From Sporolactobacillus kofuensis (GTDB lineage: Bacteria > Bacillota > Bacilli > Bacillales > Sporolactobacillaceae): a stretch of DNA of 64,000 bases. Where the stretch lies: the NCBI RefSeq assembly GCF_024125425.1, contig NZ_JAMXWN010000001.1, forward strand, positions 1-64,000, read 5' to 3'. Shown here one piece after another: positions 1 through 64,000 of this stretch. Under the pieces are notes generated by a model. The model did not search any database. It saw nothing but the letters and a program-made list of their open reading frames with translations, and had not been told where the DNA came from. How positions within the stretch are numbered: the first letter of the stretch is position 1; every line of letters starts with the position of its first letter. The translations under genes and the position numbers were made by a program.

Positions 1-17
1 CGGAATGGATCCTTCTA

Positions 18-1388
18 TTATTTTGTTGCAGCATCATTTTTTGTTATAAGCGGATGCAGCCGCATCCATGGCTTGCTATGCCAACGTTTAAGGGCAAAGA
101 TTCCACGAAACCATTCGTCTGCTCCCTGTGCGAGCCAAATACCAATCAGCCCTAGTCCGAGATGAATAGCGAATACATAACTTAGACCAACAGCAACTGT
201 CCACATTGAAAGGACTCCGATAATGACCGGGAAACGGACATCACCTGCTGATTTCAGGGAGCCCATAAGCACAATGTTGATGGCACGACCCGGCTCAACG
301 AATAGATTCATCCAAAGCACAGGTATTCCCAACCCAACAATAGCAGATGTTTCGGTAAATAGTCCTAATATATCTGAACCGAGTAGCGCAATAATGAATG
401 AAACAATAGTAGATGAACCGGCAGCAAAAAGAACTGTTCGCCATCCTCGTTTGTATGCACGATCGAATTGTCCGCCACCGATATATCTAGCAATTAGAAG
501 CTGAGTCCCTTGGGCAATTGCAGCTGTAAAGAGAAAGCATAGCATTGTGATATTCATAATATATACTCGAGCCGCGAGAGCAGTGCTACCGATCAGGACA
601 ACGTATGCAGTGATCACCAATTGAGAAAACTGATAGGAAACTCCTTCTCCTGCTGAAGGAATACCGATGGAGAGTAGATCTGATATATCTTTTCGATTGG
701 CATGATAACAATCTCGCAAGCTAAATCGAATAGCTAACCTTCTCCAGACAACAAAGAGCAACGCAAAGAAAGCAAAGAAACGAGCGAATACCATTGCCCA
801 AGAAACGCCGGTTACTCCGCTTAGAGGCAGGACAAAAGCACTCGTTGTGGCAAAGAAATTTCCGGCAACACTGATTCCATCCATAATTACAGCGATGACC
901 ATTGCATCTTTCGTAAACCCATGGCTTCGCAGCACGGCACTTAAAGCAAGTGAGAGCGATTCTAAAAATAAGGATGCACCACAAATACGAATAAAAATTA
1001 GTCCTTCATGGAGCACATTGCCTTGCAAATGAAAGAACATTAGAAAATGATTTCCAAACAAAACAACGAGAGCAGAAACGCCAACACCAAACCAAAAATT
1101 CATGAAAAAAACAGAATGAGCAATCCTTTCAGCATGTTTCAGGTTCCGTGCACCTAAATTGTGGCCAATCAAAATTGTTCCACCGATTGACGTAATGTTA
1201 AAAACAAGAATAAAAAGATTAAGTAACTGATTTCCCACACCGACTCCTGCAGCAGCAGCATCTGAATAACGACCGAGCATTAATGTGGCAATAATACCCA
1301 TTGCCATACGAAGACTGAGTTCTAGAAAAATGGGCCACGTGATTGAATAAAGTGTTTGATTGTTGTAATCGGATTCCTGAACGTTCAT
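18..1388 (-). CDS. MATE family multidrug/toxin efflux transporter
   Basis: The protein is a polytopic membrane protein of about 456 residues with roughly twelve hydrophobic segments, typical of the MATE fold (two six-helix halves). MATE proteins export cationic compounds in exchange for protons or sodium. The N-terminal TWPIFLEL and the central SIGIPSAGEGVSYQFSQ stretch resemble the first helix of each half in this family. I prefer the second Met, because an AGG lies about 9 bases upstream of it; the first possible Met is 15 bases further out and has no ribosome site. The gene diverges from the maltodextrin regulator and nothing links it to that pathway. The substrate cannot be read from sequence. 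Confidence 0.85.
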   Translation of the reverse strand: MNVQESDYNNQTLYSITWPIFLELSLRMAMGIIATLMLGRYSDAAAAGVGVGNQLLNLFILVFNITSIGGTILIGHNLGARNLKHAERIAHSVFFMNFWFGVGVSALVVLFGNHFLMFFHLQGNVLHEGLIFIRICGASLFLESLSLALSAVLRSHGFTKDAMVIAVIMDGISVAGNFFATTSAFVLPLSGVTGVSWAMVFARFFAFFALLFVVWRRLAIRFSLRDCYHANRKDISDLLSIGIPSAGEGVSYQFSQLVITAYVVLIGSTALAARVYIMNITMLCFLFTAAIAQGTQLLIARYIGGGQFDRAYKRGWRTVLFAAGSSTIVSFIIALLGSDILGLFTETSAIVGLGIPVLWMNLFVEPGRAINIVLMGSLKSAGDVRFPVIIGVLSMWTVAVGLSYVFAIHLGLGLIGIWLAQGADEWFRGIFALKRWHSKPWMRLHPLITKNDAATK

Positions 1389-1557
1389 ATTTTTGCCTAG
1401 CATAAACCATGGATAGATACTGCTCGGCTATTCATACTTTAACCCTGTTTCCATGTCATGCTTGGCATTCACCTCACTTTTCAAAGCAATCCAAACAAAC
1501 GATTCGCATAAACGTAATTTACGTGCATCAAAGTATCATAAAGCATTTTTAATAAAT

Positions 1558-1571
1558 TGTAAACGGTTACT
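1558..1571. promoter_or_regulatory. Operator/cre-like palindrome before the maltodextrin regulator
   Basis: TGTAAACGGTTACT matches the cre consensus TGWAANCGNTNWCA at all but the last base. It also resembles the palindromes before malL and mdxE (TGTTA-S-CGGTAACA type). It lies directly upstream of two overlapping TATAAT candidates (1572-1577 and 1583-1588). It is therefore a candidate for autoregulation by the LacI-type protein or for CcpA control; sequence alone cannot separate the two. Confidence 0.55.
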
Positions 1572-1620
1572 TATAATGATGATATAATACTTTTGAAACG
1601 AGTGAAGGTGAGGGGATTCA

Positions 1621-2574
1621 ATGGCAACTTTGTCAGATGTCGCGAGAAAAGCTGTTGTTTCAAAAATGACAGTATCACGAGTGATTAACCATCCCGAGCA
1701 AGTTTCGGCAGAATTACGTCAATTAGTATATAAATCAATGAAGGAACTGAACTATGTGCCTAATTCTGCCGCACAAGCCCTTGTTCATAATCGTACCCAA
1801 GTAATAAAATTGCTTATTTTAGAAGAGATGGATACAACGGAGCCGTATTATATGAACTTATTGGCCGGTATTGCAATCGAACTAGATCAGCGCCATTACT
1901 CACTTCAACTCGTGACGCGTAGTTCACATACTATTGGTCGGTGTGACGGATTAATCGTTACAGGAATGCGCGAAACGGATTATGATCACATTATTTCTCA
2001 TCTTGAGCAGCCCCTAATTCTGTTTGGAGAAAATAAAAAAGGTTATGACTATGTAGACGTTGATAATAAAAAGGGAATGCAAATGGTAACGGAACATATT
2101 TTAAATCATGGTTGTCAAAAAATCTTGTTTTACGGTATTGAAATTGACGAACCGTTCATGCGCTCAAGAATTGAAGGTTATGAAGAAACAATGAAGATGA
2201 AGCAGCTGTTACCTCAAATAAATCTGATGAAGAACAGTTCACATATCGCTCAATTTGAAGCAGAAAAAGTATTACAAAAAAATCACGAACGTATCGCCTT
2301 TGTCTGTGCATCGGATCGGTTAGGGATTGGCGTTGTTCATGCAGCTCAGAGGCTCGGCCTAAATATTCCTGATGATGTCATGGTGACTGGTTTTGACGGG
2401 GTATTTCTGGATCGCATCGCACAACCAAAGTTAACGACTATTCGCCAACCCATTGTGGAGATGGGAAAAACGTGTGCTAAGCTATTACTTGATAAAATTG
2501 ATCAGGACGGGATGAAACAAGGAAACCGAATATACAAGCCTGAATTAATCATCCGAAATTCTACAACAACTTAA
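1621..2574 (+). CDS. mdxR: LacI/GalR-family maltodextrin regulator (MdxR/MalR-like)
   Basis: This 317-residue protein has a LacI-type helix-turn-helix at residues 2-22 (ATLSDVARKAVVSKMTVSR), the hinge-helix region around residues 48-58 and a periplasmic-binding-protein-like effector domain to the end. GAAGGTGAGGGG precedes the ATG. It is transcribed toward the maltodextrin genes, in the place of mdxR (yvdE) in B. subtilis, so it very probably senses maltose or maltodextrin and controls the locus. Whether it activates or represses is not decided by the sequence; the operator before mdxE lies upstream of the promoter, which fits activation. The family is certain and the ligand is inferred from context. 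Confidence 0.85.
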   Translation: MATLSDVARKAVVSKMTVSRVINHPEQVSAELRQLVYKSMKELNYVPNSAAQALVHNRTQVIKLLILEEMDTTEPYYMNLLAGIAIELDQRHYSLQLVTRSSHTIGRCDGLIVTGMRETDYDHIISHLEQPLILFGENKKGYDYVDVDNKKGMQMVTEHILNHGCQKILFYGIEIDEPFMRSRIEGYEETMKMKQLLPQINLMKNSSHIAQFEAEKVLQKNHERIAFVCASDRLGIGVVHAAQRLGLNIPDDVMVTGFDGVFLDRIAQPKLTTIRQPIVEMGKTCAKLLLDKIDQDGMKQGNRIYKPELIIRNSTTT

Positions 2575-2674
2575 TTTGGTGTTGCTTTCATTTTTCGTAA
2601 TTCTTGTTTGATTTTTCTTTAATTGTTTGTAAATGTTTGGTCATCTTTTCTAAGTAAATAAACCTCCGACAATT

Positions 2675-2698
2675 GCGACTCAGATTATTCAGGGTCGC
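2675..2698 (+). terminator. Rho-independent terminator after the regulator gene
   Basis: GCGACTC and GGGTCGC form a 7-bp stem (one G-U) around a 10-base loop, followed by CTTTATTATTTTTG. It separates the regulator transcript from the downstream structural genes. Confidence 0.65.
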
Positions 2699-2710
2699 CT
2701 TTATTATTTT

Positions 2711-2724
2711 TGTTAGCGGTAACA
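2711..2724. promoter_or_regulatory. Maltodextrin operator upstream of malL
   Basis: TGTTAGCGGTAACA is a near-perfect palindrome. It differs by one base from TGTTATCGGTAACA before mdxE and by one position from the cre consensus. Its recurrence before two transcription blocks of the same pathway suggests a binding site for the neighbouring LacI-type regulator. Confidence 0.6.
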
Positions 2725-2790
2725 GAGCAATTGGTGATTGTTATCTTTGAAAGCGCATGCTAATTTTAAGGAGTAAAGGAGGTGAGGTAA

Positions 2791-4476
2791 ATGGATAAGC
2801 CTTGGTGGCATAAAGCAATCGTGTATCAAATCTATCCAAAAAGTTTCAATGACACTAATGGAGACGGGATTGGCGACCTTCAAGGCATTGTAGAAAAGAT
2901 GGATTATATTAAATCTTTGGGGGTTAATGTGATTTGGATTAATCCTATTTTTAAATCTCCTCAAGTAGACAATGGATATGATGTAAGTGATTATTATGCA
3001 ATTGATCCGCAGTTCGGTACGGATGCTGATATGGAGCAACTGATTGTTGAAGCGAAGAAGCGAAATCTTAAAGTCATTTTTGACTTAGTTGTTAATCATA
3101 CATCGGATCAGCATCCGTGGTTTCAGGAAGCGAGAAAGAGTCTTGACAATCCGTACAGGGATTTCTATATCTGGCGAGATGGGAAGGATGGTAAAGAGCC
3201 GAATAACTGGGCGTCTTTCTTTGGCGGAAGTGTATGGGCTTATGAACCTTTAACCAAACAATACTATTTTCACTTGTTCGATAAGAAGATGCCGGATCTT
3301 AACTGGGAAAATCCTAGAGTCAGAACTGAAGTCTACAAAATGGCAAGGTATTGGCTGGAAAAGGGGATTGACGGCTTCCGACTGGATGCAATCATTCACT
3401 TGGCTAAGGATCAGAGCTTTTGTGACTTTAATAATCCTGACCAAAATGAAGAGTTTGTGATTGCAGAGCCGTGTTATGCCAATTTACCAAAAGTACATGC
3501 GTTCATTCGTGAATTCAGTCAACAAATGAAACGAATGAAACCCGATTGTCTTTTAATTGGTGAAGCTGCTTCAGCAGATGTTGAATTAGCGAAACGATAC
3601 ACCAAACAAGACCGCAAAGAATGTGATTGTGTTATTTCATTCAAACATTTGGATGCGGTTACATTTAGCGGAGATACCCGACTTCCTAAAGAGTGGCAGG
3701 AAGAGCATTTTGATTTAATATCTTTTCGAAAAATAATGAAGCATTGGCAAGAAGAGCTATATAAAGAAGGATGGCCTGCGTTATTCTTAAATAACCATGA
3801 TATGCCGCGTATGCTATCAAGATTAGGTGATCCGGGCCGCTATCGTAATGAACGTGCGAAGATGCTCGCAACACTCATGTACCTGCATTGGGGTATGCCA
3901 TTTATCTTTCAAGGAGAAGAGATTGGTATGACCAGTTTAAAACTGGAACAAGTTGAAGATTATCATGATTCGGCACTTTCAGCATCAGCTGCTCATCTTC
4001 TGAAACTGGGGTATAGCTACGATCAGATGATGCAGTTTGTGTACTTACGATCAAAACACACATCGCGTGGCGCGATGCAATGGGACACGAGTGCTTACTC
4101 TGGATTTTCTGAAATGCATCCATGGTTAGGGGTTAATAAGGACGATCATCAGGTCAATGTCCAACAGCAGGAGAATGATCCTAATTCTATTCTCAATTAT
4201 TACCGCAGACTTTTGAAGTTAAGAGCGAGTCATCAACTATTTGTTGAAGGACCATGTCGAATTCTAGATATAGAAAATCAATTGATCTACGGTTATGAAC
4301 GTCAGGAAGTAGGGAAGACAGCTCTTGTCATCTGTAATTTTTCGAATCACCCGCAGTTACTGGAAATACCTGATCTGACTTCATGGACGTGTTTACTGAA
4401 TAACTTAGGAAAATTCAAGTACGATGAAGCGAGTCGACTAGCGCCTTATGAGTGCTATGTGTTGATCAAAGAATGA
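2791..4476 (+). CDS. malL: Oligo-1,6-glucosidase / alpha-glucosidase (GH13)
   Basis: This is a cytoplasmic GH13 enzyme of 561 residues, the usual length for oligo-1,6-glucosidase and sucrase-isomaltase-type enzymes. It has the four GH13 regions: VVNHTSDQHPW (about 100-110), GFRLDA with the nucleophile Asp199, LIGEAA with the acid/base Glu258, and NNHDMPR with the transition-state Asp337. There is no signal peptide. It hydrolyses short maltodextrins or isomaltodextrins to glucose inside the cell. The start follows AAAGGAGGTGAGGTAA. In B. subtilis malL lies late in the mdx operon; here it is the first structural gene, 15 bp before the amylase gene. Exact linkage preference is inferred. Confidence 0.9.
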   Translation: MDKPWWHKAIVYQIYPKSFNDTNGDGIGDLQGIVEKMDYIKSLGVNVIWINPIFKSPQVDNGYDVSDYYAIDPQFGTDADMEQLIVEAKKRNLKVIFDLVVNHTSDQHPWFQEARKSLDNPYRDFYIWRDGKDGKEPNNWASFFGGSVWAYEPLTKQYYFHLFDKKMPDLNWENPRVRTEVYKMARYWLEKGIDGFRLDAIIHLAKDQSFCDFNNPDQNEEFVIAEPCYANLPKVHAFIREFSQQMKRMKPDCLLIGEAASADVELAKRYTKQDRKECDCVISFKHLDAVTFSGDTRLPKEWQEEHFDLISFRKIMKHWQEELYKEGWPALFLNNHDMPRMLSRLGDPGRYRNERAKMLATLMYLHWGMPFIFQGEEIGMTSLKLEQVEDYHDSALSASAAHLLKLGYSYDQMMQFVYLRSKHTSRGAMQWDTSAYSGFSEMHPWLGVNKDDHQVNVQQQENDPNSILNYYRRLLKLRASHQLFVEGPCRILDIENQLIYGYERQEVGKTALVICNFSNHPQLLEIPDLTSWTCLLNNLGKFKYDEASRLAPYECYVLIKE

Positions 4477-4491
4477 AAAGGAGGATCAATA

Positions 4492-6279
4492 ATGGAAAAA
4501 TCAGCAATATATCATCAGCCGTGCAGTTCATACGCCTATCCTTATGATAAAGAAACAATGCATCTTAAAGTACGTTCTAAGAAAGACGATATCCAATCCG
4601 TGATTCTTGTCTACGGAGATCCGTATGAAAATGTCAAAGTCGGCGAGAATTATCGATGGGTAAGTGGGCGAGTTGAAATGAAAAAGAGTGCGACGACCAG
4701 TCTTCATGATTATTGGTTTATTGCCGTTAAACCTGAGCATCGGCGTTTGCAGTATGCATTTGTTCTCACAGATTCAAATGGAGCGTCTGTCTTCTATGGG
4801 GATCGTGAATTCTTACCAAATGACCAGGTCACATTTTCAGTTCCCGATAACTTTTTTAAATTTCCATATATTCATGAAGTTGATTTGTTCAAAACACCAG
4901 AGTGGGTAAAGTCATCAGTATGGTATCAAATTTTTCCAGAACGATTTGAAAATGGAGATCCCGATCGATCCCCAGAGAATGTACTGCCATGGGGTTCGAA
5001 AGATCCTGATCGAGATGATTTTTTTGGCGGCGATATTCAGGGAATTATTAATCGTTTAGATTATTTAAAAGATCTGGGAATTAGTGGTATCTATCTAAAT
5101 CCAATTTTTAAATCGCCTACGAATCATAAATATGATACTTTGGATTATTATACGATAGATCCGCACTTCGGCGACAAAGAAACATTTCGTACATTAGTTC
5201 AAGAAGCTCATAAGAGAGGCATTCGGATCATGCTTGATGCCGTTTTTAATCATATCGGCAGTAAATCAAAGCAATGGCAGGATGTCATCGAGAATGAGCA
5301 GAAATCAGTCTACAAAGATTGGTTCCATATTCATTCATTCCCTGTACGCGATGGAGAAAATGGCAATTTTGATGGTAAACCGTCGCTATCTTTTGATGCT
5401 TTTGGGTTTACTACGACCATGCCGAAATTAAACACAGCGAACCCAGAAGTACAAAACTATTTATTAGACATTGCAACATATTGGATTAGAGAGTTTGATA
5501 TCGATGGATGGAGACTGGATGTCGCTAATGAAGTAGATCATGCTTTTTGGAAAAAGTTTCATCAGGCAGTCCTGAAAGAAAAAGAAGACTTGTATATTGT
5601 CGGTGAAATTTGGCATAATGCATGGAACTGGCTTCAAGGCGATGAATTTCACAGTGTGATGAACTATCCGTTAACAAAATCAATTATTAATTTCTTTATT
5701 GAAGATAAGATTGATTCTTCACAATTGATCAGTAGCCTGAATGAACATTTTATGAAATACAGTCGGAATGTCAATGAAGCAGCATTTAATCTTCTAGACA
5801 GTCATGACACTGCCCGAATTTTGACCTTGGCAAAGGGCGATGCTCAAAAAGTGAAACAGGCACTTGCATTCTTGTTTGCACAAACGGGTTCACCATGCAT
5901 TTATTATGGAACAGAAGTTGGACTTGACGGCGGCAATGATCCACTATGTCGAAAATGTATGATTTGGGATGAAGAGAAGCAAGACCGAGAAATGCTTCTC
6001 TTCACACAGAAGTTAATCAAGCTGCGAAAAGATTATCAGGAGATTCTTTCAAAAGGTAGTCTTCATTGGTTGGAAACCAATGATTCATCGGCAATAGGTT
6101 TCAGTAGAGAATTAGGCAAACACGCGATCATTTTCATCTTTAACCATGGAGATAAGGAAGTAAGCGTTTCATTAGACGAGGCCTATTCTTATACGGATAT
6201 TTGGAATGGCAAGGAGCTCGAAACCAAAAAAGTCGACGTTTCAGCGCAGTGGTTTGCTGTTCTCAAAAGAGGAGTTTGA
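4492..6279 (+). CDS. bbmA: Maltogenic amylase / neopullulanase-type GH13 with N-terminal CBM34-like domain
   Basis: The 595-residue protein has an N-terminal beta domain (about 1-125) typical of cyclomaltodextrinase/neopullulanase enzymes, then a GH13 barrel. The motifs are VFNHIG (about 251-256), GWRLDVANEVDH with nucleophile Asp343, VGEIWH with acid/base Glu372 and LLDSHDTAR with Asp439. No signal peptide is visible, so it acts on imported maltodextrins or cyclodextrins. AAAGGAGGATCAATA precedes the ATG, 15 bp after malL, so the two are co-transcribed. It corresponds to bbmA (yvdF) of the B. subtilis maltodextrin locus. Confidence 0.9.
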   Translation: MEKSAIYHQPCSSYAYPYDKETMHLKVRSKKDDIQSVILVYGDPYENVKVGENYRWVSGRVEMKKSATTSLHDYWFIAVKPEHRRLQYAFVLTDSNGASVFYGDREFLPNDQVTFSVPDNFFKFPYIHEVDLFKTPEWVKSSVWYQIFPERFENGDPDRSPENVLPWGSKDPDRDDFFGGDIQGIINRLDYLKDLGISGIYLNPIFKSPTNHKYDTLDYYTIDPHFGDKETFRTLVQEAHKRGIRIMLDAVFNHIGSKSKQWQDVIENEQKSVYKDWFHIHSFPVRDGENGNFDGKPSLSFDAFGFTTTMPKLNTANPEVQNYLLDIATYWIREFDIDGWRLDVANEVDHAFWKKFHQAVLKEKEDLYIVGEIWHNAWNWLQGDEFHSVMNYPLTKSIINFFIEDKIDSSQLISSLNEHFMKYSRNVNEAAFNLLDSHDTARILTLAKGDAQKVKQALAFLFAQTGSPCIYYGTEVGLDGGNDPLCRKCMIWDEEKQDREMLLFTQKLIKLRKDYQEILSKGSLHWLETNDSSAIGFSRELGKHAIIFIFNHGDKEVSVSLDEAYSYTDIWNGKELETKKVDVSAQWFAVLKRGV

Positions 6280-6292
6280 GTGCTTTACATCT

Positions 6293-6306
6293 TGTTATCG
6301 GTAACA
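6293..6306. promoter_or_regulatory. Maltodextrin operator upstream of mdxE
   Basis: TGTTATCGGTAACA is palindromic except at its centre and nearly identical to the site before malL. It lies upstream of the putative -35 of the mdxE promoter (centre about 55 bp before the predicted transcription start), a position more usual for an activator than a repressor. Confidence 0.6.
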
Positions 6307-6319
6307 TGAAAACAGTTGT

Positions 6320-6333
6320 TGAAACCGTTTACA
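6320..6333. promoter_or_regulatory. Perfect cre (CcpA) site overlapping the mdxE promoter
   Basis: TGAAACCGTTTACA fits TGWAANCGNTNWCA at every position. It overlaps a TTGAAA -35 (6319-6324), which is 18 bp from TATAAT (6343-6348). CcpA binding here would block transcription of the importer operon when preferred sugar is present. Confidence 0.75.
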
Positions 6334-6380
6334 AATAAACCTTATAATACGCTTGTAAGATCAAAGGGAGGGAAAGAGAA

Positions 6381-7646
6381 ATGAAATACATCAAAAAAAT
6401 AGTATCTGCTATCCTTATTTTTGGGCTCGTGTTCACACTGGCGGCATGTGGCTCAGGAGGATCAAGCAGCGGTAACGGTGCAAAAAAAACGTTGACCGTT
6501 TCCGTTGATTCAGCAAACGCAGCTTATGCTGAATTCGTGAACAGCATTAAAGGAAAGTTCGAAAAAGAAAATAACGTTACGGTTAAAGTTGTTAAGAAAC
6601 CGATGTTCGATCAATTAACTGCACTGACTCTAGACGGACCAGCGGGTAAGGCTCCTGATGTCATGCTTGCTCCATATGATCGTGTTGGTGGTCTTGGTCA
6701 ACAAGGTCAATTACTCGAAGTTGATAAGAGCATGCTCAACTTCCTCAATGAAAAAGGACATCGCCAAGTTCAATATGGAAAGAAATACTACGGTGTTCCG
6801 CTGACTATTGAAGCGCTAGTTCTGTACTACAACAAAGATTTGGTTAAGAAAGCCCCAACAACATTCAAAGATTTGGAAGCGTTAGCAAAAGACAAACGAT
6901 TTGCGTTTTCATCTGAATCCGGCAAAAACACGGGTTTCCTGGTAAAATGGACTGATTTCTATTTTGCATACGGTCTTTATGCTGGTTACGGAGGTTATGT
7001 ATTTGGCAATAACGGTGCCAATCCAAAGGATATTGGGCTGAACAATGATGGATCGCTTAAGGCATTGACTTATGCCACACATTGGTTCCAAAAAGTATGG
7101 CCTAAAGGTATGCAGGATGTGAAAGCTTCAGGCAATTTTGTAACCAATCAATTTGTTAAAGGAAAAGCCGGTGCAGTAATCGATGGACCATGGCAAGCAT
7201 CCGTTTATAAGAAATCGAAAATTAACTTTGGAGTTGCCAAAATTCCAACATTGCCAAATGGTCAGGAATATAAACCATTCGCAGGTGGCAAGGCTTGGGT
7301 TGCTTCTGCCTACACAAAGAATCCTAGCCTCGCAAAGAAATGGCTGACGTATGCAACAAATGCAACGAATGCTTATAAGTTCTATAAAGATGCAAATGAA
7401 ATTCCAGTCAATCCTGATGCACAAGTAAAGGTTAACAACGGCGAAGACGAGCTTGCAAAGGCTGTTATTCAGCAGTATGACTCATCCGTTCCAATGCCAA
7501 ATATTCCAGAAATGGCTGAAGTATGGACAACAATGGAACCCGCTATGTTCAACTCTGCTTCAGGAAAAAAATCACCAAAACAAACTCTTGACGATGCTGT
7601 GTCTTCATTGCACAAAACAATCGCACAAAAATACAAAGATAAATAA
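6381..7646 (+). CDS. mdxE: Maltodextrin-binding lipoprotein
   Basis: This is an extracellular solute-binding lipoprotein of 421 residues. It has a signal peptide with the lipobox LAAC (Cys at about 23), a Gly/Ser-rich linker and a family-1 sugar-binding fold. It captures maltose or maltodextrin and passes it to the MdxF-MdxG channel. AAAGGGAGGGAAAG precedes the ATG. It opens the operon mdxE-mdxF-mdxG-DUF1189-mapA-pgcM, and the upstream region carries both an operator-like palindrome and a perfect cre site. Confidence 0.92.
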   Translation: MKYIKKIVSAILIFGLVFTLAACGSGGSSSGNGAKKTLTVSVDSANAAYAEFVNSIKGKFEKENNVTVKVVKKPMFDQLTALTLDGPAGKAPDVMLAPYDRVGGLGQQGQLLEVDKSMLNFLNEKGHRQVQYGKKYYGVPLTIEALVLYYNKDLVKKAPTTFKDLEALAKDKRFAFSSESGKNTGFLVKWTDFYFAYGLYAGYGGYVFGNNGANPKDIGLNNDGSLKALTYATHWFQKVWPKGMQDVKASGNFVTNQFVKGKAGAVIDGPWQASVYKKSKINFGVAKIPTLPNGQEYKPFAGGKAWVASAYTKNPSLAKKWLTYATNATNAYKFYKDANEIPVNPDAQVKVNNGEDELAKAVIQQYDSSVPMPNIPEMAEVWTTMEPAMFNSASGKKSPKQTLDDAVSSLHKTIAQKYKDK

Positions 7647-7676
7647 TTAAGCTTCGATCAAAGTGAGGGGAACACC

Positions 7677-8984
7677 ATGGAAAGTCAAAATATTAAGAAA
7701 AAAAGTGTTAGGAAAGCAGGTTTGTTATCCCTCATTCCCGGATTAGGACAAATGTATAATGGTCAGCAACTAAAAGGATTTGCTTTTCTTGCTGTAACCA
7801 TTGCATTTTTAATTGAACTTGTCACTATTGGGATACCTGCTTTTCAAGATTTTGTCACATTGGGAACGGTTCCAATTCGGGACCATTCCCTTTTCTTACT
7901 TGTAAAAGGAACATTACAAATCATTATCACCTTTGTCTTTTTGATGGTACTCATACTTAATGTGAGTGATGCAAGGCAAGTGGCTAAGCAATACAATACA
8001 TTGGGCTATGTCAATCGTTCTGCACGCTCGATGTTAAAAAATATTTGGGAAAATGGATTTCCTTATTTGCTCACAATCCCTGCTTATTTTGTTATGTTAT
8101 TTGTCATTGTGTTTCCGGTTTTGGTAACTCTATTGATGGCGTTTACAAATTATGATTTTTATCATATTCCTCCGGCAAAACTTATTGACTGGGTAGGGTT
8201 GCAGAATTTTGTAAATATGTTCTTTCTAAGTGCGTACCGTTCGACATTTGTGAGTGTGCTCGGCTGGACGATCATTTGGACGCTTCTGGCGACAACAGGA
8301 CAAATTACTCTTGGTATACTGACAGCCGTGATCACAAATCAGAAGTTTATCATTGGGAAGAAATTTTTCCGCATCATTTTTCTTCTGCCTTGGGCAATAC
8401 CAGCGTTTGTCACTATTATGAGCTTTTCAAACATGTTTAATGATAGTATTGGTGCGATCAATCAACAGGTCTTAGGTTTATTAAATTATATCCCATTCGT
8501 TCATGTTTCAGACATACCATGGAAAACAGACCCATTCTGGACGAAAACCGCATTGATTATGATTCAAACATGGCTAGGATTTCCTTATATTTTTGTCATG
8601 GTGACAGGAGTATTGCAATCAATTCCAGATGATCTCTATGAAGCGGCCAATATCGATGGTGCTAATGCCATTCAGAAATTCACAAAAATTACACTGCCAA
8701 TGATCTTGTTTGCCACCGCACCTGTGTTCATTACTCAATATACATTCAACTTCAACAATTTCTCGATTATCTATTTGTTTAACTCAGGAGGGCCGGGAGA
8801 TGTTGGCGGCGGTGCGGGTTCTACCGACATTTTGATCTCCTGGATTTACAAACTAACAACGGGAACATCACCTCAATATGCATTGGCTTCGGCAGTGACT
8901 ATTGTCATATCAATTATTGTCATAGGTGTGTCATTACTCACTTTCAAGAAAACGCATGCTTTCAGTAATGAGGAGATGATGTAA
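7677..8984 (+). CDS. mdxF: Maltodextrin ABC transporter permease (MalF-type)
   Basis: The 435-residue membrane protein has an N-terminal extension with the pattern [15 protein letters not shown] (TM2-like, about 16-30) followed by hydrophobic helices. The C-terminal MalF-type permease domain contains the EAA loop [21 protein letters not shown] (about 322-342, written in part). The length equals that of Bacillus MdxF. It pairs with MdxG in the membrane and with MsmX as ATPase. AGTGAGGGGAACACC precedes the ATG, and it ends 1 bp before mdxG. Confidence 0.92.
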
Positions 8985-8985
8985 C

Positions 8986-9837
8986 ATGAGAGGCATACTT
9001 AGCAGTACAAAATTTAATCGTTTTTTCAGTCGGTTCTTGACCTATCTGTTTCTGATCGTGCTCAGCATTATTATCATATACCCATTACTGATCACGGTTC
9101 AATCTGCATTTAACGCTAGTGATTTGACTGCATTTACACTCGATTTGCACATGCATTGGACACTAGCCAATTTTCAGCAACTTTTTACTCAGACCCTCTA
9201 TCTGACGTGGTTTAAGAATACGATGATTATTGCAGTTTCAACGATGATTATTCAAGTCATCATTGTCACACTCGCAGGCTACACGTATAGTCGTTATCGA
9301 TTTAAAGGAAGAAAAAATGGGTTAATCTTTTTTCTAGTCATTCAAATGGTTCCGACGATGGCAGCACTCACTGCATACTTTGTGCTTGGACTGATTATCA
9401 ACGGTCTTGATCAATATTGGTTCCTAACTATGGTCTATGTTGGCGGTGGTATTCCGATGAATACCTGGTTGATGAAAGGCTACTTTGACACGATACCACG
9501 TGATTTGGATGAATCCGCACGCATTGATGGTGCCGGTCACTTACGTATCTTATGGCAAATTAACTTACCACTAGCCATGCCAATGATTGCTGTTCAGGCA
9601 CTTTGGGCATTTATGGGCCCATTTGGCGATTATTTGTTATCAGCGTTTCTACTTCGATCACCAGAAAATATGACGGTTGCTGTTGGGCTACAGCAGTTCA
9701 TCGCTGACCCGACCAATCAACGTGTTGCCATGTTCGCGGCGGGTTCGTTCCTAATCTCAATTCCAATCGTTATTTTATTTTTCCTCCTACAACGGAATTT
9801 CCAAAGCGGATTGACAGCAGGGGGAACGAAAGGATAA
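8986..9837 (+). CDS. mdxG: Maltodextrin ABC transporter permease (MalG-type)
   Basis: This 283-residue permease has six hydrophobic helices and the EAA motif [21 protein letters not shown]. It belongs to the MalG/carbohydrate uptake CUT1 class. The ribosome site GAGGAGATG lies inside the end of mdxF, which suggests coupled translation. It forms the channel with MdxF. Confidence 0.92.
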
Positions 9838-9900
9838 TAATCAGGCGTATGATCATCGTAGTGGGGAAAAGAAATATAATGTGTGCAAGGTGAGAATGTG

Positions 9901-10779
9901 ATGATAAAAGAAAAAGGATTCCCAATTAATTATCTTGTGTCAATGAGCAGTCTGAAGCGCATTTTTGAGGAGCGAACTCGCTTTCAATGGTGGAAACTTG
10001 TCTTCTTATTTCTGTTCATCAATGGATGCTTAATGATGCCGATTTCAATACATCTTTCATCGGTTACACAAGCTCCTTTATCATTGGTTGCACCGACCGT
10101 AGACCGGACAGTTACTGGAAATGTTCGCTTGGATGGAGCGATTAAAGAAGGCGGATTAACAGGTGCTGCTGAAACTAAAAAATTGGTTGACAATCGTGTG
10201 GTTGTTGCAACGGATCCAAAAAATACGCTAAAGGTTTCAGGAAGTCGGTACCATCACAGCGTTAGTAGATATAAGAGTGTTTTAGTTTTCCAAAAACATC
10301 ATTTGATTCTTACCGATCAAAACGGATATGGATTTGTGATCGACTATCCGAAACACAAGGATTTATCATTAACAGGACACAAGGGTGGTGTTAAGACGCT
10401 TGTTTCCGAACTATGGATGGATCAGTATAAGCCAATCTATGTAGCTGTTGTATCACTACTTAGTTTTGCAGCTTTGCTGGTTTCTAACATCATTCTTATG
10501 AGTGCCATGACCTTCATTCTATGGCTAACAAAGTATTCGAAGATATCGGATATTCGTTCGTTACGCGAAGCTGCAGCGATCGTAATTACGTCAGCAGGGT
10601 GGCCATCAATCGCAGCACTGTTTCTATCTTTGTTTTCATTCGATTATGGATCCCTTATTATGATTCAATCGATAGGGCTTGTTCTAGTTATTTCACTTGT
10701 ATTTTGGAAAACTCATTTTCAAAACAACCGAAAAGTTATAAACCGGCATTTGACAGTACTAGGAGATGAGAGTAAATGA
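9901..10779 (+). CDS. DUF1189 membrane protein (YvdJ-like)
   Basis: The 292-residue protein has an N-terminal hydrophobic segment (about residues 35-57), a soluble extracytoplasmic stretch of about 110 residues and a cluster of C-terminal helices. This is the layout of the DUF1189 family, to which B. subtilis YvdJ belongs at the same operon position. Its molecular job is unknown. I chose the ATG after AAGGTGAGAATGTG. The last four bases overlap the start of mapA (ATGA), so the two are translationally coupled. An accessory role for the importer is inference from position only. Confidence 0.75.
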
Positions 10780-13094
10780 GCAATTTAAGGCTATTCGATA
10801 TTGATGGGTGGAAACTAGCAACCCAACATCTAAATAAAGAGCACATACGCTTGCAAGAGAGTATGACTTCTATCGGCAATGGCTATATGGGCATGAGAGG
10901 CAACTTTGAAGAAACTTATTCTGGTGATCACCACCAGGGGACGTATATTGCTGGAGTTTGGTATCCAGACAAAACACGGGTAGGCTGGTGGAAAAATGGT
11001 TATCCTGAGTATTTTGGCAAAGTGATTAACGCTGTGAATCTTATAGGGATTAAATTGTTTATTGATGGAGAAGAAGTGGATCTTTATCAAGATCAGATTG
11101 AGAATTTTTATCTTGAACTGAATATGCATGAAGGGATATTGCATCGTTCTTACTCTGTCTCAAAAAATAATAAAAAAGTTAAAGTTAAGACAGAACGTTT
11201 TTTGAGTGCTGTAAACAAAGAAATTTGTGCTATACGTTTTCAAGTAACTGCATTAACGGAAAATGTTACAGTCAAAATGGTTCCGTTCCTTGATGCTCAT
11301 GTGCGAAATGAAGATTCGAATTATGACGAAATGTTCTGGTTAGAGACTGATCGAAAGTCTTACGAAGACTATTCAGGTCTTACGGTGAGAACCATTGATA
11401 ATTCATTTGGTGTTCCTGTTTTCTCGGTTTGCGCCTCAATGGGTGTACAAACGGACCAACAAGCAGAAAAAACAATTTTTCAAAAAAATCTATATGTAGC
11501 TCATGAGTACACGTATCATCTGGAAATCGGTGAAAAGGCGACATTGGATAAGCTCATTGCAGTGACAACAAGCAGAGATTATGATCAATCCTTGCTGATG
11601 ACTCGCGCAGAAGAATTGTTAGCTCAAGCGTTGTCCCATGGATATAATGAGCTAAAAGAAGAGCATCGCTCAGCTTGGGAAGATCGATGGAATAAGGCGG
11701 ATGTTTCCATTGAAGGGGATGATGAAGCACAGCAGGGGATTCGATTTAACCTGTTCCAGCTTTTTTCTACCTATTACGGAGAGGATGACCGTTTGAATAT
11801 TGGACCTAAGGGTTTCACTGGTGAAAAATACGGTGGTGCCACATACTGGGATACGGAAGCCTATGCGGTTCCTTTATATCTGGCATTAGCAGATCCAAGT
11901 GTAACCAAGCAGCTGCTCCTTTATCGATATAAGCAATTAGATGGTGCTTATCACAATGCGAAACAGCAAGGATTACAAGGCGCTCTTTATCCAATGGTTA
12001 CGTTCACTGGTGTGGAGTGTCATAACGAATGGGAAATTACTTTTGAAGAAATTCATCGAAATGGCGCCATCGCTTACGCTATTTACAATTATGTTAATTA
12101 CACAGGTGATAAAGCTTATATTGAAGAGGCTGGTATTGACGTCCTGGTCGGGATTAGTCGTTTTTGGGCAGATCGGGTTCATTTTTCAGAACGTGCTCAA
12201 AAATATATGATTCATGGTGTCACCGGACCTAATGAATACGAAAATAACGTGAATAACAACTGGTATACAAATACGATGGCAGCTTGGACACTCGGGTATA
12301 CAATTGACGCACTTGAATCGATCAGCAAAGAAAAATACAATACGCTAAATTTATCCGATCAGGAGATCGCTCATTGGAGAGATATTGTCTTGCGGATGTA
12401 TTATCCGCAAGACGAAGAACTGGGCATTTTTGTCCAACATGATACATTTCTTGATAAAGACATTAAACCTGTATCTGCCATTCCTGCTGATCAACGCCCG
12501 ATTAACCAGCACTGGTCATGGGATCGGATTCTTCGGTCGTGTTATATCAAACAAGCAGATGTTCTTCAGGGCTTATACTTTTTGAATGATCACTATACTA
12601 TAGAAGAAAAAGAGAAGAACTTTGATTTTTACGAACCGCTTACTGTTCATGAATCCAGTTTGTCGGCGTGCGTCCATGCGATTTTGGCCGCGGAGCTTGG
12701 TAAGAAAGATAAAGCACTCGAACTTTATCAGCGAACCGCAAGACTAGATCTAGACAATTATAATAATGATACTGAAGATGGGTTGCATATCACATCGATG
12801 ACTGGGAGCTGGCTTGCGATTGTTCAAGGATTTGCCGGTATGAAAACGTACAATGAGACACTTTCCTTTTCACCTTTTTTGCCGAATGGATGGAGCTCGT
12901 ATGCGTTTAAAATCAATTATCGTGGGCGCTTGATTGATGTTTGTGTTAAAGGAAAACAAGTATTGCTGACGCTGTTATCAGGAAATTCATTATCAATTAA
13001 AGTATATGGGCAAACCGTAAATCTTGATGCTCAATGTTCTCTTAACATGCCTGATGATGAGGAGCGTGTCGATGATGAAGGCAGTACTGTTTGA
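10776..13094 (+). CDS. mapA: Maltose phosphorylase (GH65)
   Basis: The 772-residue protein is a GH65 phosphorylase that converts maltose and phosphate to glucose and beta-glucose 1-phosphate. It has the N-terminal beta-sandwich, then the (alpha/alpha)6 barrel with [18 protein letters not shown] (about 413-430) and [16 protein letters not shown] (about 484-499). Glu487 is the expected general acid. AGGAGATGAGAGTAA precedes the ATG. Its stop lies inside the start of the next gene, whose enzyme uses the product. Confidence 0.93.
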
Positions 13095-13731
13095 CTTGGA
13101 CGGTGTGATTACAGATACAGCAAAGTATCATTTTAAAGCGTGGAAGCATCTTGCGTCTGCAATAGGTATTTCACTAGATGAGCAATTTAATGAACGACTT
13201 AAAGGCGTTTCACGAATGGATTCACTTAAAATAATTCTTGACTATGGAAATTGTTTCGATCAATTTACAGCTCTTGAACGAGAAAAGATGGCAGAACAAA
13301 AGAATTATGCTTATAAACAGCTCATTCAAGAGATTACACCTAATGAATTACTTCCGGGCATTCGTAAACTATTCGTTGACTTACGAGATAATGGGATTAA
13401 GATTGCACTGGCCTCTGCAAGTAAGAATGGTCCATACATTCTTGAACGATTGAAGATTGATTCTTTTTTTGATACAGTCGTTGACCCCGCCAAGCTCAGA
13501 AATGGAAAGCCCGATCCAGAAATATTTCTGACTGCAGCAGAACAGTTGGGGATAGATTCTAAAGAATGTGTGGGTATTGAAGACTCAGTGGCTGGCATTA
13601 AATCTATTCATGCTGCCGGGATGTTCGCAGTGGGTATCGGTGTACCGGAAAATATTGGTGCGGATCTGCGCGTCGTATCGACATCAGAGCTAACGATAGA
13701 ATCTTTGTTTTCGCATTTCAAGCACCAATAA
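13072..13731 (+). CDS. pgcM: Beta-phosphoglucomutase
   Basis: This is a HAD-superfamily enzyme of 219 residues that turns beta-glucose 1-phosphate into glucose 6-phosphate. The N-terminal [14 protein letters not shown] gives nucleophile Asp8 and acid/base Asp10. ALASASKNG supplies the conserved Ser, GKPDPEIF the Lys, and GIEDSVAGI the metal-binding acids. The ATG at 13072 follows GAGGAGCGTGTCG and lies 23 bp inside mapA, so translation is coupled. It completes the phosphorolytic route for maltose. Confidence 0.92.
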
Positions 13732-13762
13732 CTAGGTTAATTGATCCAACTTCGACAAAAGT

Positions 13763-13797
13763 ACTGTATTCATGAGATTCTGTGGATACAGTTTTTT
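13763..13797 (+). terminator. Terminator of the maltodextrin operon
   Basis: ACTGTAT and ATACAGT form a stem around a long loop, followed by TTTTTT. It lies 32 bp after pgcM. Confidence 0.65.
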
Positions 13798-13864
13798 GCC
13801 ATGATTATGATAAATGAGGTAGAATCGCTATGATAACGAAATAACCAGAGTAGAGGCGGATCCA

Positions 13865-14728
13865 TTGAGTATTGAACAGCTTATGGTAAATTATCCGGGT
13901 ACAATCTGCAAGAAAATACCTTTTCAACCTGATAAGGGTACGATCTACTTTTTTCACAACCCTTATTATACTTCCATTCCATTAGAAAGATTGACAGATC
14001 GAGAACGAATGCTAATTGAATCGTTATTTCATCAAGAAATACCTCCTTATTATTCACCATCATCTCAATATTGGTATGATTTATTAATTAATGGCACTCC
14101 GTTAACGAGTAAAGATCAAGATAAGAAGATTAGAGTGATCTATTATTATTTGAACACACCTTTAGCGTATACTGACCGACTTGAATGGGATGATGCATTG
14201 AAAGCATTCTTCGATATCAAGACGTCATTTGTCTCCCTCTCATCACAAAGGGGTTTCATTATTGAAGAGACTGGATTACTTTCTGAACAAGAACTTGATG
14301 CGATTGCGAATACATTGGCAAATGATTTTTCAATCCAATGTTCTTTTCAAATAGGACTAAAGCATGCGGTATCACCGCGACTAAAACAAATTTTTTCTGA
14401 GGAACTTCGTCTCTTTGAGAAAACAATTACGGAAACGCATGTAAGTAACGTAACGAGTGTCGAGTCAAAGCTATTTTCTCAATTAAGACCGCAGCTGAAC
14501 AAATGGTCTGCTTTAGAAGATGTACGAATGCTGATCGCTGAAGATGACACTTGGGTTGCGATCCTGCATGCAATCTGGGCATATCAGGGGAATATAAGTC
14601 TTGCAGCGAAACATTTATATATGCATCGAAATACGCTTCAATATCGTATGGACAAATTCTATGAAGCAACTGGAATTTCTCTTAGGAAGATGAATGGCTT
14701 AACGATCGCATATATGTCTACATTATAA
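13865..14728 (+). CDS. PucR-type helix-turn-helix regulator
   Basis: The 287-residue protein ends with a PucR-family C-terminal helix-turn-helix (about 235-285: NISLAAKHLYMHRNTLQYRMDK). The rest shows no recognised sensor domain and is likely a divergent GGDEF-like or PucR core. The start is TTG, preceded by GAGGCGGATCCA. It sits between the maltodextrin operon and convergent msmX, so a role in sugar regulation is possible but not shown. Its target and ligand are unknown. Confidence 0.75.
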   Translation: MSIEQLMVNYPGTICKKIPFQPDKGTIYFFHNPYYTSIPLERLTDRERMLIESLFHQEIPPYYSPSSQYWYDLLINGTPLTSKDQDKKIRVIYYYLNTPLAYTDRLEWDDALKAFFDIKTSFVSLSSQRGFIIEETGLLSEQELDAIANTLANDFSIQCSFQIGLKHAVSPRLKQIFSEELRLFEKTITETHVSNVTSVESKLFSQLRPQLNKWSALEDVRMLIAEDDTWVAILHAIWAYQGNISLAAKHLYMHRNTLQYRMDKFYEATGISLRKMNGLTIAYMSTL

Positions 14729-14755
14729 ATGGTGTCTTTCTCTTATGTACGAAAC

Positions 14756-14796
14756 AAACCGAAGGACTAGAGTAGATTATTCTAATCCTTCGGTTT
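14756..14796. terminator. Shared terminator of the PucR-type gene and msmX
   Basis: AAACCGAAGGA and TCCTTCGGTTT form an 11-bp stem, extended by TAGA/TCTA after one mismatch. A-rich and T-rich flanks allow termination from both convergent genes. Confidence 0.7.
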
Positions 14797-14824
14797 CACA
14801 GTGTTTATTGCTCTGTATTAGTGA

Positions 14825-15928
14825 TTAATTTTTTGTCAGTGATTTTTCGGTTTCCGGATCAAAGAAATGAGCTTTATTGGTATCAAGCGCAAGTTTAACT
14901 TTTTCTTTTGGCTGATATTGGGTGCGGGCGTTTACTCGAGCCACAAATTGATGGCTGCCTACTCGAGAATGGAGGATAAACTCTGCACCGGTTAATTCTG
15001 CAATGACGACATCCGCATGAATAACGCTGTTCGGATTGGATTCAATAAAAAGAGGTTCATCATGAATATCCTCAGGACGGATGCCCATGACTATCGGATG
15101 ATCAAGTACCCCGTGACTGCGTAATACTTTTAGCTTTCCTTCAGGAATTTGGATATCAACATTATCTCCGATAAAGTGATCGCCTTGCAGCCTTCCATGG
15201 AAGAAGTTCATTGGCGGAGAACCAATGAAGCCGCCGACAAAAAGATTTTCAGGATTGTCATAGACTTCTTTTGGGGTACCCACTTGTTGAATCACACCGT
15301 CTTTCATAACAACGATTCGTGTGGCCATCGTCATGGCTTCTGTTTGATCATGAGTGACATAGATCATGGTTGCTTGAAGATCTTGATGTAGTTTGCCAAT
15401 TTCTGCACGCATCTGTACACGAAGTTTGGCATCAAGATTTGAGAGCGGTTCGTCCATCAGGAAGACTTTTGCGTTACGAACAATTGCTCTTCCTAAAGCC
15501 ACACGCTGTCTTTGACCACCTGAAAGCGCTTTTGGTTTTCTGTCTAAGTAATCTTTAATGCCCAATATTTCCGCTGCATGCTCTACACTCTTCTTAATTT
15601 CAGCCTTTGGCACCTTACGTAACTTTAGACCAAATGCCATGTTATCAAATACAGTCATATGCGGATAAAGCGCATAGTTCTGGAATACCATGGCGATATC
15701 TCTGTCCTTTGGGGTAACATCATTCATCTTTTTGCCGTTAATGAACAATTCTCCCTTAGAAATATCTTCAAGTCCTGCAATCATTCGTAGCGTTGTAGAT
15801 TTTCCGCAGCCCGAGGGACCAACAAAGACGATGAATTCTTTGTCCGCAATAGTGAGATTAAAGTCAGTGACAGCGGTAACATTATTATCATAAATTTTAT
15901 AAATATGTTGCAATGAGAGCTCTGCCAA
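14825..15928 (-). CDS. msmX: Multi-sugar ABC transporter ATPase
   Basis: The 367-residue ATPase has Walker A (GPSGCGKST), the Q-loop, signature LSGGQRQ, Walker B (VFLMDEP), the H-loop (THDQTEAM) and a C-terminal MalK/UgpC-type regulatory domain. MsmX energises several sugar importers in B. subtilis, including MdxEFG, and the locus has no other sugar ATPase. The start is TTG after AAGGAAGTGACCAAA; upstream in-frame Mets would add 22 residues absent from the family. A perfect cre lies upstream. In B. subtilis msmX is unlinked; here it is beside the mdx operon. Confidence 0.92.
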   Translation of the reverse strand: MAELSLQHIYKIYDNNVTAVTDFNLTIADKEFIVFVGPSGCGKSTTLRMIAGLEDISKGELFINGKKMNDVTPKDRDIAMVFQNYALYPHMTVFDNMAFGLKLRKVPKAEIKKSVEHAAEILGIKDYLDRKPKALSGGQRQRVALGRAIVRNAKVFLMDEPLSNLDAKLRVQMRAEIGKLHQDLQATMIYVTHDQTEAMTMATRIVVMKDGVIQQVGTPKEVYDNPENLFVGGFIGSPPMNFFHGRLQGDHFIGDNVDIQIPEGKLKVLRSHGVLDHPIVMGIRPEDIHDEPLFIESNPNSVIHADVVIAELTGAEFILHSRVGSHQFVARVNARTQYQPKEKVKLALDTNKAHFFDPETEKSLTKN

Positions 15929-15966
15929 TTTGGTCACTTCCTTGTTATCAGATGCTTTCATTATAA

Positions 15967-15980
15967 TGAAAACGTTTACA
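15967..15980. promoter_or_regulatory. Perfect cre (CcpA) site upstream of msmX
   Basis: TGAAAACGTTTACA matches the cre consensus at all positions and lies about 40 bp upstream of the TTG start of msmX. This suggests carbon catabolite control of the ATPase together with mdxE. Confidence 0.75.
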
Positions 15981-16159
15981 TGTAGAAATGTCAAATTGAA
16001 TGAAACATTGCAATTTTTATTGGGCAGTTTGTATGGACGGGGGATGAAGCATTCGTTAACGTTCTTTTAAGTAGTGATCTTTTACGGGCTAATTAAATGA
16101 CTCCATTATATGTAACATGAATCCTGTGCGCACGATTAACGCATTTAGGTAGAGAAGGC

Positions 16160-16432
16160 TTATTGATTTTTGGTATCGGTCATTTTTTCAAGCACCGTTT
16201 CAATCTGTGGAATAAGCTGATCCCAATCAGCAGAAGGCAACTTTGAGACTGTAAGAAAATCATTATAACCAAATAAACGTTCAATACCATTAATAGCCAT
16301 TAGGTTCATTAACAGTAGGGAATCCGGCGCTGAATTCTCTGTTATTTCAATTCGTCCTGAAAATAAAGGACGATCAGCAGTGAATTTCATGGCATTTGGA
16401 TTAGGTGTTTTACTCGCTTTAAATCGCATCAT
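16160..16432 (-). CDS. Stand-alone Nfu/NifU N-terminal-domain protein
   Basis: The 90-residue protein begins KASKTPNPNAMKFTADRPL and continues as a single Nfu N-terminal (scaffold) domain, without the C-terminal CxxC NifU domain that binds Fe-S clusters. GGAAAGGAAATGA precedes the ATG. The gene diverges from a SufT/YitW-type gene, which also points to Fe-S protein maturation. Its exact role is unknown. Confidence 0.75.
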   Translation of the reverse strand: MMRFKASKTPNPNAMKFTADRPLFSGRIEITENSAPDSLLLMNLMAINGIERLFGYNDFLTVSKLPSADWDQLIPQIETVLEKMTDTKNQ

Positions 16433-16570
16433 TCATTTCCTTTCCTAGAGCAAGAATTTCTTCTTCTATTATATACAGGATCATCGGAAAAGGCTCGTCA
16501 AGATTCTTGAAAGATGAAAAACAGTTTGCAATCGGGTATACTAATGAGCAAGAGGAAGGAGGAATGTGAA

Positions 16571-16897
16571 GTGGCTGAAAACAGTTCTACTGAAGAATTG
16601 AAAGATCGCGTACTCGAGGCATTGGAAGATGTTATTGACCCCGAACTCGGTGTGGATATCGTGAATCTCGGTCTCGTGTATGGTGTCGATATAGATGAAG
16701 AAAATAATGTGATAATCAACATGACATTAACATTTATGGGCTGTCCTCTTTCCGCCTCATTGTCCTATGATGTTAAGCGGACACTCGGTGAGATTGAAGA
16801 AATAAATCAAGTAGAAGTAAACTTTGTTTGGGATCCGCCGTGGACAAAAGAACGGATGTCTCGATACGCGAGAATCGCGCTTGGGCTTTCAGAATAA
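16571..16897 (+). CDS. MIP18/SufT-family Fe-S maturation protein (YitW-like)
   Basis: The 108-residue DUF59 protein carries DPELGVDIVNLGLVYGV, the conserved Cys in MGCPLS and the C-terminal WDPPWTKERMSRYARI. These are typical of YitW/SufT proteins that help insert or repair Fe-S clusters. I use the GTG preceded by AAGGAGGAATGTGAA; the longer frame from an upstream Met would add 19 residues without homology. It stands alone before a strong terminator. Confidence 0.85.
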   Translation: MAENSSTEELKDRVLEALEDVIDPELGVDIVNLGLVYGVDIDEENNVIINMTLTFMGCPLSASLSYDVKRTLGEIEEINQVEVNFVWDPPWTKERMSRYARIALGLSE

Positions 16898-16916
16898 AAC
16901 AAGCAAAGCATGTACT

Positions 16917-16954
16917 CAGGGTGGGGATCAATTGATCTCCACCCTGATTTTTTT
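16917..16954 (+). terminator. Strong rho-independent terminator
   Basis: CAGGGTGG and CCACCCTG pair, with GATCAATTGATC inside the stem-loop, followed by ATTTTTTTT. Confidence 0.85.
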
Positions 16955-16959
16955 ATAAA

Positions 16960-17085
16960 GATATGATGGAGACGCACGTGGGGGTGCAAGTGTGCTCCCG
17001 CATCCAGCAAGCAATAGAAGTGCAAGTGAAGCAAAATATGGAGTAGGCAGTATTTGCCGAGTTTATCCAAGGATATGAAAGTCAA
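16960..17085 (+). repeat. Diverged copy of the dispersed structured repeat
   Basis: The 3' part GCAATAGAAGTGCAAGTGAA, then GCAAAATATGGAGTAGGCAG and TTGCCGAGTTTAT, aligns almost without gaps with the end of the copy near 45.9 kb (GCAATCGAAGTAAAATCAAT, then GTAAAATAAGGACTGAGCGG and TTGCCTAGCTTAT). The 5' part GATGGAGACGCACGTGGG resembles GATGCGAGACGCCTGCGGG of the tandem units. The stretch contains no gene. Confidence 0.5.
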
Positions 17086-17197
17086 ATCACGCTCTTGGCG
17101 TAGATTTCAATCAATAAAGTGATGAATAGGCGCTTACAGACATAAAATGGACAGTAACTGATGATCAATTGTTTCTGTTTAAGATGGGGGAATGATC

Positions 17198-17845
17198 ATG
17201 GATCAGTTATTAATCTTCGGCGGTCTCTCACCTTTTGGTTATCCGATAACGAAATACTTCTTAGATGAAGGGGTAAATGTTGTATCCATGAGTTCAGCGG
17301 TGACCGAGCAGAATCGTGAACAAGAAGAAGAAAATGCTTTTTTTCTCGGACGTAATGCGCTCTTTCATCGGCAAGATGAAGCAAAACACATGGAAACGGA
17401 TTGCATCATCCTTGCTGATACGCTCAGGATGGACACGATGGAATCAAGGGCATTGAAGGAAAAAATTAACGCTCTCTTTTCAAAGAATCTAACCTATCAG
17501 CGCCTGGTGTTTCTCTCTTATAGGACTCTGAGAGAAAATGACGAGGAGAAAACAATTCATGATCTTGAATCGATAGAGGGTTTAAGTAAGGATGCAATGG
17601 AATCTTTCTTTATTAGTTTACTTCGCGAGATGAAAAGAAAAGAAGCTGTGATCATCAGAACCCACCCAGATGTTCTTACAATCGAAGAGAAAAGCGCATC
17701 GATGGTCCGATTGATTCATGGTGTGCTCGAAAAAGATCACGAGGGTTTGGATCTCGTGCCTTATGTAAGGTGTGAGGACGCTAAAGCACAGAGTAATGAT
17801 AAGATGAGGAGCCTATTACCGGATGACTATATAAAATGGCTATGA
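17198..17845 (+). CDS. Rossmann-like hypothetical protein
   Basis: The roughly 215-residue protein starts with a beta strand and glycine turn, LLIFGGLSPFGYPITKYF, as in NAD(P)-binding Rossmann folds of extended SDR/epimerase type, but the catalytic YxxxK is not evident. GATGGGGGAATGATC precedes the chosen ATG; another ATG six bases earlier is possible. B. subtilis has unrelated-looking small genes (yjaU, yjaV) before fabHA, and I cannot assign this one to either. Function is unknown. Confidence 0.6.
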   Translation: MDQLLIFGGLSPFGYPITKYFLDEGVNVVSMSSAVTEQNREQEEENAFFLGRNALFHRQDEAKHMETDCIILADTLRMDTMESRALKEKINALFSKNLTYQRLVFLSYRTLRENDEEKTIHDLESIEGLSKDAMESFFISLLREMKRKEAVIIRTHPDVLTIEEKSASMVRLIHGVLEKDHEGLDLVPYVRCEDAKAQSNDKMRSLLPDDYIKWL

Positions 17846-17955
17846 ATGAAAAAGAACCGATGAGATCATTTTCTCAGTCAGTTCTTATTAGTGATCATGG
17901 ATCCAGTCCATAATCATTTGGTTCAGTTAAAAAATGATGAAACCAATGTCGGGAG

Positions 17956-18303
17956 TCATGGTTTCTTAAAGAAGTTCAGCAATGGAGACAGCTGTTTGAT
18001 TGCCGGAGCTGTTTGATTAATGACGTTCATTAACTGACTTGCTCCATTTACCATTTTTCCTACATCAATATGTCCTTGTTGATCCAGAAATGGTTTAAGA
18101 AATCCGGGCTGGATCGGCTGTGGAGATTGCGGTTGTTGGACTGGAGGCATTTGCATTCCACTTGCCTGCCAAGCGCCATTCTGATAGAATGCTTGTGGCG
18201 GTTGGAAGTTCTGTGGAGCTTGAGCTGGTGGTATCTGTGAACCAAACATGAGGTAGGTAAAAGGATCAAAGTGACTGTCTCTTGGATTTGGACCTGTTTG
18301 CAT
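17956..18303 (-). CDS. YppG-like protein (Pro/Gln-rich, spore-associated family)
   Basis: The 115-residue protein has an N-terminal DPFTYLMFG motif, a Pro/Gln-rich middle (about 20-70), and a hydrophobic C-terminal half ending NQTAPAIKQLSPLLNFFKKP. This is the layout of the YppG-like family. GAAGGAGGGAACCTTA sits just before the ATG, and an in-frame upstream Met would add 38 residues without a ribosome site. YppG proteins are linked to sporulation in Bacillus; that role is inferred here. It diverges from fabH. Confidence 0.65.
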   Translation of the reverse strand: MQTGPNPRDSHFDPFTYLMFGSQIPPAQAPQNFQPPQAFYQNGAWQASGMQMPPVQQPQSPQPIQPGFLKPFLDQQGHIDVGKMVNGASQLMNVINQTAPAIKQLSPLLNFFKKP

Positions 18304-18448
18304 TAAGGTTCCCTCCTTCACAATCAATTGAATCATAGAGATCTTCTTAGTGTATCTTATGCCCTCATTCAGTCGGTCGTGTCTTTCATTCGCCCGATGT
18401 TGTGGGGGATTTTGCATGTTGAGATGTCTTGCTCAGATTGATTGCTTG

Positions 18449-18493
18449 TTGGACAAATGTTTTTTGATGTATTATATTGATACCAAGTCATTA
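18449..18493 (+). promoter_or_regulatory. Putative fabHF promoter with FapR-like site
   Basis: TTGGAC and TATATT are separated by 18 bp. TTGATACCAAGTCATTA (18477-18493) overlaps the -10 and keeps the TACC-RGTC core of the FapR operator, with about 12 of 17 consensus positions as I recall it. FapR represses fatty-acid synthesis genes until malonyl-CoA rises, so the position is sensible, but the match is imperfect. Confidence 0.4.
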
Positions 18494-18527
18494 TATATAC
18501 TGTTAAGTTTTGAGAGGGGAATTGCGG

Positions 18528-19463
18528 ATGTCCGCAGGAATCTTGGGAATGGGGAAGTTTGTTCCCGAACGCATTGTTACAAATAAAGACTTAGAGAAAA
18601 CTATGGATACTTCCGATGAATGGATTCGGACAAGAACTGGGATTGAAGAGCGCCGGATTGCAGATGACACTATGGATACTTCAGACATGGCATTTGCAGC
18701 AGCTGAACAGGCAATTAAGAATGCCGGATTGACAGCGAAAGATCTTGATCTTATCCTTGTCGCAACAGTAACTCCAGATCATCCATTTCCATCGGTTGCT
18801 TGTATGTTACAGGACAAATTAGGAGCTAATCATATTGCTGCAATGGATATTAGTGCAGCATGTTCTGGCTTTATGTATGGTATGGTCACTGCGAAACAGT
18901 TTATCGATAGTCATACCTATCAGCATGTGCTGGTTGTTGGTGTGGAAAAGCTGTCAAAAATAACGGACTGGAATGATCGTGGCACAGCTGTGTTATTTGG
19001 CGATGCGGCAGCAGCAGCAGTAATTGGTCAAGTATCTGAGGGAAGAGGCATTCTATCCTTTGAATTAGGTTCAGATGGAAGCGGCGGCAAATATCTATAT
19101 CAAGAGGATCAATTTATTAAAATGAACGGCCGCGAAGTATTTAAATTTGCAGTTCGCCAGATGGGTGAATCAGCGGTTAATGTTGTTGAGAAAGCAGGAC
19201 TTAATAAAGAAGATATTGATTATTTGATCCCACATCAAGCAAACATTCGGATCATGGAAGCTTCAAGAGAAAGACTGGATATTCCTGAAGAAAAAATGAT
19301 CAAAACGATACAAAAATACGGAAATACATCGGCATCGTCTATTCCGCTTGCTTTAATCGATGCTGTAGAAGCAGGACAAATTAAAGATGGAGATATCCTT
19401 GTCATGGTTGGCTTCGGAGGCGGACTGACTTGGGGCGCACTTACCCTTAAGTGGGGCAAATGA
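18528..19463 (+). CDS. fabH: 3-oxoacyl-ACP synthase III
   Basis: The 311-residue enzyme starts fatty-acid synthesis by condensing acyl-CoA with malonyl-ACP. Catalytic residues are Cys112 in [12 protein letters not shown], His in PHQANIR and Asn in YGNTSASS. I use the ATG after GAGAGGGGAATTGCGG; an upstream TTG six codons earlier lacks a ribosome site. It lies 79 bp before fabF, as in B. subtilis fabHA-fabF. Confidence 0.94.
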
Positions 19464-19542
19464 CCTTATCTCTTATTCTTATAATGCATCATGCATGAGT
19501 GCGCAATAATCCTTAAGATTTTATTAAAAAGGAGAGAATTGA

Positions 19543-20781
19543 ATGAATAGAAGAGTCGTTGTGACCGGATTAGGAGCAGTAACACCACTTGGTAATGATG
19601 TTGCGACTACTTGGTCCAATGCCATTGCTGGAAAATCAGGGATTGGGATTGTGACACGAGTCAATCCTGATGATTTTAGAGCGAAGGTTGCTGGTGAAGT
19701 TAAAGATTTTGATCCTGAACTTTATGTTGACCGAAAAGAAGCACTTCGCATGGACCGTTTTTCTCAATTTGCTGTTGCGGCAGCAAAGATGGCGGTTAAA
19801 GATGCAGATTTTACAATAGATGAATCAAATGCTGAACGCACAGGGGTATGGATTGGTTCAGGTATTGGCGGTATGGAAACCTATGAAAAAGAGTTGCGTG
19901 TCGCAATTGAAAGAGGATTCCGCCGAGTCAGTCCGTTCTTTGTACCGATGATGATTCCGGACATGGCTTCCGGTCAGGTATCCATATTACTTGGTACAAA
20001 AGGAATTAATTCATGTACAGTTACTGCGTGTGCAACGGGTACAGATTCAATTGGAAGTGCCTATAAGGCGATTCAGCGTGGGGACAATGATGCAATTATT
20101 TGCGGAGGAAGCGAGGCACCACTGACCAATATGTCTTTTGCAGGCTTTTCATCAGCGCGTGCGCTCTCGACCAACCCAGATCCAAAAACTGCATGTCGTC
20201 CATTTGATAAAAATCGCGATGGTTTTGTTATGGGTGAAGGTGCAGGTGTTCTTCTGCTTGAATCTCTTGAATCCGCACAAAAACGCGGTGCACACATTTA
20301 CGCTGAAATTGCAGGCTATGGTGCAACCAGTGATGCGTTCCATGTCACTCGTCCGGATCCGGATGGTAAAGGCGCTATTCGTTCGATGCAGATGGCTTTG
20401 GAGGATGCCGGCTTGAAGCCAGAACAGGTTGATTATGTAAACGCTCATGGAACAAGCACGGAAGCTAATGACTCCACAGAAACAAAAGCCGTTAAAGCGG
20501 TATTTGGCGATGCTGCCTATGATTTAGCGATCAGTTCTACGAAATCGATGACGGGTCATTTGCTTGGAGCTTCAGGTGGTGTAGAGGCAATTCTCTCAAT
20601 TAAAGCGATGGAAGAGGGAATTGTTCCGCCTACGATTAATTACGAAACGCCTGATGAAGCATGTGACTTGAATTATGTGCCAAATGAAGCTCTGAAAAAA
20701 GAAGTCAGTGTTGTGCTCAGTAACTCTTTTGGGTTCGGCGGACATAATGCAACACTCGTGTTTAAGAAATACGAGGCTTAA
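19543..20781 (+). CDS. fabF: 3-oxoacyl-ACP synthase II
   Basis: The 412-residue elongating ketosynthase has the catalytic Cys163 in [13 protein letters not shown] and the two His of [10 protein letters not shown] and [26 protein letters not shown] precedes the ATG. It elongates acyl-ACP chains in the cytosolic type II fatty-acid synthase together with FabH and the FabI encoded 32 kb downstream. It is followed by a perfect terminator. Confidence 0.95.
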
Positions 20782-20809
20782 TGAATTATTAGCGAATAAA
20801 ATTACCAAT

Positions 20810-20848
20810 AAAGCGCCATTCCATTAGACATTAATGGAATGGCGCTTT
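20810..20848 (+). terminator. Terminator of the fabHF operon
   Basis: AAAGCGCCATTCCATTA and TAATGGAATGGCGCTTT form a perfect 17-bp stem with the loop GACAT, followed by TT. Confidence 0.88.
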
Positions 20849-20861
20849 TGGGTTTTAGCTT

Positions 20862-21050
20862 AAAAATGAGCGAAGATGCGAGACGCCTGCGGGATCAGCG
20901 AACCAGTGAGACCCCGCAGACTCTTGCCTGTTCGAGGAGGCTCACGGATCGCCCGCGGCAAGCGAGCAATCGTAGCACAATTGATAAAAGATAAGGATTG
21001 AAGGTTTTTGCTTAGTTTTTAAAAAATGAAAGTTATAGGCCTTTTGTTTG
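20862..21050 (+). repeat. Structured intergenic repeat, tandem unit 1
   Basis: The unit starts near GCGAAGATGCGAGACGCC and contains CTGCGGG...CCCGCAG (7-bp stem), GGAGGCTCACGGATCGCCCG and the tail AGCGAGCAATCGTAGCAC. It ends with a T-rich stretch and an AT-rich spacer containing AAAGTTATAGGCCTTTTG. It differs from unit 2 at only a few bases and lies 189 bp before it. Confidence 0.8.
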
Positions 21051-21240
21051 AAAATGCAGCGAAGATGCGAGACGCCTGCGGGATCAGCGAACCAGTGAGA
21101 CCCCGCAGACTCTTGCCTGTTCGAGGAGGCTCACGGATCGCCCGCGGCAAGCGAGCAATCGTAGCACGATTTGATAAAAGATAAGGATTGAAGGTTTTTG
21201 CCTAGATTTTAAAAAATGAAAGTTATAGGCCTTTTGTTTG
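21051..21240 (+). repeat. Structured intergenic repeat, tandem unit 2
   Basis: It is nearly identical to unit 1 over the whole length. Visible differences are CACAATTGAT against CACGATTTGAT, and CTTAGTTTTT against CCTAGATTTT. The near identity of core and spacer means the whole ~190-bp unit was duplicated recently. Confidence 0.8.
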
Positions 21241-21320
21241 AAAAAGCAGTGAAGATGCGAGACGCCTGCGGGATCGTTCCGGTTGATGCGAGCAATTGAT
21301 GTGTAATCGAGCACAGATTG
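21241..21320 (+). repeat. Structured intergenic repeat, truncated tandem unit 3
   Basis: The unit begins like units 1 and 2 (GAAGATGCGAGACGCCTGCG), then jumps to GATCGTTCCGGTTGATGCGA followed by GCAATTGATG. That tail resembles the single copy near 45.9 kb (GGTCGTTCCAGCTGGTGCCA), so it is a shorter subtype rather than a random truncation. No gene is seen from here to yjbA. Confidence 0.65.
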
Positions 21321-21536
21321 ACGTTCAAAAGCTTGCACTCTGGCATAGAGTAAGAATGCTATTGATAACTAATAAACTTGAGATGGTGCAGGTCAGAAAT
21401 AAATACATAGACTCTTTACGTCATGAATAAGATAGGACAAGTCGTTCACCTAGGATAAAAAAATACGAGAATCAGAATAGATTTCTGTAATGATGACCAT
21501 AATGTTGTCAAATCAATAAAGAGGAGATGTAGGTTC

Positions 21537-22286
21537 ATGGAAATGATCAGTGATATCTGGGTGAATTGGTTTGAAGGTGAAGAGAACAGCTATAATGTCT
21601 GTGAATTTTATGAATGGCGCAGACATGACTTTATTGAACTTCTAGATCAAATCCCACTTATTAAAGTGGAGAAACCACTCCTAGATTACATTGAGAATGA
21701 CTTACAGGATCTTCCACAGGAACTTTTGAAAGATGTCCGGAACAAAAGTGTGCTATGCAAAAACAATCAACGTGAGATTATTGAATATTGTTTTATCGCT
21801 ACAGATGGTGAACGATCTGTTGTTGCTGATACATTAGGTTATGCGGTCCCCATTCGAAAAAGTAGACTGATTCCCAGACAGGAAAGCTTGATTTTGCAAA
21901 AGTCGGAGAAGATGGATGTTGCGCAGTATCCTATACCCTATGGAGGATACCGAAAAAAAGAGTATCATCTGCTCTCACTTCGTCCGGAATTGATGCTTGG
22001 TCTGACTAGAAAAGAAAGACAACTAAAACAATTGTTATTTATGGCACTTGATCAATTACATGCTTCGGGAAATGTTGAAGAGATGCGTTATTGGTATACT
22101 GAATGGTTTCCGACTAAGTATGTAGCAAGCCGTAGCATGAATTTTGACTATGCTTGGCACGAACTTGTTTCTGGGATGGAGCACGGTTGGTCTGATAAAC
22201 ATAATGACCTTTGTGAACGATTAATTAGAGGGCAGTCTTACTTTGAAAAGTTATGGGAGCTTGAACAAGGCTCTAAGGTTCAGTAA
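21537..22286 (+). CDS. yjbA: UPF0736 family protein YjbA
   Basis: The 249-residue soluble protein is rich in Trp, Tyr and charged residues (for example WYTEWFPTKYVASRSMNFDYAW). It matches the UPF0736/YjbA family in length and in its place next to trpS, as in B. subtilis. Its function is unknown. GAGGAGATGTAGG lies upstream of the first Met; a second Met two codons later is also possible. Confidence 0.8.
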   Translation: MEMISDIWVNWFEGEENSYNVCEFYEWRRHDFIELLDQIPLIKVEKPLLDYIENDLQDLPQELLKDVRNKSVLCKNNQREIIEYCFIATDGERSVVADTLGYAVPIRKSRLIPRQESLILQKSEKMDVAQYPIPYGGYRKKEYHLLSLRPELMLGLTRKERQLKQLLFMALDQLHASGNVEEMRYWYTEWFPTKYVASRSMNFDYAWHELVSGMEHGWSDKHNDLCERLIRGQSYFEKLWELEQGSKVQ

Positions 22287-22359
22287 GGGATTCGAATTCT
22301 TTAATGATGATTTTGACTGTATAAATGAAACAGCATGATGAGATTTATCCCTATAATAA

Positions 22360-22396
22360 AAGCAGCTATCGAAGCTCATAACTTCGGTGGCTGCTT
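22360..22396. terminator. Terminator between convergent yjbA and trpS
   Basis: AAGCAGCTATCGAAG pairs with CTTCGGTGGCTGCTT (two G-U pairs) around CTCATAA, with a short T-rich flank. Confidence 0.65.
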
Positions 22397-22477
22397 GTTA
22401 TTTTGAACTTAAAACTGAGCGGACAACTCGATGACATCAGTTTGGGGTTCGATGTCGAAAGAGGCATCCAAATACGT

Positions 22478-23807
<1,330 letters not shown>

Positions 23808-23864
23808 CCCTACATTATAGTCAATTATCGATCTGATTGCAAACAGGTAAAAACAGTTGGCAAA

Positions 23865-24257
23865 TCAATGGTAAAGGAAGAATGAAAAAATCAAACTGAA
23901 AATAAATAGAACTAAACTATCGAAGATTAAAGACCAGACCACGAAGGATCTCTTTCCATCCCGATGCTTGAACTCGGCCAGCGGAGCTTCCACATCATGC
24001 TCACCCAATCGTTTATTACGTGTCGCCCTTGCAAAACGTTTGAAACTATAAAGGATGCCATCGAAAGCACCGCCCTGATAGATAAACATAATTAGTCCTA
24101 TACTAAAAAAAAATAGGCTCACCATTGATACAGCATCAATTAGTGAAAGCATGGAGAAAGGATCGTGATATAGGAATTGACTGATCATTACGAGAACGAC
24201 TTCGACCAGTCCTATGTATAAAAAAGAAATTCGAAAATTTGTCAAAAATACTTTCAT
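23865..24257 (-). CDS. DUF3899-like membrane protein
   Basis: The 130-residue protein has hydrophobic segments near residues 8-28, 42-62 and 108-129, separated by a basic cytoplasmic loop (SFKRFARATRNKRLGEHDVEA). This agrees with the DUF3899 family of Bacillales. GGTGAGGTGATCGATA precedes the ATG. It lies just upstream of the trpS promoter on the same strand without an obvious terminator. Function is unknown. Confidence 0.65.
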   Translation of the reverse strand: MKVFLTNFRISFLYIGLVEVVLVMISQFLYHDPFSMLSLIDAVSMVSLFFFSIGLIMFIYQGGAFDGILYSFKRFARATRNKRLGEHDVEAPLAEFKHRDGKRSFVVWSLIFDSLVLFIFSLIFSFFLYH

Positions 24258-24472
24258 TATCGATCACCTCACCCACATTCTAACAGATGCAAACGTTTCC
24301 AATCAAATGCCGATGTCAGGTATTATGACAATAGTATAAAAATTTCAAACCAAGAAAAACTGCTTAAGATCAATAATTTCGACACCACGAGGGTTAAAAT
24401 CTATTAATTTCCAAAAAAAAAACATGCAAAATGAAATAATTACTTGTATAATAGCATCTGTAGGTTAAATCG

Positions 24473-24487
24473 AACTTTCAGAAAAGA
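24473..24487. promoter_or_regulatory. CodY-like box upstream of oppA
   Basis: AACTTTCAGAAAAGA matches 12 of 15 positions of AATTTTCWGAAAATT and lies about 20 bp after a TATAAT-like -10 (24448-24453). Peptide importers are common CodY targets, so repression in amino-acid-rich conditions is plausible. Confidence 0.4.
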
Positions 24488-24537
24488 AAGGAAGATCACC
24501 TAAAAAAGATAATAATTTAGGGGAGGTTATTGCTTTT

Positions 24538-26220
24538 ATGAAAAAGAAGGCAAAATGGTCCTTAGTGCTATCGTTAGTATTAGCACTGAGCCTTGTTCTT
24601 TCTGCCTGCGGTGGTGGAACAAGTTCTAAGAAAAGTGGTAGCAGTACTTCATTAGCAAAGGATCAAACGTTGAATTTGGCAGCTACTGCTGATATTCCAA
24701 CTCTTGATCCTAACCTTGCAACAGACACGACGTCAACAAACGTTATCGCAATGACAGAATCTGGACTTACAAGAATGCATAACAACAAGTATCACTGGGA
24801 TCTTGCTGCTGGTGCACCTAAGGTAAGTGCAGACAAGAAGACAGTTACTTTCAAGCTTCGTGATCAAAAATGGTCCGATGGCAAAGCTATTACTGCACAA
24901 GACTTTGTTTATGGATGGCACCGTCAAAATGATCCTGCGGCTAAACCAGCGTATAACTTCCTCTTTGCAGCAGCAAGCATTAAAAACGCTGCAAAAATTG
25001 AAGATCCGACAAACAAAAAATTCTATGGCAAATATAACGAACTTGGTATTAAAGCATTGGACAGCAAAACACTTCAAATTACTTTTGAACAACCAATGCC
25101 ACCTTTCTTCTATAGTATTCTTTCACAACCTCAGTTCTATCCACAACGTGCTGACTTTGTTAAGAAACAAGGAAAGAAATATGCACAAGGTGCTTCCAAT
25201 CTTCTTTACAGTGGCCCATTTGTTCTCTCAAGCTGGAATAAAGGTTCAGGCTGGACTTACAAGAAGAACAAAGATTATTGGAATGCAAAAGCAACAAAAC
25301 TTAACACTGTAAATGTTCAGGTTCAAACCGACATTCAAACACGTGTTAACCTTTATAAGACAGACAAGATCGCTACAGTTGGACTTACAGGTGAATATGT
25401 AACGTCACTTAAGAAAACAAATGCAGATGAAATTCATACCGCATTAAGCCCAAGCATGTTCTTCTTGTACATTAACCAGAAAACGAACAAGAACTTGAAG
25501 AACCTTAACCTTCGTAAAGCAATTAACGCAGCAATCGATCGTGACAGCTTTGTAAAAGTACTGTTCAATGATGGATCTGTTGGTTCTAACTATGTAGTAC
25601 CAAAGGGTTATGCAGTTGGCCCAGATGGCAAAGACTTCCGTGGTGCTAACCCAGTTAGCGGCTACTCTGCTGGAACTGCAAAAGATGCAAAAGCATATTG
25701 GAATAAAGCGAAAAAAGAACTTGGCATTAAGAAATTGAATTTGAACTTCTTGAGCTCTGATGGCGCTCAATACAAACAATGGGATTCTTATCTTGCTAAC
25801 CAGTTACAAAAGAATCTTCCTGGTGTAACGGTAACAATTAACCAACAACCATGGGCTAACTATTTGAAACTGAACCAAAGCTTCAAATTCGACCTTGCAT
25901 TTAGCGGTTGGTTCCCAGATTATCAAGACCCAATGACTTACCTTGATATGTGGACTTCAGGTAACCCACAGAATACAACTGGTTGGTCGAACAAGAAATT
26001 TGATTCTCTAATCAAGAGTGCACAAACTGAAACTGGCAATCCTTCTAAACGTTGGAACGACATGCTAGCTGCAGAAAAAACAATGATGGCTGATTACCCA
26101 ATCGTACCGATTTACCAAGGCGGCGAAACATGGGCTCAAAAACCATTTGTTAAAGATTTGTCTTATCCTTCATATGGTCCGCAAGTTGACTTTGTGCAGA
26201 CTTATATTACGAAACACTAA
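24538..26220 (+). CDS. oppA: Oligopeptide-binding lipoprotein
   Basis: This is a family-5 extracellular solute-binding lipoprotein of 560 residues with signal peptide and lipobox LSAC (Cys24). It also has the family pattern LNLAATADIPTLDPNLATD and conserved Trp-rich C-terminal parts such as FDLAFSGWFPDYQDP. It captures peptides for OppBC. AGGGGAGGTTATTGC precedes the ATG. A hairpin separates it from oppB. Confidence 0.93.
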   Translation: MKKKAKWSLVLSLVLALSLVLSACGGGTSSKKSGSSTSLAKDQTLNLAATADIPTLDPNLATDTTSTNVIAMTESGLTRMHNNKYHWDLAAGAPKVSADKKTVTFKLRDQKWSDGKAITAQDFVYGWHRQNDPAAKPAYNFLFAAASIKNAAKIEDPTNKKFYGKYNELGIKALDSKTLQITFEQPMPPFFYSILSQPQFYPQRADFVKKQGKKYAQGASNLLYSGPFVLSSWNKGSGWTYKKNKDYWNAKATKLNTVNVQVQTDIQTRVNLYKTDKIATVGLTGEYVTSLKKTNADEIHTALSPSMFFLYINQKTNKNLKNLNLRKAINAAIDRDSFVKVLFNDGSVGSNYVVPKGYAVGPDGKDFRGANPVSGYSAGTAKDAKAYWNKAKKELGIKKLNLNFLSSDGAQYKQWDSYLANQLQKNLPGVTVTINQQPWANYLKLNQSFKFDLAFSGWFPDYQDPMTYLDMWTSGNPQNTTGWSNKKFDSLIKSAQTETGNPSKRWNDMLAAEKTMMADYPIVPIYQGGETWAQKPFVKDLSYPSYGPQVDFVQTYITKH

Positions 26221-26269
26221 GACAAACACAAGACTTTTGAATCAAGTTTATTGGAAAACTGTTGTGGGA

Positions 26270-26302
26270 GGAGAGTATATGTTGGTAATACATATGCTCT
26301 CC
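26270..26302 (+). terminator. oppA-oppB intercistronic hairpin
   Basis: GGAGAGTATATGT and ACATATGCTCTCC form a 13-bp stem (one G-T mismatch position) with a short loop and weak T-rich trailer. Such partial terminators or 3' stabilisers usually give more binding protein than permease. Confidence 0.7.
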
Positions 26303-26411
26303 TTCATTATTTTAAAAATTTAAAAATAATGAACAGTTTATTACGTTGATCACGATGAAATAAAAAATAGATATGTGTTATATTATGATTTTCATGGGAG
26401 GTTCTAACCCA

Positions 26412-27338
26412 GTGGGGCGTTATGTTCTGAAACGATTAGGGTATATGTGTGTCACATTCTATGTTGTCATTACGTTGACTTTTCTGTCTATGAAACTGTT
26501 ACCTGGCACACCATTCCAAAACCCAAAATTGAGTCCGGTACAAATTAATCAATTAAAACATTACTATGGTTTGGATCAACCGGTTGCTGTCCAGTATGTT
26601 AAGTACTTATGGAATCTGCTTCATGGAGATATGGGTGGTTCATTTCAGTTTGGGAATGAATCGGTGTCAACTCTATTAATGGCAAAATTCCCAGTTTCCA
26701 TGGACCTTGGCCTTGAAGCGATTATTCTTGGAACAATTTTCGGAATTCTTCTTGGTATAATCGCAGGATTACATCGTGGAAAAGTTCTGGATTGGGGAAC
26801 GATGGTTTTCTCGGTTTTAGGTATATCTATTCCTTCATTCATTTTTGCAGGAGTGTTGCAATATTTTCTAGGTGTGTACGTTCAGTTATTTCCGGTTGCA
26901 GGTTGGAATGGGCCAAGCTCTCACGTGCTTCCCGTGATTTCACTTGCTGTCGGCGTACTTGCTGAAGTTGCACTCTTTATGCGTACTGAAATGGTTGAAG
27001 TGATCAATCAGGATTATATTGTAACGGCGCAGGCGAAAGGCTTATCGAGAGCAGCGATCGTTTATAAGCATGCGATCAGAAATGCACTGATTCCCGTTGT
27101 GACCATTTTGGGGCCACTGACTGCAGCTATTATTACAGGATCTCTTGTTATTGAAAGCATATTCGGTATTCCAGGAATTGGTTCACAGTATGTATCTTCA
27201 ATTACAACGAATGATTATCCAATGATTATGGGTACAACCGAACTCTATGCAGGATTATTTATTTTATCGATATTTGTAGTGGATATTCTCTATGGAATTA
27301 TTGATCCAAGAATACGTGTGTCAGGAGGTCGAGCTTAA
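26412..27338 (+). CDS. oppB: Oligopeptide ABC transporter permease OppB
   Basis: The 308-residue permease has six hydrophobic helices, the N-terminal TLTFLSMKLLPGTPF of the DppB/OppB family and the EAA loop DYIVTAQAKGLSRAAIVYKHAIRNA (in part). I prefer the GTG ten bases after GGGAGG; the protein then begins VGRYVLKRLGYM, matching family N-termini. It ends one base into oppC. Confidence 0.9.
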   Translation: MGRYVLKRLGYMCVTFYVVITLTFLSMKLLPGTPFQNPKLSPVQINQLKHYYGLDQPVAVQYVKYLWNLLHGDMGGSFQFGNESVSTLLMAKFPVSMDLGLEAIILGTIFGILLGIIAGLHRGKVLDWGTMVFSVLGISIPSFIFAGVLQYFLGVYVQLFPVAGWNGPSSHVLPVISLAVGVLAEVALFMRTEMVEVINQDYIVTAQAKGLSRAAIVYKHAIRNALIPVVTILGPLTAAIITGSLVIESIFGIPGIGSQYVSSITTNDYPMIMGTTELYAGLFILSIFVVDILYGIIDPRIRVSGGRA

Positions 27339-28345
27339 TGGCAGCGGCAAATGAAAGTATTACAAAGGACATGTTTCTGCCGGCAGAACTTGATCAATCG
27401 GCAAACGAAAAAATTTCAGGTGAAGTAGTTAGCGTATGGAAAGATGCTTTCCGACGTTTTGTTCAAAATAAAGGAGCGGTAGCTTCTCTGATTATTGTCA
27501 TTGCCATTGTTCTGATGGCACTGATTGGTCCGCATCTGAATAACTACGGTCCAACAGATCAGGATCTAAATCGCTCAAATCTTCCCCCACGTATTGCAGC
27601 TTTATCGTGGCTCCCATTTTTCAGTGGTAAGGAAGACGGCATTGATGTGTACCAACAACATGGGATTAAAAAAGATTTTTGGTTCGGAACAGATCAACTG
27701 GGCCGAGATCTTTGGTCGCGTACATGGGATGGTACTCAAATTTCGTTGATTATTGCACTAATCGCAACTTTGGTGGATGTATTTATCGGGGTTACATACG
27801 GAGGTATTTCAGGTTACTTCGGTGGACGTACGGATAACATTCTTCAACGTATCTTGGAGATTATATCTGGTATCCCTAGTCTTGTCTGGATTATCCTGCT
27901 TATACTTGTGATGAAGCCTGGCCTTATACCGATTACGATCGCAATTATGGCAACAAACTGGATTGCTATGGCTCGAATTGTCCGTGGAGAAATGTTAAAG
28001 CTAAAAAATCAAGAATTTGTTCTTGCTTCCACCTCATTAGGAGCGAGTCACTCTCGAATTATCTTTAAACATATGATCCCAAATTCTTTAGGAATGATCA
28101 TTATTAATACCATGTTCTCTATTCCATCGGCGATCTTCTTTGAAGCATTTTTGAGTTTTATCGGATTAGGAATTCGCGAGCCACAGGCTTCGCTGGGTTC
28201 TTTGATCAACAGTGGTTATGAAGTACTGCAGTTGCATCCATATCAGACCGTGTATCCTGGGCTTGTTATTTGTCTCTTGCTAATTGCGTTTAATCTTATT
28301 GGAAATGGTCTTCGTGATGCTTTCGATCCGAAGTTACGCCATTAA
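27338..28345 (+). CDS. oppC: Oligopeptide ABC transporter permease OppC
   Basis: The 335-residue permease has a long cytoplasmic N-terminus and a first helix near residues 50-70. It carries the conserved FGTDQLGRDLWSRTWDGTQISL and the EAA region LASTSLGASHSRIIFKHMIPN of DppC/OppC proteins. Its ATG overlaps the oppB stop by one base and CAGGAGGTCGAG precedes it. It pairs with OppB. Confidence 0.93.
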   Translation: MAAANESITKDMFLPAELDQSANEKISGEVVSVWKDAFRRFVQNKGAVASLIIVIAIVLMALIGPHLNNYGPTDQDLNRSNLPPRIAALSWLPFFSGKEDGIDVYQQHGIKKDFWFGTDQLGRDLWSRTWDGTQISLIIALIATLVDVFIGVTYGGISGYFGGRTDNILQRILEIISGIPSLVWIILLILVMKPGLIPITIAIMATNWIAMARIVRGEMLKLKNQEFVLASTSLGASHSRIIFKHMIPNSLGMIIINTMFSIPSAIFFEAFLSFIGLGIREPQASLGSLINSGYEVLQLHPYQTVYPGLVICLLLIAFNLIGNGLRDAFDPKLRH

Positions 28346-28359
28346 CAGGAGGTAGAATC

Positions 28360-29385
28360 GTGAGTAAATTACTTGAAATTAATGATTTGCACGTTCAATT
28401 TAACTTGATTGGACGTCGTGTTCAAGCTGTCCGCGGAGTTAGCCTCGACTTGAATGTTGGTGAAACTCTTGCAATTGTCGGTGAATCCGGATCAGGTAAA
28501 TCCGTGACTTCCAAAGCAATCATGGGGTTGATTCCAAATCCTCCTGGTGAGATCGCAAAAGGAAGTATATCGTTTGAAGGTAAGGACCTTGTTCAATATA
28601 GTGAGAAACAAATGCAGAAAATCAGAGGAAAAGAAATATCAATGATCTTTCAGGATCCGATGACTGCATTAAATCCTACTATGAAAATCGGCAAACAAAT
28701 TATGGAAAGCTTAATTAAGCATCAAGGTATGTCAAAACATGATGCGCGTGAGCGGGCCATTGAATTGCTGAAACTGGTTGGCATTCCGAAGCCGGAGAAA
28801 CGTGTCGATGAATATCCACATCAATTCTCAGGCGGTATGCGTCAACGTGTTGTTATTGCGATTGCATTAGCATGCAATCCTAAAATCTTGATCGCCGATG
28901 AACCAACAACGGCGCTAGACGTAACGATTCAGGCACAAATTCTTGACTTGATGCGTGACCTGCAAAAGAAAACAGGTACTGCAATTATTTTGATTACGCA
29001 CGACTTAGGTGTCGTGGCGAATATTGCACAGCGTGTGGCTGTTATGTATGGCGGTAAAATTGTTGAAACGGGAACATTGGATGAACTTTTTTATCACCCG
29101 AAACATCCGTATACATGGGGCCTTCTTGCATCGATGCCGAAGCTACATGCGAAAACAGATAAATTGCTTGCAATTCCTGGAACACCTCCGGATTTAAGTG
29201 ATCCTCCAAAAGGATGTCCATTTGCGGCAAGATGTCCTCATGCAATGAACGTATGCACAACTCATATGCCTGAGTATACGGAATTATCGGCAACGCAGAA
29301 GGCAGCTTGTTGGTTGCTCGATGAACGGGCGCCAAAAGTTGCTCCGCCGGAGACGATCGGTGTAGGGGGAACGAACAATGACTGA
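28360..29385 (+). CDS. oppD: Oligopeptide ABC transporter ATPase OppD
   Basis: The 341-residue ATPase has Walker A GESGSGKS, signature FSGGMRQRV, Walker B ILIADEP and the C-terminal Cys-containing oligopeptide/dipeptide domain ([15 protein letters not shown]). The start is GTG after ACAGGAGGTAGAATC. It overlaps oppF by 8 bp. Confidence 0.94.
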
Positions 29386-30373
29386 TTCTAGAGAGAAACT
29401 GCTTCAAGTCAAAAATTTGAAGAAGTATTTTAACATTTCCCGAAAAGAGATACTCAAAGCGGTTGATGAAGTCAGCTTTGATATTTACAAAGGCGAAACA
29501 TTAGGACTTGTTGGTGAATCAGGATGTGGGAAGTCAACTACCGGACGGACAATTCTTCGCTTATATGAACCGACAGACGGTGAAGTGATCTTTGATGGTG
29601 AAGACATTGCCGGCAAATTGTCAACAAAAGCGAAGAAGAATTTGAGCAGACGGATGCAGATGATTTTTCAGGATCCATATGCTTCCCTTAATCCACGAAT
29701 GATGGTCAAAGATATCATTGCTGAGGGCATTGATATTCATCATTTGGCAAAGTCACCGAAGGAACGGATAGATCGTGTTTATGAATTGCTCGAAACAGTA
29801 GGATTAAACCGTGAACACGCCAATCGCTATCCACATGAATTCAGTGGTGGGCAGAGGCAACGTATAGGAATTGCAAGGGCACTTGCTGTTGACCCAGACT
29901 TTATCATTGCTGACGAACCCATTTCAGCATTGGATGTTTCAATTCAAGCTCAGGTCGTCAATCTGCTTCAGGAACTTCAAGAAAAGCAAGGCTTAACGTT
30001 CTTGTTTATTGCCCACGATCTGTCAATGGTAAAACATATTAGTGACCGTGTAGGTGTTATGTATCTTGGAAACATGGCAGAACTTGCAACGAGTGACGAA
30101 TTGTATGAACATCCGCTTCATCCTTATACAAAATCACTTTTATCTGCGATCCCTGTGGCTGATCCGGAAGTTGAGCGTTCACGCGAACGGATTATTCTTG
30201 AAGGCGATGTTCCAAGCCCAATCGATCCTCCAAGCGGGTGCAGATTTAGAACACGTTGCCCATTTGCTATGGATATTTGTGCCAAAGTACGGCCAAAATG
30301 GCATGAGGCTGAAGAAGGGCATTGGGTTGCTTGCCACTTGCATGATGAAGAAATAAAAGCAAATAATGTGTAA
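29378..30373 (+). CDS. oppF: Oligopeptide ABC transporter ATPase OppF
   Basis: The 331-residue second ATPase has Walker [10 protein letters not shown], signature FSGGQRQRI, Walker B FIIADEP and the C-terminal [15 protein letters not shown] domain. It works as a heterodimer with OppD. AGGGGGAACGAAC precedes its ATG within the end of oppD. It closes the operon before a perfect terminator. Confidence 0.94.
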
Positions 30374-30383
30374 GAAGATGAAT

Positions 30384-30424
30384 AATTCCCATTACCGCAA
30401 ACGGTAACGGGAATTATTTTTTTC
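30384..30424. terminator. Bidirectional terminator after oppF
   Basis: AATTCCCATTACCG and CGGTAACGGGAATT pair (one A/C mismatch) around CAAA, with TTTTTTT on the plus side. The stop codon of the convergent small membrane protein gene lies in the right arm. Confidence 0.85.
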
Positions 30425-30575
30425 GACGATTAAGCATGAGTTGAGCAATAAAACTAAGTAAGGTTAATACGAGCAAAAAAGTGATGATTGACATAGATAA
30501 GATTTGAAAAAAATGATATAAAGTAATGGACACCACAAGAAGAAGAGCGAAAATAATCGTGATCATACGCAACAT
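30414..30575 (-). CDS. Small hydrophobic membrane protein (53 aa)
   Basis: The ORF starts MLRMITIIFALLLVVSITLY and ends QLMLNRRKK. It has two hydrophobic segments (about 4-25 and 28-47) and a basic tail, so the C-terminus is probably cytoplasmic. GAGGAAGTGAGTCT directly precedes the ATG. I recognise no family. The good ribosome site, clean membrane pattern and termination at a shared terminator support a real gene. Confidence 0.6.
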   Translation of the reverse strand: MLRMITIIFALLLVVSITLYHFFQILSMSIITFLLVLTLLSFIAQLMLNRRKK

Positions 30576-30887
30576 AGACTCACTTCCTCAGATCATCTTT
30601 TTGAATACTTTTTGATTCGCTCACGTATATTAATAAAAGGAATGCTTCTTAAAGGCATTTTTGGGCTCATAGTGAGGAATACATGATGCTCATAAAGTAT
30701 TTATTGGTGTCCAAGCTTATCATAATCGAACTTCAATCTCAAGTAGATGAGAATGAATGGTTCCTTCGTAATAAAGTGAGCTCTTGACAAGTAGTGTGGG
30801 ACGGTTGAGAATAAAGTCAGACAGAGAATGCTCTGATGAGGATTCAGAACATAAAATCAATGCAGTAAATTAAGGAGGAGATCGTTG

Positions 30888-31013
30888 GTGAAACCTAAGG
30901 AAGTAAGACGGAGGCGGAAACATTCCATTAGGAAATGGCTGAAAGAGACCTTGGGGCAATTACAACCTAAGTCACAGGACGCACCGTCGGCTAATTTGAA
31001 ATTACCTGCTTAA
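30888..31013 (+). CDS. Small basic protein (41 aa), unknown
   Basis: A GTG start follows AAGGAGGAGATCGTTG. The peptide begins VKPKEVRRRRKHSIRKWLKE and ends SANLKLPA, with an Arg/Lys-rich N-terminal half and a polar tail. A terminator follows 38 bp later and spx comes next. No family is recognised. The ribosome site and terminator suggest its own transcript; RNA or DNA binding is only a guess from charge. Confidence 0.5.
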   Translation: MKPKEVRRRRKHSIRKWLKETLGQLQPKSQDAPSANLKLPA

Positions 31014-31050
31014 TGTGATGGGATGAATTCCAATATAATGAATGGTGAGT

Positions 31051-31080
31051 AGGACTTCTCGACATTTGAGGAGTCCTTTT
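31051..31080 (+). terminator. Terminator upstream of spx
   Basis: AGGACTTCTC pairs with GAGGAGTCCT (one G-U) around a 7-base loop, followed by TTTTT. Confidence 0.75.
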
Positions 31081-31284
31081 TACATTCTCAATACCGAAAT
31101 GAGAATGAACAATTATAATGAAAAAATATTTCGTGTCGAACAATGACGAAAAAAGCACATATATCGAAGAAATGTGAGATTATTTTCATATAAAAAAGGG
31201 TATAAAATTTATAAGAATTATTATATAATAAAGTTAGCCTCAGAGAAGAATAGAAAGTTTCTATTATCCAAAGGAGGGAAAAAA

Positions 31285-31680
31285 ATGGTCACACTTTATA
31301 CATCCCCAAGCTGCACATCTTGCAGAAAGGCGAAAGCTTGGCTTAAGGAACATGACATACCATTTAAAGAACGGAACATTTTCTCCGAACCGTTGTCTAT
31401 CGAAGAAATTAAGGATATTCTACGTATGACTGAGAACGGGACAGATGAAATTATTTCAACACGATCTAAGGCATTTCAAGAGTTGAATATTCAATTGGAA
31501 ACAATGTCTATTCAGCAACTCTTTGAGTTAATTAAAGATAACCCAGGTTTGTTGCGCCGCCCAATTATGCTTGACGACAAACGGTTGCAGGTCGGCTACA
31601 ACGATGATGAAATCCGTCGTTTTCTTCCTAGAAAGGTACGGACCTTCCAACTTCAAGAAGCGCAGCGCTTGGTTAACTAA
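31285..31680 (+). CDS. spx: Redox-sensitive transcription regulator Spx
   Basis: The 131-residue ArsC-like protein has the CxxC redox switch at Cys10-Cys13 (SPSCTSC), the LLRRPI segment with the Arg that contacts RNA polymerase alpha, and the C-terminal [15 protein letters not shown] typical of Spx. It changes promoter choice of RNA polymerase under thiol stress. The start follows AAAGGAGGGAAAAA; an upstream in-frame Met has no ribosome site. The mecA and spxH genes nearby encode protease adaptors, and SpxH targets Spx itself. Confidence 0.95.
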
Positions 31681-31742
31681 AGTCATCTTTTAGAAACCAA
31701 GTTGATTCAATAAGGATTTTTTGGTTTAGATAATCATGTTAA

Positions 31743-31770
31743 AACGGCCGTCCGTTTCCGGACGGCCGTT
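31743..31770. terminator. Bidirectional terminator between spx and the TerC gene
   Basis: AACGGCCGTCCG and CGGACGGCCGTT form a perfect 12-bp stem around TTTC. Confidence 0.85.
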
Positions 31771-31788
31771 ACAATTATTCTGAATGAG

Positions 31789-32478
31789 TTATGATTTATC
31801 AGTGACTTGACGAGAAGAGAAAACATTGGTTAACCAACTGACCATTAGTAAAGCAGTAATCAATAGGACAGGTAACAGGTAAGAACATTGTGGATATGCA
31901 TTAAAAAATCCGTGCAATTTTGGCTCGTCCAGAATCATTTCTGATGCGGTGTAGCCCAAAACGCCTCCGCCCAAATAGATGAGTAAAGGGAAGTGTTCCA
32001 TAGCAATCAGAATGAGTTTGCTCCCCCATACAATAATGGGCACGGACACAATGAGCCCAATTGCAATATAACCGATATGGCCTTTTGAAGCACCGGCGAT
32101 CGCTAACATATTATCAAACCCCATGACAACATCCGCAAGGACTATGGTGCGAACCGCTGCTAATAAGGAGGAACCGGCACGGATGTGGTGTTCTTCCTCC
32201 TTATTGGTCATCAATCGGAGAGCAATCATAATGAGAAAAAGCCCGCCTGCTAGGAGAAGAAAAGGAATATTAAGTAATGAAACGACCATTGCTGTAAGTG
32301 CTATACGGACAACAACAGCAAGTCCTGTACCTAGGAATATCGCTTGATTTCTCTGCCTTTCACCGAGCCTGCGACAGGCAAGAGCAATGACTACCGCATT
32401 GTCTCCTCCTAAAATGATATCTATAAAAATAATTTTTATGATGAAGAGTAAGGTGTTGAAATCAAAAGACATGCGCAT
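31789..32478 (-). CDS. TerC-family membrane protein (YjbE-like)
   Basis: The 229-residue protein has about seven hydrophobic helices and the TerC acidic motifs IDIILGGDNAVVIALACR (about 21-38) and VLADVVMGFDNMLAIAGA. TerC proteins are implicated in metal (Mn) export or metal supply to secreted proteins. In B. subtilis a TerC gene (yjbE) lies between spx and mecA, the same place as here. GGAAAGGAGCTCT precedes the start; a second Met two codons on is possible. Confidence 0.85.
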   Translation of the reverse strand: MRMSFDFNTLLFIIKIIFIDIILGGDNAVVIALACRRLGERQRNQAIFLGTGLAVVVRIALTAMVVSLLNIPFLLLAGGLFLIMIALRLMTNKEEEHHIRAGSSLLAAVRTIVLADVVMGFDNMLAIAGASKGHIGYIAIGLIVSVPIIVWGSKLILIAMEHFPLLIYLGGGVLGYTASEMILDEPKLHGFFNAYPQCSYLLPVLLITALLMVSWLTNVFSSRQVTDKS

Positions 32479-32772
32479 AGAGCTCCTTTCCTCTGTCTCC
32501 GTTTCAACTTATGCGGACTTGTCCTGAATCATTCCGGTCATTATCATGGACAAAGTTTCGTAATGTTTTGTGCATAAAGTGCTTCTTCTACCAATAAGAT
32601 GAAGCAATTAACGGATTATCTTGCTGAGAAGGCAAGTGCGGAATATTTTAAATGCGGATCATTATATATTTCAATAACGAAAGATTTATCATACAATAGA
32701 AGTACAGGATACATGTTGTCCCAATGACACTTGGTCACTCCCATACTAGTGAAGAAGAAGGGAGAGATAGCG

Positions 32773-33480
32773 ATGAAGATCGAACGAATAAATGAAAACA
32801 CATTAAAATTCTATATCAGTTATTTGGATATCGAAGATCTTGGCTTTGACCGTGAAGAGATTTGGTACAATCGAGACCGGAGTGAAGAATTGTTCTGGCA
32901 AATGATGGATGAAGCACATAACCAAGAATCCTTCTCTCTTGAAGGACCGCTATGGATCCAGGTTCAGGCATTGGAAAAAGGGATGGAAATAATTGTAACC
33001 CGTGCTCAACTTTCCAAAGACGGATCAAATTTGCAGCTCCCGATCTCAGAAGATAAACATTTGGATATACCAATCAATGAACGCGAAGATAGAGAATTTG
33101 AACAGGAGGAGATCTCGGAAGGCCAAGAGTCCAAAGATAACGCCGATATGGAACAAGGTGAAGAGGAGTTAGGCGCTGTTCAGCCAATTTCATTCATTAT
33201 TGAATTTGACGATTTCGAAAATCTCATTGCATTAAGTCATGCATTTCAAACGCATGAAGCCATGGATACTGCATTATTCGCATATAAAAATCGATATTAT
33301 ATACAATTGACATTTGATGATGCGTTGTCAGATGAAAGCCAAGACGATGATTTAAGCAAAATGCTTGAATTTGGATTAGATACCAGTTTAACGCATTTTA
33401 TCCTTCAGGAGTATGGGAAAGAATTGATTCACGATCATGCGTTGGAGACAATTAAATCTCATTTTCCCTTACGTGATTAA
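32773..33480 (+). CDS. mecA: Adaptor protein MecA
   Basis: The 235-residue adaptor has an N-terminal substrate-binding domain (MKIERINENTLKFYISYLDI), a long acidic linker (about 95-135, rich in Glu and Asp) and the C-terminal ClpC-binding domain (from about 140). It delivers ComK and other clients to ClpCP. GGGAGAGATAGCG precedes the ATG. It is followed by a terminator and the competence gene coiA. Confidence 0.92.
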   Translation: MKIERINENTLKFYISYLDIEDLGFDREEIWYNRDRSEELFWQMMDEAHNQESFSLEGPLWIQVQALEKGMEIIVTRAQLSKDGSNLQLPISEDKHLDIPINEREDREFEQEEISEGQESKDNADMEQGEEELGAVQPISFIIEFDDFENLIALSHAFQTHEAMDTALFAYKNRYYIQLTFDDALSDESQDDDLSKMLEFGLDTSLTHFILQEYGKELIHDHALETIKSHFPLRD

Positions 33481-33503
33481 AAGGAAAAAGAGACAATATT
33501 TTG

Positions 33504-33540
33504 TAACAGAGAGCTTGCCAAACAGGCAAGCTCTCTGTTA
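33504..33540 (+). terminator. Terminator after mecA
   Basis: TAACAGAGAGCTTGCC and GGCAAGCTCTCTGTTA form a perfect 16-bp stem. The T tract after it is short. Confidence 0.7.
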
Positions 33541-33719
33541 TTGATATCTATCCAAATATTGGTCGTACATGCATCACCACTCATCCAAAGGCAATCAACC
33601 TATAACCGCAACTGTTGCGCACCACTCGTCATTGCTTATGCATTTTATAAAAATTGATTGATAAGCAGGAATCTTTTCAGAACTTATGGAATTCATTGTT
33701 CATGAAAGGTGGTGAGTCT

Positions 33720-34940
33720 TTGCTCATTGCAGCCACAAAAGATGAAATCAGAATATCTCTACTTGACACAAATCAATCAAAACAAGAGCTGGTACGCTTG
33801 AGAAGATCAAATGGATTTATCTGTCCAATCTGCCGAGCACCGGTGATGCTGAAAATGGGCACAAAGCGGCACTGGCACTTTGCCCATCTTCCTCATCAGG
33901 GATGTCATATCGAAGGCGAACCAGAAACGCCGACTCATCTGTCTGGAAAAGAAGACTTGTTTCGCTGGTGTCAAGACGCTGGTCGATCGCCTAAATTGGA
34001 GCACTATCTTTGTCATCTTCAGCAGAGACCGGATATCTATTTACCCGGTATCGAACCGGTAGCGATTGAATATCAATGTAGCTTGATCCCAGAAGATTTA
34101 TTTGTGAAACGATCTTATGGATACTTAAATGATGGAATTACACCTGTCTGGGTAATCGGCGCCAATCGTTTTCACAAACGCCGAAGAACACTGAAATTAT
34201 CAGGATTTTCTGCTTTATCCATTCGCCAATCGCGCCTTTTCCTTGGTCAACATCCTTTTGCTTCACCTTACTATGTTTGTTTCTATGACTCCGTTTCCAA
34301 GTATTTTCTTCTTGCAACACAACTGTTCCCCATTTCAAAAACACGCTTTATTTCCCAGGAAAATATGATCAATAGATCACAGATTATGCCCTTTCAATTA
34401 ACTGCTCCTGCCGAACGTTTTTCATCGAAAACTTTTAAAGAGGTATGGCTTGCCACAAAAAGACAATGGCGGTTATCTCCACCCACTCGGTTATCAAATG
34501 AAGAATACGCGTTGCGTAACCAAGTTTATCAGCATAGAAAACAATTTTCTTGTGTGCCTGGTTATGTTGGGTTGCCGCTTGCGTCGGCCATCTATTTTCT
34601 TAATTCTCCTTTTTTATGGCAAATGTGGCTTGTTCTGCTTATGGGCACCATAGAAAGCGGCTGTTGGTTCACTACGGAGCGGATTATTAGAGAAACAGAA
34701 AAACGACGGATGGGCAATCTCTTTGCCTTGCGCAGTCTTCCACTTTGTCCGAAGGAATCGATGAGATGGCCTCTGTGCATTTATCTCGACTACCTGTGGA
34801 GCTTAGGTATTGCTGAGAAAACAGGGCGGAGCTACCGTTTGAAAACAGGGCATTGGCCAGAACTGTCATTGCCAACCGCTCTTCAAGAGGATCAGAGGGT
34901 ACTCGATCGATTGGAATTGTTGCTTAAGCATGAGAAATAA
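33720..34940 (+). CDS. coiA: Competence protein CoiA-like
   Basis: The roughly 406-residue protein has an N-terminal zinc-ribbon-like CPICRAP motif with KRHWHFAH. A nuclease-like core follows, with VAIEYQCSLIPEDLFVKRSYGY, where the Glu and the Gln-Cys are typical of the CoiA nuclease. It then has a less conserved tail. CoiA proteins are needed for processing or recombination of DNA taken up in competence. The start is probably TTG after AAAGGTGGTGAGTC; longer frames from other TTG or ATG codons have no better site. Confidence 0.85.
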   Translation: MLIAATKDEIRISLLDTNQSKQELVRLRRSNGFICPICRAPVMLKMGTKRHWHFAHLPHQGCHIEGEPETPTHLSGKEDLFRWCQDAGRSPKLEHYLCHLQQRPDIYLPGIEPVAIEYQCSLIPEDLFVKRSYGYLNDGITPVWVIGANRFHKRRRTLKLSGFSALSIRQSRLFLGQHPFASPYYVCFYDSVSKYFLLATQLFPISKTRFISQENMINRSQIMPFQLTAPAERFSSKTFKEVWLATKRQWRLSPPTRLSNEEYALRNQVYQHRKQFSCVPGYVGLPLASAIYFLNSPFLWQMWLVLLMGTIESGCWFTTERIIRETEKRRMGNLFALRSLPLCPKESMRWPLCIYLDYLWSLGIAEKTGRSYRLKTGHWPELSLPTALQEDQRVLDRLELLLKHEK

Positions 34941-35122
34941 CGTATGTCTAAACGGTTTCTCGGAGGAATGGGTCTATGAATGCGTGGTTGCGAGACACTT
35001 CGGGCTTGTTCCTGATGACCTCGAGACTATTGAGATTGGTTTAGTTTTGCGTAAAAAGGAAAAAAGAAGTAGGATAATATTGATACATTTTTTGGAAAAG
35101 CAACGATATTGGAGGTGCCGCA

Positions 35123-36937
35123 ATGGCTGGTGAACAAACTAATGCGCTCCCTAGGAGAGAGGATATTCCAGTTGAAGAAACATGGAATCTGGAAGCTATC
35201 TTTTCAAGTGTGGAAGCATGGGAACGTGCGTTTAATAAAGTAAAGGATCTAATTGCGGAAGCTGAGCAGTTTAAAGGCAAACTTGGAGCATCCGCTGAAA
35301 ATTTATATTCTTTGCTTAAAAAGCAGGATGAAATGACTGAACTTTTGTACAAAGTCTTTGTCTATGCACACATGAAAAACGACGAGAACACAGCAAATGC
35401 GACCTTCCAGGCGCTGCACGATCGAGCTGGAAATCTAGTCGCTGTGTCCGGAAGTAAGCTGGCTTTTGTTGTTCCGGAAATTCTGTCTATTGATCCGCAA
35501 ACCTTGAAAACCTACTTGGAAAGTAATGAAGGGTTACAACTCTACCGTCGTGCACTCGATGAAATTATTAGAACCCGTCCGCACGTTCTGGATAGTGAAA
35601 AAGAAGCACTTCTTGCTGCAGTTGGAGAGGTAACCGATGCATCGTCGACCACTTTTGGGATGTTGAATAATGCTGATTTAAAATTTCCCACAATCAAAGG
35701 TGAAGATGGAAAGGACATCGAGATTACCCATGGGCGTTATGGCACGCTTATGGAAAGTGAAAATCGGCAAGTTCGTAAGGATACGTTTGAGGGGATCTAT
35801 AAAACCTATGGTGCGTTCAAAAACACACTAGCTTCGACACTAAGCGGCCAGATCAAACGGGATACTTTTTATGCACAGGCGCGTCATTATCAGTCGGCAC
35901 GCGAAGCCGCATTGTTCAGCAATGAAGTTCCTGAAACGGTCTATGACAATCTGATTAAAACAATTCATGAAAATCTACCGTTGATGTACCGCTATGTGGC
36001 ATTACGCAAAAAGGCACTTGGCGTCGATAAATTACACATGTATGACCTCTATGCGCCGCTTGTGCCGAATGCCAAGATTGAAGTCACTTACGATGAAGCT
36101 AAGGAGATTGTACTTAAAGCGCTGGCCCCACTTGGTGAAGACTACATTGATGTAATCAAGGATGGCTTTGAAAAACGTTGGATTGATGTCCGGGAGACGC
36201 AAAATAAACGGAGCGGTGCTTATTCAGGTGGTAGTTACGGCACAATGCCCTATGTTCTCCTGAACTGGCAGGATAATGTCAACGGCGTGTTCACGCTTGC
36301 ACATGAATTAGGCCACTCAATGCACAGCTATTATTCACGTACTTGCCAGCCGTATCCGTATTCGGATTATTCTATTTTCGTGGCGGAAGTGGCATCGACG
36401 TGCAATGAAGCGTTGCTGAATCACTACATGCTGGAAAATACGGATGATAAGAAAAAGAAACTTTATCTGCTAAATAATCAGTTAGAAGGCTTTAAAGGAA
36501 CGGTCTTCAGACAAACCATGTTTGCTGAGTTCGAACATATCATTCATGAAAAAGCACGTGCCGGAGAAGCGCTGACGGCTGATCTTCTAACAAAGACTTA
36601 TTACGATCTAAATAAAACATATTTTGGACCGGATATCGTTGTTGACGAGGAAATTGGCCTCGAATGGGCGCGAATTCCGCATTTCTACTACAATTATTAT
36701 GTTTACCAATATGCGACAGGGTATAGCGCCGCGTCTGCATTGTCCTCACAGATTTTGCAGGAAGGTGCACCGGCAGTTGAGCGTTATAAAAACTACCTGA
36801 AATCGGGCAGCTCAGATTCTCCAATTGAAGTGCTCAAAAAGGCGGGTGTGGACATGGCGGATCCTAAACCTGTCCAACAAGCGATGGATGTGTTCAGTAA
36901 AGTTCTGGACGAAACAGAGGAACTATTGTTTAGCTAA
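35123..36937 (+). CDS. pepF: Oligoendopeptidase F (M3 family)
   Basis: The 604-residue cytoplasmic zinc peptidase carries FTLAHELGHSMHSYY (HELGH at about 394-398) and the downstream Glu in FVAEVASTCNEALL that completes the zinc site. PepF degrades short peptides, including those brought in by Opp, and can destroy peptide pheromones. TTGGAGGTGCCGCA precedes the ATG. Its place after coiA matches B. subtilis yjbG. Confidence 0.95.
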   Translation: MAGEQTNALPRREDIPVEETWNLEAIFSSVEAWERAFNKVKDLIAEAEQFKGKLGASAENLYSLLKKQDEMTELLYKVFVYAHMKNDENTANATFQALHDRAGNLVAVSGSKLAFVVPEILSIDPQTLKTYLESNEGLQLYRRALDEIIRTRPHVLDSEKEALLAAVGEVTDASSTTFGMLNNADLKFPTIKGEDGKDIEITHGRYGTLMESENRQVRKDTFEGIYKTYGAFKNTLASTLSGQIKRDTFYAQARHYQSAREAALFSNEVPETVYDNLIKTIHENLPLMYRYVALRKKALGVDKLHMYDLYAPLVPNAKIEVTYDEAKEIVLKALAPLGEDYIDVIKDGFEKRWIDVRETQNKRSGAYSGGSYGTMPYVLLNWQDNVNGVFTLAHELGHSMHSYYSRTCQPYPYSDYSIFVAEVASTCNEALLNHYMLENTDDKKKKLYLLNNQLEGFKGTVFRQTMFAEFEHIIHEKARAGEALTADLLTKTYYDLNKTYFGPDIVVDEEIGLEWARIPHFYYNYYVYQYATGYSAASALSSQILQEGAPAVERYKNYLKSGSSDSPIEVLKKAGVDMADPKPVQQAMDVFSKVLDETEELLFS

Positions 36938-36944
36938 TAAGCAT

Positions 36945-36994
36945 GAACTAAAAGACGGGACTGGAGCCGAAGCTTCAGTCCCGTCTTTTAGTTC
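36945..36994. terminator. Bidirectional terminator after pepF
   Basis: GAACTAAAAGACGGGACTG and CAGTCCCGTCTTTTAGTTC form a perfect 19-bp stem with a 12-base loop. The stop codon of the convergent small gene lies in the right arm. Confidence 0.9.
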
Positions 36995-37164
36995 TTACCC
37001 TTGTTGCCCCTGTGCCAGGTCAGAAAGCGGACCATGAGGAAAATAGTCAAGAAGAGCAGTGCTCCGGAGATAAATAGCGATTCAAGGTGAAGCAGGCCAA
37101 GTAGAAAATGATAGAAAAGAAATACAACCAGTGCGGCGAGTAGACAGAATATGACCGATTTCAT
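36988..37164 (-). CDS. Small two-helix membrane protein (58 aa)
   Basis: The protein begins MKSVIFCLLAALVVFLFYHF and ends FLTWHRGNKGKN, with two hydrophobic segments and a basic tail. I chose the Met after ATGGAGGAACGATTC; a 33-residue upstream extension has no ribosome site. No family is recognised. Confidence 0.6.
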   Translation of the reverse strand: MKSVIFCLLAALVVFLFYHFLLGLLHLESLFISGALLFLTIFLMVRFLTWHRGNKGKN

Positions 37165-37314
37165 GAATCGTTCCTCCATAGATTCTCTTAGAACAACCTT
37201 ATGAAGATGAACAGTCAAAAATACCTCCATGGTCATGGATTTACTTTGCGTCATCCTAACCAAATATACAGGCGCTATGAAAATCCTATGCGTAGGACAA
37301 TAGAGAATGTTCGG

Positions 37315-37680
37315 TTAAGGTCTGAGGTACATTTTTAAACGTTCATGGATCCAATCCATCGCCACACTTTTCTGATAGACGAAGTCAAAAAGTCGTCCGC
37401 GGATATACACGTCATAACTGAACCAGTCGCGTTTCGTCATTCTGATGTGGTGGGCAAAGAGTTCTTGCTTGTTCTCACGTAAGTCCTGCGTGACTTCATG
37501 GATGATATCATCAAAAATTTCCAAATAGAGTACACGGAATTTTGTATGGGTTATCGCAATGACTTGGCGATCACGTGCGAGTGCCATGCGGATGAGCGGC
37601 AAAAGTGCATACTCAGTGGCAATTCTGGTTTCATCTGGTGTCATCTCAGAAGCCGGAAGATAGCGTTCATCGTCACTCAT
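37315..37680 (-). CDS. Hypothetical protein coupled to the Y-family polymerase
   Basis: The 121-residue soluble, mainly helical protein has a mixed-charge C-terminus (KRDWFSYDVYIRGRLFDFVY). Its ATG lies 4 bp inside the end of the polymerase gene, so it is translated with it and probably shares the LexA-controlled transcript. B. subtilis also keeps small ORFs downstream of its UvrX/YqjW polymerases, but I see no clear match to YolD or YqjX. Its role is unknown. Confidence 0.65.
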   Translation of the reverse strand: MSDDERYLPASEMTPDETRIATEYALLPLIRMALARDRQVIAITHTKFRVLYLEIFDDIIHEVTQDLRENKQELFAHHIRMTKRDWFSYDVYIRGRLFDFVYQKSVAMDWIHERLKMYLRP

Positions 37681-38906
37681 TTGAAATGCCCCCCAATTTT
37701 GCTGGCACGAGCCCGCAGCTGGCTGGACGGCATCAGCGAAGTGCCACGGAAAATTGCTGTTTTCCCATACTTTCGATAGATCGTATCCACTGCGCTGCTT
37801 AACTTTTCCTTTTCTTCATGATGGGCAAATAGATCAAGCTGATAATTAGCTGAAGCTGGCTGCAAATCTCCGAGTGTGACCGCGGCGGCCCGTACAGGAA
37901 GTCCATCCCAGCTTTCTGTAAACAGTAGGTTAGTGGCGTGATAAATGTCCATGCCGAAATTCGTGGCGAACGGCAGCTTAATCTGACGGTGAAAGCCCGT
38001 GTGCCGTTCAAAGGTGCCGGAAATGCCTACAGAAACGACATTTCCCATGTAATGCTTGGTACGCGCTCGATAAGCCACCTCCTCACTCAATTCAAGAAGA
38101 ATAACGCGTATATCCTTTAGATCCGGATAATCATAGGGCAGTGTCATGTGGTGCCCGATCGCTTTTTGTTCAGTAAAGGTTCCGGGTGAGACAGGAGCGT
38201 GGTCCAGCCCATGCGCCGTTCGCCACAGCAGCTCGCCGTTCACCCCCCACCGCTTACGAAGCAGATGTACAGGATATTGGGCGAGATGCCCGATTCTGCG
38301 AATACCCATTCCGATAAAATGTTGCTCCATACGATGTCCGACGCCAAATAATTCTCCAATAGGCAATGGCCAAAGGTAACGCTCAATATTTTTTCGGTTC
38401 AATTCGAAAATACCGGTCTTGTTTTTTTTGCCAAAATGATCGCAAGCCATTTTTGCCAGAACCTTATTTGGTCCAATGCCGATACGTGCATAGATACCGA
38501 AATGTTCTTGCATGCAGTGTTGAATTTTCCGCGCAATCGTCCATGGAGAACCAAAGATGTTTTGACTATTCGTCACATCAATAAACTGTTCGTCAATCGA
38601 GTACGGTTCCACCAGATCGGTAAATTGATTGAGAAATCGTGTGACTTGAGTAGAAATATCAATATAGTGCTGCATGCGCGGCAAACGGATGACTGCCTGT
38701 GGGCATTTTAGCAGTGCCTGGCCGAGCGGTTCTGCGGTAAGCACGCCAAATTGCTTGGCGATCGGGCAAGCGGCCAGTACAATGCCACTTCTCTGTTTTG
38801 GATCGCCAGCAACGATCAGAGGCCGATCTCTAAATTCCGGGAAATCCGCCTTTTCAACGGAAGCATAAAAGGTTTGCATATCGATTAGGAAAATGACCCG
38901 ATTCAT
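37677..38906 (-). CDS. SOS-induced Y-family DNA polymerase (UvrX/YqjW type)
   Basis: The 409-residue translesion polymerase has the palm motif IDMQTFYASVEKA (catalytic Asp), the second site YSIDEQFIDV (Asp-Glu), the helix-hairpin-helix-like LFGVGHRMEQHFIGMGI and a little-finger domain. The UvrX/YqjW subgroup is SOS-inducible in Bacillus. Two LexA-type boxes lie about 40-85 bp upstream of the ATG. This operon interrupts the pepF-spxH order expected from B. subtilis. Confidence 0.9.
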   Translation of the reverse strand: MNRVIFLIDMQTFYASVEKADFPEFRDRPLIVAGDPKQRSGIVLAACPIAKQFGVLTAEPLGQALLKCPQAVIRLPRMQHYIDISTQVTRFLNQFTDLVEPYSIDEQFIDVTNSQNIFGSPWTIARKIQHCMQEHFGIYARIGIGPNKVLAKMACDHFGKKNKTGIFELNRKNIERYLWPLPIGELFGVGHRMEQHFIGMGIRRIGHLAQYPVHLLRKRWGVNGELLWRTAHGLDHAPVSPGTFTEQKAIGHHMTLPYDYPDLKDIRVILLELSEEVAYRARTKHYMGNVVSVGISGTFERHTGFHRQIKLPFATNFGMDIYHATNLLFTESWDGLPVRAAAVTLGDLQPASANYQLDLFAHHEEKEKLSSAVDTIYRKYGKTAIFRGTSLMPSSQLRARASKIGGHFK

Positions 38907-38945
38907 GTTGCCACCTCATATTCGTGAATATGCGTTTATTATACA

Positions 38946-38959
38946 CGAACATTTGTTCT
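38946..38959. promoter_or_regulatory. LexA (SOS) box 1
   Basis: CGAACATTTGTTCT matches the Gram-positive LexA box CGAACRNRYGTTYG at nearly all positions and lies about 40 bp upstream of the polymerase start. Confidence 0.85.
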
Positions 38960-38975
38960 TTTAACAATGGAAATA

Positions 38976-38989
38976 AAAACATATGTTCG
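38976..38989. promoter_or_regulatory. LexA (SOS) box 2
   Basis: AAAACATATGTTCG matches the core ACATATGTTCG of the LexA consensus and is 30 bp from box 1, about three helical turns. Confidence 0.75.
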
Positions 38990-39035
38990 TTTTTATTGGC
39001 AATCATCAGGAACAAAAAGGAAAAAACAGAAAAAT

Positions 39036-39070
39036 AAGCCTTACTTCTCATTTTTTAAGAAGTAAGGCTT
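39036..39070 (-). terminator. Terminator after spxH
   Basis: AAGCCTTACTTCT and AGAAGTAAGGCTT form a perfect 13-bp stem. On the minus strand it is followed by a T-rich run. Confidence 0.8.
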
Positions 39071-39081
39071 TTATTGACTGC

Positions 39082-39987
39082 TTATTTGGTTTTGGCGATA
39101 TACGTCCAATACGCACCGCTTTTTAAAACAATCGGTTCAATAATTTGCTGCAGCTGCAGCTTGCGTAATTCTTTCAACGCTTCTTCTTCGCTTAGATCAT
39201 AAATGACGGCCACTTCTTGGGTGGTCAAAAAGCATTGCTGTTGAAAATAATCTTTTAGTGGAAGATTCGGAGCCGGAATAGGTTCTTCACCTAATAATTC
39301 GGTTAAAACCTGCACATACACTGAATACGGGTAGTGACCGTTAACCTTGATGGCTTCCGAGTCATCGCAAGGTGCTGAAAAAACAAGTGTTGGTAACTCG
39401 GTAATGGATAATTCATTTGCTAATCGCCGGTCACATTGAAAAGCTTTGATCGGGCGGCAGGAATGATAATCATTAGAGAACTCTTCAACATCCAATCCTG
39501 CCAGCTGAGCGACTTCCAAAAGTTCATTAAACTGATTCAAACCGTGCTTTTTAAGAAATATTTGTTCACGAACACGGCGGAGAAAAATTTGTCCGGCTGC
39601 TCCCCCTTGAAATTCAGCAGCCTTAATCGCGTAAGCAATGGAATAGGGGGAAGGAGGATTTTCACGCCATACGTCACTGTCACAGCACATACCGGTGAGG
39701 CGCGCGTATTTGTCCCATTCCTCAGCAATTTTTTTTGCACGGTGAAATTGGCAACGATTTGTTGTGTCATGATTTGTTGTCAATAAAACGCGAAATGTAA
39801 AATACTCATGGTATTGAAAAATAAACTTTTTCAGTAGGGGTTCAAACCCCCAGCATTCAAAACAAAGTGGGTCAATGAAAGTCAGGATCTCAACACGTTG
39901 AAAGGACCGTTTCTTATTTGGTCTGATCGTACATGATTCGTTTCCTGGTGTTCCTTCACATGTTGATCCTTCGTCAAAGCGTGTCAT
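39082..39987 (-). CDS. spxH: Spx adaptor SpxH (YjbH), DsbA-like
   Basis: The 301-residue protein has an N-terminal Cys-containing tail, then a thioredoxin/DsbA-like domain starting with FIDPLCFECWGFEP, where CxxC fits the YjbH family motif. SpxH binds Spx and hands it to ClpXP, so it shortens Spx lifetime. TAAAGGTGGGGTTCC precedes the ATG. The gene lies 8 kb from spx, as in Bacillus, but on the opposite strand to spx. Cys-rich parts may bind zinc. Confidence 0.88.
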   Translation of the reverse strand: MTRFDEGSTCEGTPGNESCTIRPNKKRSFQRVEILTFIDPLCFECWGFEPLLKKFIFQYHEYFTFRVLLTTNHDTTNRCQFHRAKKIAEEWDKYARLTGMCCDSDVWRENPPSPYSIAYAIKAAEFQGGAAGQIFLRRVREQIFLKKHGLNQFNELLEVAQLAGLDVEEFSNDYHSCRPIKAFQCDRRLANELSITELPTLVFSAPCDDSEAIKVNGHYPYSVYVQVLTELLGEEPIPAPNLPLKDYFQQQCFLTTQEVAVIYDLSEEEALKELRKLQLQQIIEPIVLKSGAYWTYIAKTK

Positions 39988-40370
39988 GGAACCCCACCTT
40001 TAGAAGAATTTTTAACTGCAACGGCATCAAAAATGGCGCCTGACTCAGATAGGCTTTGCCGATATCCGGATTATCCATTATTGATAAAGTCAACCTGCCT
40101 TTATTATATTCTGTCAGTTTCATTCATTGAATCGGTGATAGCCGTCATCTGAAACTAACTACATTGTAACAAGATCATAAGGATAAGGGCAACTAATCAG
40201 TACTTGGGAAAGGTTGTTCATCGAGAGCGATCAATATTATGAAAATTCATTTAGTGAGATAAATGAAACTTTTAGGAAAATGTCTTTAGGTGTTGAATCA
40301 TAAAATGAAGGTGCTATAATTTGAGACCCAAGGAAATAGAAAAAATACACTTAAATAAAGGAAGACAGAA
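39988..40370. other. Divergent intergenic region with promoter of the YitT-family gene
   Basis: No ORF with a ribosome site is seen here. TTGAAT (40293-40298) and the extended -10 TGCTATAAT (ending 40320) are 16 bp apart and probably drive the gene that starts at 40371. The rest carries no recognised motif. Confidence 0.5.
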
Positions 40371-41351
40371 ATGGCGACTTCTTCTGCAATTGGTGAACTT
40401 ATTAAAAAGTCAGGTATTTCAATTTGTGCTGCTTTCTTATGCGCGATAAGCATGAATTTGTTCCTTGTGCCGGCGCATGTGTATGCAGCAGGAATCAATG
40501 GCGCTGCTCAGCTGATTTCCGACATTTTGTTTGACAGGGTGCATCTTCATCTTTCGATCGGTTTGTTGGTTTTGATTCTGAACTTGCCGATTGCTGTATT
40601 AGGATGGTATCGGGTAGGGAAGAGCTTTACTTTATTTAGTTTTATTACTGTGATGTTGACCTCATTTTTTCTTACGGTGCTTCCGGTACACCCTTTGTCA
40701 TCGGATATTTTATTGAATTCAATATTTGGTGGATTGATTTCTGCGGTTGGTGTAGGCGTTGCTTTGAAGTACGGTATTTCAACCGGTGGGCTTGATATTA
40801 TTGCGATCTTCCTGACAAGGAGGAACCGTAATGCCTCATCAGGAAAATACTTTTTAATTTTAAATGGTATTATTATTATCATCGCCGGTGCGGTCTATGA
40901 ATGGCAGTATGCACTTTATACGTTAATTTCACGATTTGTGAACAGCTATGTGATCGATATGATTCATACCAAATATCAGAAGTTGACGGTGTTGACCATC
41001 ACCGATCAGGCAGAGCGATTAACTGAGGCTATTCAGGACCAGTTTGATCGCGGAATGACGATCATTCCTTCATATGGTGGCTATACCGGAACGAAGAAGA
41101 GTACGGTGATGATGGTCATTAGCCACTATGAATTGTACAAGATGGAACGCTTAATCAAGGCCATTGATCCGAATGCATTTACAAATATTTTGGAAACCAA
41201 TAAAATTATTGGTACGTTTCACACTGAAGAGCAACAAATGGCTATTCAAGCGATGAAGCATGGGGAGCATTCGCAAAAGATGGAACAGACGCTCGGCGCT
41301 CAGGACTATGAGCGGTTCCAAAAATTATTCAATCCATCCACTGCAAAATAA
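40371..41351 (+). CDS. YitT-family membrane protein (DUF161/DUF2179)
   Basis: The 326-residue protein has about six hydrophobic helices in residues 15-190, with AGINGAAQLISDIL and KYGISTGGLDIIA of the YitT family. A soluble C-terminal DUF2179 domain (about 215-300: GMTIIPSYGGYTGTKKSTVMM) follows. Members are conserved in Firmicutes with unknown function. AAAGGAAGACAGAA precedes the ATG. Confidence 0.85.
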   Translation: MATSSAIGELIKKSGISICAAFLCAISMNLFLVPAHVYAAGINGAAQLISDILFDRVHLHLSIGLLVLILNLPIAVLGWYRVGKSFTLFSFITVMLTSFFLTVLPVHPLSSDILLNSIFGGLISAVGVGVALKYGISTGGLDIIAIFLTRRNRNASSGKYFLILNGIIIIIAGAVYEWQYALYTLISRFVNSYVIDMIHTKYQKLTVLTITDQAERLTEAIQDQFDRGMTIIPSYGGYTGTKKSTVMMVISHYELYKMERLIKAIDPNAFTNILETNKIIGTFHTEEQQMAIQAMKHGEHSQKMEQTLGAQDYERFQKLFNPSTAK

Positions 41352-41364
41352 ACGTATAGAAAAA

Positions 41365-41401
41365 AATGAGGGACACCGATGAATAATCGGTGTCCCTCAT
41401 T
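41365..41401. terminator. Bidirectional terminator between the YitT-family and LysR genes
   Basis: AATGAGGGACACCGAT and ATCGGTGTCCCTCATT form a perfect 16-bp stem around GAATA, followed by TTT; the left side is A-rich. Confidence 0.88.
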
Positions 41402-41402
41402 T

Positions 41403-42281
41403 TTAATCTCTATAATGAGTAAAAACAAAGCGTTTAAAATGTGTAGAAGCCGGTGATAATGCGCGGTCTTCATACCAAGAAAGCCCAATTTGACGTGAAC
41501 AGCTCGGCCATCGTACATGAACCTTAGCTACCTTGCTATCGTCAATATCTTTTTGATCAGGAAGCAAGGCTACGCCTAAACCTGCGGCAACGAGACCGGC
41601 GAGCGTCGTTACTTCTTCACCTTCAAAAGTAATGTTTGGCGTGAAGTTTGCTTTTCTGCAGAGTTTATCGGCAATTTTACGCAGTTCGTACCCCTTTTTG
41701 AGCGCGATCATTGGCTCCGATTGAATTTCATCCAATGTGATCGATTCACGCTTTGCAAGGGGGTGGGCCGCAGGGAGCATCAAAAAGAGTTCCTCATCCC
41801 ATAATCTTTCCCATTGAACATGTGGGTCATCAAATGAGTGATGGACGAGACACAAATCAATTTCTCCGGCTTGAAGCTGCTTGAGCAGTGATACATTGTT
41901 ATTTTGGTAGAGCTTGATTTTAATGTTGGCATGCTCTTTCTGAAATGCTCGGAGAATGTCCGGTATCATATTGACCCCAAGAGTGTGTAAGAACCCTAAC
42001 GAAACTTCACCATATTCTGGGTCAAGCAGGGACTTGATCTCCATTTTTGTTTCATCAATCTCTTTAAGAATTCGGTTCACGTGTTTCAGAAATACTTTAC
42101 CGTACTGATTTAAGATGATGCTCCTACCCTGTCGCTCAAAAAGGGAAATACCGAGTTCCTCTTCAAGTCGGGCGATTGATCTACTGAGCGCAGGCTGAGA
42201 AATTGACAAGTCTTCCGCAGCTTGCGTCATGTGCTGCAATTGAGCAACTTTCTGAAAGTACTCAATCTGCTGCCATTCCAT
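41403..42281 (-). CDS. LysR-family transcription regulator
   Basis: The 292-residue regulator has an N-terminal winged HTH (QLQHMTQAAEDLSISQPALS, about 14-33) and a type-2 periplasmic-binding effector domain (from about 90). It diverges from an MFS exporter gene, the classical LysR arrangement, so it probably controls that gene. The pair resembles the E. coli ynfL-ynfM order. The inducer is unknown. Its stop touches the shared terminator. Confidence 0.88.
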   Translation of the reverse strand: MEWQQIEYFQKVAQLQHMTQAAEDLSISQPALSRSIARLEEELGISLFERQGRSIILNQYGKVFLKHVNRILKEIDETKMEIKSLLDPEYGEVSLGFLHTLGVNMIPDILRAFQKEHANIKIKLYQNNNVSLLKQLQAGEIDLCLVHHSFDDPHVQWERLWDEELFLMLPAAHPLAKRESITLDEIQSEPMIALKKGYELRKIADKLCRKANFTPNITFEGEEVTTLAGLVAAGLGVALLPDQKDIDDSKVAKVHVRWPSCSRQIGLSWYEDRALSPASTHFKRFVFTHYRD

Positions 42282-42596
42282 AAATGATCACTCCTAGAAG
42301 TTGAGAGGCTTATTCTATTGTAAATATAAAGATAACATATTCAACCTAAAATATTTCACCATTATGAAAATTTATTGTGATCATTTTAAAAATAGGGGTG
42401 TCAGAAGGAACAACATCCGAATTTGTCACTCTGCTTCTTGTTGTATTGGGTCCAAAAATTGAAGTAGAAAAGCATCACAGTAGTGCATTCAACAGATTTC
42501 ATGCATCAATATCATTCACAGAATATATTAGACATCACTTGTTGTTTGTCATAGTATGGATGATACAAAGAGAAACAGAGAGGATGGAATTTTTCT
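42282..42596. other. Divergent LysR/MFS control region
   Basis: The stretch is AT-rich and likely holds both promoters and the LysR operator. I find no unambiguous T-N11-A pair or gene with a ribosome site. Confidence 0.35.
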
Positions 42597-43841
42597 ATGA
42601 ATTACATTTCACCAGAAAGCAAAGCTTTTAAAAGAACACTCGTGGCTTTGTTTCTGGGTAGTTTTATTATGTTTGCGGATCTTTACTGTACGCAACCAGT
42701 CATTGCGGTGATTGCGGCTCAATTTAATGTGCAACCGGCTGCTGCTAGTCTGACTTTGTCGGCAGCAACTGGAGCACTTGCCATTTTTCTATTATTTGTT
42801 TCCTTCACTTCAGGTATGTATGACCGAAAAAAGGTGATGGTACTTGCTCTTGTCTCATCAGCCTTTCTTTCTCTAATTGTCGGATTCATCCATTATCTTC
42901 CTTTACTCATTGCCGTACGATTTATCCAAGGGGCACTACTTGCGGGTTATCCATCGATTGCTATGGCTTATATTAATGAAGAATTTGACAAGAAAGTACT
43001 TGGTTACGTCATCGGAATCTATGTGAGTGGAAACAGTCTGGGCGGATTGACCGGTCGACTGATTGTCGGCTCACTTAGTGATACTTTTTCTTGGAATGTA
43101 GCCATCGCAGTTCTTGGTATTCTAAACTTAGTTATGTGTGTACTTTTTATCCTCTTGCTCCCCAAATCGAAACATTTTGATGCAAAACGTGGATCGATGA
43201 AAAGGACGACAGCAGGATTTCTTGAAAATATTGAATCACCAGCACTGGTCATCCTCTATTTAATCGGGTTCATTATGATGGGAAGCTTTGTGACGGTGTA
43301 CAATTACTTTGGTATTCCGCTCATGGAACCACCGTATAATTTGAGCCAAACTTTAGTTGGCTTTGTTTTTATCATCTATCTTGTTGGGACATTTAGTTCG
43401 ACATGGATGGGACGATTGTCTGATCATACGAGTCGATCTGGGGTGATTGCACTTTGTATTATTATGATGACTTCAGGTTTACTGATCACGATGTCCCCAA
43501 TCCTAATCTTGAAAATACTTGGTTTAGTGATGTTTACGTTTGGCTTTTTCGGAGGACATTCGGTTGCCAGCAGTTGGGTAGGAATTCTAGCCAACAGGCG
43601 TGAAAAAGCACAGTCATCTTCGCTTTACTTACTTTTCTACTATGTTGGATCCAGTGTTATTGGCCCTGTTGGTGGATTATTCCTTGAATGGTATGGATGG
43701 GCGGGGGTTGTGGCTTCAATTTCAATTCTCTGTTTCATTGGTATTTTGCTCGCCTATATTGTGCGCAAACTGGTCATGAATGGAGAGTGCCATCGTTTTC
43801 GGCACCATCACCATCATCATAAAGTTGCAGGACAAATTTAA
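42597..43841 (+). CDS. MFS transporter (YnfM-like) with His-rich tail
   Basis: The 414-residue twelve-helix transporter matches E. coli YnfM in characteristic stretches: MGSFVTVYNYFGIPLM, GFFGGHSVASSWVG and SSSLYLLFYYVGSSVIGPVGG. YnfM-like proteins export small compounds; the substrate is not known. The C-terminus ends HRFRHHHHHHKVAGQI with six consecutive His, natural in context but able to bind metal. GAGAGGATGG lies upstream of the ATG. It diverges from the LysR gene. Confidence 0.88.
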   Translation: MNYISPESKAFKRTLVALFLGSFIMFADLYCTQPVIAVIAAQFNVQPAAASLTLSAATGALAIFLLFVSFTSGMYDRKKVMVLALVSSAFLSLIVGFIHYLPLLIAVRFIQGALLAGYPSIAMAYINEEFDKKVLGYVIGIYVSGNSLGGLTGRLIVGSLSDTFSWNVAIAVLGILNLVMCVLFILLLPKSKHFDAKRGSMKRTTAGFLENIESPALVILYLIGFIMMGSFVTVYNYFGIPLMEPPYNLSQTLVGFVFIIYLVGTFSSTWMGRLSDHTSRSGVIALCIIMMTSGLLITMSPILILKILGLVMFTFGFFGGHSVASSWVGILANRREKAQSSSLYLLFYYVGSSVIGPVGGLFLEWYGWAGVVASISILCFIGILLAYIVRKLVMNGECHRFRHHHHHHKVAGQI

Positions 43842-43852
43842 TCAGTAAGAAC

Positions 43853-43890
43853 AAAACGGAAGATCAATCATGCAGTTGATCTTCCGTTTT
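43853..43890 (+). terminator. Terminator after the MFS gene
   Basis: AAAACGGAAGATCAA and TTGATCTTCCGTTTT form a perfect 15-bp stem around TCATGCAG. Confidence 0.85.
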
Positions 43891-44005
43891 GTTGTTTTCA
43901 TCGACTACAGCTCAGTTGTCGCTGACGCTTGGCTTCACCAAGATTTCTATATTATAATAGTTAAGTTATGGAAATGAGCAGAAAGAAAAAAAGAGGTGCT
44001 GGGCA

Positions 44006-45700
44006 ATGACTGTTTTTGAAGATTATCAGTACGAACGACCAGAAGTTGCCAAATACGAAGAAGCTTTTCAAAAGGCTTTCGATACGCTGAAAAATGCGGC
44101 AACATTTGAAGATGCAGTACATGCTGTTGAAGAGGTCAACCACTTACGAAAACATCTGGATACGATGTTTCGCCTTGTTGAAATTAGACATACCATTAAC
44201 ACTGAAGATCCTTTCTATAAAGAAGAAAATGATTTTACTGATGAAACAATGCCTATTTTTGAAGGGAAAACAACTGAATTTTATAAGCTGCTGCTAAGTT
44301 CTCCATTTCGCGCTGAACTGGAGAAGAAATGGGGCAAACAGCTCTTCGCACTTGCCGAAGCGCAGCTCAAATCGTTCTCTCCAGAAGTCATTCCATTGAT
44401 GCAGCAGGAAAACAAATGGGCGTCAAGGTATACGAAACTGATTGCAGCTGCGAAGATCCCATTCGACGGAGAAGAACGCACACTGGCACAAATGGTCCCG
44501 TTTCAACAATCTTCTGATCGAAAAGTAAGAAAAGCAGCGCTTGAAGCGTATTTTGGTTATTTTGCTGATCATGAAAAAGAGTTCGATGAAATTTACGATC
44601 AATTGGTTAAGATTCGAACAGAAATCGCGCACAAGCTTGGCTTTGATAACTATGCCGATCTTAGCTACTTTCGAATGGCACGTATCGGTTATGACAAAGA
44701 AATGGTCAAAAATTATCGGGAACAAATTAAAAAATATGTTGTACCGGCCGCTCAACGACTCTATGAACGGCAACGGAAAAGAATTGGCGTGGACTCATTA
44801 AAGTTCTATGATGTCCCATTCCAGTTCACAACCGGGAACGCAGTACCAAAAGGCAATGCGAACTGGATTATTGAGAATGGAAAGAAGATGTATTCAGAGC
44901 TGTCAAAGGAGACCGGCGAATTCTATCAGTTTATGCTGGATCATCATCTGATGGATCTGCTTGCCACGAAAGGAAAGGCGGGCGGCGGATACTGTGAATA
45001 CATTTTTGATTATGAGTCACCATTTATCTTCTCCAACTTTAATGGGACGGCAGATGATATCGATGTGCTCACACATGAAGCCGGACATGCATTCCAGGTC
45101 TATTCGACGCATACGGATATTCCGGAATATCGTTGGCCGACATTTGAGGGCGCTGAAATTCATTCAATGAGCATGGAATTCTTTACATGGCCATGGATGA
45201 ACCTGTTCTTTAAGGAAGATGCCGATAAGCGCAGATTCTCTCACCTGAGCGATTCGCTTTTGTTCTTACCGTATGGAGTAAGTGTCGATGAGTTCCAACA
45301 CGTTGTCTACGAACATCCGGAAATGACACCGGCACAGCGCAAGCAAGCGTGGAAGGATATTGAGAAGAAATATCTACCTTACCGCGATTATGATGGCATT
45401 GAATTTCTCGAGATGGGTGGATTTTGGCTACGGCAAGGCCACATCTTTGAATCACCTTTCTACTATATTGACTATACACTGGCTCAAGTGTGCGCCTTTG
45501 AATTCTGGAAGAAGTCACAGGAAGATTATGGTGCTGCCTGGAAGGATTACTTGCATTTGTGCAAACAAGGAGGAAGCCAATCCTTTTTGGATCTCGTTAA
45601 GACAGCGGGACTTGAATCACCACTTAATGAAGGTTGTGTCGCTTCAACTGTGAAGGCTGTTACGGATTGGCTAGATCAGGTGGATGACAGTAAATACTGA
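44006..45700 (+). CDS. M3-family oligoendopeptidase (second PepF-like)
   Basis: The 564-residue M3 zinc peptidase has DVLTHEAGHAFQVYST (HEAGH at about 357-361) and the Glu of GAEIHSMSMEFF that completes the zinc site. It is shorter than and distinct from the PepF encoded 7 kb upstream. It probably works on short intracellular peptides. AGAGGTGCTGGGCA precedes the ATG. It stands alone between terminators. Confidence 0.9.
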   Translation: MTVFEDYQYERPEVAKYEEAFQKAFDTLKNAATFEDAVHAVEEVNHLRKHLDTMFRLVEIRHTINTEDPFYKEENDFTDETMPIFEGKTTEFYKLLLSSPFRAELEKKWGKQLFALAEAQLKSFSPEVIPLMQQENKWASRYTKLIAAAKIPFDGEERTLAQMVPFQQSSDRKVRKAALEAYFGYFADHEKEFDEIYDQLVKIRTEIAHKLGFDNYADLSYFRMARIGYDKEMVKNYREQIKKYVVPAAQRLYERQRKRIGVDSLKFYDVPFQFTTGNAVPKGNANWIIENGKKMYSELSKETGEFYQFMLDHHLMDLLATKGKAGGGYCEYIFDYESPFIFSNFNGTADDIDVLTHEAGHAFQVYSTHTDIPEYRWPTFEGAEIHSMSMEFFTWPWMNLFFKEDADKRRFSHLSDSLLFLPYGVSVDEFQHVVYEHPEMTPAQRKQAWKDIEKKYLPYRDYDGIEFLEMGGFWLRQGHIFESPFYYIDYTLAQVCAFEFWKKSQEDYGAAWKDYLHLCKQGGSQSFLDLVKTAGLESPLNEGCVASTVKAVTDWLDQVDDSKY

Positions 45701-45732
45701 TGAGTCACTGAATAAATTGCAGAATAAAGAAT

Positions 45733-45766
45733 AAACCTCGTATTGGATGAGACCAATACGAGGTTT
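45733..45766 (+). terminator. Terminator after the second M3 peptidase
   Basis: AAACCTCGTATTGG and CCAATACGAGGTTT form a perfect 14-bp stem around ATGAGA, followed by TT. Confidence 0.85.
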
Positions 45767-45779
45767 TTCATTTTTTCTA

Positions 45780-45952
45780 AAAAAATAAGAAAGTATAAGG
45801 CTTTTGCAAAAAAACAGCGCAGATGCGCGCCACAGACCGTGGGTTGACCGTGGAGGCGCACGGATCGCCCACGGTCGTTCCAGCTGGTGCCAGCAATCGA
45901 AGTAAAATCAATGTAAAATAAGGACTGAGCGGTTGCCTAGCTTATAGAGATT
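45780..45952 (+). repeat. Single diverged copy of the structured repeat
   Basis: It keeps the spacer-like start AAGTATAAGGCTTTTG, then GCGCAGATGCG, GGAGGCGCACGGATCGCCCA and the tail AGCAATCGAAG...TAAGGACTGAGCGG...TTGCCTAG. ACCGTGGG and CCCACGGT pair perfectly, where the tandem units have CTGCGGG and CCCGCGG, so both sides of the stem changed together. The region has no gene. Confidence 0.7.
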
Positions 45953-46015
45953 CTAATCATCGAGTGTTTTATACAAGGAAAAAAAGAAATGGTTAACAGA
46001 ATTTTCTAGGATCGC

Positions 46016-46180
46016 TTAAAAGATTCCTTTCAGACCCCACATGATAATCGCGATTACGGGCACAAGCACCCAGATATTCGAACCAATGAGTGGGCGATGG
46101 TGAGCAGCTTGCAACGCTTGTAGCTGCCGATCCATTGCATTCAGACGTTGTTCTATTTCCTTCAATCGTTCTTCATCCAT
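46016..46180 (-). CDS. Small coiled-coil plus membrane-anchor protein (54 aa)
   Basis: The peptide begins MDEERLKEIEQRLNAMDRQL, an amphipathic helix with heptad character, and ends with a hydrophobic segment NIWVLVPVIAIIMWGLKGIF that could anchor it in the membrane. GAAAGGTGG lies 11 bases upstream of the ATG, a long spacing; an in-frame GTG five codons earlier is an alternative. It follows cwlQ on the same strand. The family is not recognised. Confidence 0.55.
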   Translation of the reverse strand: MDEERLKEIEQRLNAMDRQLQALQAAHHRPLIGSNIWVLVPVIAIIMWGLKGIF

Positions 46181-46213
46181 AGAACGGTTAGCCACCTTTC
46201 ATGCATGAGCGTT

Positions 46214-46945
46214 TTATATGTTATTCATTATTTTTTTGACATATGCTTGTGTTTCGGCAAATGGTGGCACACCACCATATTTCTCAACATTTCCGGATCC
46301 TGAGTTATACGCAGCGAGTGCAAGGCTGTAATTACCGTCATAGCGGTCGAGCAATTTACGCAGATATTTAGTGCCGCCTTCGATATTCTGCACTGGATCA
46401 TAGGGGTTATCTACTCCTAAGGCATTTGCTGTTCCAGGCATCAACTGCATCAGCCCCTGTGCACCGGCATTGCTCGTTGCAAGAGCATTGCCCCCAGATT
46501 CTGCATCAATCACCGACTGAATGAGCCGTGCGTCAACCCCATATTTTTTACTCATTGCTTGAATCGTGTCGTTGTAATCCGACGTAGTTTGATTCACTGA
46601 TGAAGATGTTCCGAGTGATGAATAATGTTGACTTAGTGGGGATACTGATGAAGAAAGTTGTTGCCAGAGTTGATTGTCCCCATCTGAACGATTTGTAGAA
46701 GCTGAGCTTTCAAGCATATTAGGCATATAGGCTAATGAATCAAGGCCGCCCGATGATTGTTCCGTAGTAGTGCTCGAAGAATCATCACCGTTCTCCATAA
46801 GCAATATAAGAGTATTTAATAGATTGGAGAAGTTATTATTGGTGGTTTGTCCGGATGATAAACTCGATTGATCGAGGGTGCTCTGATTGCCGGACAGCAT
46901 AGACATTGATAACAGTTGAGCAATTGTGTTTGGATCGACGGACAT
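46214..46945 (-). CDS. cwlQ: Lytic transglycosylase (CwlQ/YjbJ-like)
   Basis: The 243-residue protein ends in an SLT domain (about 130-243), with VIDAESGGNALATSNAGAQG (catalytic Glu), LMQLMPGTA and ALAAYNSGSGNVEKYGGVPP. The N-terminal half is Ser/Gln/Asn-rich and low in complexity; no signal peptide is obvious, as for YjbJ. It cleaves peptidoglycan glycan strands. It lies 7 bp after yjbK on the same strand. Confidence 0.88.
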   Translation of the reverse strand: MSVDPNTIAQLLSMSMLSGNQSTLDQSSLSSGQTTNNNFSNLLNTLILLMENGDDSSSTTTEQSSGGLDSLAYMPNMLESSASTNRSDGDNQLWQQLSSSVSPLSQHYSSLGTSSSVNQTTSDYNDTIQAMSKKYGVDARLIQSVIDAESGGNALATSNAGAQGLMQLMPGTANALGVDNPYDPVQNIEGGTKYLRKLLDRYDGNYSLALAAYNSGSGNVEKYGGVPPFAETQAYVKKIMNNI

Positions 46946-46952
46946 AAGAGGT

Positions 46953-47537
46953 TCAGCTCCTTTTTGACTGCATCGCTTGATATAGCCGCATCATTTTACT
47001 CATCGAAGGCCGACGCGGAATGGAATAATCCTGAAGGAGCTTCTGAAAAATTTCAACACCGGTCGCCTGACTTTCTGCTTCGTATTCAAGTTCATAGTCA
47101 TGATGGTCAAGATAGTAACTGTGGTCTAAGAAGAGTTCACCGGATTCAAAAGGAAACTGAGTACGTTTCGTGGTCAGTTCACCAATCAATACAAGCTGAT
47201 CCGGATCAACGCCCATTTTCGTGATGGCTTGTTCAATTTCGCCCGACGGGACAATGCCTAGATGAACCATGGATCGGCTTTCCTCATCATTAAGCTGTTG
47301 GTGGGTCTCTAGAATTACATCGTCATGTGGCTGCTTTAAAGTAAAATCGTGCTGCCGTCCGTCATCACGGATCCGCAGTACCGTTCTTTTATTTTTCAAT
47401 GCGGAAGTGGGGGTGTCGAAGTAGTAATTGACTTGTTTGAAAAACGAGGAAGGCTCCAAGCCAAAGCTCTTGCATAGCATAGTGAATTCTTCAGCTGTCA
47501 GCATATTCTTAAATTCAATTTCCAATTCTTGAGCCAT
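46953..47537 (-). CDS. yjbK: CYTH-domain protein YjbK
   Basis: The 194-residue CYTH/triphosphate-tunnel protein has the N-terminal ELEIEFKN (ExExK signature) and strands with alternating charged residues (TVLRIRDDGRQHDFTLKQP). Such enzymes hydrolyse triphosphate-containing substrates; the cellular substrate of YjbK is not established. It diverges from relQ, as in Bacillus gene order. Confidence 0.88.
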   Translation of the reverse strand: MAQELEIEFKNMLTAEEFTMLCKSFGLEPSSFFKQVNYYFDTPTSALKNKRTVLRIRDDGRQHDFTLKQPHDDVILETHQQLNDEESRSMVHLGIVPSGEIEQAITKMGVDPDQLVLIGELTTKRTQFPFESGELFLDHSYYLDHHDYELEYEAESQATGVEIFQKLLQDYSIPRRPSMSKMMRLYQAMQSKRS

Positions 47538-47702
47538 AATGATAACGCCCCGCCCCTCAACAATGTTGCTAATTAGATACTCGTAAGTTCTTCTAAATTA
47601 TGACATAATGGGGGGGAAGAAACAACAGACGGTATATAAAATTTCGGGATGGGAACGTCTTAACCATACCTGTATTTGTCTTGGAACAATGGAGTGATTG
47701 TC

Positions 47703-48338
47703 ATGGAATGGGAAATATTTCTTGCCCCTTACCGGCAAGCAGTAGATGAACTCAAAGTGAAGTTACGTGGGTATCGGGATCTGTATGAAGTAACCTCAGA
47801 AAATTCCCCGATTGAATTCGTTACCGGTCGCGTTAAACCGATACCAAGTATTATTGAAAAAGCCCGGAGAAAGGGAATGCCTTTAACCCAGCTGAATACG
47901 CAGATGCAAGATCTTGCGGGTATTCGCGTGATGTGTCAGTTTGTTGACGATATCCGCAGAGTTGTTGAACTGATCCGGAGTCGCACGGATCTTATTGTTG
48001 TCGAAGAACGTGATTACATTAGTGAGAAGAAAAAAAGTGGTTATCGTTCTTACCATGTGGTTGTTCAATACCCGGTACAGACGGTTCATGGTGAGAAAAA
48101 AATATTGGTTGAAATTCAGGTGCGTACACTCGCTATGAATTTCTGGGCAACAATTGAGCACTCATTGAATTATAAATATAACGGGAATATCCCGGCGGAT
48201 GTAAAAACGCGATTATTAAGTGCAGCAGAAGCGGCTTTTCGCCTTGATGAAGAAATGTCTCAAATTAGAGATGAAATTCAGGTCGCACAACGACGCTTTC
48301 TTCAGAAGAATGCTGATGAGAATAAAGATGAGAAATGA
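47703..48338 (+). CDS. relQ: Small alarmone synthetase RelQ (YjbM)
   Basis: The 211-residue protein has only the RelA/SpoT synthetase domain: YRDLYEVTSENSPIEFVTGR, then SGYRSYHVVVQYP and VEIQVRTLAMNFWATIEH. It makes (p)ppGpp from ATP and GDP/GTP and lacks a hydrolase domain. The chosen ATG follows GGAGTGATTGTC; an upstream Met adds nine residues without a site. It is 50 bp before the NAD kinase gene, as in B. subtilis. Confidence 0.93.
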   Translation: MEWEIFLAPYRQAVDELKVKLRGYRDLYEVTSENSPIEFVTGRVKPIPSIIEKARRKGMPLTQLNTQMQDLAGIRVMCQFVDDIRRVVELIRSRTDLIVVEERDYISEKKKSGYRSYHVVVQYPVQTVHGEKKILVEIQVRTLAMNFWATIEHSLNYKYNGNIPADVKTRLLSAAEAAFRLDEEMSQIRDEIQVAQRRFLQKNADENKDEK

Positions 48339-48388
48339 CCAGAGGGGCATATCCGATTCATTGGCGCAAGGGAAGGAGTTCATGAAAC

Positions 48389-49228
48389 ATGAATGAGAAA
48401 CCGATCTATAAAAAGGATGTCCCGGCAGGATCTTTGAAAAAGTTTGCAATTGAAAACAGAGGCGACTCGTTTTCAGATACATTGAGAAAACAAATTTTTG
48501 AAAAGCTCACAACGCATAAGCTGGTCTATGATGAGATTCACCCCGATCTTGTGATATCAGTTGGCGGTGATGGGACGTTGCTTCAAGCCTTCCACAGGTA
48601 TACGGACCGTTTGAATGAAACTGCATTTGTTGGCGTACATACGGGTCATTTAGGCTTCTATGCGGACTGGACGTCGGAAGAAGTTGACGACTTAGTTCAA
48701 TCGATTGTTGGTAAGGACTTCAATAGCGTTGAATATCCGCTTTTATCCGTATCTATTCATTATATGAATGTACAACCCTCAAGACATTTTCTGGCACTGA
48801 ATGAATGCACGGTAAGAAGTGTTAATGAGTTGCTCGTTGCAGATGTGATGATTAAAGACGAAAAATTTGAGAGCTTTAGAGGGGATGGACTGTGCTTCTC
48901 AACACCTACAGGTTCCACCGCTTATAATAAGGGGTTATCCGGTGCAATCATACATCCCTCATTACCCTCAGTACAGCTCACAGAGATTGCATCCATTAAC
49001 AATCGAGTCTATCGTACCGTTGGATCTCCATTGATTCTTCCCGAGCATCATCATTGTCAGGTGATTCCAGTCGCTGATCGTTCGTTTACGCTTTCTCTGG
49101 ATCATTTGTCGAGCATCCATGACAATGTACGCCAAATTGAATTTGGTGTGGCAAAAGAAAAAATTCGCTTCGCGCGTTTTCGGCCACTTCCATTCTGGCG
49201 GCGCGTACGGGATGCATTTATTGGTTGA
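48389..49228 (+). CDS. nadK: NAD kinase
   Basis: The 279-residue enzyme makes NADP from NAD using ATP or polyphosphate. SVGGDGTLLQAFHRY carries the conserved GGDGT, and SFRGDGLCFSTPTGSTAYNKG is the NAD-binding loop. GGAAGGAGTTCATGAAAC precedes the ATG. It sits between relQ and a pseudouridine synthase, all co-directional. Confidence 0.94.
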   Translation: MNEKPIYKKDVPAGSLKKFAIENRGDSFSDTLRKQIFEKLTTHKLVYDEIHPDLVISVGGDGTLLQAFHRYTDRLNETAFVGVHTGHLGFYADWTSEEVDDLVQSIVGKDFNSVEYPLLSVSIHYMNVQPSRHFLALNECTVRSVNELLVADVMIKDEKFESFRGDGLCFSTPTGSTAYNKGLSGAIIHPSLPSVQLTEIASINNRVYRTVGSPLILPEHHHCQVIPVADRSFTLSLDHLSSIHDNVRQIEFGVAKEKIRFARFRPLPFWRRVRDAFIG

Positions 49229-49251
49229 TTTTATTTTGGTAAAGGACGTGA

Positions 49252-50202
49252 ATGAGGGGCAACCGTGTTCCGATTCGTATGGAGAAAAAGTGTTATACAA
49301 TTGAAAAAATAATGAGTGCTGCCGAGCAAGGTATGCTCATGCGGGACTATTTAAAGAAAGAAATCAAAGTATCCCGACGTGCACTTTCAGCGATTAAGTA
49401 CAAGGGTGGCAAGTTGCTTGTGGATGGGCAGGAGCGGTCTGTGCGCCACGTACTCCAAGAGGGAGAACGGTTAACAGTTATTTTTCCTCAGGAAACGCCT
49501 AGTGACTTTCTTTCTGATGAGGAGATGGATCTCGATATCGTTTATGAAGATGATACCGTGCTGATCGTGAATAAACCAGCAGGAATTCCGGTCATACCAT
49601 CACATCAATACCCGTCAGGAACACTAGCAAATGGCTTGCTTCGTTACTTTAAAAATGAAAATCTTGCTTCAACAGTCCATATTATTAACCGCCTTGATCG
49701 AAACACATCGGGTCTAATGCTTGTTGCAAAACATCGATTCAGCCATGAGCGGTTCTTTAAAATGCAGAAACGAAAAGATATTCATCGAAGATACTTAGCG
49801 ATTGTTGAGGGGAATGTATTACAGGATCATGGGACAATCGATGCGCCGATCGGACGTAAGGATGGGAGTGCGATTGAGCGCATGGTGGATTGGCAATCTG
49901 GAAGAAGGTCCGTGACGCATTACAAAGTGCTAAAACGCGGAGTAGGGTGGACATTAGTTGTTGTTCGCCTGCAGACAGGCAGAACGCATCAGATTCGGGT
50001 CCATTTTGCTTCAATCGGTTACCCGCTTCTTGGCGATGATCTCTATGGCGGGAAAATGGACCAGATCAACCGTCAAGCGTTGCATAGCTTCGAAGTGTCC
50101 TTCATTCATCCTTTTACCGATGAAATGATCCATATTCATAAGCAGTGTCCAGAAGATATGGTGCGATTGATTAATGAACAAATTAATCTGGAAACGATCT
50201 GA
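49252..50202 (+). CDS. RluD-family pseudouridine synthase (YjbO-like)
   Basis: The 316-residue protein has an N-terminal S4-like RNA-binding region (about 25-85). The catalytic domain has INRLDRNTSGLMLVAK (catalytic Asp), TGRTHQIRVHFASIGYPLLG and LYGG. It isomerises uridine in RNA; which site is unknown. AAAGGACGTGA directly precedes the ATG. Its 3' end overlaps convergent prpE by 20 bp. Confidence 0.9.
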   Translation: MRGNRVPIRMEKKCYTIEKIMSAAEQGMLMRDYLKKEIKVSRRALSAIKYKGGKLLVDGQERSVRHVLQEGERLTVIFPQETPSDFLSDEEMDLDIVYEDDTVLIVNKPAGIPVIPSHQYPSGTLANGLLRYFKNENLASTVHIINRLDRNTSGLMLVAKHRFSHERFFKMQKRKDIHRRYLAIVEGNVLQDHGTIDAPIGRKDGSAIERMVDWQSGRRSVTHYKVLKRGVGWTLVVVRLQTGRTHQIRVHFASIGYPLLGDDLYGGKMDQINRQALHSFEVSFIHPFTDEMIHIHKQCPEDMVRLINEQINLETI

Positions 50203-50932
50203 ATCGATTTTCACTATACGGCATGGAGGAAGCTATGGACACAACGTCCATCTCTGGGTAGCGAAGGGCGCTTAGCATGCCCCCGAAGACACAACCGGTA
50301 TCCACATTTAATGTCCTATTTTTCCAACGTGGTTTTAAAACTGGGGTATGACCATACACAATCAATGGATCTCCATGATAATGCATTGCCCAATCTCGGC
50401 GCTCGGGAAGTCCATTGACATCTTTTTTTCCGGTAATGTCCCCGTAGAGAACAAAAGTTTTGATGCGATTCGAAATCGGTTGATTTAAATCCTGTTCCTG
50501 AATACCTGCATGGCAAACGACTAAGCGCTGCTGATCCAAATAGAGAATCAGTGGCGCTTTTGTGTAGAGATTAATAAACTGCATTGAGACTTGGTCGCGG
50601 ACTTGAGCATCGAGCTGATCCAGTTCCTGAACCGTTGTTTCCAGTCCATGAGCAACTTGCACATGGCGGCCGATAAGAAATCGGTATAGTTTATTGCAGT
50701 GATTACCGGGCACATACAGAGCTAGACCTTGGTCAACCAAGCGTGTAACTATTCGAATCATGGCGACAGATGATGATCCACGATCTGTGATGTCTCCGAC
50801 AAAAACGAGCTTGCGTTGATCCGGATGGATGGGCAGATTATTTTGCCACAGATAACCCAGTTTTTTAGTCAGTTGAACAAATTCGCGAAGACACCCATGA
50901 ACGTCTCCAATTACATCATACATACCATTCAT
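50183..50932 (-). CDS. prpE: PrpE-type phosphatase/diadenosine tetraphosphatase
   Basis: The 249-residue metallophosphatase has GDVHG (about 9-13), GDITDRG, PGNHCNK and a C-terminal VYGHTPV and VDTGCVFGGMLSALRYP. PrpE of B. subtilis hydrolyses Ap4A and phosphotyrosine and affects spore germination. It overlaps the pseudouridine synthase gene tail-to-tail, an arrangement that can yield antisense ends. Confidence 0.9.
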   Translation of the reverse strand: MNGMYDVIGDVHGCLREFVQLTKKLGYLWQNNLPIHPDQRKLVFVGDITDRGSSSVAMIRIVTRLVDQGLALYVPGNHCNKLYRFLIGRHVQVAHGLETTVQELDQLDAQVRDQVSMQFINLYTKAPLILYLDQQRLVVCHAGIQEQDLNQPISNRIKTFVLYGDITGKKDVNGLPERRDWAMHYHGDPLIVYGHTPVLKPRWKNRTLNVDTGCVFGGMLSALRYPEMDVVSIASSMPYSENRFRSFPD

Positions 50933-51092
50933 CCTTCATGTTGAATTAGCTTTAGCTTCTATTTTCTCCAAACGGGCCTATTTTAAAATAAAGAAAGTGC
51001 AAATCTGTTTGTGTAAAAATGTAGTTTTTCTTGATGATCGATTGCGCCTACACGAAACACCACCAGCGTATGATACTTACTTATGTGTAAAA

Positions 51093-51116
51093 AAAAACGG
51101 TCAAATGACCGTTTTT
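51093..51116 (-). terminator. Terminator of the RodA-like gene
   Basis: AAAAACGGTCA and TGACCGTTTTT flank only AA. On the minus strand the stem is followed by a T run; the stop codon lies at its edge. Confidence 0.7.
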
Positions 51117-52281
51117 AGGTGAACATGAACTTTTGCGTTTGCATCCGTACACTTTGGACCAAACCAACACAGATCATACTGGCGAGCAGTGAGCTTCCTC
51201 CATAACTTAGGAAGGGAAGGGTAATACCTGTAACTGGCATCAATTGAATGTTCATACCGATATTTTCAAATACCTGAAACATAATCATACCGACAATGCC
51301 GGTACATATATAGCTGCCAAAAGGATCATGCGTTTCGACGGCGGCTTTAATGACTCTTGATATCAATAGAAAGAACAGCAAGACAACAGTTACCGCGCCA
51401 ACGAACCCAAAACTACCACCAATCACAGCGAAAATAAAATCATTATAGGATTCAGGAAGTGAGATCGCCGGATTAAATTTATGATTGAAAAATTCGCCCG
51501 AGCCAATCGAATTTAATGCCTGAAGCAACTGATAACCTTCCTCAGAAGAATAGCGTTGAGGATCCTGCCAAGCTAAAAATCGATCCTTTTGATGCGATTT
51601 GAGTACAAGATTAATGATTGCAGGAAACTTAAACCAACTAATGGCAAAGAAAGTCAGTCCAAAGACAATGGAAGTGAGAATACTCACAATCAGTTTCCAA
51701 TTGATCCCGCTCACGAGAGTCATGGAGATGATAATGCTAAACATCACAAGTGCGGTTCCAAGGTCGGGTTGGATAAATACCAGAGCAAATGGTGGAAAAG
51801 AGACGAGCGCAATTTTGCCTAACAAGTGCAGATCTTCTCTAAGTCCTCTAATTGGATATGCTTCATTATGCTTATCAATAGTGGTAGCAAGTGAAACAAT
51901 CATAAAGAGTTTCATGAACTCCGAGGGCTGGAGTTGGCCGATTCCAGGTAGGATATACCAACTTGTTGCCCCGTGTGATTTATCAACCAATGGGATTGGT
52001 AAGCCGATCTGAGCAAGTGTTAGACCAAAGAGCAGAAACATGCCGATGCCATAGAAAATCCAGTGCATGCGCTTTAAACGATCATAATCGAAGAGCATCA
52101 TCCCCAATGCGAAGATGAAACTGATCACGTACCATACGATTTGGCGATGAGCCATACTGACCGCAGGTGCACCGGAACTTAGCGGTGCCATCGATATGGA
52201 GATATAGCTGATACATGCCAATAAGAAGACAATAAAAAACAGTGTATAATCTATTTTTGCGAGAGAGTCTCTGTTCATCAT
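51115..52281 (-). CDS. FtsW/RodA/SpoVE-family glycosyltransferase
   Basis: The 388-residue ten-helix protein has GHATSW-like SHGATSWYILPGIGQLQPSE, the family DLGTALVMF and the C-terminal NIGMNIQLMPVTGITLPFLSYGGSS. SEDS proteins polymerise lipid II into glycan strands; this one is closer to RodA than FtsW by its motifs, but I cannot assign the paralogue. I prefer the ATG after AAGGATTCATTT; the longer form begins at a GTG without a site. Confidence 0.88.
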   Translation of the reverse strand: MMNRDSLAKIDYTLFFIVFLLACISYISISMAPLSSGAPAVSMAHRQIVWYVISFIFALGMMLFDYDRLKRMHWIFYGIGMFLLFGLTLAQIGLPIPLVDKSHGATSWYILPGIGQLQPSEFMKLFMIVSLATTIDKHNEAYPIRGLREDLHLLGKIALVSFPPFALVFIQPDLGTALVMFSIIISMTLVSGINWKLIVSILTSIVFGLTFFAISWFKFPAIINLVLKSHQKDRFLAWQDPQRYSSEEGYQLLQALNSIGSGEFFNHKFNPAISLPESYNDFIFAVIGGSFGFVGAVTVVLLFFLLISRVIKAAVETHDPFGSYICTGIVGMIMFQVFENIGMNIQLMPVTGITLPFLSYGGSSLLASMICVGLVQSVRMQTQKFMFT

Positions 52282-52624
52282 AAATGAATCCTTCTTCAGA
52301 AATAATTTCACTACTTCACGGATAATAATCCTTTATCATGATAGCCTATCATTTGAAAAAAAGAAACAATAATCATGAGGATTGCGATCATTCAAAAGCG
52401 GTGAGGTGATTGCTTTTTATACTATTCGTATGGATTTTACCTTTTTTACTATAGAGTAAAATAATTCGTTATTTAAACTGAGAAATACGATTCGAAGCAT
52501 TAGTTGAGGAAAACGTTCATCAGTTTTTCGGTTAAATTCTGTGCTCATAGACTCGAATAGGACGTTCGCGCGCTTTCATGATATAATATCATTTGGATTG
52601 ATGTGATACTAGGGAGGATTAGAC
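52282..52624. other. Divergent rodA-fabI control region
   Basis: A TATAAT (52582-52587) serves as likely -10 of fabI, with a poor -35. ATTTTAC (52434-52440) and GTAAAAT (52456-52462) form a small inverted repeat of unknown role. No ORF is supported. Confidence 0.4.
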
Positions 52625-53401
52625 ATGGAATTAACACTTAAAGGACGTACATATGTTGTCATGGGTGTCGCTAATAAAAGAAGTATTGCTTGGGGAATTG
52701 CTCAAGCGCTTGATCGCGCGGGCGCAAGACTAGTCTTTACTTATAATAATGAACGTTTTCGTGAACCAATCGAAAAACTTGCTGCAACACTGGAAGGAAA
52801 AGACAGTCTTTTCTATGCATGCGATGTTACGATTGATGAGGAAATAAAGACCACTTTTGCCAAAATCAAAGAAGACGTAGGCGTTATTCACGGATTGGCA
52901 CATTGTATTGCTTTCGCAAAGAAAGAAGAACTAGACGGAGACTACATGAATACAACACGTGACGGGTTCCTGCTCGCTCAGAATGTCAGTGCCTATTCCT
53001 TAACCGCAGTGCTTAAGGAAGCGAAGGATTTGATGACTGAAGGCGGCAGTGTCGTCACGATGACCTATCTCGGTGGAGAACGCGTCGTTAAAAATTATAA
53101 TGTGATGGGTGTGGCAAAAGCGAGCCTAGACGCGAGTGTCAAATATTTGGCTAACGACCTTGGCAAGGACAACATTCGCGTAAATGGCATTTCTGCAGGT
53201 CCGATTCGTACACTCTCAGCAAAAGGTATTTCCGATTTCAATAGTGTACTGAAAGTAATCGAAGAAAAAGCGCCACTGCGTCGAGCCATTAATCCGGAAG
53301 ATGTTGGCAACACCGCACTCTTCTTGTTTAGTGATTTGTCGAAAAGTATTACCGGTGAAACGATTCATGTTGATGCCGGTTTCAACATTATCAGTATCTG
53401 A
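52625..53401 (+). CDS. fabI: Enoyl-ACP reductase
   Basis: The 258-residue SDR enzyme completes each fatty-acid elongation cycle. It has the N-terminal GVANKRSIAWGIA dinucleotide motif, the family Tyr-x6-Lys in NYNVMGVAKASLD and GPIRTLSAKGI. TAGGGAGGATTAGAC precedes the ATG. Its place after the yjb region equals that of B. subtilis fabI. Confidence 0.95.
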   Translation: MELTLKGRTYVVMGVANKRSIAWGIAQALDRAGARLVFTYNNERFREPIEKLAATLEGKDSLFYACDVTIDEEIKTTFAKIKEDVGVIHGLAHCIAFAKKEELDGDYMNTTRDGFLLAQNVSAYSLTAVLKEAKDLMTEGGSVVTMTYLGGERVVKNYNVMGVAKASLDASVKYLANDLGKDNIRVNGISAGPIRTLSAKGISDFNSVLKVIEEKAPLRRAINPEDVGNTALFLFSDLSKSITGETIHVDAGFNIISI

Positions 53402-53417
53402 TTGTCAAATCATTAAT

Positions 53418-53464
53418 AAAAGATGCCTGGCCCCTATTTTTCATGGGTCAGGTATCTTTTTTTC
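53418..53464 (+). terminator. Terminator after fabI
   Basis: AAAGATGCCTGGCCC pairs with GGGTCAGGTATCTTT (one G-U and one mismatch), followed by TTTTTT. Confidence 0.8.
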
Positions 53465-53465
53465 T

Positions 53466-53615
53466 TTATTTTGTCTGTCCCGGATGCCAGGTGACTCTTC
53501 CACAAGTACTACAGTTGTTTTTTGGTGCTTCAAAGAACAGATCGGCCTCCTGTGTGGATTTATTCTTTTGCCCTTTTCTTTTTCGGGATACCTTAGGATC
53601 CTTTCGATAAACCAT
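53466..53615 (-). CDS. Small CxxC protein or 3' half of a TGA-split gene (49 aa)
   Basis: The ORF begins MVYRKDPKVSRKRKG and ends FEAPKNNCSTCGRVTWHPGQ-TK, a basic protein with one CxxC. AAAAGGAGCTGGGTACA precedes its ATG. It is in the same frame as the 101-residue ORF upstream, separated only by the TGA at 53661-53663 and 15 open codons. Either it is a separate small gene or it is the C-terminal part of a 166-residue protein broken by nonsense mutation. Confidence 0.55.
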   Translation of the reverse strand: MVYRKDPKVSRKRKGQKNKSTQEADLFFEAPKNNCSTCGRVTWHPGQTK

Positions 53616-53660
53616 TGTACCCAGCTCCTTTTCAAGTCTCCTTTCATCGTATTCAGAATG

Positions 53661-53966
53661 TCACTGGTTGTCTGGGCCGTTAGCGTTGTCTTCTTTAAAT
53701 GGATCGATCTGAGCAGACTGTCGCTCACTTTGATTAAATGGCTGAATGGGGTGTCGTTCTGTTTCCCTGATTGTTCGTTCTTTAAATGACTGATAAAAGA
53801 TGCTCTCTGCTTCTTCATCACCCGTGCTTGGCACATTTTTCAAGTCTATTTTCTGGTCAAGGTCTTCAGTGATCTTTTTTTTCTTTTTTGGCCAAATCGG
53901 CCATGAATTTGAGGAATTAAGTATCTCGAGTGCTCTTTTCCGCTGATCTCGACGTTCATCTGACAT
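53661..53966 (-). CDS. Charged hypothetical protein in the cotO position (101 aa, possibly truncated)
   Basis: The protein is very polar: it starts MSDERRDQRKRALEIL, has WPIWPKKKKKI near residue 22 and an acidic-polar tail ending NANGPDNQ. AAAAGGAGGGATAAA directly precedes the ATG, so expression is likely. B. subtilis has the coat gene cotO on the minus strand after fabI, but I see no CotO similarity. The reading frame continues after the stop as HSEYDERRLEKELGT into the CxxC ORF. Confidence 0.6.
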   Translation of the reverse strand: MSDERRDQRKRALEILNSSNSWPIWPKKKKKITEDLDQKIDLKNVPSTGDEEAESIFYQSFKERTIRETERHPIQPFNQSERQSAQIDPFKEDNANGPDNQ

Positions 53967-54170
53967 TTTATCCCTCCTTTTATTGAGCCACTCTACATTA
54001 TGCTTTGTAGATGAGCATCGTCATGATTTTCAATGTGCTTTTCATTGTCATTTTTCTAGTTATTAGCACAAAATGGGCAGCGATATGTGTGCCAATCCCC
54101 ATGCCATATCCATACTATGTAGGGAAACAACCAACCATGTTTTTATATTTGTTAGAAAGGAAGGTTTTGA

Positions 54171-55310
54171 ATGGGAAGTAAATTGATATCTAAGCCACAT
54201 AGTGGGCTTAAAGATGAGTGTATCAGAGTTCCCAAGGTCTATGACTGGGTAACGGACAGAATACCGACAAAGGTTAGAATCCGTTTTACTGAAGCGCAGC
54301 TTGAAGACATTGATCGCGCTTTGTCCGATCCATACAGAAGACCACTTCAAGTGGTGGTTAAAGCACCGAAAACTCCGCCTTTATTTCCACTTGGTACTAG
54401 TGAGGCAAAAAAGGGCCATCATAAAGATTTCTTCTGTGAGCAGGTTGGAGAAAAGCGTCCTGTAACAGGATGGCTGCACGGGCATGAAGTCAGCGCTGAA
54501 TTGGTAGATTTACTGTTTACTGCTACGATTACTGTACTTGTCGTCGACAGACAGGGAGAGGAAGTTGCAAAAGTAAAAACAGACGTCTCGGCACTTGAAT
54601 CTTTTGCGCTTTGCTATCCAGATGGAACCGATCTATTTTGCAGAATTTCAAAGATCACCTCACGTTTGTTAGGCGATTCGATCATTCTGAACGGCCCGTT
54701 CCCGCAAACATTGCGGATTAAAGTATTCTTCTGCGCCGATATTCAAGTAGAAGCAGAGGTTAAGTTGGAAGTAAAGGCTAAATTCTGCGATCCTCGCGGT
54801 AATGACATTCATGTCCATGATCCAGAATGGGATGACCATTGTCCAGAGCCGGATTTTCCAAAGCAATGTGAGGATATTTTCCCAGGAAAACATTACTGCG
54901 CAAGCGCGCGTGGTAAAGTAAGTGGTTCGATTACCGAAGGATCTGAATTAAAGGGCGTTGCAGGTCTCAAGGTCAATATTGCTCCAAATGGACAGTTGGA
55001 AGACAGTTCTGTTAAATTCAAGTTCGAAGATTCAAATAAAGGGAGCGACAGCAAAAGCTTAACCTTTAATGCTACGCATGTTGATCCAGAAAGTTTGGAA
55101 GCCTTCGAGAAAAATGGATACGCCATTTTGAAGCTCGCAGGAGAAGGTAAAGCGGATAATGATGAAAAGCTGGATTTTACACTAGATCTGGCAAGCGGAA
55201 CAGAATCAAGCAAATTTAGCTTGAAACTGATTGATGGGAAGAAAGATAAAGTAACATTCGAAACCGGTTTGGTGGAGACAAATGATGAAAGTCTCCACGT
55301 AGAACTTTGA
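54171..55310 (+). CDS. Unrecognised protein with Cys motif ECIRVPKVYDWV, probably spore-associated
   Basis: The 379-residue soluble protein begins with an ECIRVPKVYDWVTDRIP segment that I associate with Bacillales spore or exosporium proteins. It has a mixed alpha/beta middle, a Cys/His/Asp-rich stretch (about 204-245, HVHDPEWDDHCPEP) and a repetitive, beta-rich hydrophilic C-terminal third. GAAAGGAAGGTTTTGA precedes the ATG. There is no signal peptide. It occupies the cotZ-cotX place of B. subtilis. The function is not known. Confidence 0.65.
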   Translation: MGSKLISKPHSGLKDECIRVPKVYDWVTDRIPTKVRIRFTEAQLEDIDRALSDPYRRPLQVVVKAPKTPPLFPLGTSEAKKGHHKDFFCEQVGEKRPVTGWLHGHEVSAELVDLLFTATITVLVVDRQGEEVAKVKTDVSALESFALCYPDGTDLFCRISKITSRLLGDSIILNGPFPQTLRIKVFFCADIQVEAEVKLEVKAKFCDPRGNDIHVHDPEWDDHCPEPDFPKQCEDIFPGKHYCASARGKVSGSITEGSELKGVAGLKVNIAPNGQLEDSSVKFKFEDSNKGSDSKSLTFNATHVDPESLEAFEKNGYAILKLAGEGKADNDEKLDFTLDLASGTESSKFSLKLIDGKKDKVTFETGLVETNDESLHVEL

Positions 55311-55328
55311 AAAGAATCTCGTTTGTAA

Positions 55329-55360
55329 TGAGAGTGATTGATTCACTCTCAATTTTTTTT
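55329..55360 (+). terminator. Terminator after the ECIRVPKVYDWV protein gene
   Basis: TGAGAGTGA and TCACTCTCA flank TTGAT, followed by ATTTTTTTT. Confidence 0.88.
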
Positions 55361-55380
55361 GAAAGATAAGAAACATTCAT

Positions 55381-55480
55381 GACCCGCAGAGAACATACAT
55401 GGATGAGGATGCTTATAGATCGCTTTTGGTAAGAGGATATCGCAGCACAATCGATGGAAATTAAGGACTGGGTGGTTTTT
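55381..55480 (+). repeat. Decayed copy of the structured repeat
   Basis: GACCCGCAGA, GATGAGGATGCTTATAGATC, GGTAAGAGG, ATCGCAGCACAATCGATGG and TTAAGGACTGGGTGGTTTTT align in order and spacing with GACCCCGCAGA, CGAGGAGGCTCACGGATC, GGCAAGCGAG, ATCGTAGCACAATTGATAA and ATAAGGATTGAAGGTTTTT of the tandem units. The GC stem is largely lost, so it is likely inactive. Confidence 0.55.
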
Positions 55481-55653
55481 TTCGGCCCGGTTTTTCTCAT
55501 TACTTTGAACGGTTGAGTATAACCAAAAATGTTGTCTTCCTTAATTGTCGCGATCAATGTAAAGGGAGCTGCAAAAAAATAGGGGCAGGCAATGGACAAG
55601 GACACCGAACATATACTGAACTCAGTGATGACATATATGGGGAGGCGCCTATC

Positions 55654-56634
55654 TTGGTCAATCAAAAAGATAAGTTAAATAGCGCATCACTGGAAGATCG
55701 GCAGAAATTCTACCGCAATAAGGCGCTGAAACTTGAGCAAGCAGTGATTTTTGCCAGAGAAGAAGTCGTGCAACTCAAAAGTGAGCTGGAAGATGAACAA
55801 GTCAAATCGAGGAAAGCTGAACAACTTAAAGTTGAGATACAGCGTAAGTCCGCTGAGTTGAAAAAAGAATATGATGCGTTAAATGATCAATTACAAGCGG
55901 CGCGAGAGAAAATTGAAGAAGCTGAAAAGAAAATTGCCGACTTGAAAAGAAACCAGCGCGCAGATTCAGATCTTTCAGATGAAATCTACCATCATCGTGT
56001 AGAGGGCTATGAAAAACTCTTAACAGACATGCAGAAAGCATTAAATGAAAAGGTGAACCGTATCGAAATCTATGAAAGACGGATCGCAATTCTTGAACGT
56101 CGGTTGAAAAACGAGCAGAAAAAGGCAGTTCCGGTACCTACGCCTGGCGATGACCATAATGATTTGAAATCCCGTGCGGTTGCCTTTTTAAATTATGTAT
56201 GGATGCTAAACGGCTTTAAAAGTGTTATTCAAGGGGATGTTATTATTGAAAATACGGGCTCCATACCCCTGAAGACACCAACGGTTTGCTTTCGTTTTCA
56301 TCCCGGAGATTTAGCAACATTAAAAGGGCGAGTGGTTCACGAGGAGGATGCTTACGGCGAAGATCGAGAACAAGGCGAGCATCTGTGGGTGATTCTTGAT
56401 ACGGAAGAAGATCAAGATACCAACCAGAATGGAGAAATTTGGGTGAGACCACTTGAATTGTCTGATCTTCTTCCGGGACAATCCATAGCCTTCAATAATT
56501 TTCAAATTCCAATTGACCACACCTATTCAGATTCTGTCCGGATCGAGTGTTTTGTGTTCTTTGGAGAGGATGAGTACAAAATCAAATGTGGCAACCAGAT
56601 TGTGATAAGCATGGTATCTAGAGAAGAAAAGTAA
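55654..56634 (+). CDS. Coiled-coil protein with C-terminal beta domain, unknown
   Basis: The roughly 326-residue protein has a long N-terminal coiled coil (about 10-155, rich in Glu, Lys and Leu: LKLEQAVIFAREEVVQLKSE). A compact C-terminal domain with beta pattern follows (about 180-320: VIIENTGSIPLKTPTVCFRF, then LSDLLPGQSIAFNNFQIP). I use the TTG start after GGGGAGGCGCCTATC; the longer frame reads through a stretch with no site. The C-terminal half resembles an immunoglobulin-like adhesion or accessory fold, which is a guess. Coat or exosporium assembly is inferred from location only. Confidence 0.6.
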   Translation: MVNQKDKLNSASLEDRQKFYRNKALKLEQAVIFAREEVVQLKSELEDEQVKSRKAEQLKVEIQRKSAELKKEYDALNDQLQAAREKIEEAEKKIADLKRNQRADSDLSDEIYHHRVEGYEKLLTDMQKALNEKVNRIEIYERRIAILERRLKNEQKKAVPVPTPGDDHNDLKSRAVAFLNYVWMLNGFKSVIQGDVIIENTGSIPLKTPTVCFRFHPGDLATLKGRVVHEEDAYGEDREQGEHLWVILDTEEDQDTNQNGEIWVRPLELSDLLPGQSIAFNNFQIPIDHTYSDSVRIECFVFFGEDEYKIKCGNQIVISMVSREEK

Positions 56635-56698
56635 TTCGCTACACAGATGACCGGGTATCTGCATATTCTGTCAGGAGACCATTAAGGAGGAGATTCAT

Positions 56699-56929
56699 AT
56701 GGCAGAAGAAAGTAAAAAAGAACCTAAGGTCATTCGTGTTGGAAAATTAATTATCAAAGCGGACGAAGTCATTATTCAGCAGGAACACAAAGAGCAGAAC
56801 AATGGACCGTTCCATGGCGGACCAATTCGGCAACCGAACACCAACCAGCCGATTGCACGCGACTTCTGGGGATTCCCGATTCCGAATAGTGCTCCTCGAG
56901 ATACTGAACCTCAAAAAGAGAAAGAATAA
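56699..56929 (+). CDS. Small hydrophilic protein (76 aa), unknown
   Basis: The protein begins MAEESKKEPKVIRVGKLIIKA, has a short strand KADEVIIQQE, then a Gly/Pro/Asn-rich tail (NQPIARDFWGFPIPNS). AAGGAGGAGATTCAT precedes the ATG. It follows the coiled-coil gene by 64 bp on the same strand. A spore-coat role is possible from context only. Confidence 0.65.
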   Translation: MAEESKKEPKVIRVGKLIIKADEVIIQQEHKEQNNGPFHGGPIRQPNTNQPIARDFWGFPIPNSAPRDTEPQKEKE

Positions 56930-57003
56930 GAAGAAACGAAACAGATGGAAGGATTACGATGCAACTTGCCGGACAGAGCTTGCCCGGTTTTTCTTTGGTT
57001 TCC

Positions 57004-57696
57004 CTAAGAGACAATCGTTTGAACAAATAGCCCATCTTCATCATGCCATTCGGCGATCATTACTGTTGCCGAATCTTCAATTGAGTGTTTCTTCAATTCG
57101 CTGATCAACCACTGTTCTGTTTTTCCTAAACGATTTAAGTTTCTGTTGATAATAACGCCGTCACTGATTAACGTAACAGGGATGGAGACCGACCGGGTAG
57201 CTAGGTCCAAGTCCCCTCGTTTTGTTGTTTCATACTCTGGCTTTCTAATGATTGAAATCTTTCCGTTCGGTTCCAAAATGGCGAACTCAACTTCTTTAAA
57301 TGAAAAGATATCCCGATCGCGTAGAAGCATCTGAAGGTGATTCATATCCACTCGATTTTTTTTCATAACGTTTCTGTCAATCATTCCTTTATTAATGACC
57401 AAGGACGGTTGGCTTTCAAAAAAACCGCGTGATTTGTGAAACTTTAAAGTCACAACATCAATAATGTAAATTAAGCTTCCCCAGAAAAGGATCGCGAAAA
57501 TCACTTTAAAAATGTGTGTTTCCGGGTCATAGATTGCATCGCTGACAAAGTCGCCGACAACGATCATTGAAATGAAATCGAATGGTGTGGATTCGGATAA
57601 TGATGCTCTGCCCATAACCTTAGTTAGGATGAGCAAAGCAAATAAGCCAACACTTAATTCAATGGCAATGGAAAAAAATGAATGCATGGGAATCAA
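57004..57696 (-). CDS. YetF/DUF421-family membrane protein
   Basis: The 230-residue protein has three N-terminal hydrophobic helices (about 5-100) and a soluble C-terminal DUF421 domain: FESQPSLVINKGMIDRNVMKKN, MLLRDRDIFSFKEVEFAILEPNG, with a duplicated partner that ends in an alpha/beta unit. Members such as YetF and YrbG occur in Bacillus spores and other Firmicutes. No enzymatic role is firmly known. Confidence 0.85.
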   Translation of the reverse strand: MIPMHSFFSIAIELSVGLFALLILTKVMGRASLSESTPFDFISMIVVGDFVSDAIYDPETHIFKVIFAILFWGSLIYIIDVVTLKFHKSRGFFESQPSLVINKGMIDRNVMKKNRVDMNHLQMLLRDRDIFSFKEVEFAILEPNGKISIIRKPEYETTKRGDLDLATRSVSIPVTLISDGVIINRNLNRLGKTEQWLISELKKHSIEDSATVMIAEWHDEDGLFVQTIVS

Positions 57697-58034
57697 GCCT
57701 TTTCGATAGGATATTTGAGCAATGTTAGTTTGGTGATGTACAATGACTTTTATACGGAATAAGAAATACTTATTGAATTCACGTTCTTGATTCAGAACTG
57801 CCTATTGGGCAATGATAGCAGAGTCAATAAAATTGGAATATAATTCTAAATAGGGTAACGATTTACTGTTTCACTAAAAATATTATTGCTTTTTCGATGA
57901 ATCGTCATTTTCGAATTGCATAAAATGGAATGAGGCGAATTGCATCTTTAAGCGGATGATAGGAATTATTTTTCATTTGTGCAGAACGCCCCAGTATTTA
58001 CTTCTCTGGGGTTTATGAAAGGAGATCGAGATGA
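57697..58034. other. Divergent intergenic region with direct repeat and hairpin
   Basis: CGAATTGCAT occurs twice, 24 bp apart (57912-57921 and 57936-57945). CCCCAG (57989-57994) and CTGGGG (58006-58011) form a hairpin just before the PgpA-like gene's ribosome site, where it could affect its translation or end an upstream transcript. No gene is supported. Confidence 0.45.
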
Positions 58035-58640
58035 ATGAGTGAGCAACACTTTTCTAAAAGTATGACCTATGCTCCGGGATTACCTAAAGGTGCTACTTTT
58101 TATTCAGCGAATAAGAAGAGAGTGACTTCTCGCGCAGTAGCAAATGCAGTGGAAGCTGCTTTGGAGGAACGTGGAGTTGAGCTAAAGGATATAGCTGAAA
58201 TTGTTTTTGATTTGCAGAAACCGTTTATGTCGGGATTAACAATAGAGATATGTATTGAGAATGTGAAAGGTGTGCTTGCAAAACGCGAATTACAACATGC
58301 GATCTTGGTGGGTATTGAACTGGATCGGCTGGCTGAGAAAAAATTACTTTCTGAACCGCTTCAATCACTCGTTGATCAGGATGAAGGCTTGTTTGGAGTT
58401 GATGAAACGATCGCGCTTGGTGCGGTCTCAAGCTTTGGAAGCATCGCTGCAACCACTTTTGGGTATCTCGATAAAGTGAAACCGAGGATTATTGGTAACC
58501 TTGATTTGGCAAAAGAAGGAAAAGTAAATACATTCCTGGACGATTTGATTGCCAGTATCGCAGCAGATGCCTCAAGTCGGCTTGCACATCGCGTCAGAGA
58601 CGAAGAAGAAAGTCGTCTCACTCAAAATAAAGACAAATAA
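58035..58640 (+). CDS. PgpA-like phosphatidylglycerophosphatase (YutG-like)
   Basis: The 201-residue protein contains VFDLQKPFMSGLTIEICIENVKG and DEGLFGVDETIALGAVSSFGSIAATTFGYLDK, the arrangement of the PgpA/YutG family that dephosphorylates phosphatidylglycerophosphate in many bacteria. It has no strong membrane helices, so it is the soluble Firmicute type. GAAAGGAGATCGAGATGA precedes the ATG; an overlapping ATG four bases earlier stops after three codons. A terminator follows. Confidence 0.75.
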   Translation: MSEQHFSKSMTYAPGLPKGATFYSANKKRVTSRAVANAVEAALEERGVELKDIAEIVFDLQKPFMSGLTIEICIENVKGVLAKRELQHAILVGIELDRLAEKKLLSEPLQSLVDQDEGLFGVDETIALGAVSSFGSIAATTFGYLDKVKPRIIGNLDLAKEGKVNTFLDDLIASIAADASSRLAHRVRDEEESRLTQNKDK

Positions 58641-58666
58641 ACGGATCCGGATCTATCGGGTCCGTT
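58640..58666 (+). terminator. Terminator after the PgpA-like gene
   Basis: AACGGATCCG and CGGGTCCGTT form a 10-bp stem (one G-U) around a 7-base loop, followed by TT. Confidence 0.75.
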
Positions 58667-58743
58667 TTATCAATGGTATAATAAAATAATCATAGTTCAA
58701 ATAAATCGTGAAGTAGTATTGAGGGTAAAATGAGGTGCTGGAT

Positions 58744-59328
58744 ATGACAAATTATCTGGTACTGCATGGACTTGGCGGCAGTACAGGTGGGCATTGGCAA
58801 GAATGGCTAACGAATGAATTAAAGGCGCAAGGTAAGAATGTTTGGTTTCCAAATCTTCCAGATTGGGATCATCCGAAAAAGGATGAGTGGTTGAGCTGTC
58901 TTGACGATACGATGCATGCAATCCCTGAAGATGATCCCTTGGTTGTTGTCACGCATAGTCTTGGATGTATCTTGTGGATCCATTATGCAGCGCAGCATCA
59001 AGAACGGAAAGTCAGCCGGTTGATCATGGTTTGTCCGCCATCAAATGGTCTGGACAAGGCTGAAATTCAAAATTTCTTCCCGCTTCCATTTGATAAACGT
59101 GTGTTGCGGATCACGGCGAAGGAGTCATTATTAATTCTATCAACGAATGATCCGTTCCTCTCTAGAGACCGTATTTGTGAGTATCTTGATTTTCAAATTC
59201 CTTGTCTCATACTTCCTGAACAAGGACATATCAATTTGCAATCCGGTTATGGTGGGTGGCCATGGATGCTCAAGCTTTGCCTGCGCGATGATTTAAGTCG
59301 ATCGTTTTGTATACATAACGAGGATTAA
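58744..59328 (+). CDS. Alpha/beta hydrolase, RBBP9/YdeN type
   Basis: The 194-residue hydrolase begins YLVLHGLGGSTGGHWQEWL (oxyanion turn). It carries VVTHSLGCILWIHYA with the nucleophilic Ser and has the Asp (STNDPF) and His (EQGHIN) of the triad. It belongs to the RBBP9/YdeN family of small serine hydrolases of unknown physiological substrate. The chosen ATG follows GAGGTGCTGGAT; a GTG three codons earlier is in frame without a site. Confidence 0.85.
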   Translation: MTNYLVLHGLGGSTGGHWQEWLTNELKAQGKNVWFPNLPDWDHPKKDEWLSCLDDTMHAIPEDDPLVVVTHSLGCILWIHYAAQHQERKVSRLIMVCPPSNGLDKAEIQNFFPLPFDKRVLRITAKESLLILSTNDPFLSRDRICEYLDFQIPCLILPEQGHINLQSGYGGWPWMLKLCLRDDLSRSFCIHNED

Positions 59329-59330
59329 AG

Positions 59331-59368
59331 AAGGTGTCTCACAAGTCTATAGACTGTGGGACACCTTT
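59331..59368 (+). terminator. Terminator after the hydrolase gene
   Basis: AAGGTGTC and GACACCTT pair, with CACA/TGTG and GTCTATAGAC inside, followed by TT. Confidence 0.8.
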
Positions 59369-59439
59369 TCATATAGTACCTATTTTATTTACTGATGTCG
59401 ATGCCGGGGTTCCCTAGGGACTGCTCCTATTGTTTTCGC

Positions 59440-59607
59440 TTATTTTATAGTGCGCTTATAAAAATTTTTATTATAGGTATGTTCAAGTTCACTTAACGAA
59501 AGTTCATAGAGCTGGTACTCTCCATTTTTGAAGATCCCACGATCGAGAAGCTTTCGGATAAGATCGTTTTTTCTTTTTTCGTTATTCTCTATGCGTGACT
59601 CAGTCAT
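59440..59607 (-). CDS. Fur-regulated basic protein FbpA-like (55 aa)
   Basis: The small basic protein carries DLIRKLLDRGIFKNGEYQLYELSLSELEHTY (in part: LIRKLLDRGIF and QLYELSLSELE), which matches the FbpA family. In B. subtilis FbpA is induced under iron limitation and aids the Fur small-RNA response. GGCAAAGGATGGTGTGCA precedes the ATG. No clear Fur box is visible upstream, so iron control is only implied by family. It diverges from tnrA. Confidence 0.7.
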   Translation of the reverse strand: MTESRIENNEKRKNDLIRKLLDRGIFKNGEYQLYELSLSELEHTYNKNFYKRTIK

Positions 59608-59703
59608 TGCACACCATCCTTTGCCTTTCTCTGCGTAAAATTGTACTGTTCAAAAAAATTCAGTTTCTATTTTAATTGATCCTGCAACATTCGTCTAATA
59701 ACG

Positions 59704-59720
59704 TGTCACTATATCTTACA
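59704..59720. promoter_or_regulatory. TnrA/GlnR-type box 1
   Basis: TGTCACTATATCTTACA matches the TGTNANATTTTNTNACA box at the ends, with three mismatches at fixed positions. It is 44 bp upstream of a much better second box. Confidence 0.5.
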
Positions 59721-59747
59721 TAAATATTGATCCTTGACTGTTTGTGT

Positions 59748-59764
59748 TGTAATATTATCTTACA
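59748..59764. promoter_or_regulatory. TnrA/GlnR-type box 2
   Basis: TGTAATATTATCTTACA matches TGTNANATTTTNTNACA with one mismatch and overlaps the likely tnrA promoter region. It lies about 40 bp before the start of tnrA, consistent with autoregulation as in B. subtilis. Confidence 0.8.
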
Positions 59765-59805
59765 ATTATAGTGACGAATGATGCGAAGAGAGGATGGTGC
59801 ATCAG

Positions 59806-60141
59806 ATGACGACAAATGCTCAAAGAGACGCTTATCTTTACAAAAAAGTTATTACAATCGGCACAGTGTGTGAATTGACAGGTTTAAGTGAAAGACAAAT
59901 CCGTTATTATGAGAAACGAAAGCTCATTTTTCCGGAACGATCGGAACGCGGTAATCGAAAATACTCATTTTCGGATGTGGAAGCACTCATGGAGATTGCC
60001 AATAGGATGGAAGATGGGATGCAAACCTCTGAACTTCGGAAAGAAATGCAGAAAAAAGAGAGTAATCGTTATGACAATAAGCTGAGAGAGCGCATGATTC
60101 GAGGACAATTAAACGCTTATTTTAACAAAAGAGATCTATAA
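59806..60141 (+). CDS. tnrA: Nitrogen regulator TnrA (MerR family)
   Basis: The 111-residue MerR protein has TIGTVCELTGLSERQIRYYE (HTH) and KYSFSDVEALMEIANRMEDG. The C-terminal RERMIRGQLNAYFNKRDL matches the glutamine synthetase-binding tail of TnrA. It activates or represses nitrogen genes when nitrogen is limiting. I use the ATG after a 12-base gap from AGAGAGG; a GTG three codons earlier is possible. Two TnrA-type boxes lie upstream. Confidence 0.88.
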   Translation: MTTNAQRDAYLYKKVITIGTVCELTGLSERQIRYYEKRKLIFPERSERGNRKYSFSDVEALMEIANRMEDGMQTSELRKEMQKKESNRYDNKLRERMIRGQLNAYFNKRDL

Positions 60142-60173
60142 GTTTGAAATTCAATGTGAACAAACCGTTTTCT

Positions 60174-60196
60174 CCGGCTAATGAGCCGGCTTTTTT
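60174..60196 (+). terminator. Terminator after tnrA
   Basis: CCGGCT and AGCCGG form a 6-bp stem around AATG, followed by a T run. Confidence 0.85.
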
Positions 60197-60379
60197 TTTA
60201 CTCTTGATCATGAAAAATTTAGCGAATAGTGAAGATATTTCCATTAGAGCCGCAATATATAGCAGTATTCATTCGTTCTGCCATGAATTTTGTCACAGGT
60301 CAAAGCGCAACTCGACTCATTATGTTCACAAAATTGTCATGAAGAAGAGGGCAAAGTATGTTTTTGAAGTTGTAAAGTA

Positions 60380-60414
60380 AATAGTGGAGTGTGACATCTG
60401 TTACACTCGCTATT
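60380..60414 (+). promoter_or_regulatory. Long hairpin/dyad upstream of cydA
   Basis: AATAGTGGAGTGTGAC and GTTACACTCGCTATT pair with one bulge and one G-U around ATCT, without a T run. It may be an RNA hairpin in the cydA leader or a protein-binding dyad. Confidence 0.5.
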
Positions 60415-60499
60415 CAGGAATGAAATGATGATCAAGCAGATGCATCACGATAACTGATGGCAATAGTTAAACCCAGCATTATTGAAAAGAGGAGAGAGT

Positions 60500-61903
60500 A
60501 TGGACATATTGAGTTTAGCAAGATTTCAATATGCGGCAACGACCATCTTCCATTTCTTTTTCGTACCTTTGTCTATCGGAATGGTACTTATTGTATCGAT
60601 TATGGAAACGATGTATGTTGTCAAAAAGAATGAAATCTACAAGAAAATGGCTCAATTTTGGGGGAAGTTTTTTCTTATCAATTTCGCAATCGGTGTTGTA
60701 ACCGGTATTCTTCAGGAATTCCAATTCGGTATGAATTGGTCTGAATATTCACGATTCATGGGTGACGTGTTCGGCGCACCTTTAGCAATTGAAGCATTAC
60801 TTGCCTTTTTTATGGAATCTACATTTATTGGTATTTGGCTTTTTGGTTGGGATCGTTTATCGAAAGGTGCTCATCTTGCCTGTATCTGGCTTGTGACTTT
60901 AGGTACGAGCTTGTCTGCATTATGGATTCTGACTGCAAACTCATTCATGCAACATCCGGTTGGTTTCCATATTCATAATGGACGCGCGGAGATGAATGAT
61001 TTTTTTGCATTATTAACGAATCCACAGTTATGGGTAGAATTTCCGCACACGATTTTCGGATCATTTGCTACAGGTGCTTTTGTTGTTGCAGGGATTAGTG
61101 CAATTGCACTATTAACGAAGAAATATGTCTCTTTTTATGTGAAGTCATTTAAAATAGCAATTATAATCGGACTTTTTTCAAGTGTATTGATCGCGCTATT
61201 TGGTCATGCGCAGGCACAGTATTTGGTTCAGACACAGCCAATGAAAATGGCCGCAAGTGAAGGACTTTGGAAAGACAGCGGCAGTCCGGCAGCGTGGACA
61301 GTTTTTGCCAATATTGATACAAAAAATCATAAAAATTCTGCAGAGATTAAAATTCCTTATCTGTTGGACGTACTGTCTTATGATAAGTTAAGTGGTAATG
61401 TAAAAGGTATAGACACGCTACAGAAAGAGTACGTTCAAAAATACGGTAAGGGAAATTATATTCCACCAGTTGTCGCAACCTTTTGGAGTTTTCGAATCAT
61501 GACAATAATGGGTGCAGTGCTTTGCCTCCTTGGAATTATTGGAATCTTTCTCGCTTGGAAAAAGAAGTTATTGGATAGTAAGTGGTTTTTGCGCATCATG
61601 GTTGCTGCGATTGCAGTTCCATTCATTGGCAGTACAACCGGTTGGTTAATGACGGAAATTGGTCGTCAACCATGGACAGTATTTGGCTATATGCAAACGG
61701 CAGCAAGTGTTTCACCTAATGTATCAGCGGGGGAATTACTCTTCTCAATCATCGCATTCATTACAATGTATGCAATTCTTGCAGTTGTTATGGTTTATTT
61801 ATTTGTTCGGACATATAAAGAAGGGCCATCTTTAGACAATAAAGCAACGGTTCAATCAAATGACCCGTTTGACGGGGAGGGCTATCACATTGTTACTGAA
61901 TGA
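60500..61903 (+). CDS. cydA: Cytochrome bd ubiquinol/menaquinol oxidase subunit I
   Basis: The 467-residue membrane protein has MDILSLARFQYAATTIFHFF (His19, the high-spin heme ligand), GRAEMNDFFALLTNP and the C-terminal GWLMTEIGRQPW of CydA. The Q loop is short, as in Gram-positive bd oxidases. It oxidises quinol and reduces oxygen to water. The start follows AAAAGAGGAGAGAGT. cydB starts inside its end. Confidence 0.95.
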   Translation: MDILSLARFQYAATTIFHFFFVPLSIGMVLIVSIMETMYVVKKNEIYKKMAQFWGKFFLINFAIGVVTGILQEFQFGMNWSEYSRFMGDVFGAPLAIEALLAFFMESTFIGIWLFGWDRLSKGAHLACIWLVTLGTSLSALWILTANSFMQHPVGFHIHNGRAEMNDFFALLTNPQLWVEFPHTIFGSFATGAFVVAGISAIALLTKKYVSFYVKSFKIAIIIGLFSSVLIALFGHAQAQYLVQTQPMKMAASEGLWKDSGSPAAWTVFANIDTKNHKNSAEIKIPYLLDVLSYDKLSGNVKGIDTLQKEYVQKYGKGNYIPPVVATFWSFRIMTIMGAVLCLLGIIGIFLAWKKKLLDSKWFLRIMVAAIAVPFIGSTTGWLMTEIGRQPWTVFGYMQTAASVSPNVSAGELLFSIIAFITMYAILAVVMVYLFVRTYKEGPSLDNKATVQSNDPFDGEGYHIVTE

Positions 61904-62903
61904 ATTGTGGTTTCTTTTAATCGCTGTATTGTTTATCGGATTCTTTTTTCTTGAAGGCTATGATTTTGGCGTGGGCATGGCGACACGTTTTGTTGCTCGA
62001 AATGAGACCGAACGGCGGATGCTGATTAATACAATTGGGCCTTTTTGGGATGCCAATGAAGTATGGATGATTACAGCGGGCGGCGCAATGTTTGCTGCGT
62101 TTCCAGACTGGTACGCAACATTATTTAGCGGCTTTTACGTTCCACTCGTCGTTCTCTTACTGTTACTCATTGCACGCGGTACAGCTTTTGAATACAGAGC
62201 AAAAGTTGAGCATCCAAAATGGTCGGGCACTTGGGACTGGGCAATCTTCATTGCCAGCCTGCTCTGTCCGTTCTTGTGGGGTGTTGTCTTCTCAACACTA
62301 GTTTATGGATTGCCAATCGATAAAAATATGAATATGCACGCAACCTTTACGAGTATCGTTAATCCGTATTCGGTGCTTGGAGGACTATTGATTACCTTGC
62401 TTTGTCTCTATCATGGACTTGTTTTCATCTGCTTGAGAACAACGGATGAGCTTAGAGAACGTGCGCGTGCCTTTGCCAAAAAAGTATTTTGGGTTCTGGC
62501 AGTGGCAGCACTTGCTTTTGTTGCGGTTACTTATTTCGTAACGGATCTATTTGCAAAGCGTGGAGCATTTCTCTTTCCGATCTACACACTTGACGTGATC
62601 ATATTGATTTTATCTGCATTATTCTTAGCGAAAAAACGAGACGGATGGGCATTTGGTATGAACGCAGGAGTGATCTTATTGACAATCAGCTCCTTGTTCA
62701 TCGGATTGTTCCCAAGATTAATGATCAGTAATATTAAGCCTGCATTCGATTTAACTGTGTATAATTCTGCCTCGGGTTCCTATTCATTAACTGTGATGAC
62801 CATTGTCGCGGTAACGTTGTTGCCTTTTGTGCTCGGGTACTCCATTTGGAGCTATTATGTATTTAGAAAAAGAGTTTCAAAAAAAGAACACTTGGAATAC
62901 TGA
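61890..62903 (+). CDS. cydB: Cytochrome bd oxidase subunit II
   Basis: The 337-residue protein has nine hydrophobic helices and the N-terminal NELWFLLIAVLFIGFFFLEG with DFGVGM, and GPFWDANEVW near residue 50. The TTG start follows GGGGAGGGCTATCACA and lies 14 bp inside cydA; it gives the same N-terminus as Bacillus CydB. It completes the bd oxidase with CydA. Confidence 0.93.
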   Translation: MLLNELWFLLIAVLFIGFFFLEGYDFGVGMATRFVARNETERRMLINTIGPFWDANEVWMITAGGAMFAAFPDWYATLFSGFYVPLVVLLLLLIARGTAFEYRAKVEHPKWSGTWDWAIFIASLLCPFLWGVVFSTLVYGLPIDKNMNMHATFTSIVNPYSVLGGLLITLLCLYHGLVFICLRTTDELRERARAFAKKVFWVLAVAALAFVAVTYFVTDLFAKRGAFLFPIYTLDVIILILSALFLAKKRDGWAFGMNAGVILLTISSLFIGLFPRLMISNIKPAFDLTVYNSASGSYSLTVMTIVAVTLLPFVLGYSIWSYYVFRKRVSKKEHLEY

Positions 62904-62932
62904 GAGAAGAATGACCGAAAGGAAGTGAGTGC

Positions 62933-64000
62933 TTGGCCCTCGGAAAATTAGACGGGGTTTCGCCAAGCTTATCAATGGATCGGGAACTATTGTCTTATCG
63001 GGGTGCCAAGCCATTATTTGCCCTAACAGCCCTTTTGACTACGCTTCAAGGGTTATGCCTCATACTGCAAGCGATATTTTTAGGTCGGATGATTTCCGGC
63101 CTTTTTTCTGGGAAACAGATTGCGAGCGTAAGCTCCGATCTGCTCCTTTTTTTCATTGTTATGGTATGTAGATATTTTATGGTGTTTCTAATTAAAAGGG
63201 CTTGTTATAAATTTGCGGATCGCACCAGTGTTGAGCTGAGAAGGGCATTCCTGAAAAAGCTCTTCATCATTGGACCTCAATCAGCAAAGAGGGAAGGCAC
63301 TGGGGCGCTGGTATCACTTGCACTTGAAGGTGTGCTACAGGCACGAAGATATCTGGAATTGTTCATTCCAAAGATGGTTGCAAATGGAATTATTCCTGTA
63401 CTTATTCTGATCTATGTTTTCTGGACGGACCGGATGTCTGGGCTTATTCTTTTAATAACCATGCCGGTGTTAATCATTTTTATGATCTTATTGGGTCTTG
63501 CGGCTCAGAAGAAAATGGATGACCGTTGGGCATCATACCGCGTGTTATCAAATCATTTTATTGATTCTCTAAGGGGCTTGTCGACACTCTACTATTTAGG
63601 CATTAGTAAACTTCATATGCGGACGATTAATCGTGTCAGTGATAAATACCGCAGTATGACAATGGGTACGCTCCGACTCGCTTTTTTGTCTTCATTTGCA
63701 CTGGACTTCTTTACCATGCTTTCCATTGCTTTCGTTGCGGTAGCGCTCGGTATTCGCTTGGTGGACGGACATATTTTGCTAGAACCGGCACTTACTGTGC
63801 TGATCCTTGCACCTGAATACTTTTTACCTGTTCGTGAACTTGGGCAGGATTACCATGCCACGCTTGATGGGAAAGAAGCAACGAAGCAATTGAAGGATTA
63901 TACAAACCTTCCGACTGATTTGGAGAACATGTCAGAAGCTGATCATCAAAAAAGTCTTCGCTGGACTAAACATGCACTGTTGAAAATGCATGACGTTACA
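62933..64000 (+). CDS. cydD: CydD/CydC-type heterodimeric ABC transporter, 5' part (partial)
   Basis: The open frame runs 356 codons to the window end without a stop. It encodes six hydrophobic helices and the family stretch LILAPEYFLPVRELGQDYHATLDGKEA typical of CydD. The ATPase domain would lie beyond the window. CydDC exports glutathione/cysteine or binds heme and is required for bd oxidase assembly. The start is TTG after GAAAGGAAGTGAGTGC. B. subtilis orders cydABCD the same way. Confidence 0.88.
   Translation, partial: MALGKLDGVSPSLSMDRELLSYRGAKPLFALTALLTTLQGLCLILQAIFLGRMISGLFSGKQIASVSSDLLLFFIVMVCRYFMVFLIKRACYKFADRTSVELRRAFLKKLFIIGPQSAKREGTGALVSLALEGVLQARRYLELFIPKMVANGIIPVLILIYVFWTDRMSGLILLITMPVLIIFMILLGLAAQKKMDDRWASYRVLSNHFIDSLRGLSTLYYLGISKLHMRTINRVSDKYRSMTMGTLRLAFLSSFALDFFTMLSIAFVAVALGIRLVDGHILLEPALTVLILAPEYFLPVRELGQDYHATLDGKEATKQLKDYTNLPTDLENMSEADHQKSLRWTKHALLKMHDVT

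Follow-up and report, generated by a model that had tools for sequence, protein, structure and literature searches.

A probably decayed copy of a folded repeat in Sporolactobacillus kofuensis, and the paired changes that keep the fold in its relatives

The diverged repeat copy at 45803-45945 on the + strand of the window analysed here, a 64,000-nucleotide stretch of the 2.96 Mb draft genome of Sporolactobacillus kofuensis, is probably a decayed copy of a folded, apparently non-coding mobile element whose fold is selected in other lineages and has been lost in the S. kofuensis copies. In relatives of the family the fold really is kept by paired changes. The diverged copy itself, as its alignment reads, shows no paired base change at the stem concerned (arm1:arm3).

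Register and hairpin of the diverged copy

A single tandem unit used as query found the 45803-45945 copy at E 4.1e-9. This match is independent of the search model R1, whose training set (37 copies) contained the copy, and 45 bases of the copy pair with the tandem units at 76%; the sequence-only reading was thus right to relate the copy to the units. That reading also had CCGTGGG...CCCACGG replace CTGCGGG...CCCGCGG of the units. Both heptamers are indeed present, at 45837-45843 and 45868-45874 on the + strand, and they are perfect complements that can be extended to GACCGTGGG/CCCACGGTC, but CCGTGGG occupies a different position from CTGCGGG. In the gapless register against the tandem units, the CCACAG before CCGTGGG aligns to CCGCAG (arm2), which in the units lies 3' of arm1. 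A 27-mer around CCGTGGG (CCACAGACCGTGGGTTGACCGTGGAGG) agreed with the loop (P4) register at a mean of 15.9/27 and a maximum of 20 (63 S. kofuensis copies in which the register could be set), compared to a mean of 10.2/27 and a maximum of 16 for the CTGCGGG (arm1) register (87 copies). Its best ungapped matches, at 22/27, were the loop segments of two other S. kofuensis copies, eg CCGCAGAAAGTGGGTTGACCGAAGAGG. A profile of the S. kofuensis copies, aligned with gap costs of our own choice, gave the diverged copy 86.0 bits, whether it was left free or constrained to the loop register; placing CCGTGGG on arm1 lowered the score by 20 bits, to 66.2.

In the profile alignment columns 23-54 are missing from the diverged copy; these hold arm1 and the 5' strand of the extension helix, P3b. 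CCCACGG is its arm3, CCGTGGG falls in the loop (P4) region, and an extra TCGTTCCAGCTGGTGC module follows arm3. The complementary heptamers are therefore, on this alignment, a loop segment paired to arm3 and not the family stem, and since the copy is without one helix strand, the pairing would be new or fortuitous. The non-report by the structure model R2 (built from 67 sequences, none of them from the S. kofuensis genome) at E ≤ 10 with default filters points the same way as the register tests. Folded as RNA, 45815-45900 gave -41.8 kcal/mol on the + strand (z -2.9) and z -2.3 on the - strand; on each strand 3 of 200 shuffles did equally well, so that the hairpin is slightly better than expected by chance.

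Two explanations of this hairpin have to be weighed. It is hardly credible that the diverged copy keeps arm1:arm3 by a change of C-G to U-A and of U-G to C-G, as had been proposed. The complementary heptamers and the slight advantage over shuffles speak for it, but the register is off by 20 bits and by segment identity, R2 gives no report, arm1 is missing, and for the U in CUGCGGG a bulge is a better reading than a U-G pair. That the hairpin arose by chance as a G+C-rich stretch decayed, which would be compatible with the explanation we prefer, has an even chance of being true: three of the 200 shuffles fold as well and the structure is not the family fold, although its nine perfect pairs exceed most shuffles.

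The copy lies directly after a terminator-like hairpin and T-run at 45721-45778 (+ strand; inverted repeat and terminator scan), which itself follows the gene at 44006-45700, presumably an oligopeptidase gene. Altogether six stretches of the repeat family were found in the window, all on the + strand: 16975-17069, 20857-21024, 21044-21214, 21234-21283, 45803-45945 and 55382-55498. The second and third are tandem units 1 and 2, near-consensus copies found by both R1 and R2 (R2 scores of 129.3 and 125.4 bits), and a terminator-like hairpin of the upstream gene, read from the sequence and scoring 0 in a home-made scan, lies directly before unit 1 at 20810-20849 (+ strand). The third unit, at 21234-21327, has a large internal deletion; R1 covers 21234-21283 and R2 21238-21327, at 22.5 bits. 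The copies at 16975-17069 (R1 E 6.9e-10; R2 12.8 bits, E 0.16) and 55382-55498 (R1 E 1.6e-12; no R2 report at E ≤ 10) are degenerate and represent the 3' part.

The family fold

Source copies can fold, according to the model derived here, as a long bulged hairpin made of an outer stem P2, arm1:arm3 with one bulged U, P3b and a variable terminal loop. In unit 1 (+ strand) the 5' strand of P2 is at 20875-20879 (columns 17-21; 73-78% of cells paired, helices 1 and 2 of alignment A2 below) and its 3' strand, with one bulged A, at 20966-20971 (columns 109-114). Arm1, G-CC-(U bulge)-GCGGG, occupies 20885-20893 (columns 27-35) and pairs with arm3, CCCGCGG-C, at 20952-20959 (columns 95-102). The strands of P3b are at 20899-20910 (columns 41-53) and 20941-20951 (CTCACGGATCG, columns 84-94).

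This structure was derived from 226 distinct cores aligned without structure: 100 from S. kofuensis, 45 from congeners, 66 from other genera and 15 unlabelled. They came from 424 profile matches, 356 of which covered the core with at least 25 bits. Column pairs were compared to 40 nulls in which substitutions were reshuffled along the tree, giving a resolution limit of E ≤ 0.025. The two strongest pairs, 50-87 (U-A 84, C-G 61, G-C 38) and 43-92 (A-U 79, U-G 53, G-C 53), were above all 40 nulls (E ≤ 0.025) and lie inside the proposed helix. The third-ranked pair, 43-91, does not pair (E 0.5), and after it comes 27-102 (G-C 104, U-A 82), which with E 1.5 is not significant alone. The paired columns nest into one helix, which runs from 27-102 through CC-(U bulge)-GCGGG against CCCGCGG to P3b. 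For 27-102 to be in register, the U of CUGCGGG has to bulge out; by eye, the base at this position varies between U, A, C and G. Watson-Crick cells made up 83% in the proposed structure and 23-32% with the partner slid, where the structure had partly been read from the same data.

A second alignment, A2, was made after the structure had been fixed. It holds 67 sequences from outside S. kofuensis, a subset of the 226, realigned; they were thinned by hand from 102 references, 9 copies of genome G031 and the 15 unlabelled rows having been left out. In A2 88.8% of cells were paired, compared to 31-46% slid and 81.0% shuffled. The covariation score was 0.253, compared to 0.122 for shuffled alignments (0/500 as high), and there were 136 two-sided cells against 45.9 shuffled. 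Less extreme were the number of pairs with a two-sided change, 11 against 8.9 (37/500 shuffles), and of pair types, 35 against 31.3 (22/500). All these shuffles ignore the relatedness of the sequences. RNAalifold on A2 alone predicted arm1:arm3 with the bulge and P3b; P2 was not predicted. The sense strand of one relative (L220) folded into the outer stem, arm1:arm3 and P3b with z -3.9. The energy fold of the tandem unit on the + strand has arm1 paired to arm2, not arm3 (z -2.1, 6/200), and the - strand folds better (z -3.4). RNAalifold on 37 S. kofuensis copies gave almost no structure (-2.45 kcal/mol); near full length were 53 of the 66 S. kofuensis stretches, and 16 of those 53 had been left out of the first alignments.

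Paired changes in other genomes and in S. kofuensis

Changes at 22 pairs were counted on a tree for 126 copies from outside S. kofuensis (the 15 unlabelled included) and for the 100 from S. kofuensis. In the former, Watson-Crick pairs changed to other Watson-Crick pairs 38 times (null 3.2, range 0-7). Changes to G.U (37, null 49.3) and to A.C (27, null 45.2) were inside the null range, and those to other mismatches were 40 (null 89.6, range 65-120). In S. kofuensis two-sided changes were also above the null (20; null 5.9, range 1-13), and one-sided changes equalled it, at 92 and 92.4 for G.U, 84 and 86.4 for A.C, and 131 and 133.9 for other mismatches. Pairing is guarded in the other genomes and is lost at a random rate in S. 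kofuensis, whose copies look decayed for that reason. A pair-by-pair G-test on the S. kofuensis copies alone found no significant pair, and the best helix pair was outscored there by four column pairs that lie elsewhere.

The set from outside S. kofuensis was extended to 161 by 35 distinct cores from 40 further loci, and 200 nulls were used. The eight arm1:arm3 pairs then had 10 two-sided Watson-Crick changes (null 2.0, range 0-9; 0/200 nulls reach 10), and the ten P3b pairs 41 (null 2.1, range 0-6). Other mismatches were fewer than in any null, 16 against 61.5 in arm1:arm3 (range 40-84) and 40 against 65.0 in P3b (range 42-84). Arm1:arm3 is otherwise nearly invariant, and most of the covariation is therefore in P3b. 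The pair that the sequence-only reading had named, 32-98, was C-G in 143 of the 161, U-A in 6, G-C in 5, U-G in 2 and mismatched in 5. The U-A pairs came from two genomes (the L149 copies of G027 and L361-363 of G210) and the G-C pairs from three; parsimony gave 3 two-sided events, a number reached by 1 of the 200 nulls. Five S. kofuensis copies also have U-A at 32-98, eg CTGTGGG/CCCACGG at C9:41797. The covariation expected on more copies was thus found, above background, in other genomes. It favours the idea of selection on a folded form, which had been put forward from the diverged copy, and speaks against that copy, with its lost helix strand, as an example of it.

An excess of one-sided G.U over A.C changes would be expected if the RNA of one strand alone mattered. 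No significant excess was seen outside S. kofuensis (37:27, p 0.26) or in it (92:84, p 0.60), so that the selected molecule could be RNA or DNA. Raw cell counts of G.U and A.C (60 and 20 in the genus, 49 and 25 in the order) were rejected as a sign of RNA; they are misleading, a few pairs being fixed as G.U.

The paired changes might arise from mutation, a change in one arm being copied to the other by hairpin-templated correction or gene conversion. Consistent with this, two-sided exceed one-sided changes within genomes other than S. kofuensis (16 and 13 cells), there is no clear asymmetry of G.U over A.C, and the two-sided excess persists in S. kofuensis copies whose one-sided changes look neutral. 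Against it, mismatches besides G.U and A.C are below every null in the other genomes, which is hard to obtain from mutation bias alone, and the structure model matches 21/94 sampled genera. As the whole explanation it is very doubtful. Templated correction could add to the two-sided changes, and the shortage of mismatches in the relatives argues for selection as well.

Spread and mobility

R1 gave at least 155 matches at E ≤ 1 in the S. kofuensis genome, 150 of 729 candidates having been scored, and matches in 29 of 38 genomes, S. kofuensis included, with 6 to at least 75 per congener. A pattern taken from the S. kofuensis copies matched a single record, of S. laevolacticus DSM 442, in a search that may omit the record of origin. 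Of 200 genomes sampled from the class Bacilli, R2 matched 47 (S. kofuensis included), and these fall into 21 of the 94 genera covered. Full-length matches measure about 140-200 bp, and many other matches are shorter fragments. BLAST found relatives on plasmids of Bacillus badius, Peribacillus, Priestia, Niallia, Paenibacillus, Planococcus and one B. subtilis; no Enterococcus record was among the plasmid matches listed. The gene preceding the diverged copy is present in all of 14 congeners, and at those loci, 13 of which reach beyond the gene and one of which ends just after it, R1 found no copy at E ≤ 0.1. The repeat family is dispersed and probably mobile.

The nine copies in the one-contig genome G063 (L330-L338) include seven that are nearly identical and have common ends. 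With small variations they run from GAGGCTGGGACA to TGTCCCAACCTC; the ends GAGG(C/T)TGGGACA...TGTCCCAACCTC extend over 12 bp, and the weak ends TAAGAAA...TTTCTTA were seen by eye in the genus Sporolactobacillus. Most flanks in G063 are rich in A to the left of the copy and in T to its right, as if the copies were set in terminator hairpins. In this young-looking group a terminator-like hairpin, AACATCATTTTCTCC..GGAGAAAATGATGTTTTTTT, lies within the element, ahead of its right end. In several copies of G025 (L230-L239) and G037 (L220-L229) the same core is enclosed by the outer ends GGCTCTGTTAAA...TTTAACAGAGC, which differ from those in G063 and in Sporolactobacillus, so that one core has different shells.

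Three candidates for the origin or the mover were rejected. A phage origin was dismissed since a search of phages found no match to the repeat. Of 19 genomes 18 have Y1 transposases, which are missing from G001 with its at least 75 copies; outside the genus, one of the 10 Y1 loci examined (of 12 matches) has a repeat copy within about 2 kb. A RAYT/REP mover was rejected on both counts, nine of the ten loci being without linkage. The exception is locus L317 of G024, where some 180 bases separate a copy at 1655-1783 from the frame of a RAYT-like Y1 transposase at 1966-2536. A derivative of group IIC introns was rejected because RVT_1 is absent in 11 of the 19 genomes, including the carriers G031, G017, G024 and G001.

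Gene context and explanation

Gene context was taken from 44 clusters in 41 S. kofuensis regions, which cover 66 of the at least 155 matches there. The upstream gene is on the strand of the element in 39 of the 44; both neighbours are co-directional with it in 30 and opposite in 2. The corresponding figures are 19/23 (2 more unclassed), 16 and 1 in congeners, and 22/29 (5 unclassed), 15 and 4 in other genera. A terminator-like hairpin precedes 31/44 clusters compared to 13/38 control gene ends followed by a gap of at least 80 bases (15/54 without the gap condition), by a home-made criterion and with controls not matched for position. The right end of many S. kofuensis copies is itself terminator-like by eye (ACTGGGC..GCCCAGTTTTT); the home-made scan scored 18/44, and a search for terminator stems in the S. 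kofuensis and genus segments found one in 16/118.

These biases could mean that each copy acts in place as a structured 3' end, ie as a stabiliser, processing site or extra terminator, with the orientation reflecting that use. The mostly co-directional placement 3' of genes, the terminator-like right ends, and the relatives' pair-breaking changes, which are below the null, would all fit. We consider it unlikely, as S. kofuensis copies break pairs at a random rate, congeners are without a copy after the same gene, there is no significant G.U excess, and several copies are truncated. The explanation that we prefer, of a mobile element that decays after insertion, would have a small multi-copy element, apparently non-coding and with source copies that fold, spread through Bacilli. 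Selection would keep the fold in other lineages because the element needs it; we infer that the fold most likely serves recognition by a putative mobilising enzyme, the next possibility being that it acts in the 3' part of a transcript. New copies would land downstream of genes in a preferred orientation, often beside intrinsic terminators, which is seen as a bias. In S. kofuensis they would then lose the fold by ordinary mutation and deletion, the diverged copy included.

Relation to known repeats

Rfam 15 gave no gathering match in the repeat stretches of the window or at 19 other loci, and sub-threshold matches at E ≤ 10 only. No recognised description of the family was found in the literature searched, which was open-licence papers only; given that scope, and as repeats are hard to find by words, this absence is weak evidence. 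The repeat works like a non-autonomous structured repeat of the MITE/ERIC/EFAR kind with an unusually wide spread. The nearest names are EFAR/Efa-1, bcr1 and Bhal-1, compared here by description. EFAR integrate at stem-loops; the copies here are often beside terminator-like hairpins (31/44, controls 13/38), which may be a parallel. For EFAR the reference cited in PMC3733652 is De Gregorio 2009, and Efa-1 of Enterococcus is given in PMC2267715 as 163 bp long, intergenic, in 65 copies and a double hairpin. The fold here differs from that double hairpin: it is a single long hairpin with bulges, and in the genus there is a terminator-like end apart from it.

According to PMC2267715 and PMC3733652, bcr1 is a small intergenic structured repeat of 147-167 bp in the Bacillus cereus group, and the title of Okstad 2004, in the reference lists of both, calls it mobile and B. 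cereus group-specific. The present family resembles bcr1, so described, as a small, intergenic, structured Bacillus-type repeat, and is set apart by description in that it occurs in 21/94 sampled genera and not within the stated group limit. Bhal-1 of Bacillus halodurans (74 bp, 36 copies, intergenic, folded; PMC2267715) could, by its description alone, be part of the same family.

ERIC are about 127 bp in size. Their description in PMC2267715, intergenic with a single long stem-loop, resembles the repeat studied here, but ERIC belong to enterobacteria, a different phylum. REP elements are described in PMC3733652 as 20-40 bp with tagged ends. The tag is GTAG or CGTC. High copy number, palindromic form and extragenic position are shared with them, whereas the present element exceeds 100 bp, has a multi-part helix and shows no RAYT linkage in the loci examined bar 1/10. 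For MITEs PMC3733652 gives 70-300 bp, no coding capacity, terminal inverted repeats of 15-30 bp and an IS with the same ends; the full-length members of about 140-200 bp lie within the length given there.

As a tentative and rather doubtful extension, there may be one class-wide folded mobile family, unnamed in Rfam, matched by R2 in at least 21 genera of Bacilli, with a compensated helix, entry beside terminators in fixed orientation, and a shared host or helper factor that reads the fold; EFAR, bcr1 and Bhal-1 may be local branches of it. Small structured bacterial repeats are mostly known genus by genus, and the fold described here is kept across many genera of Bacilli. With copy numbers that can reach a hundred or more in a genome, the family is a data set on the mover and on whether folded DNA or RNA is the selected form. 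It also illustrates a pitfall, in that a hairpin in one diverged copy, at a non-homologous position, mimicked compensatory evolution.

Further features of the window

A short module like TCGTTCCAGCTGGTGC (45875-45890; L271-L275; C41:45872 in S. kofuensis) comes after arm3 in some copies and after arm1 in others, as if the element had two equivalent slots. The elements are found between the longest ORFs, but mechanical ORFs overlap the tandem array, eg one of 84 aa at 21084-21338 on the - strand. Above the gathering threshold Rfam recognises one feature in the window, a T-box leader at 23546-23790 on the - strand (117.8 bits), located at the 5' end of ORF 22478-23629 on the same strand.
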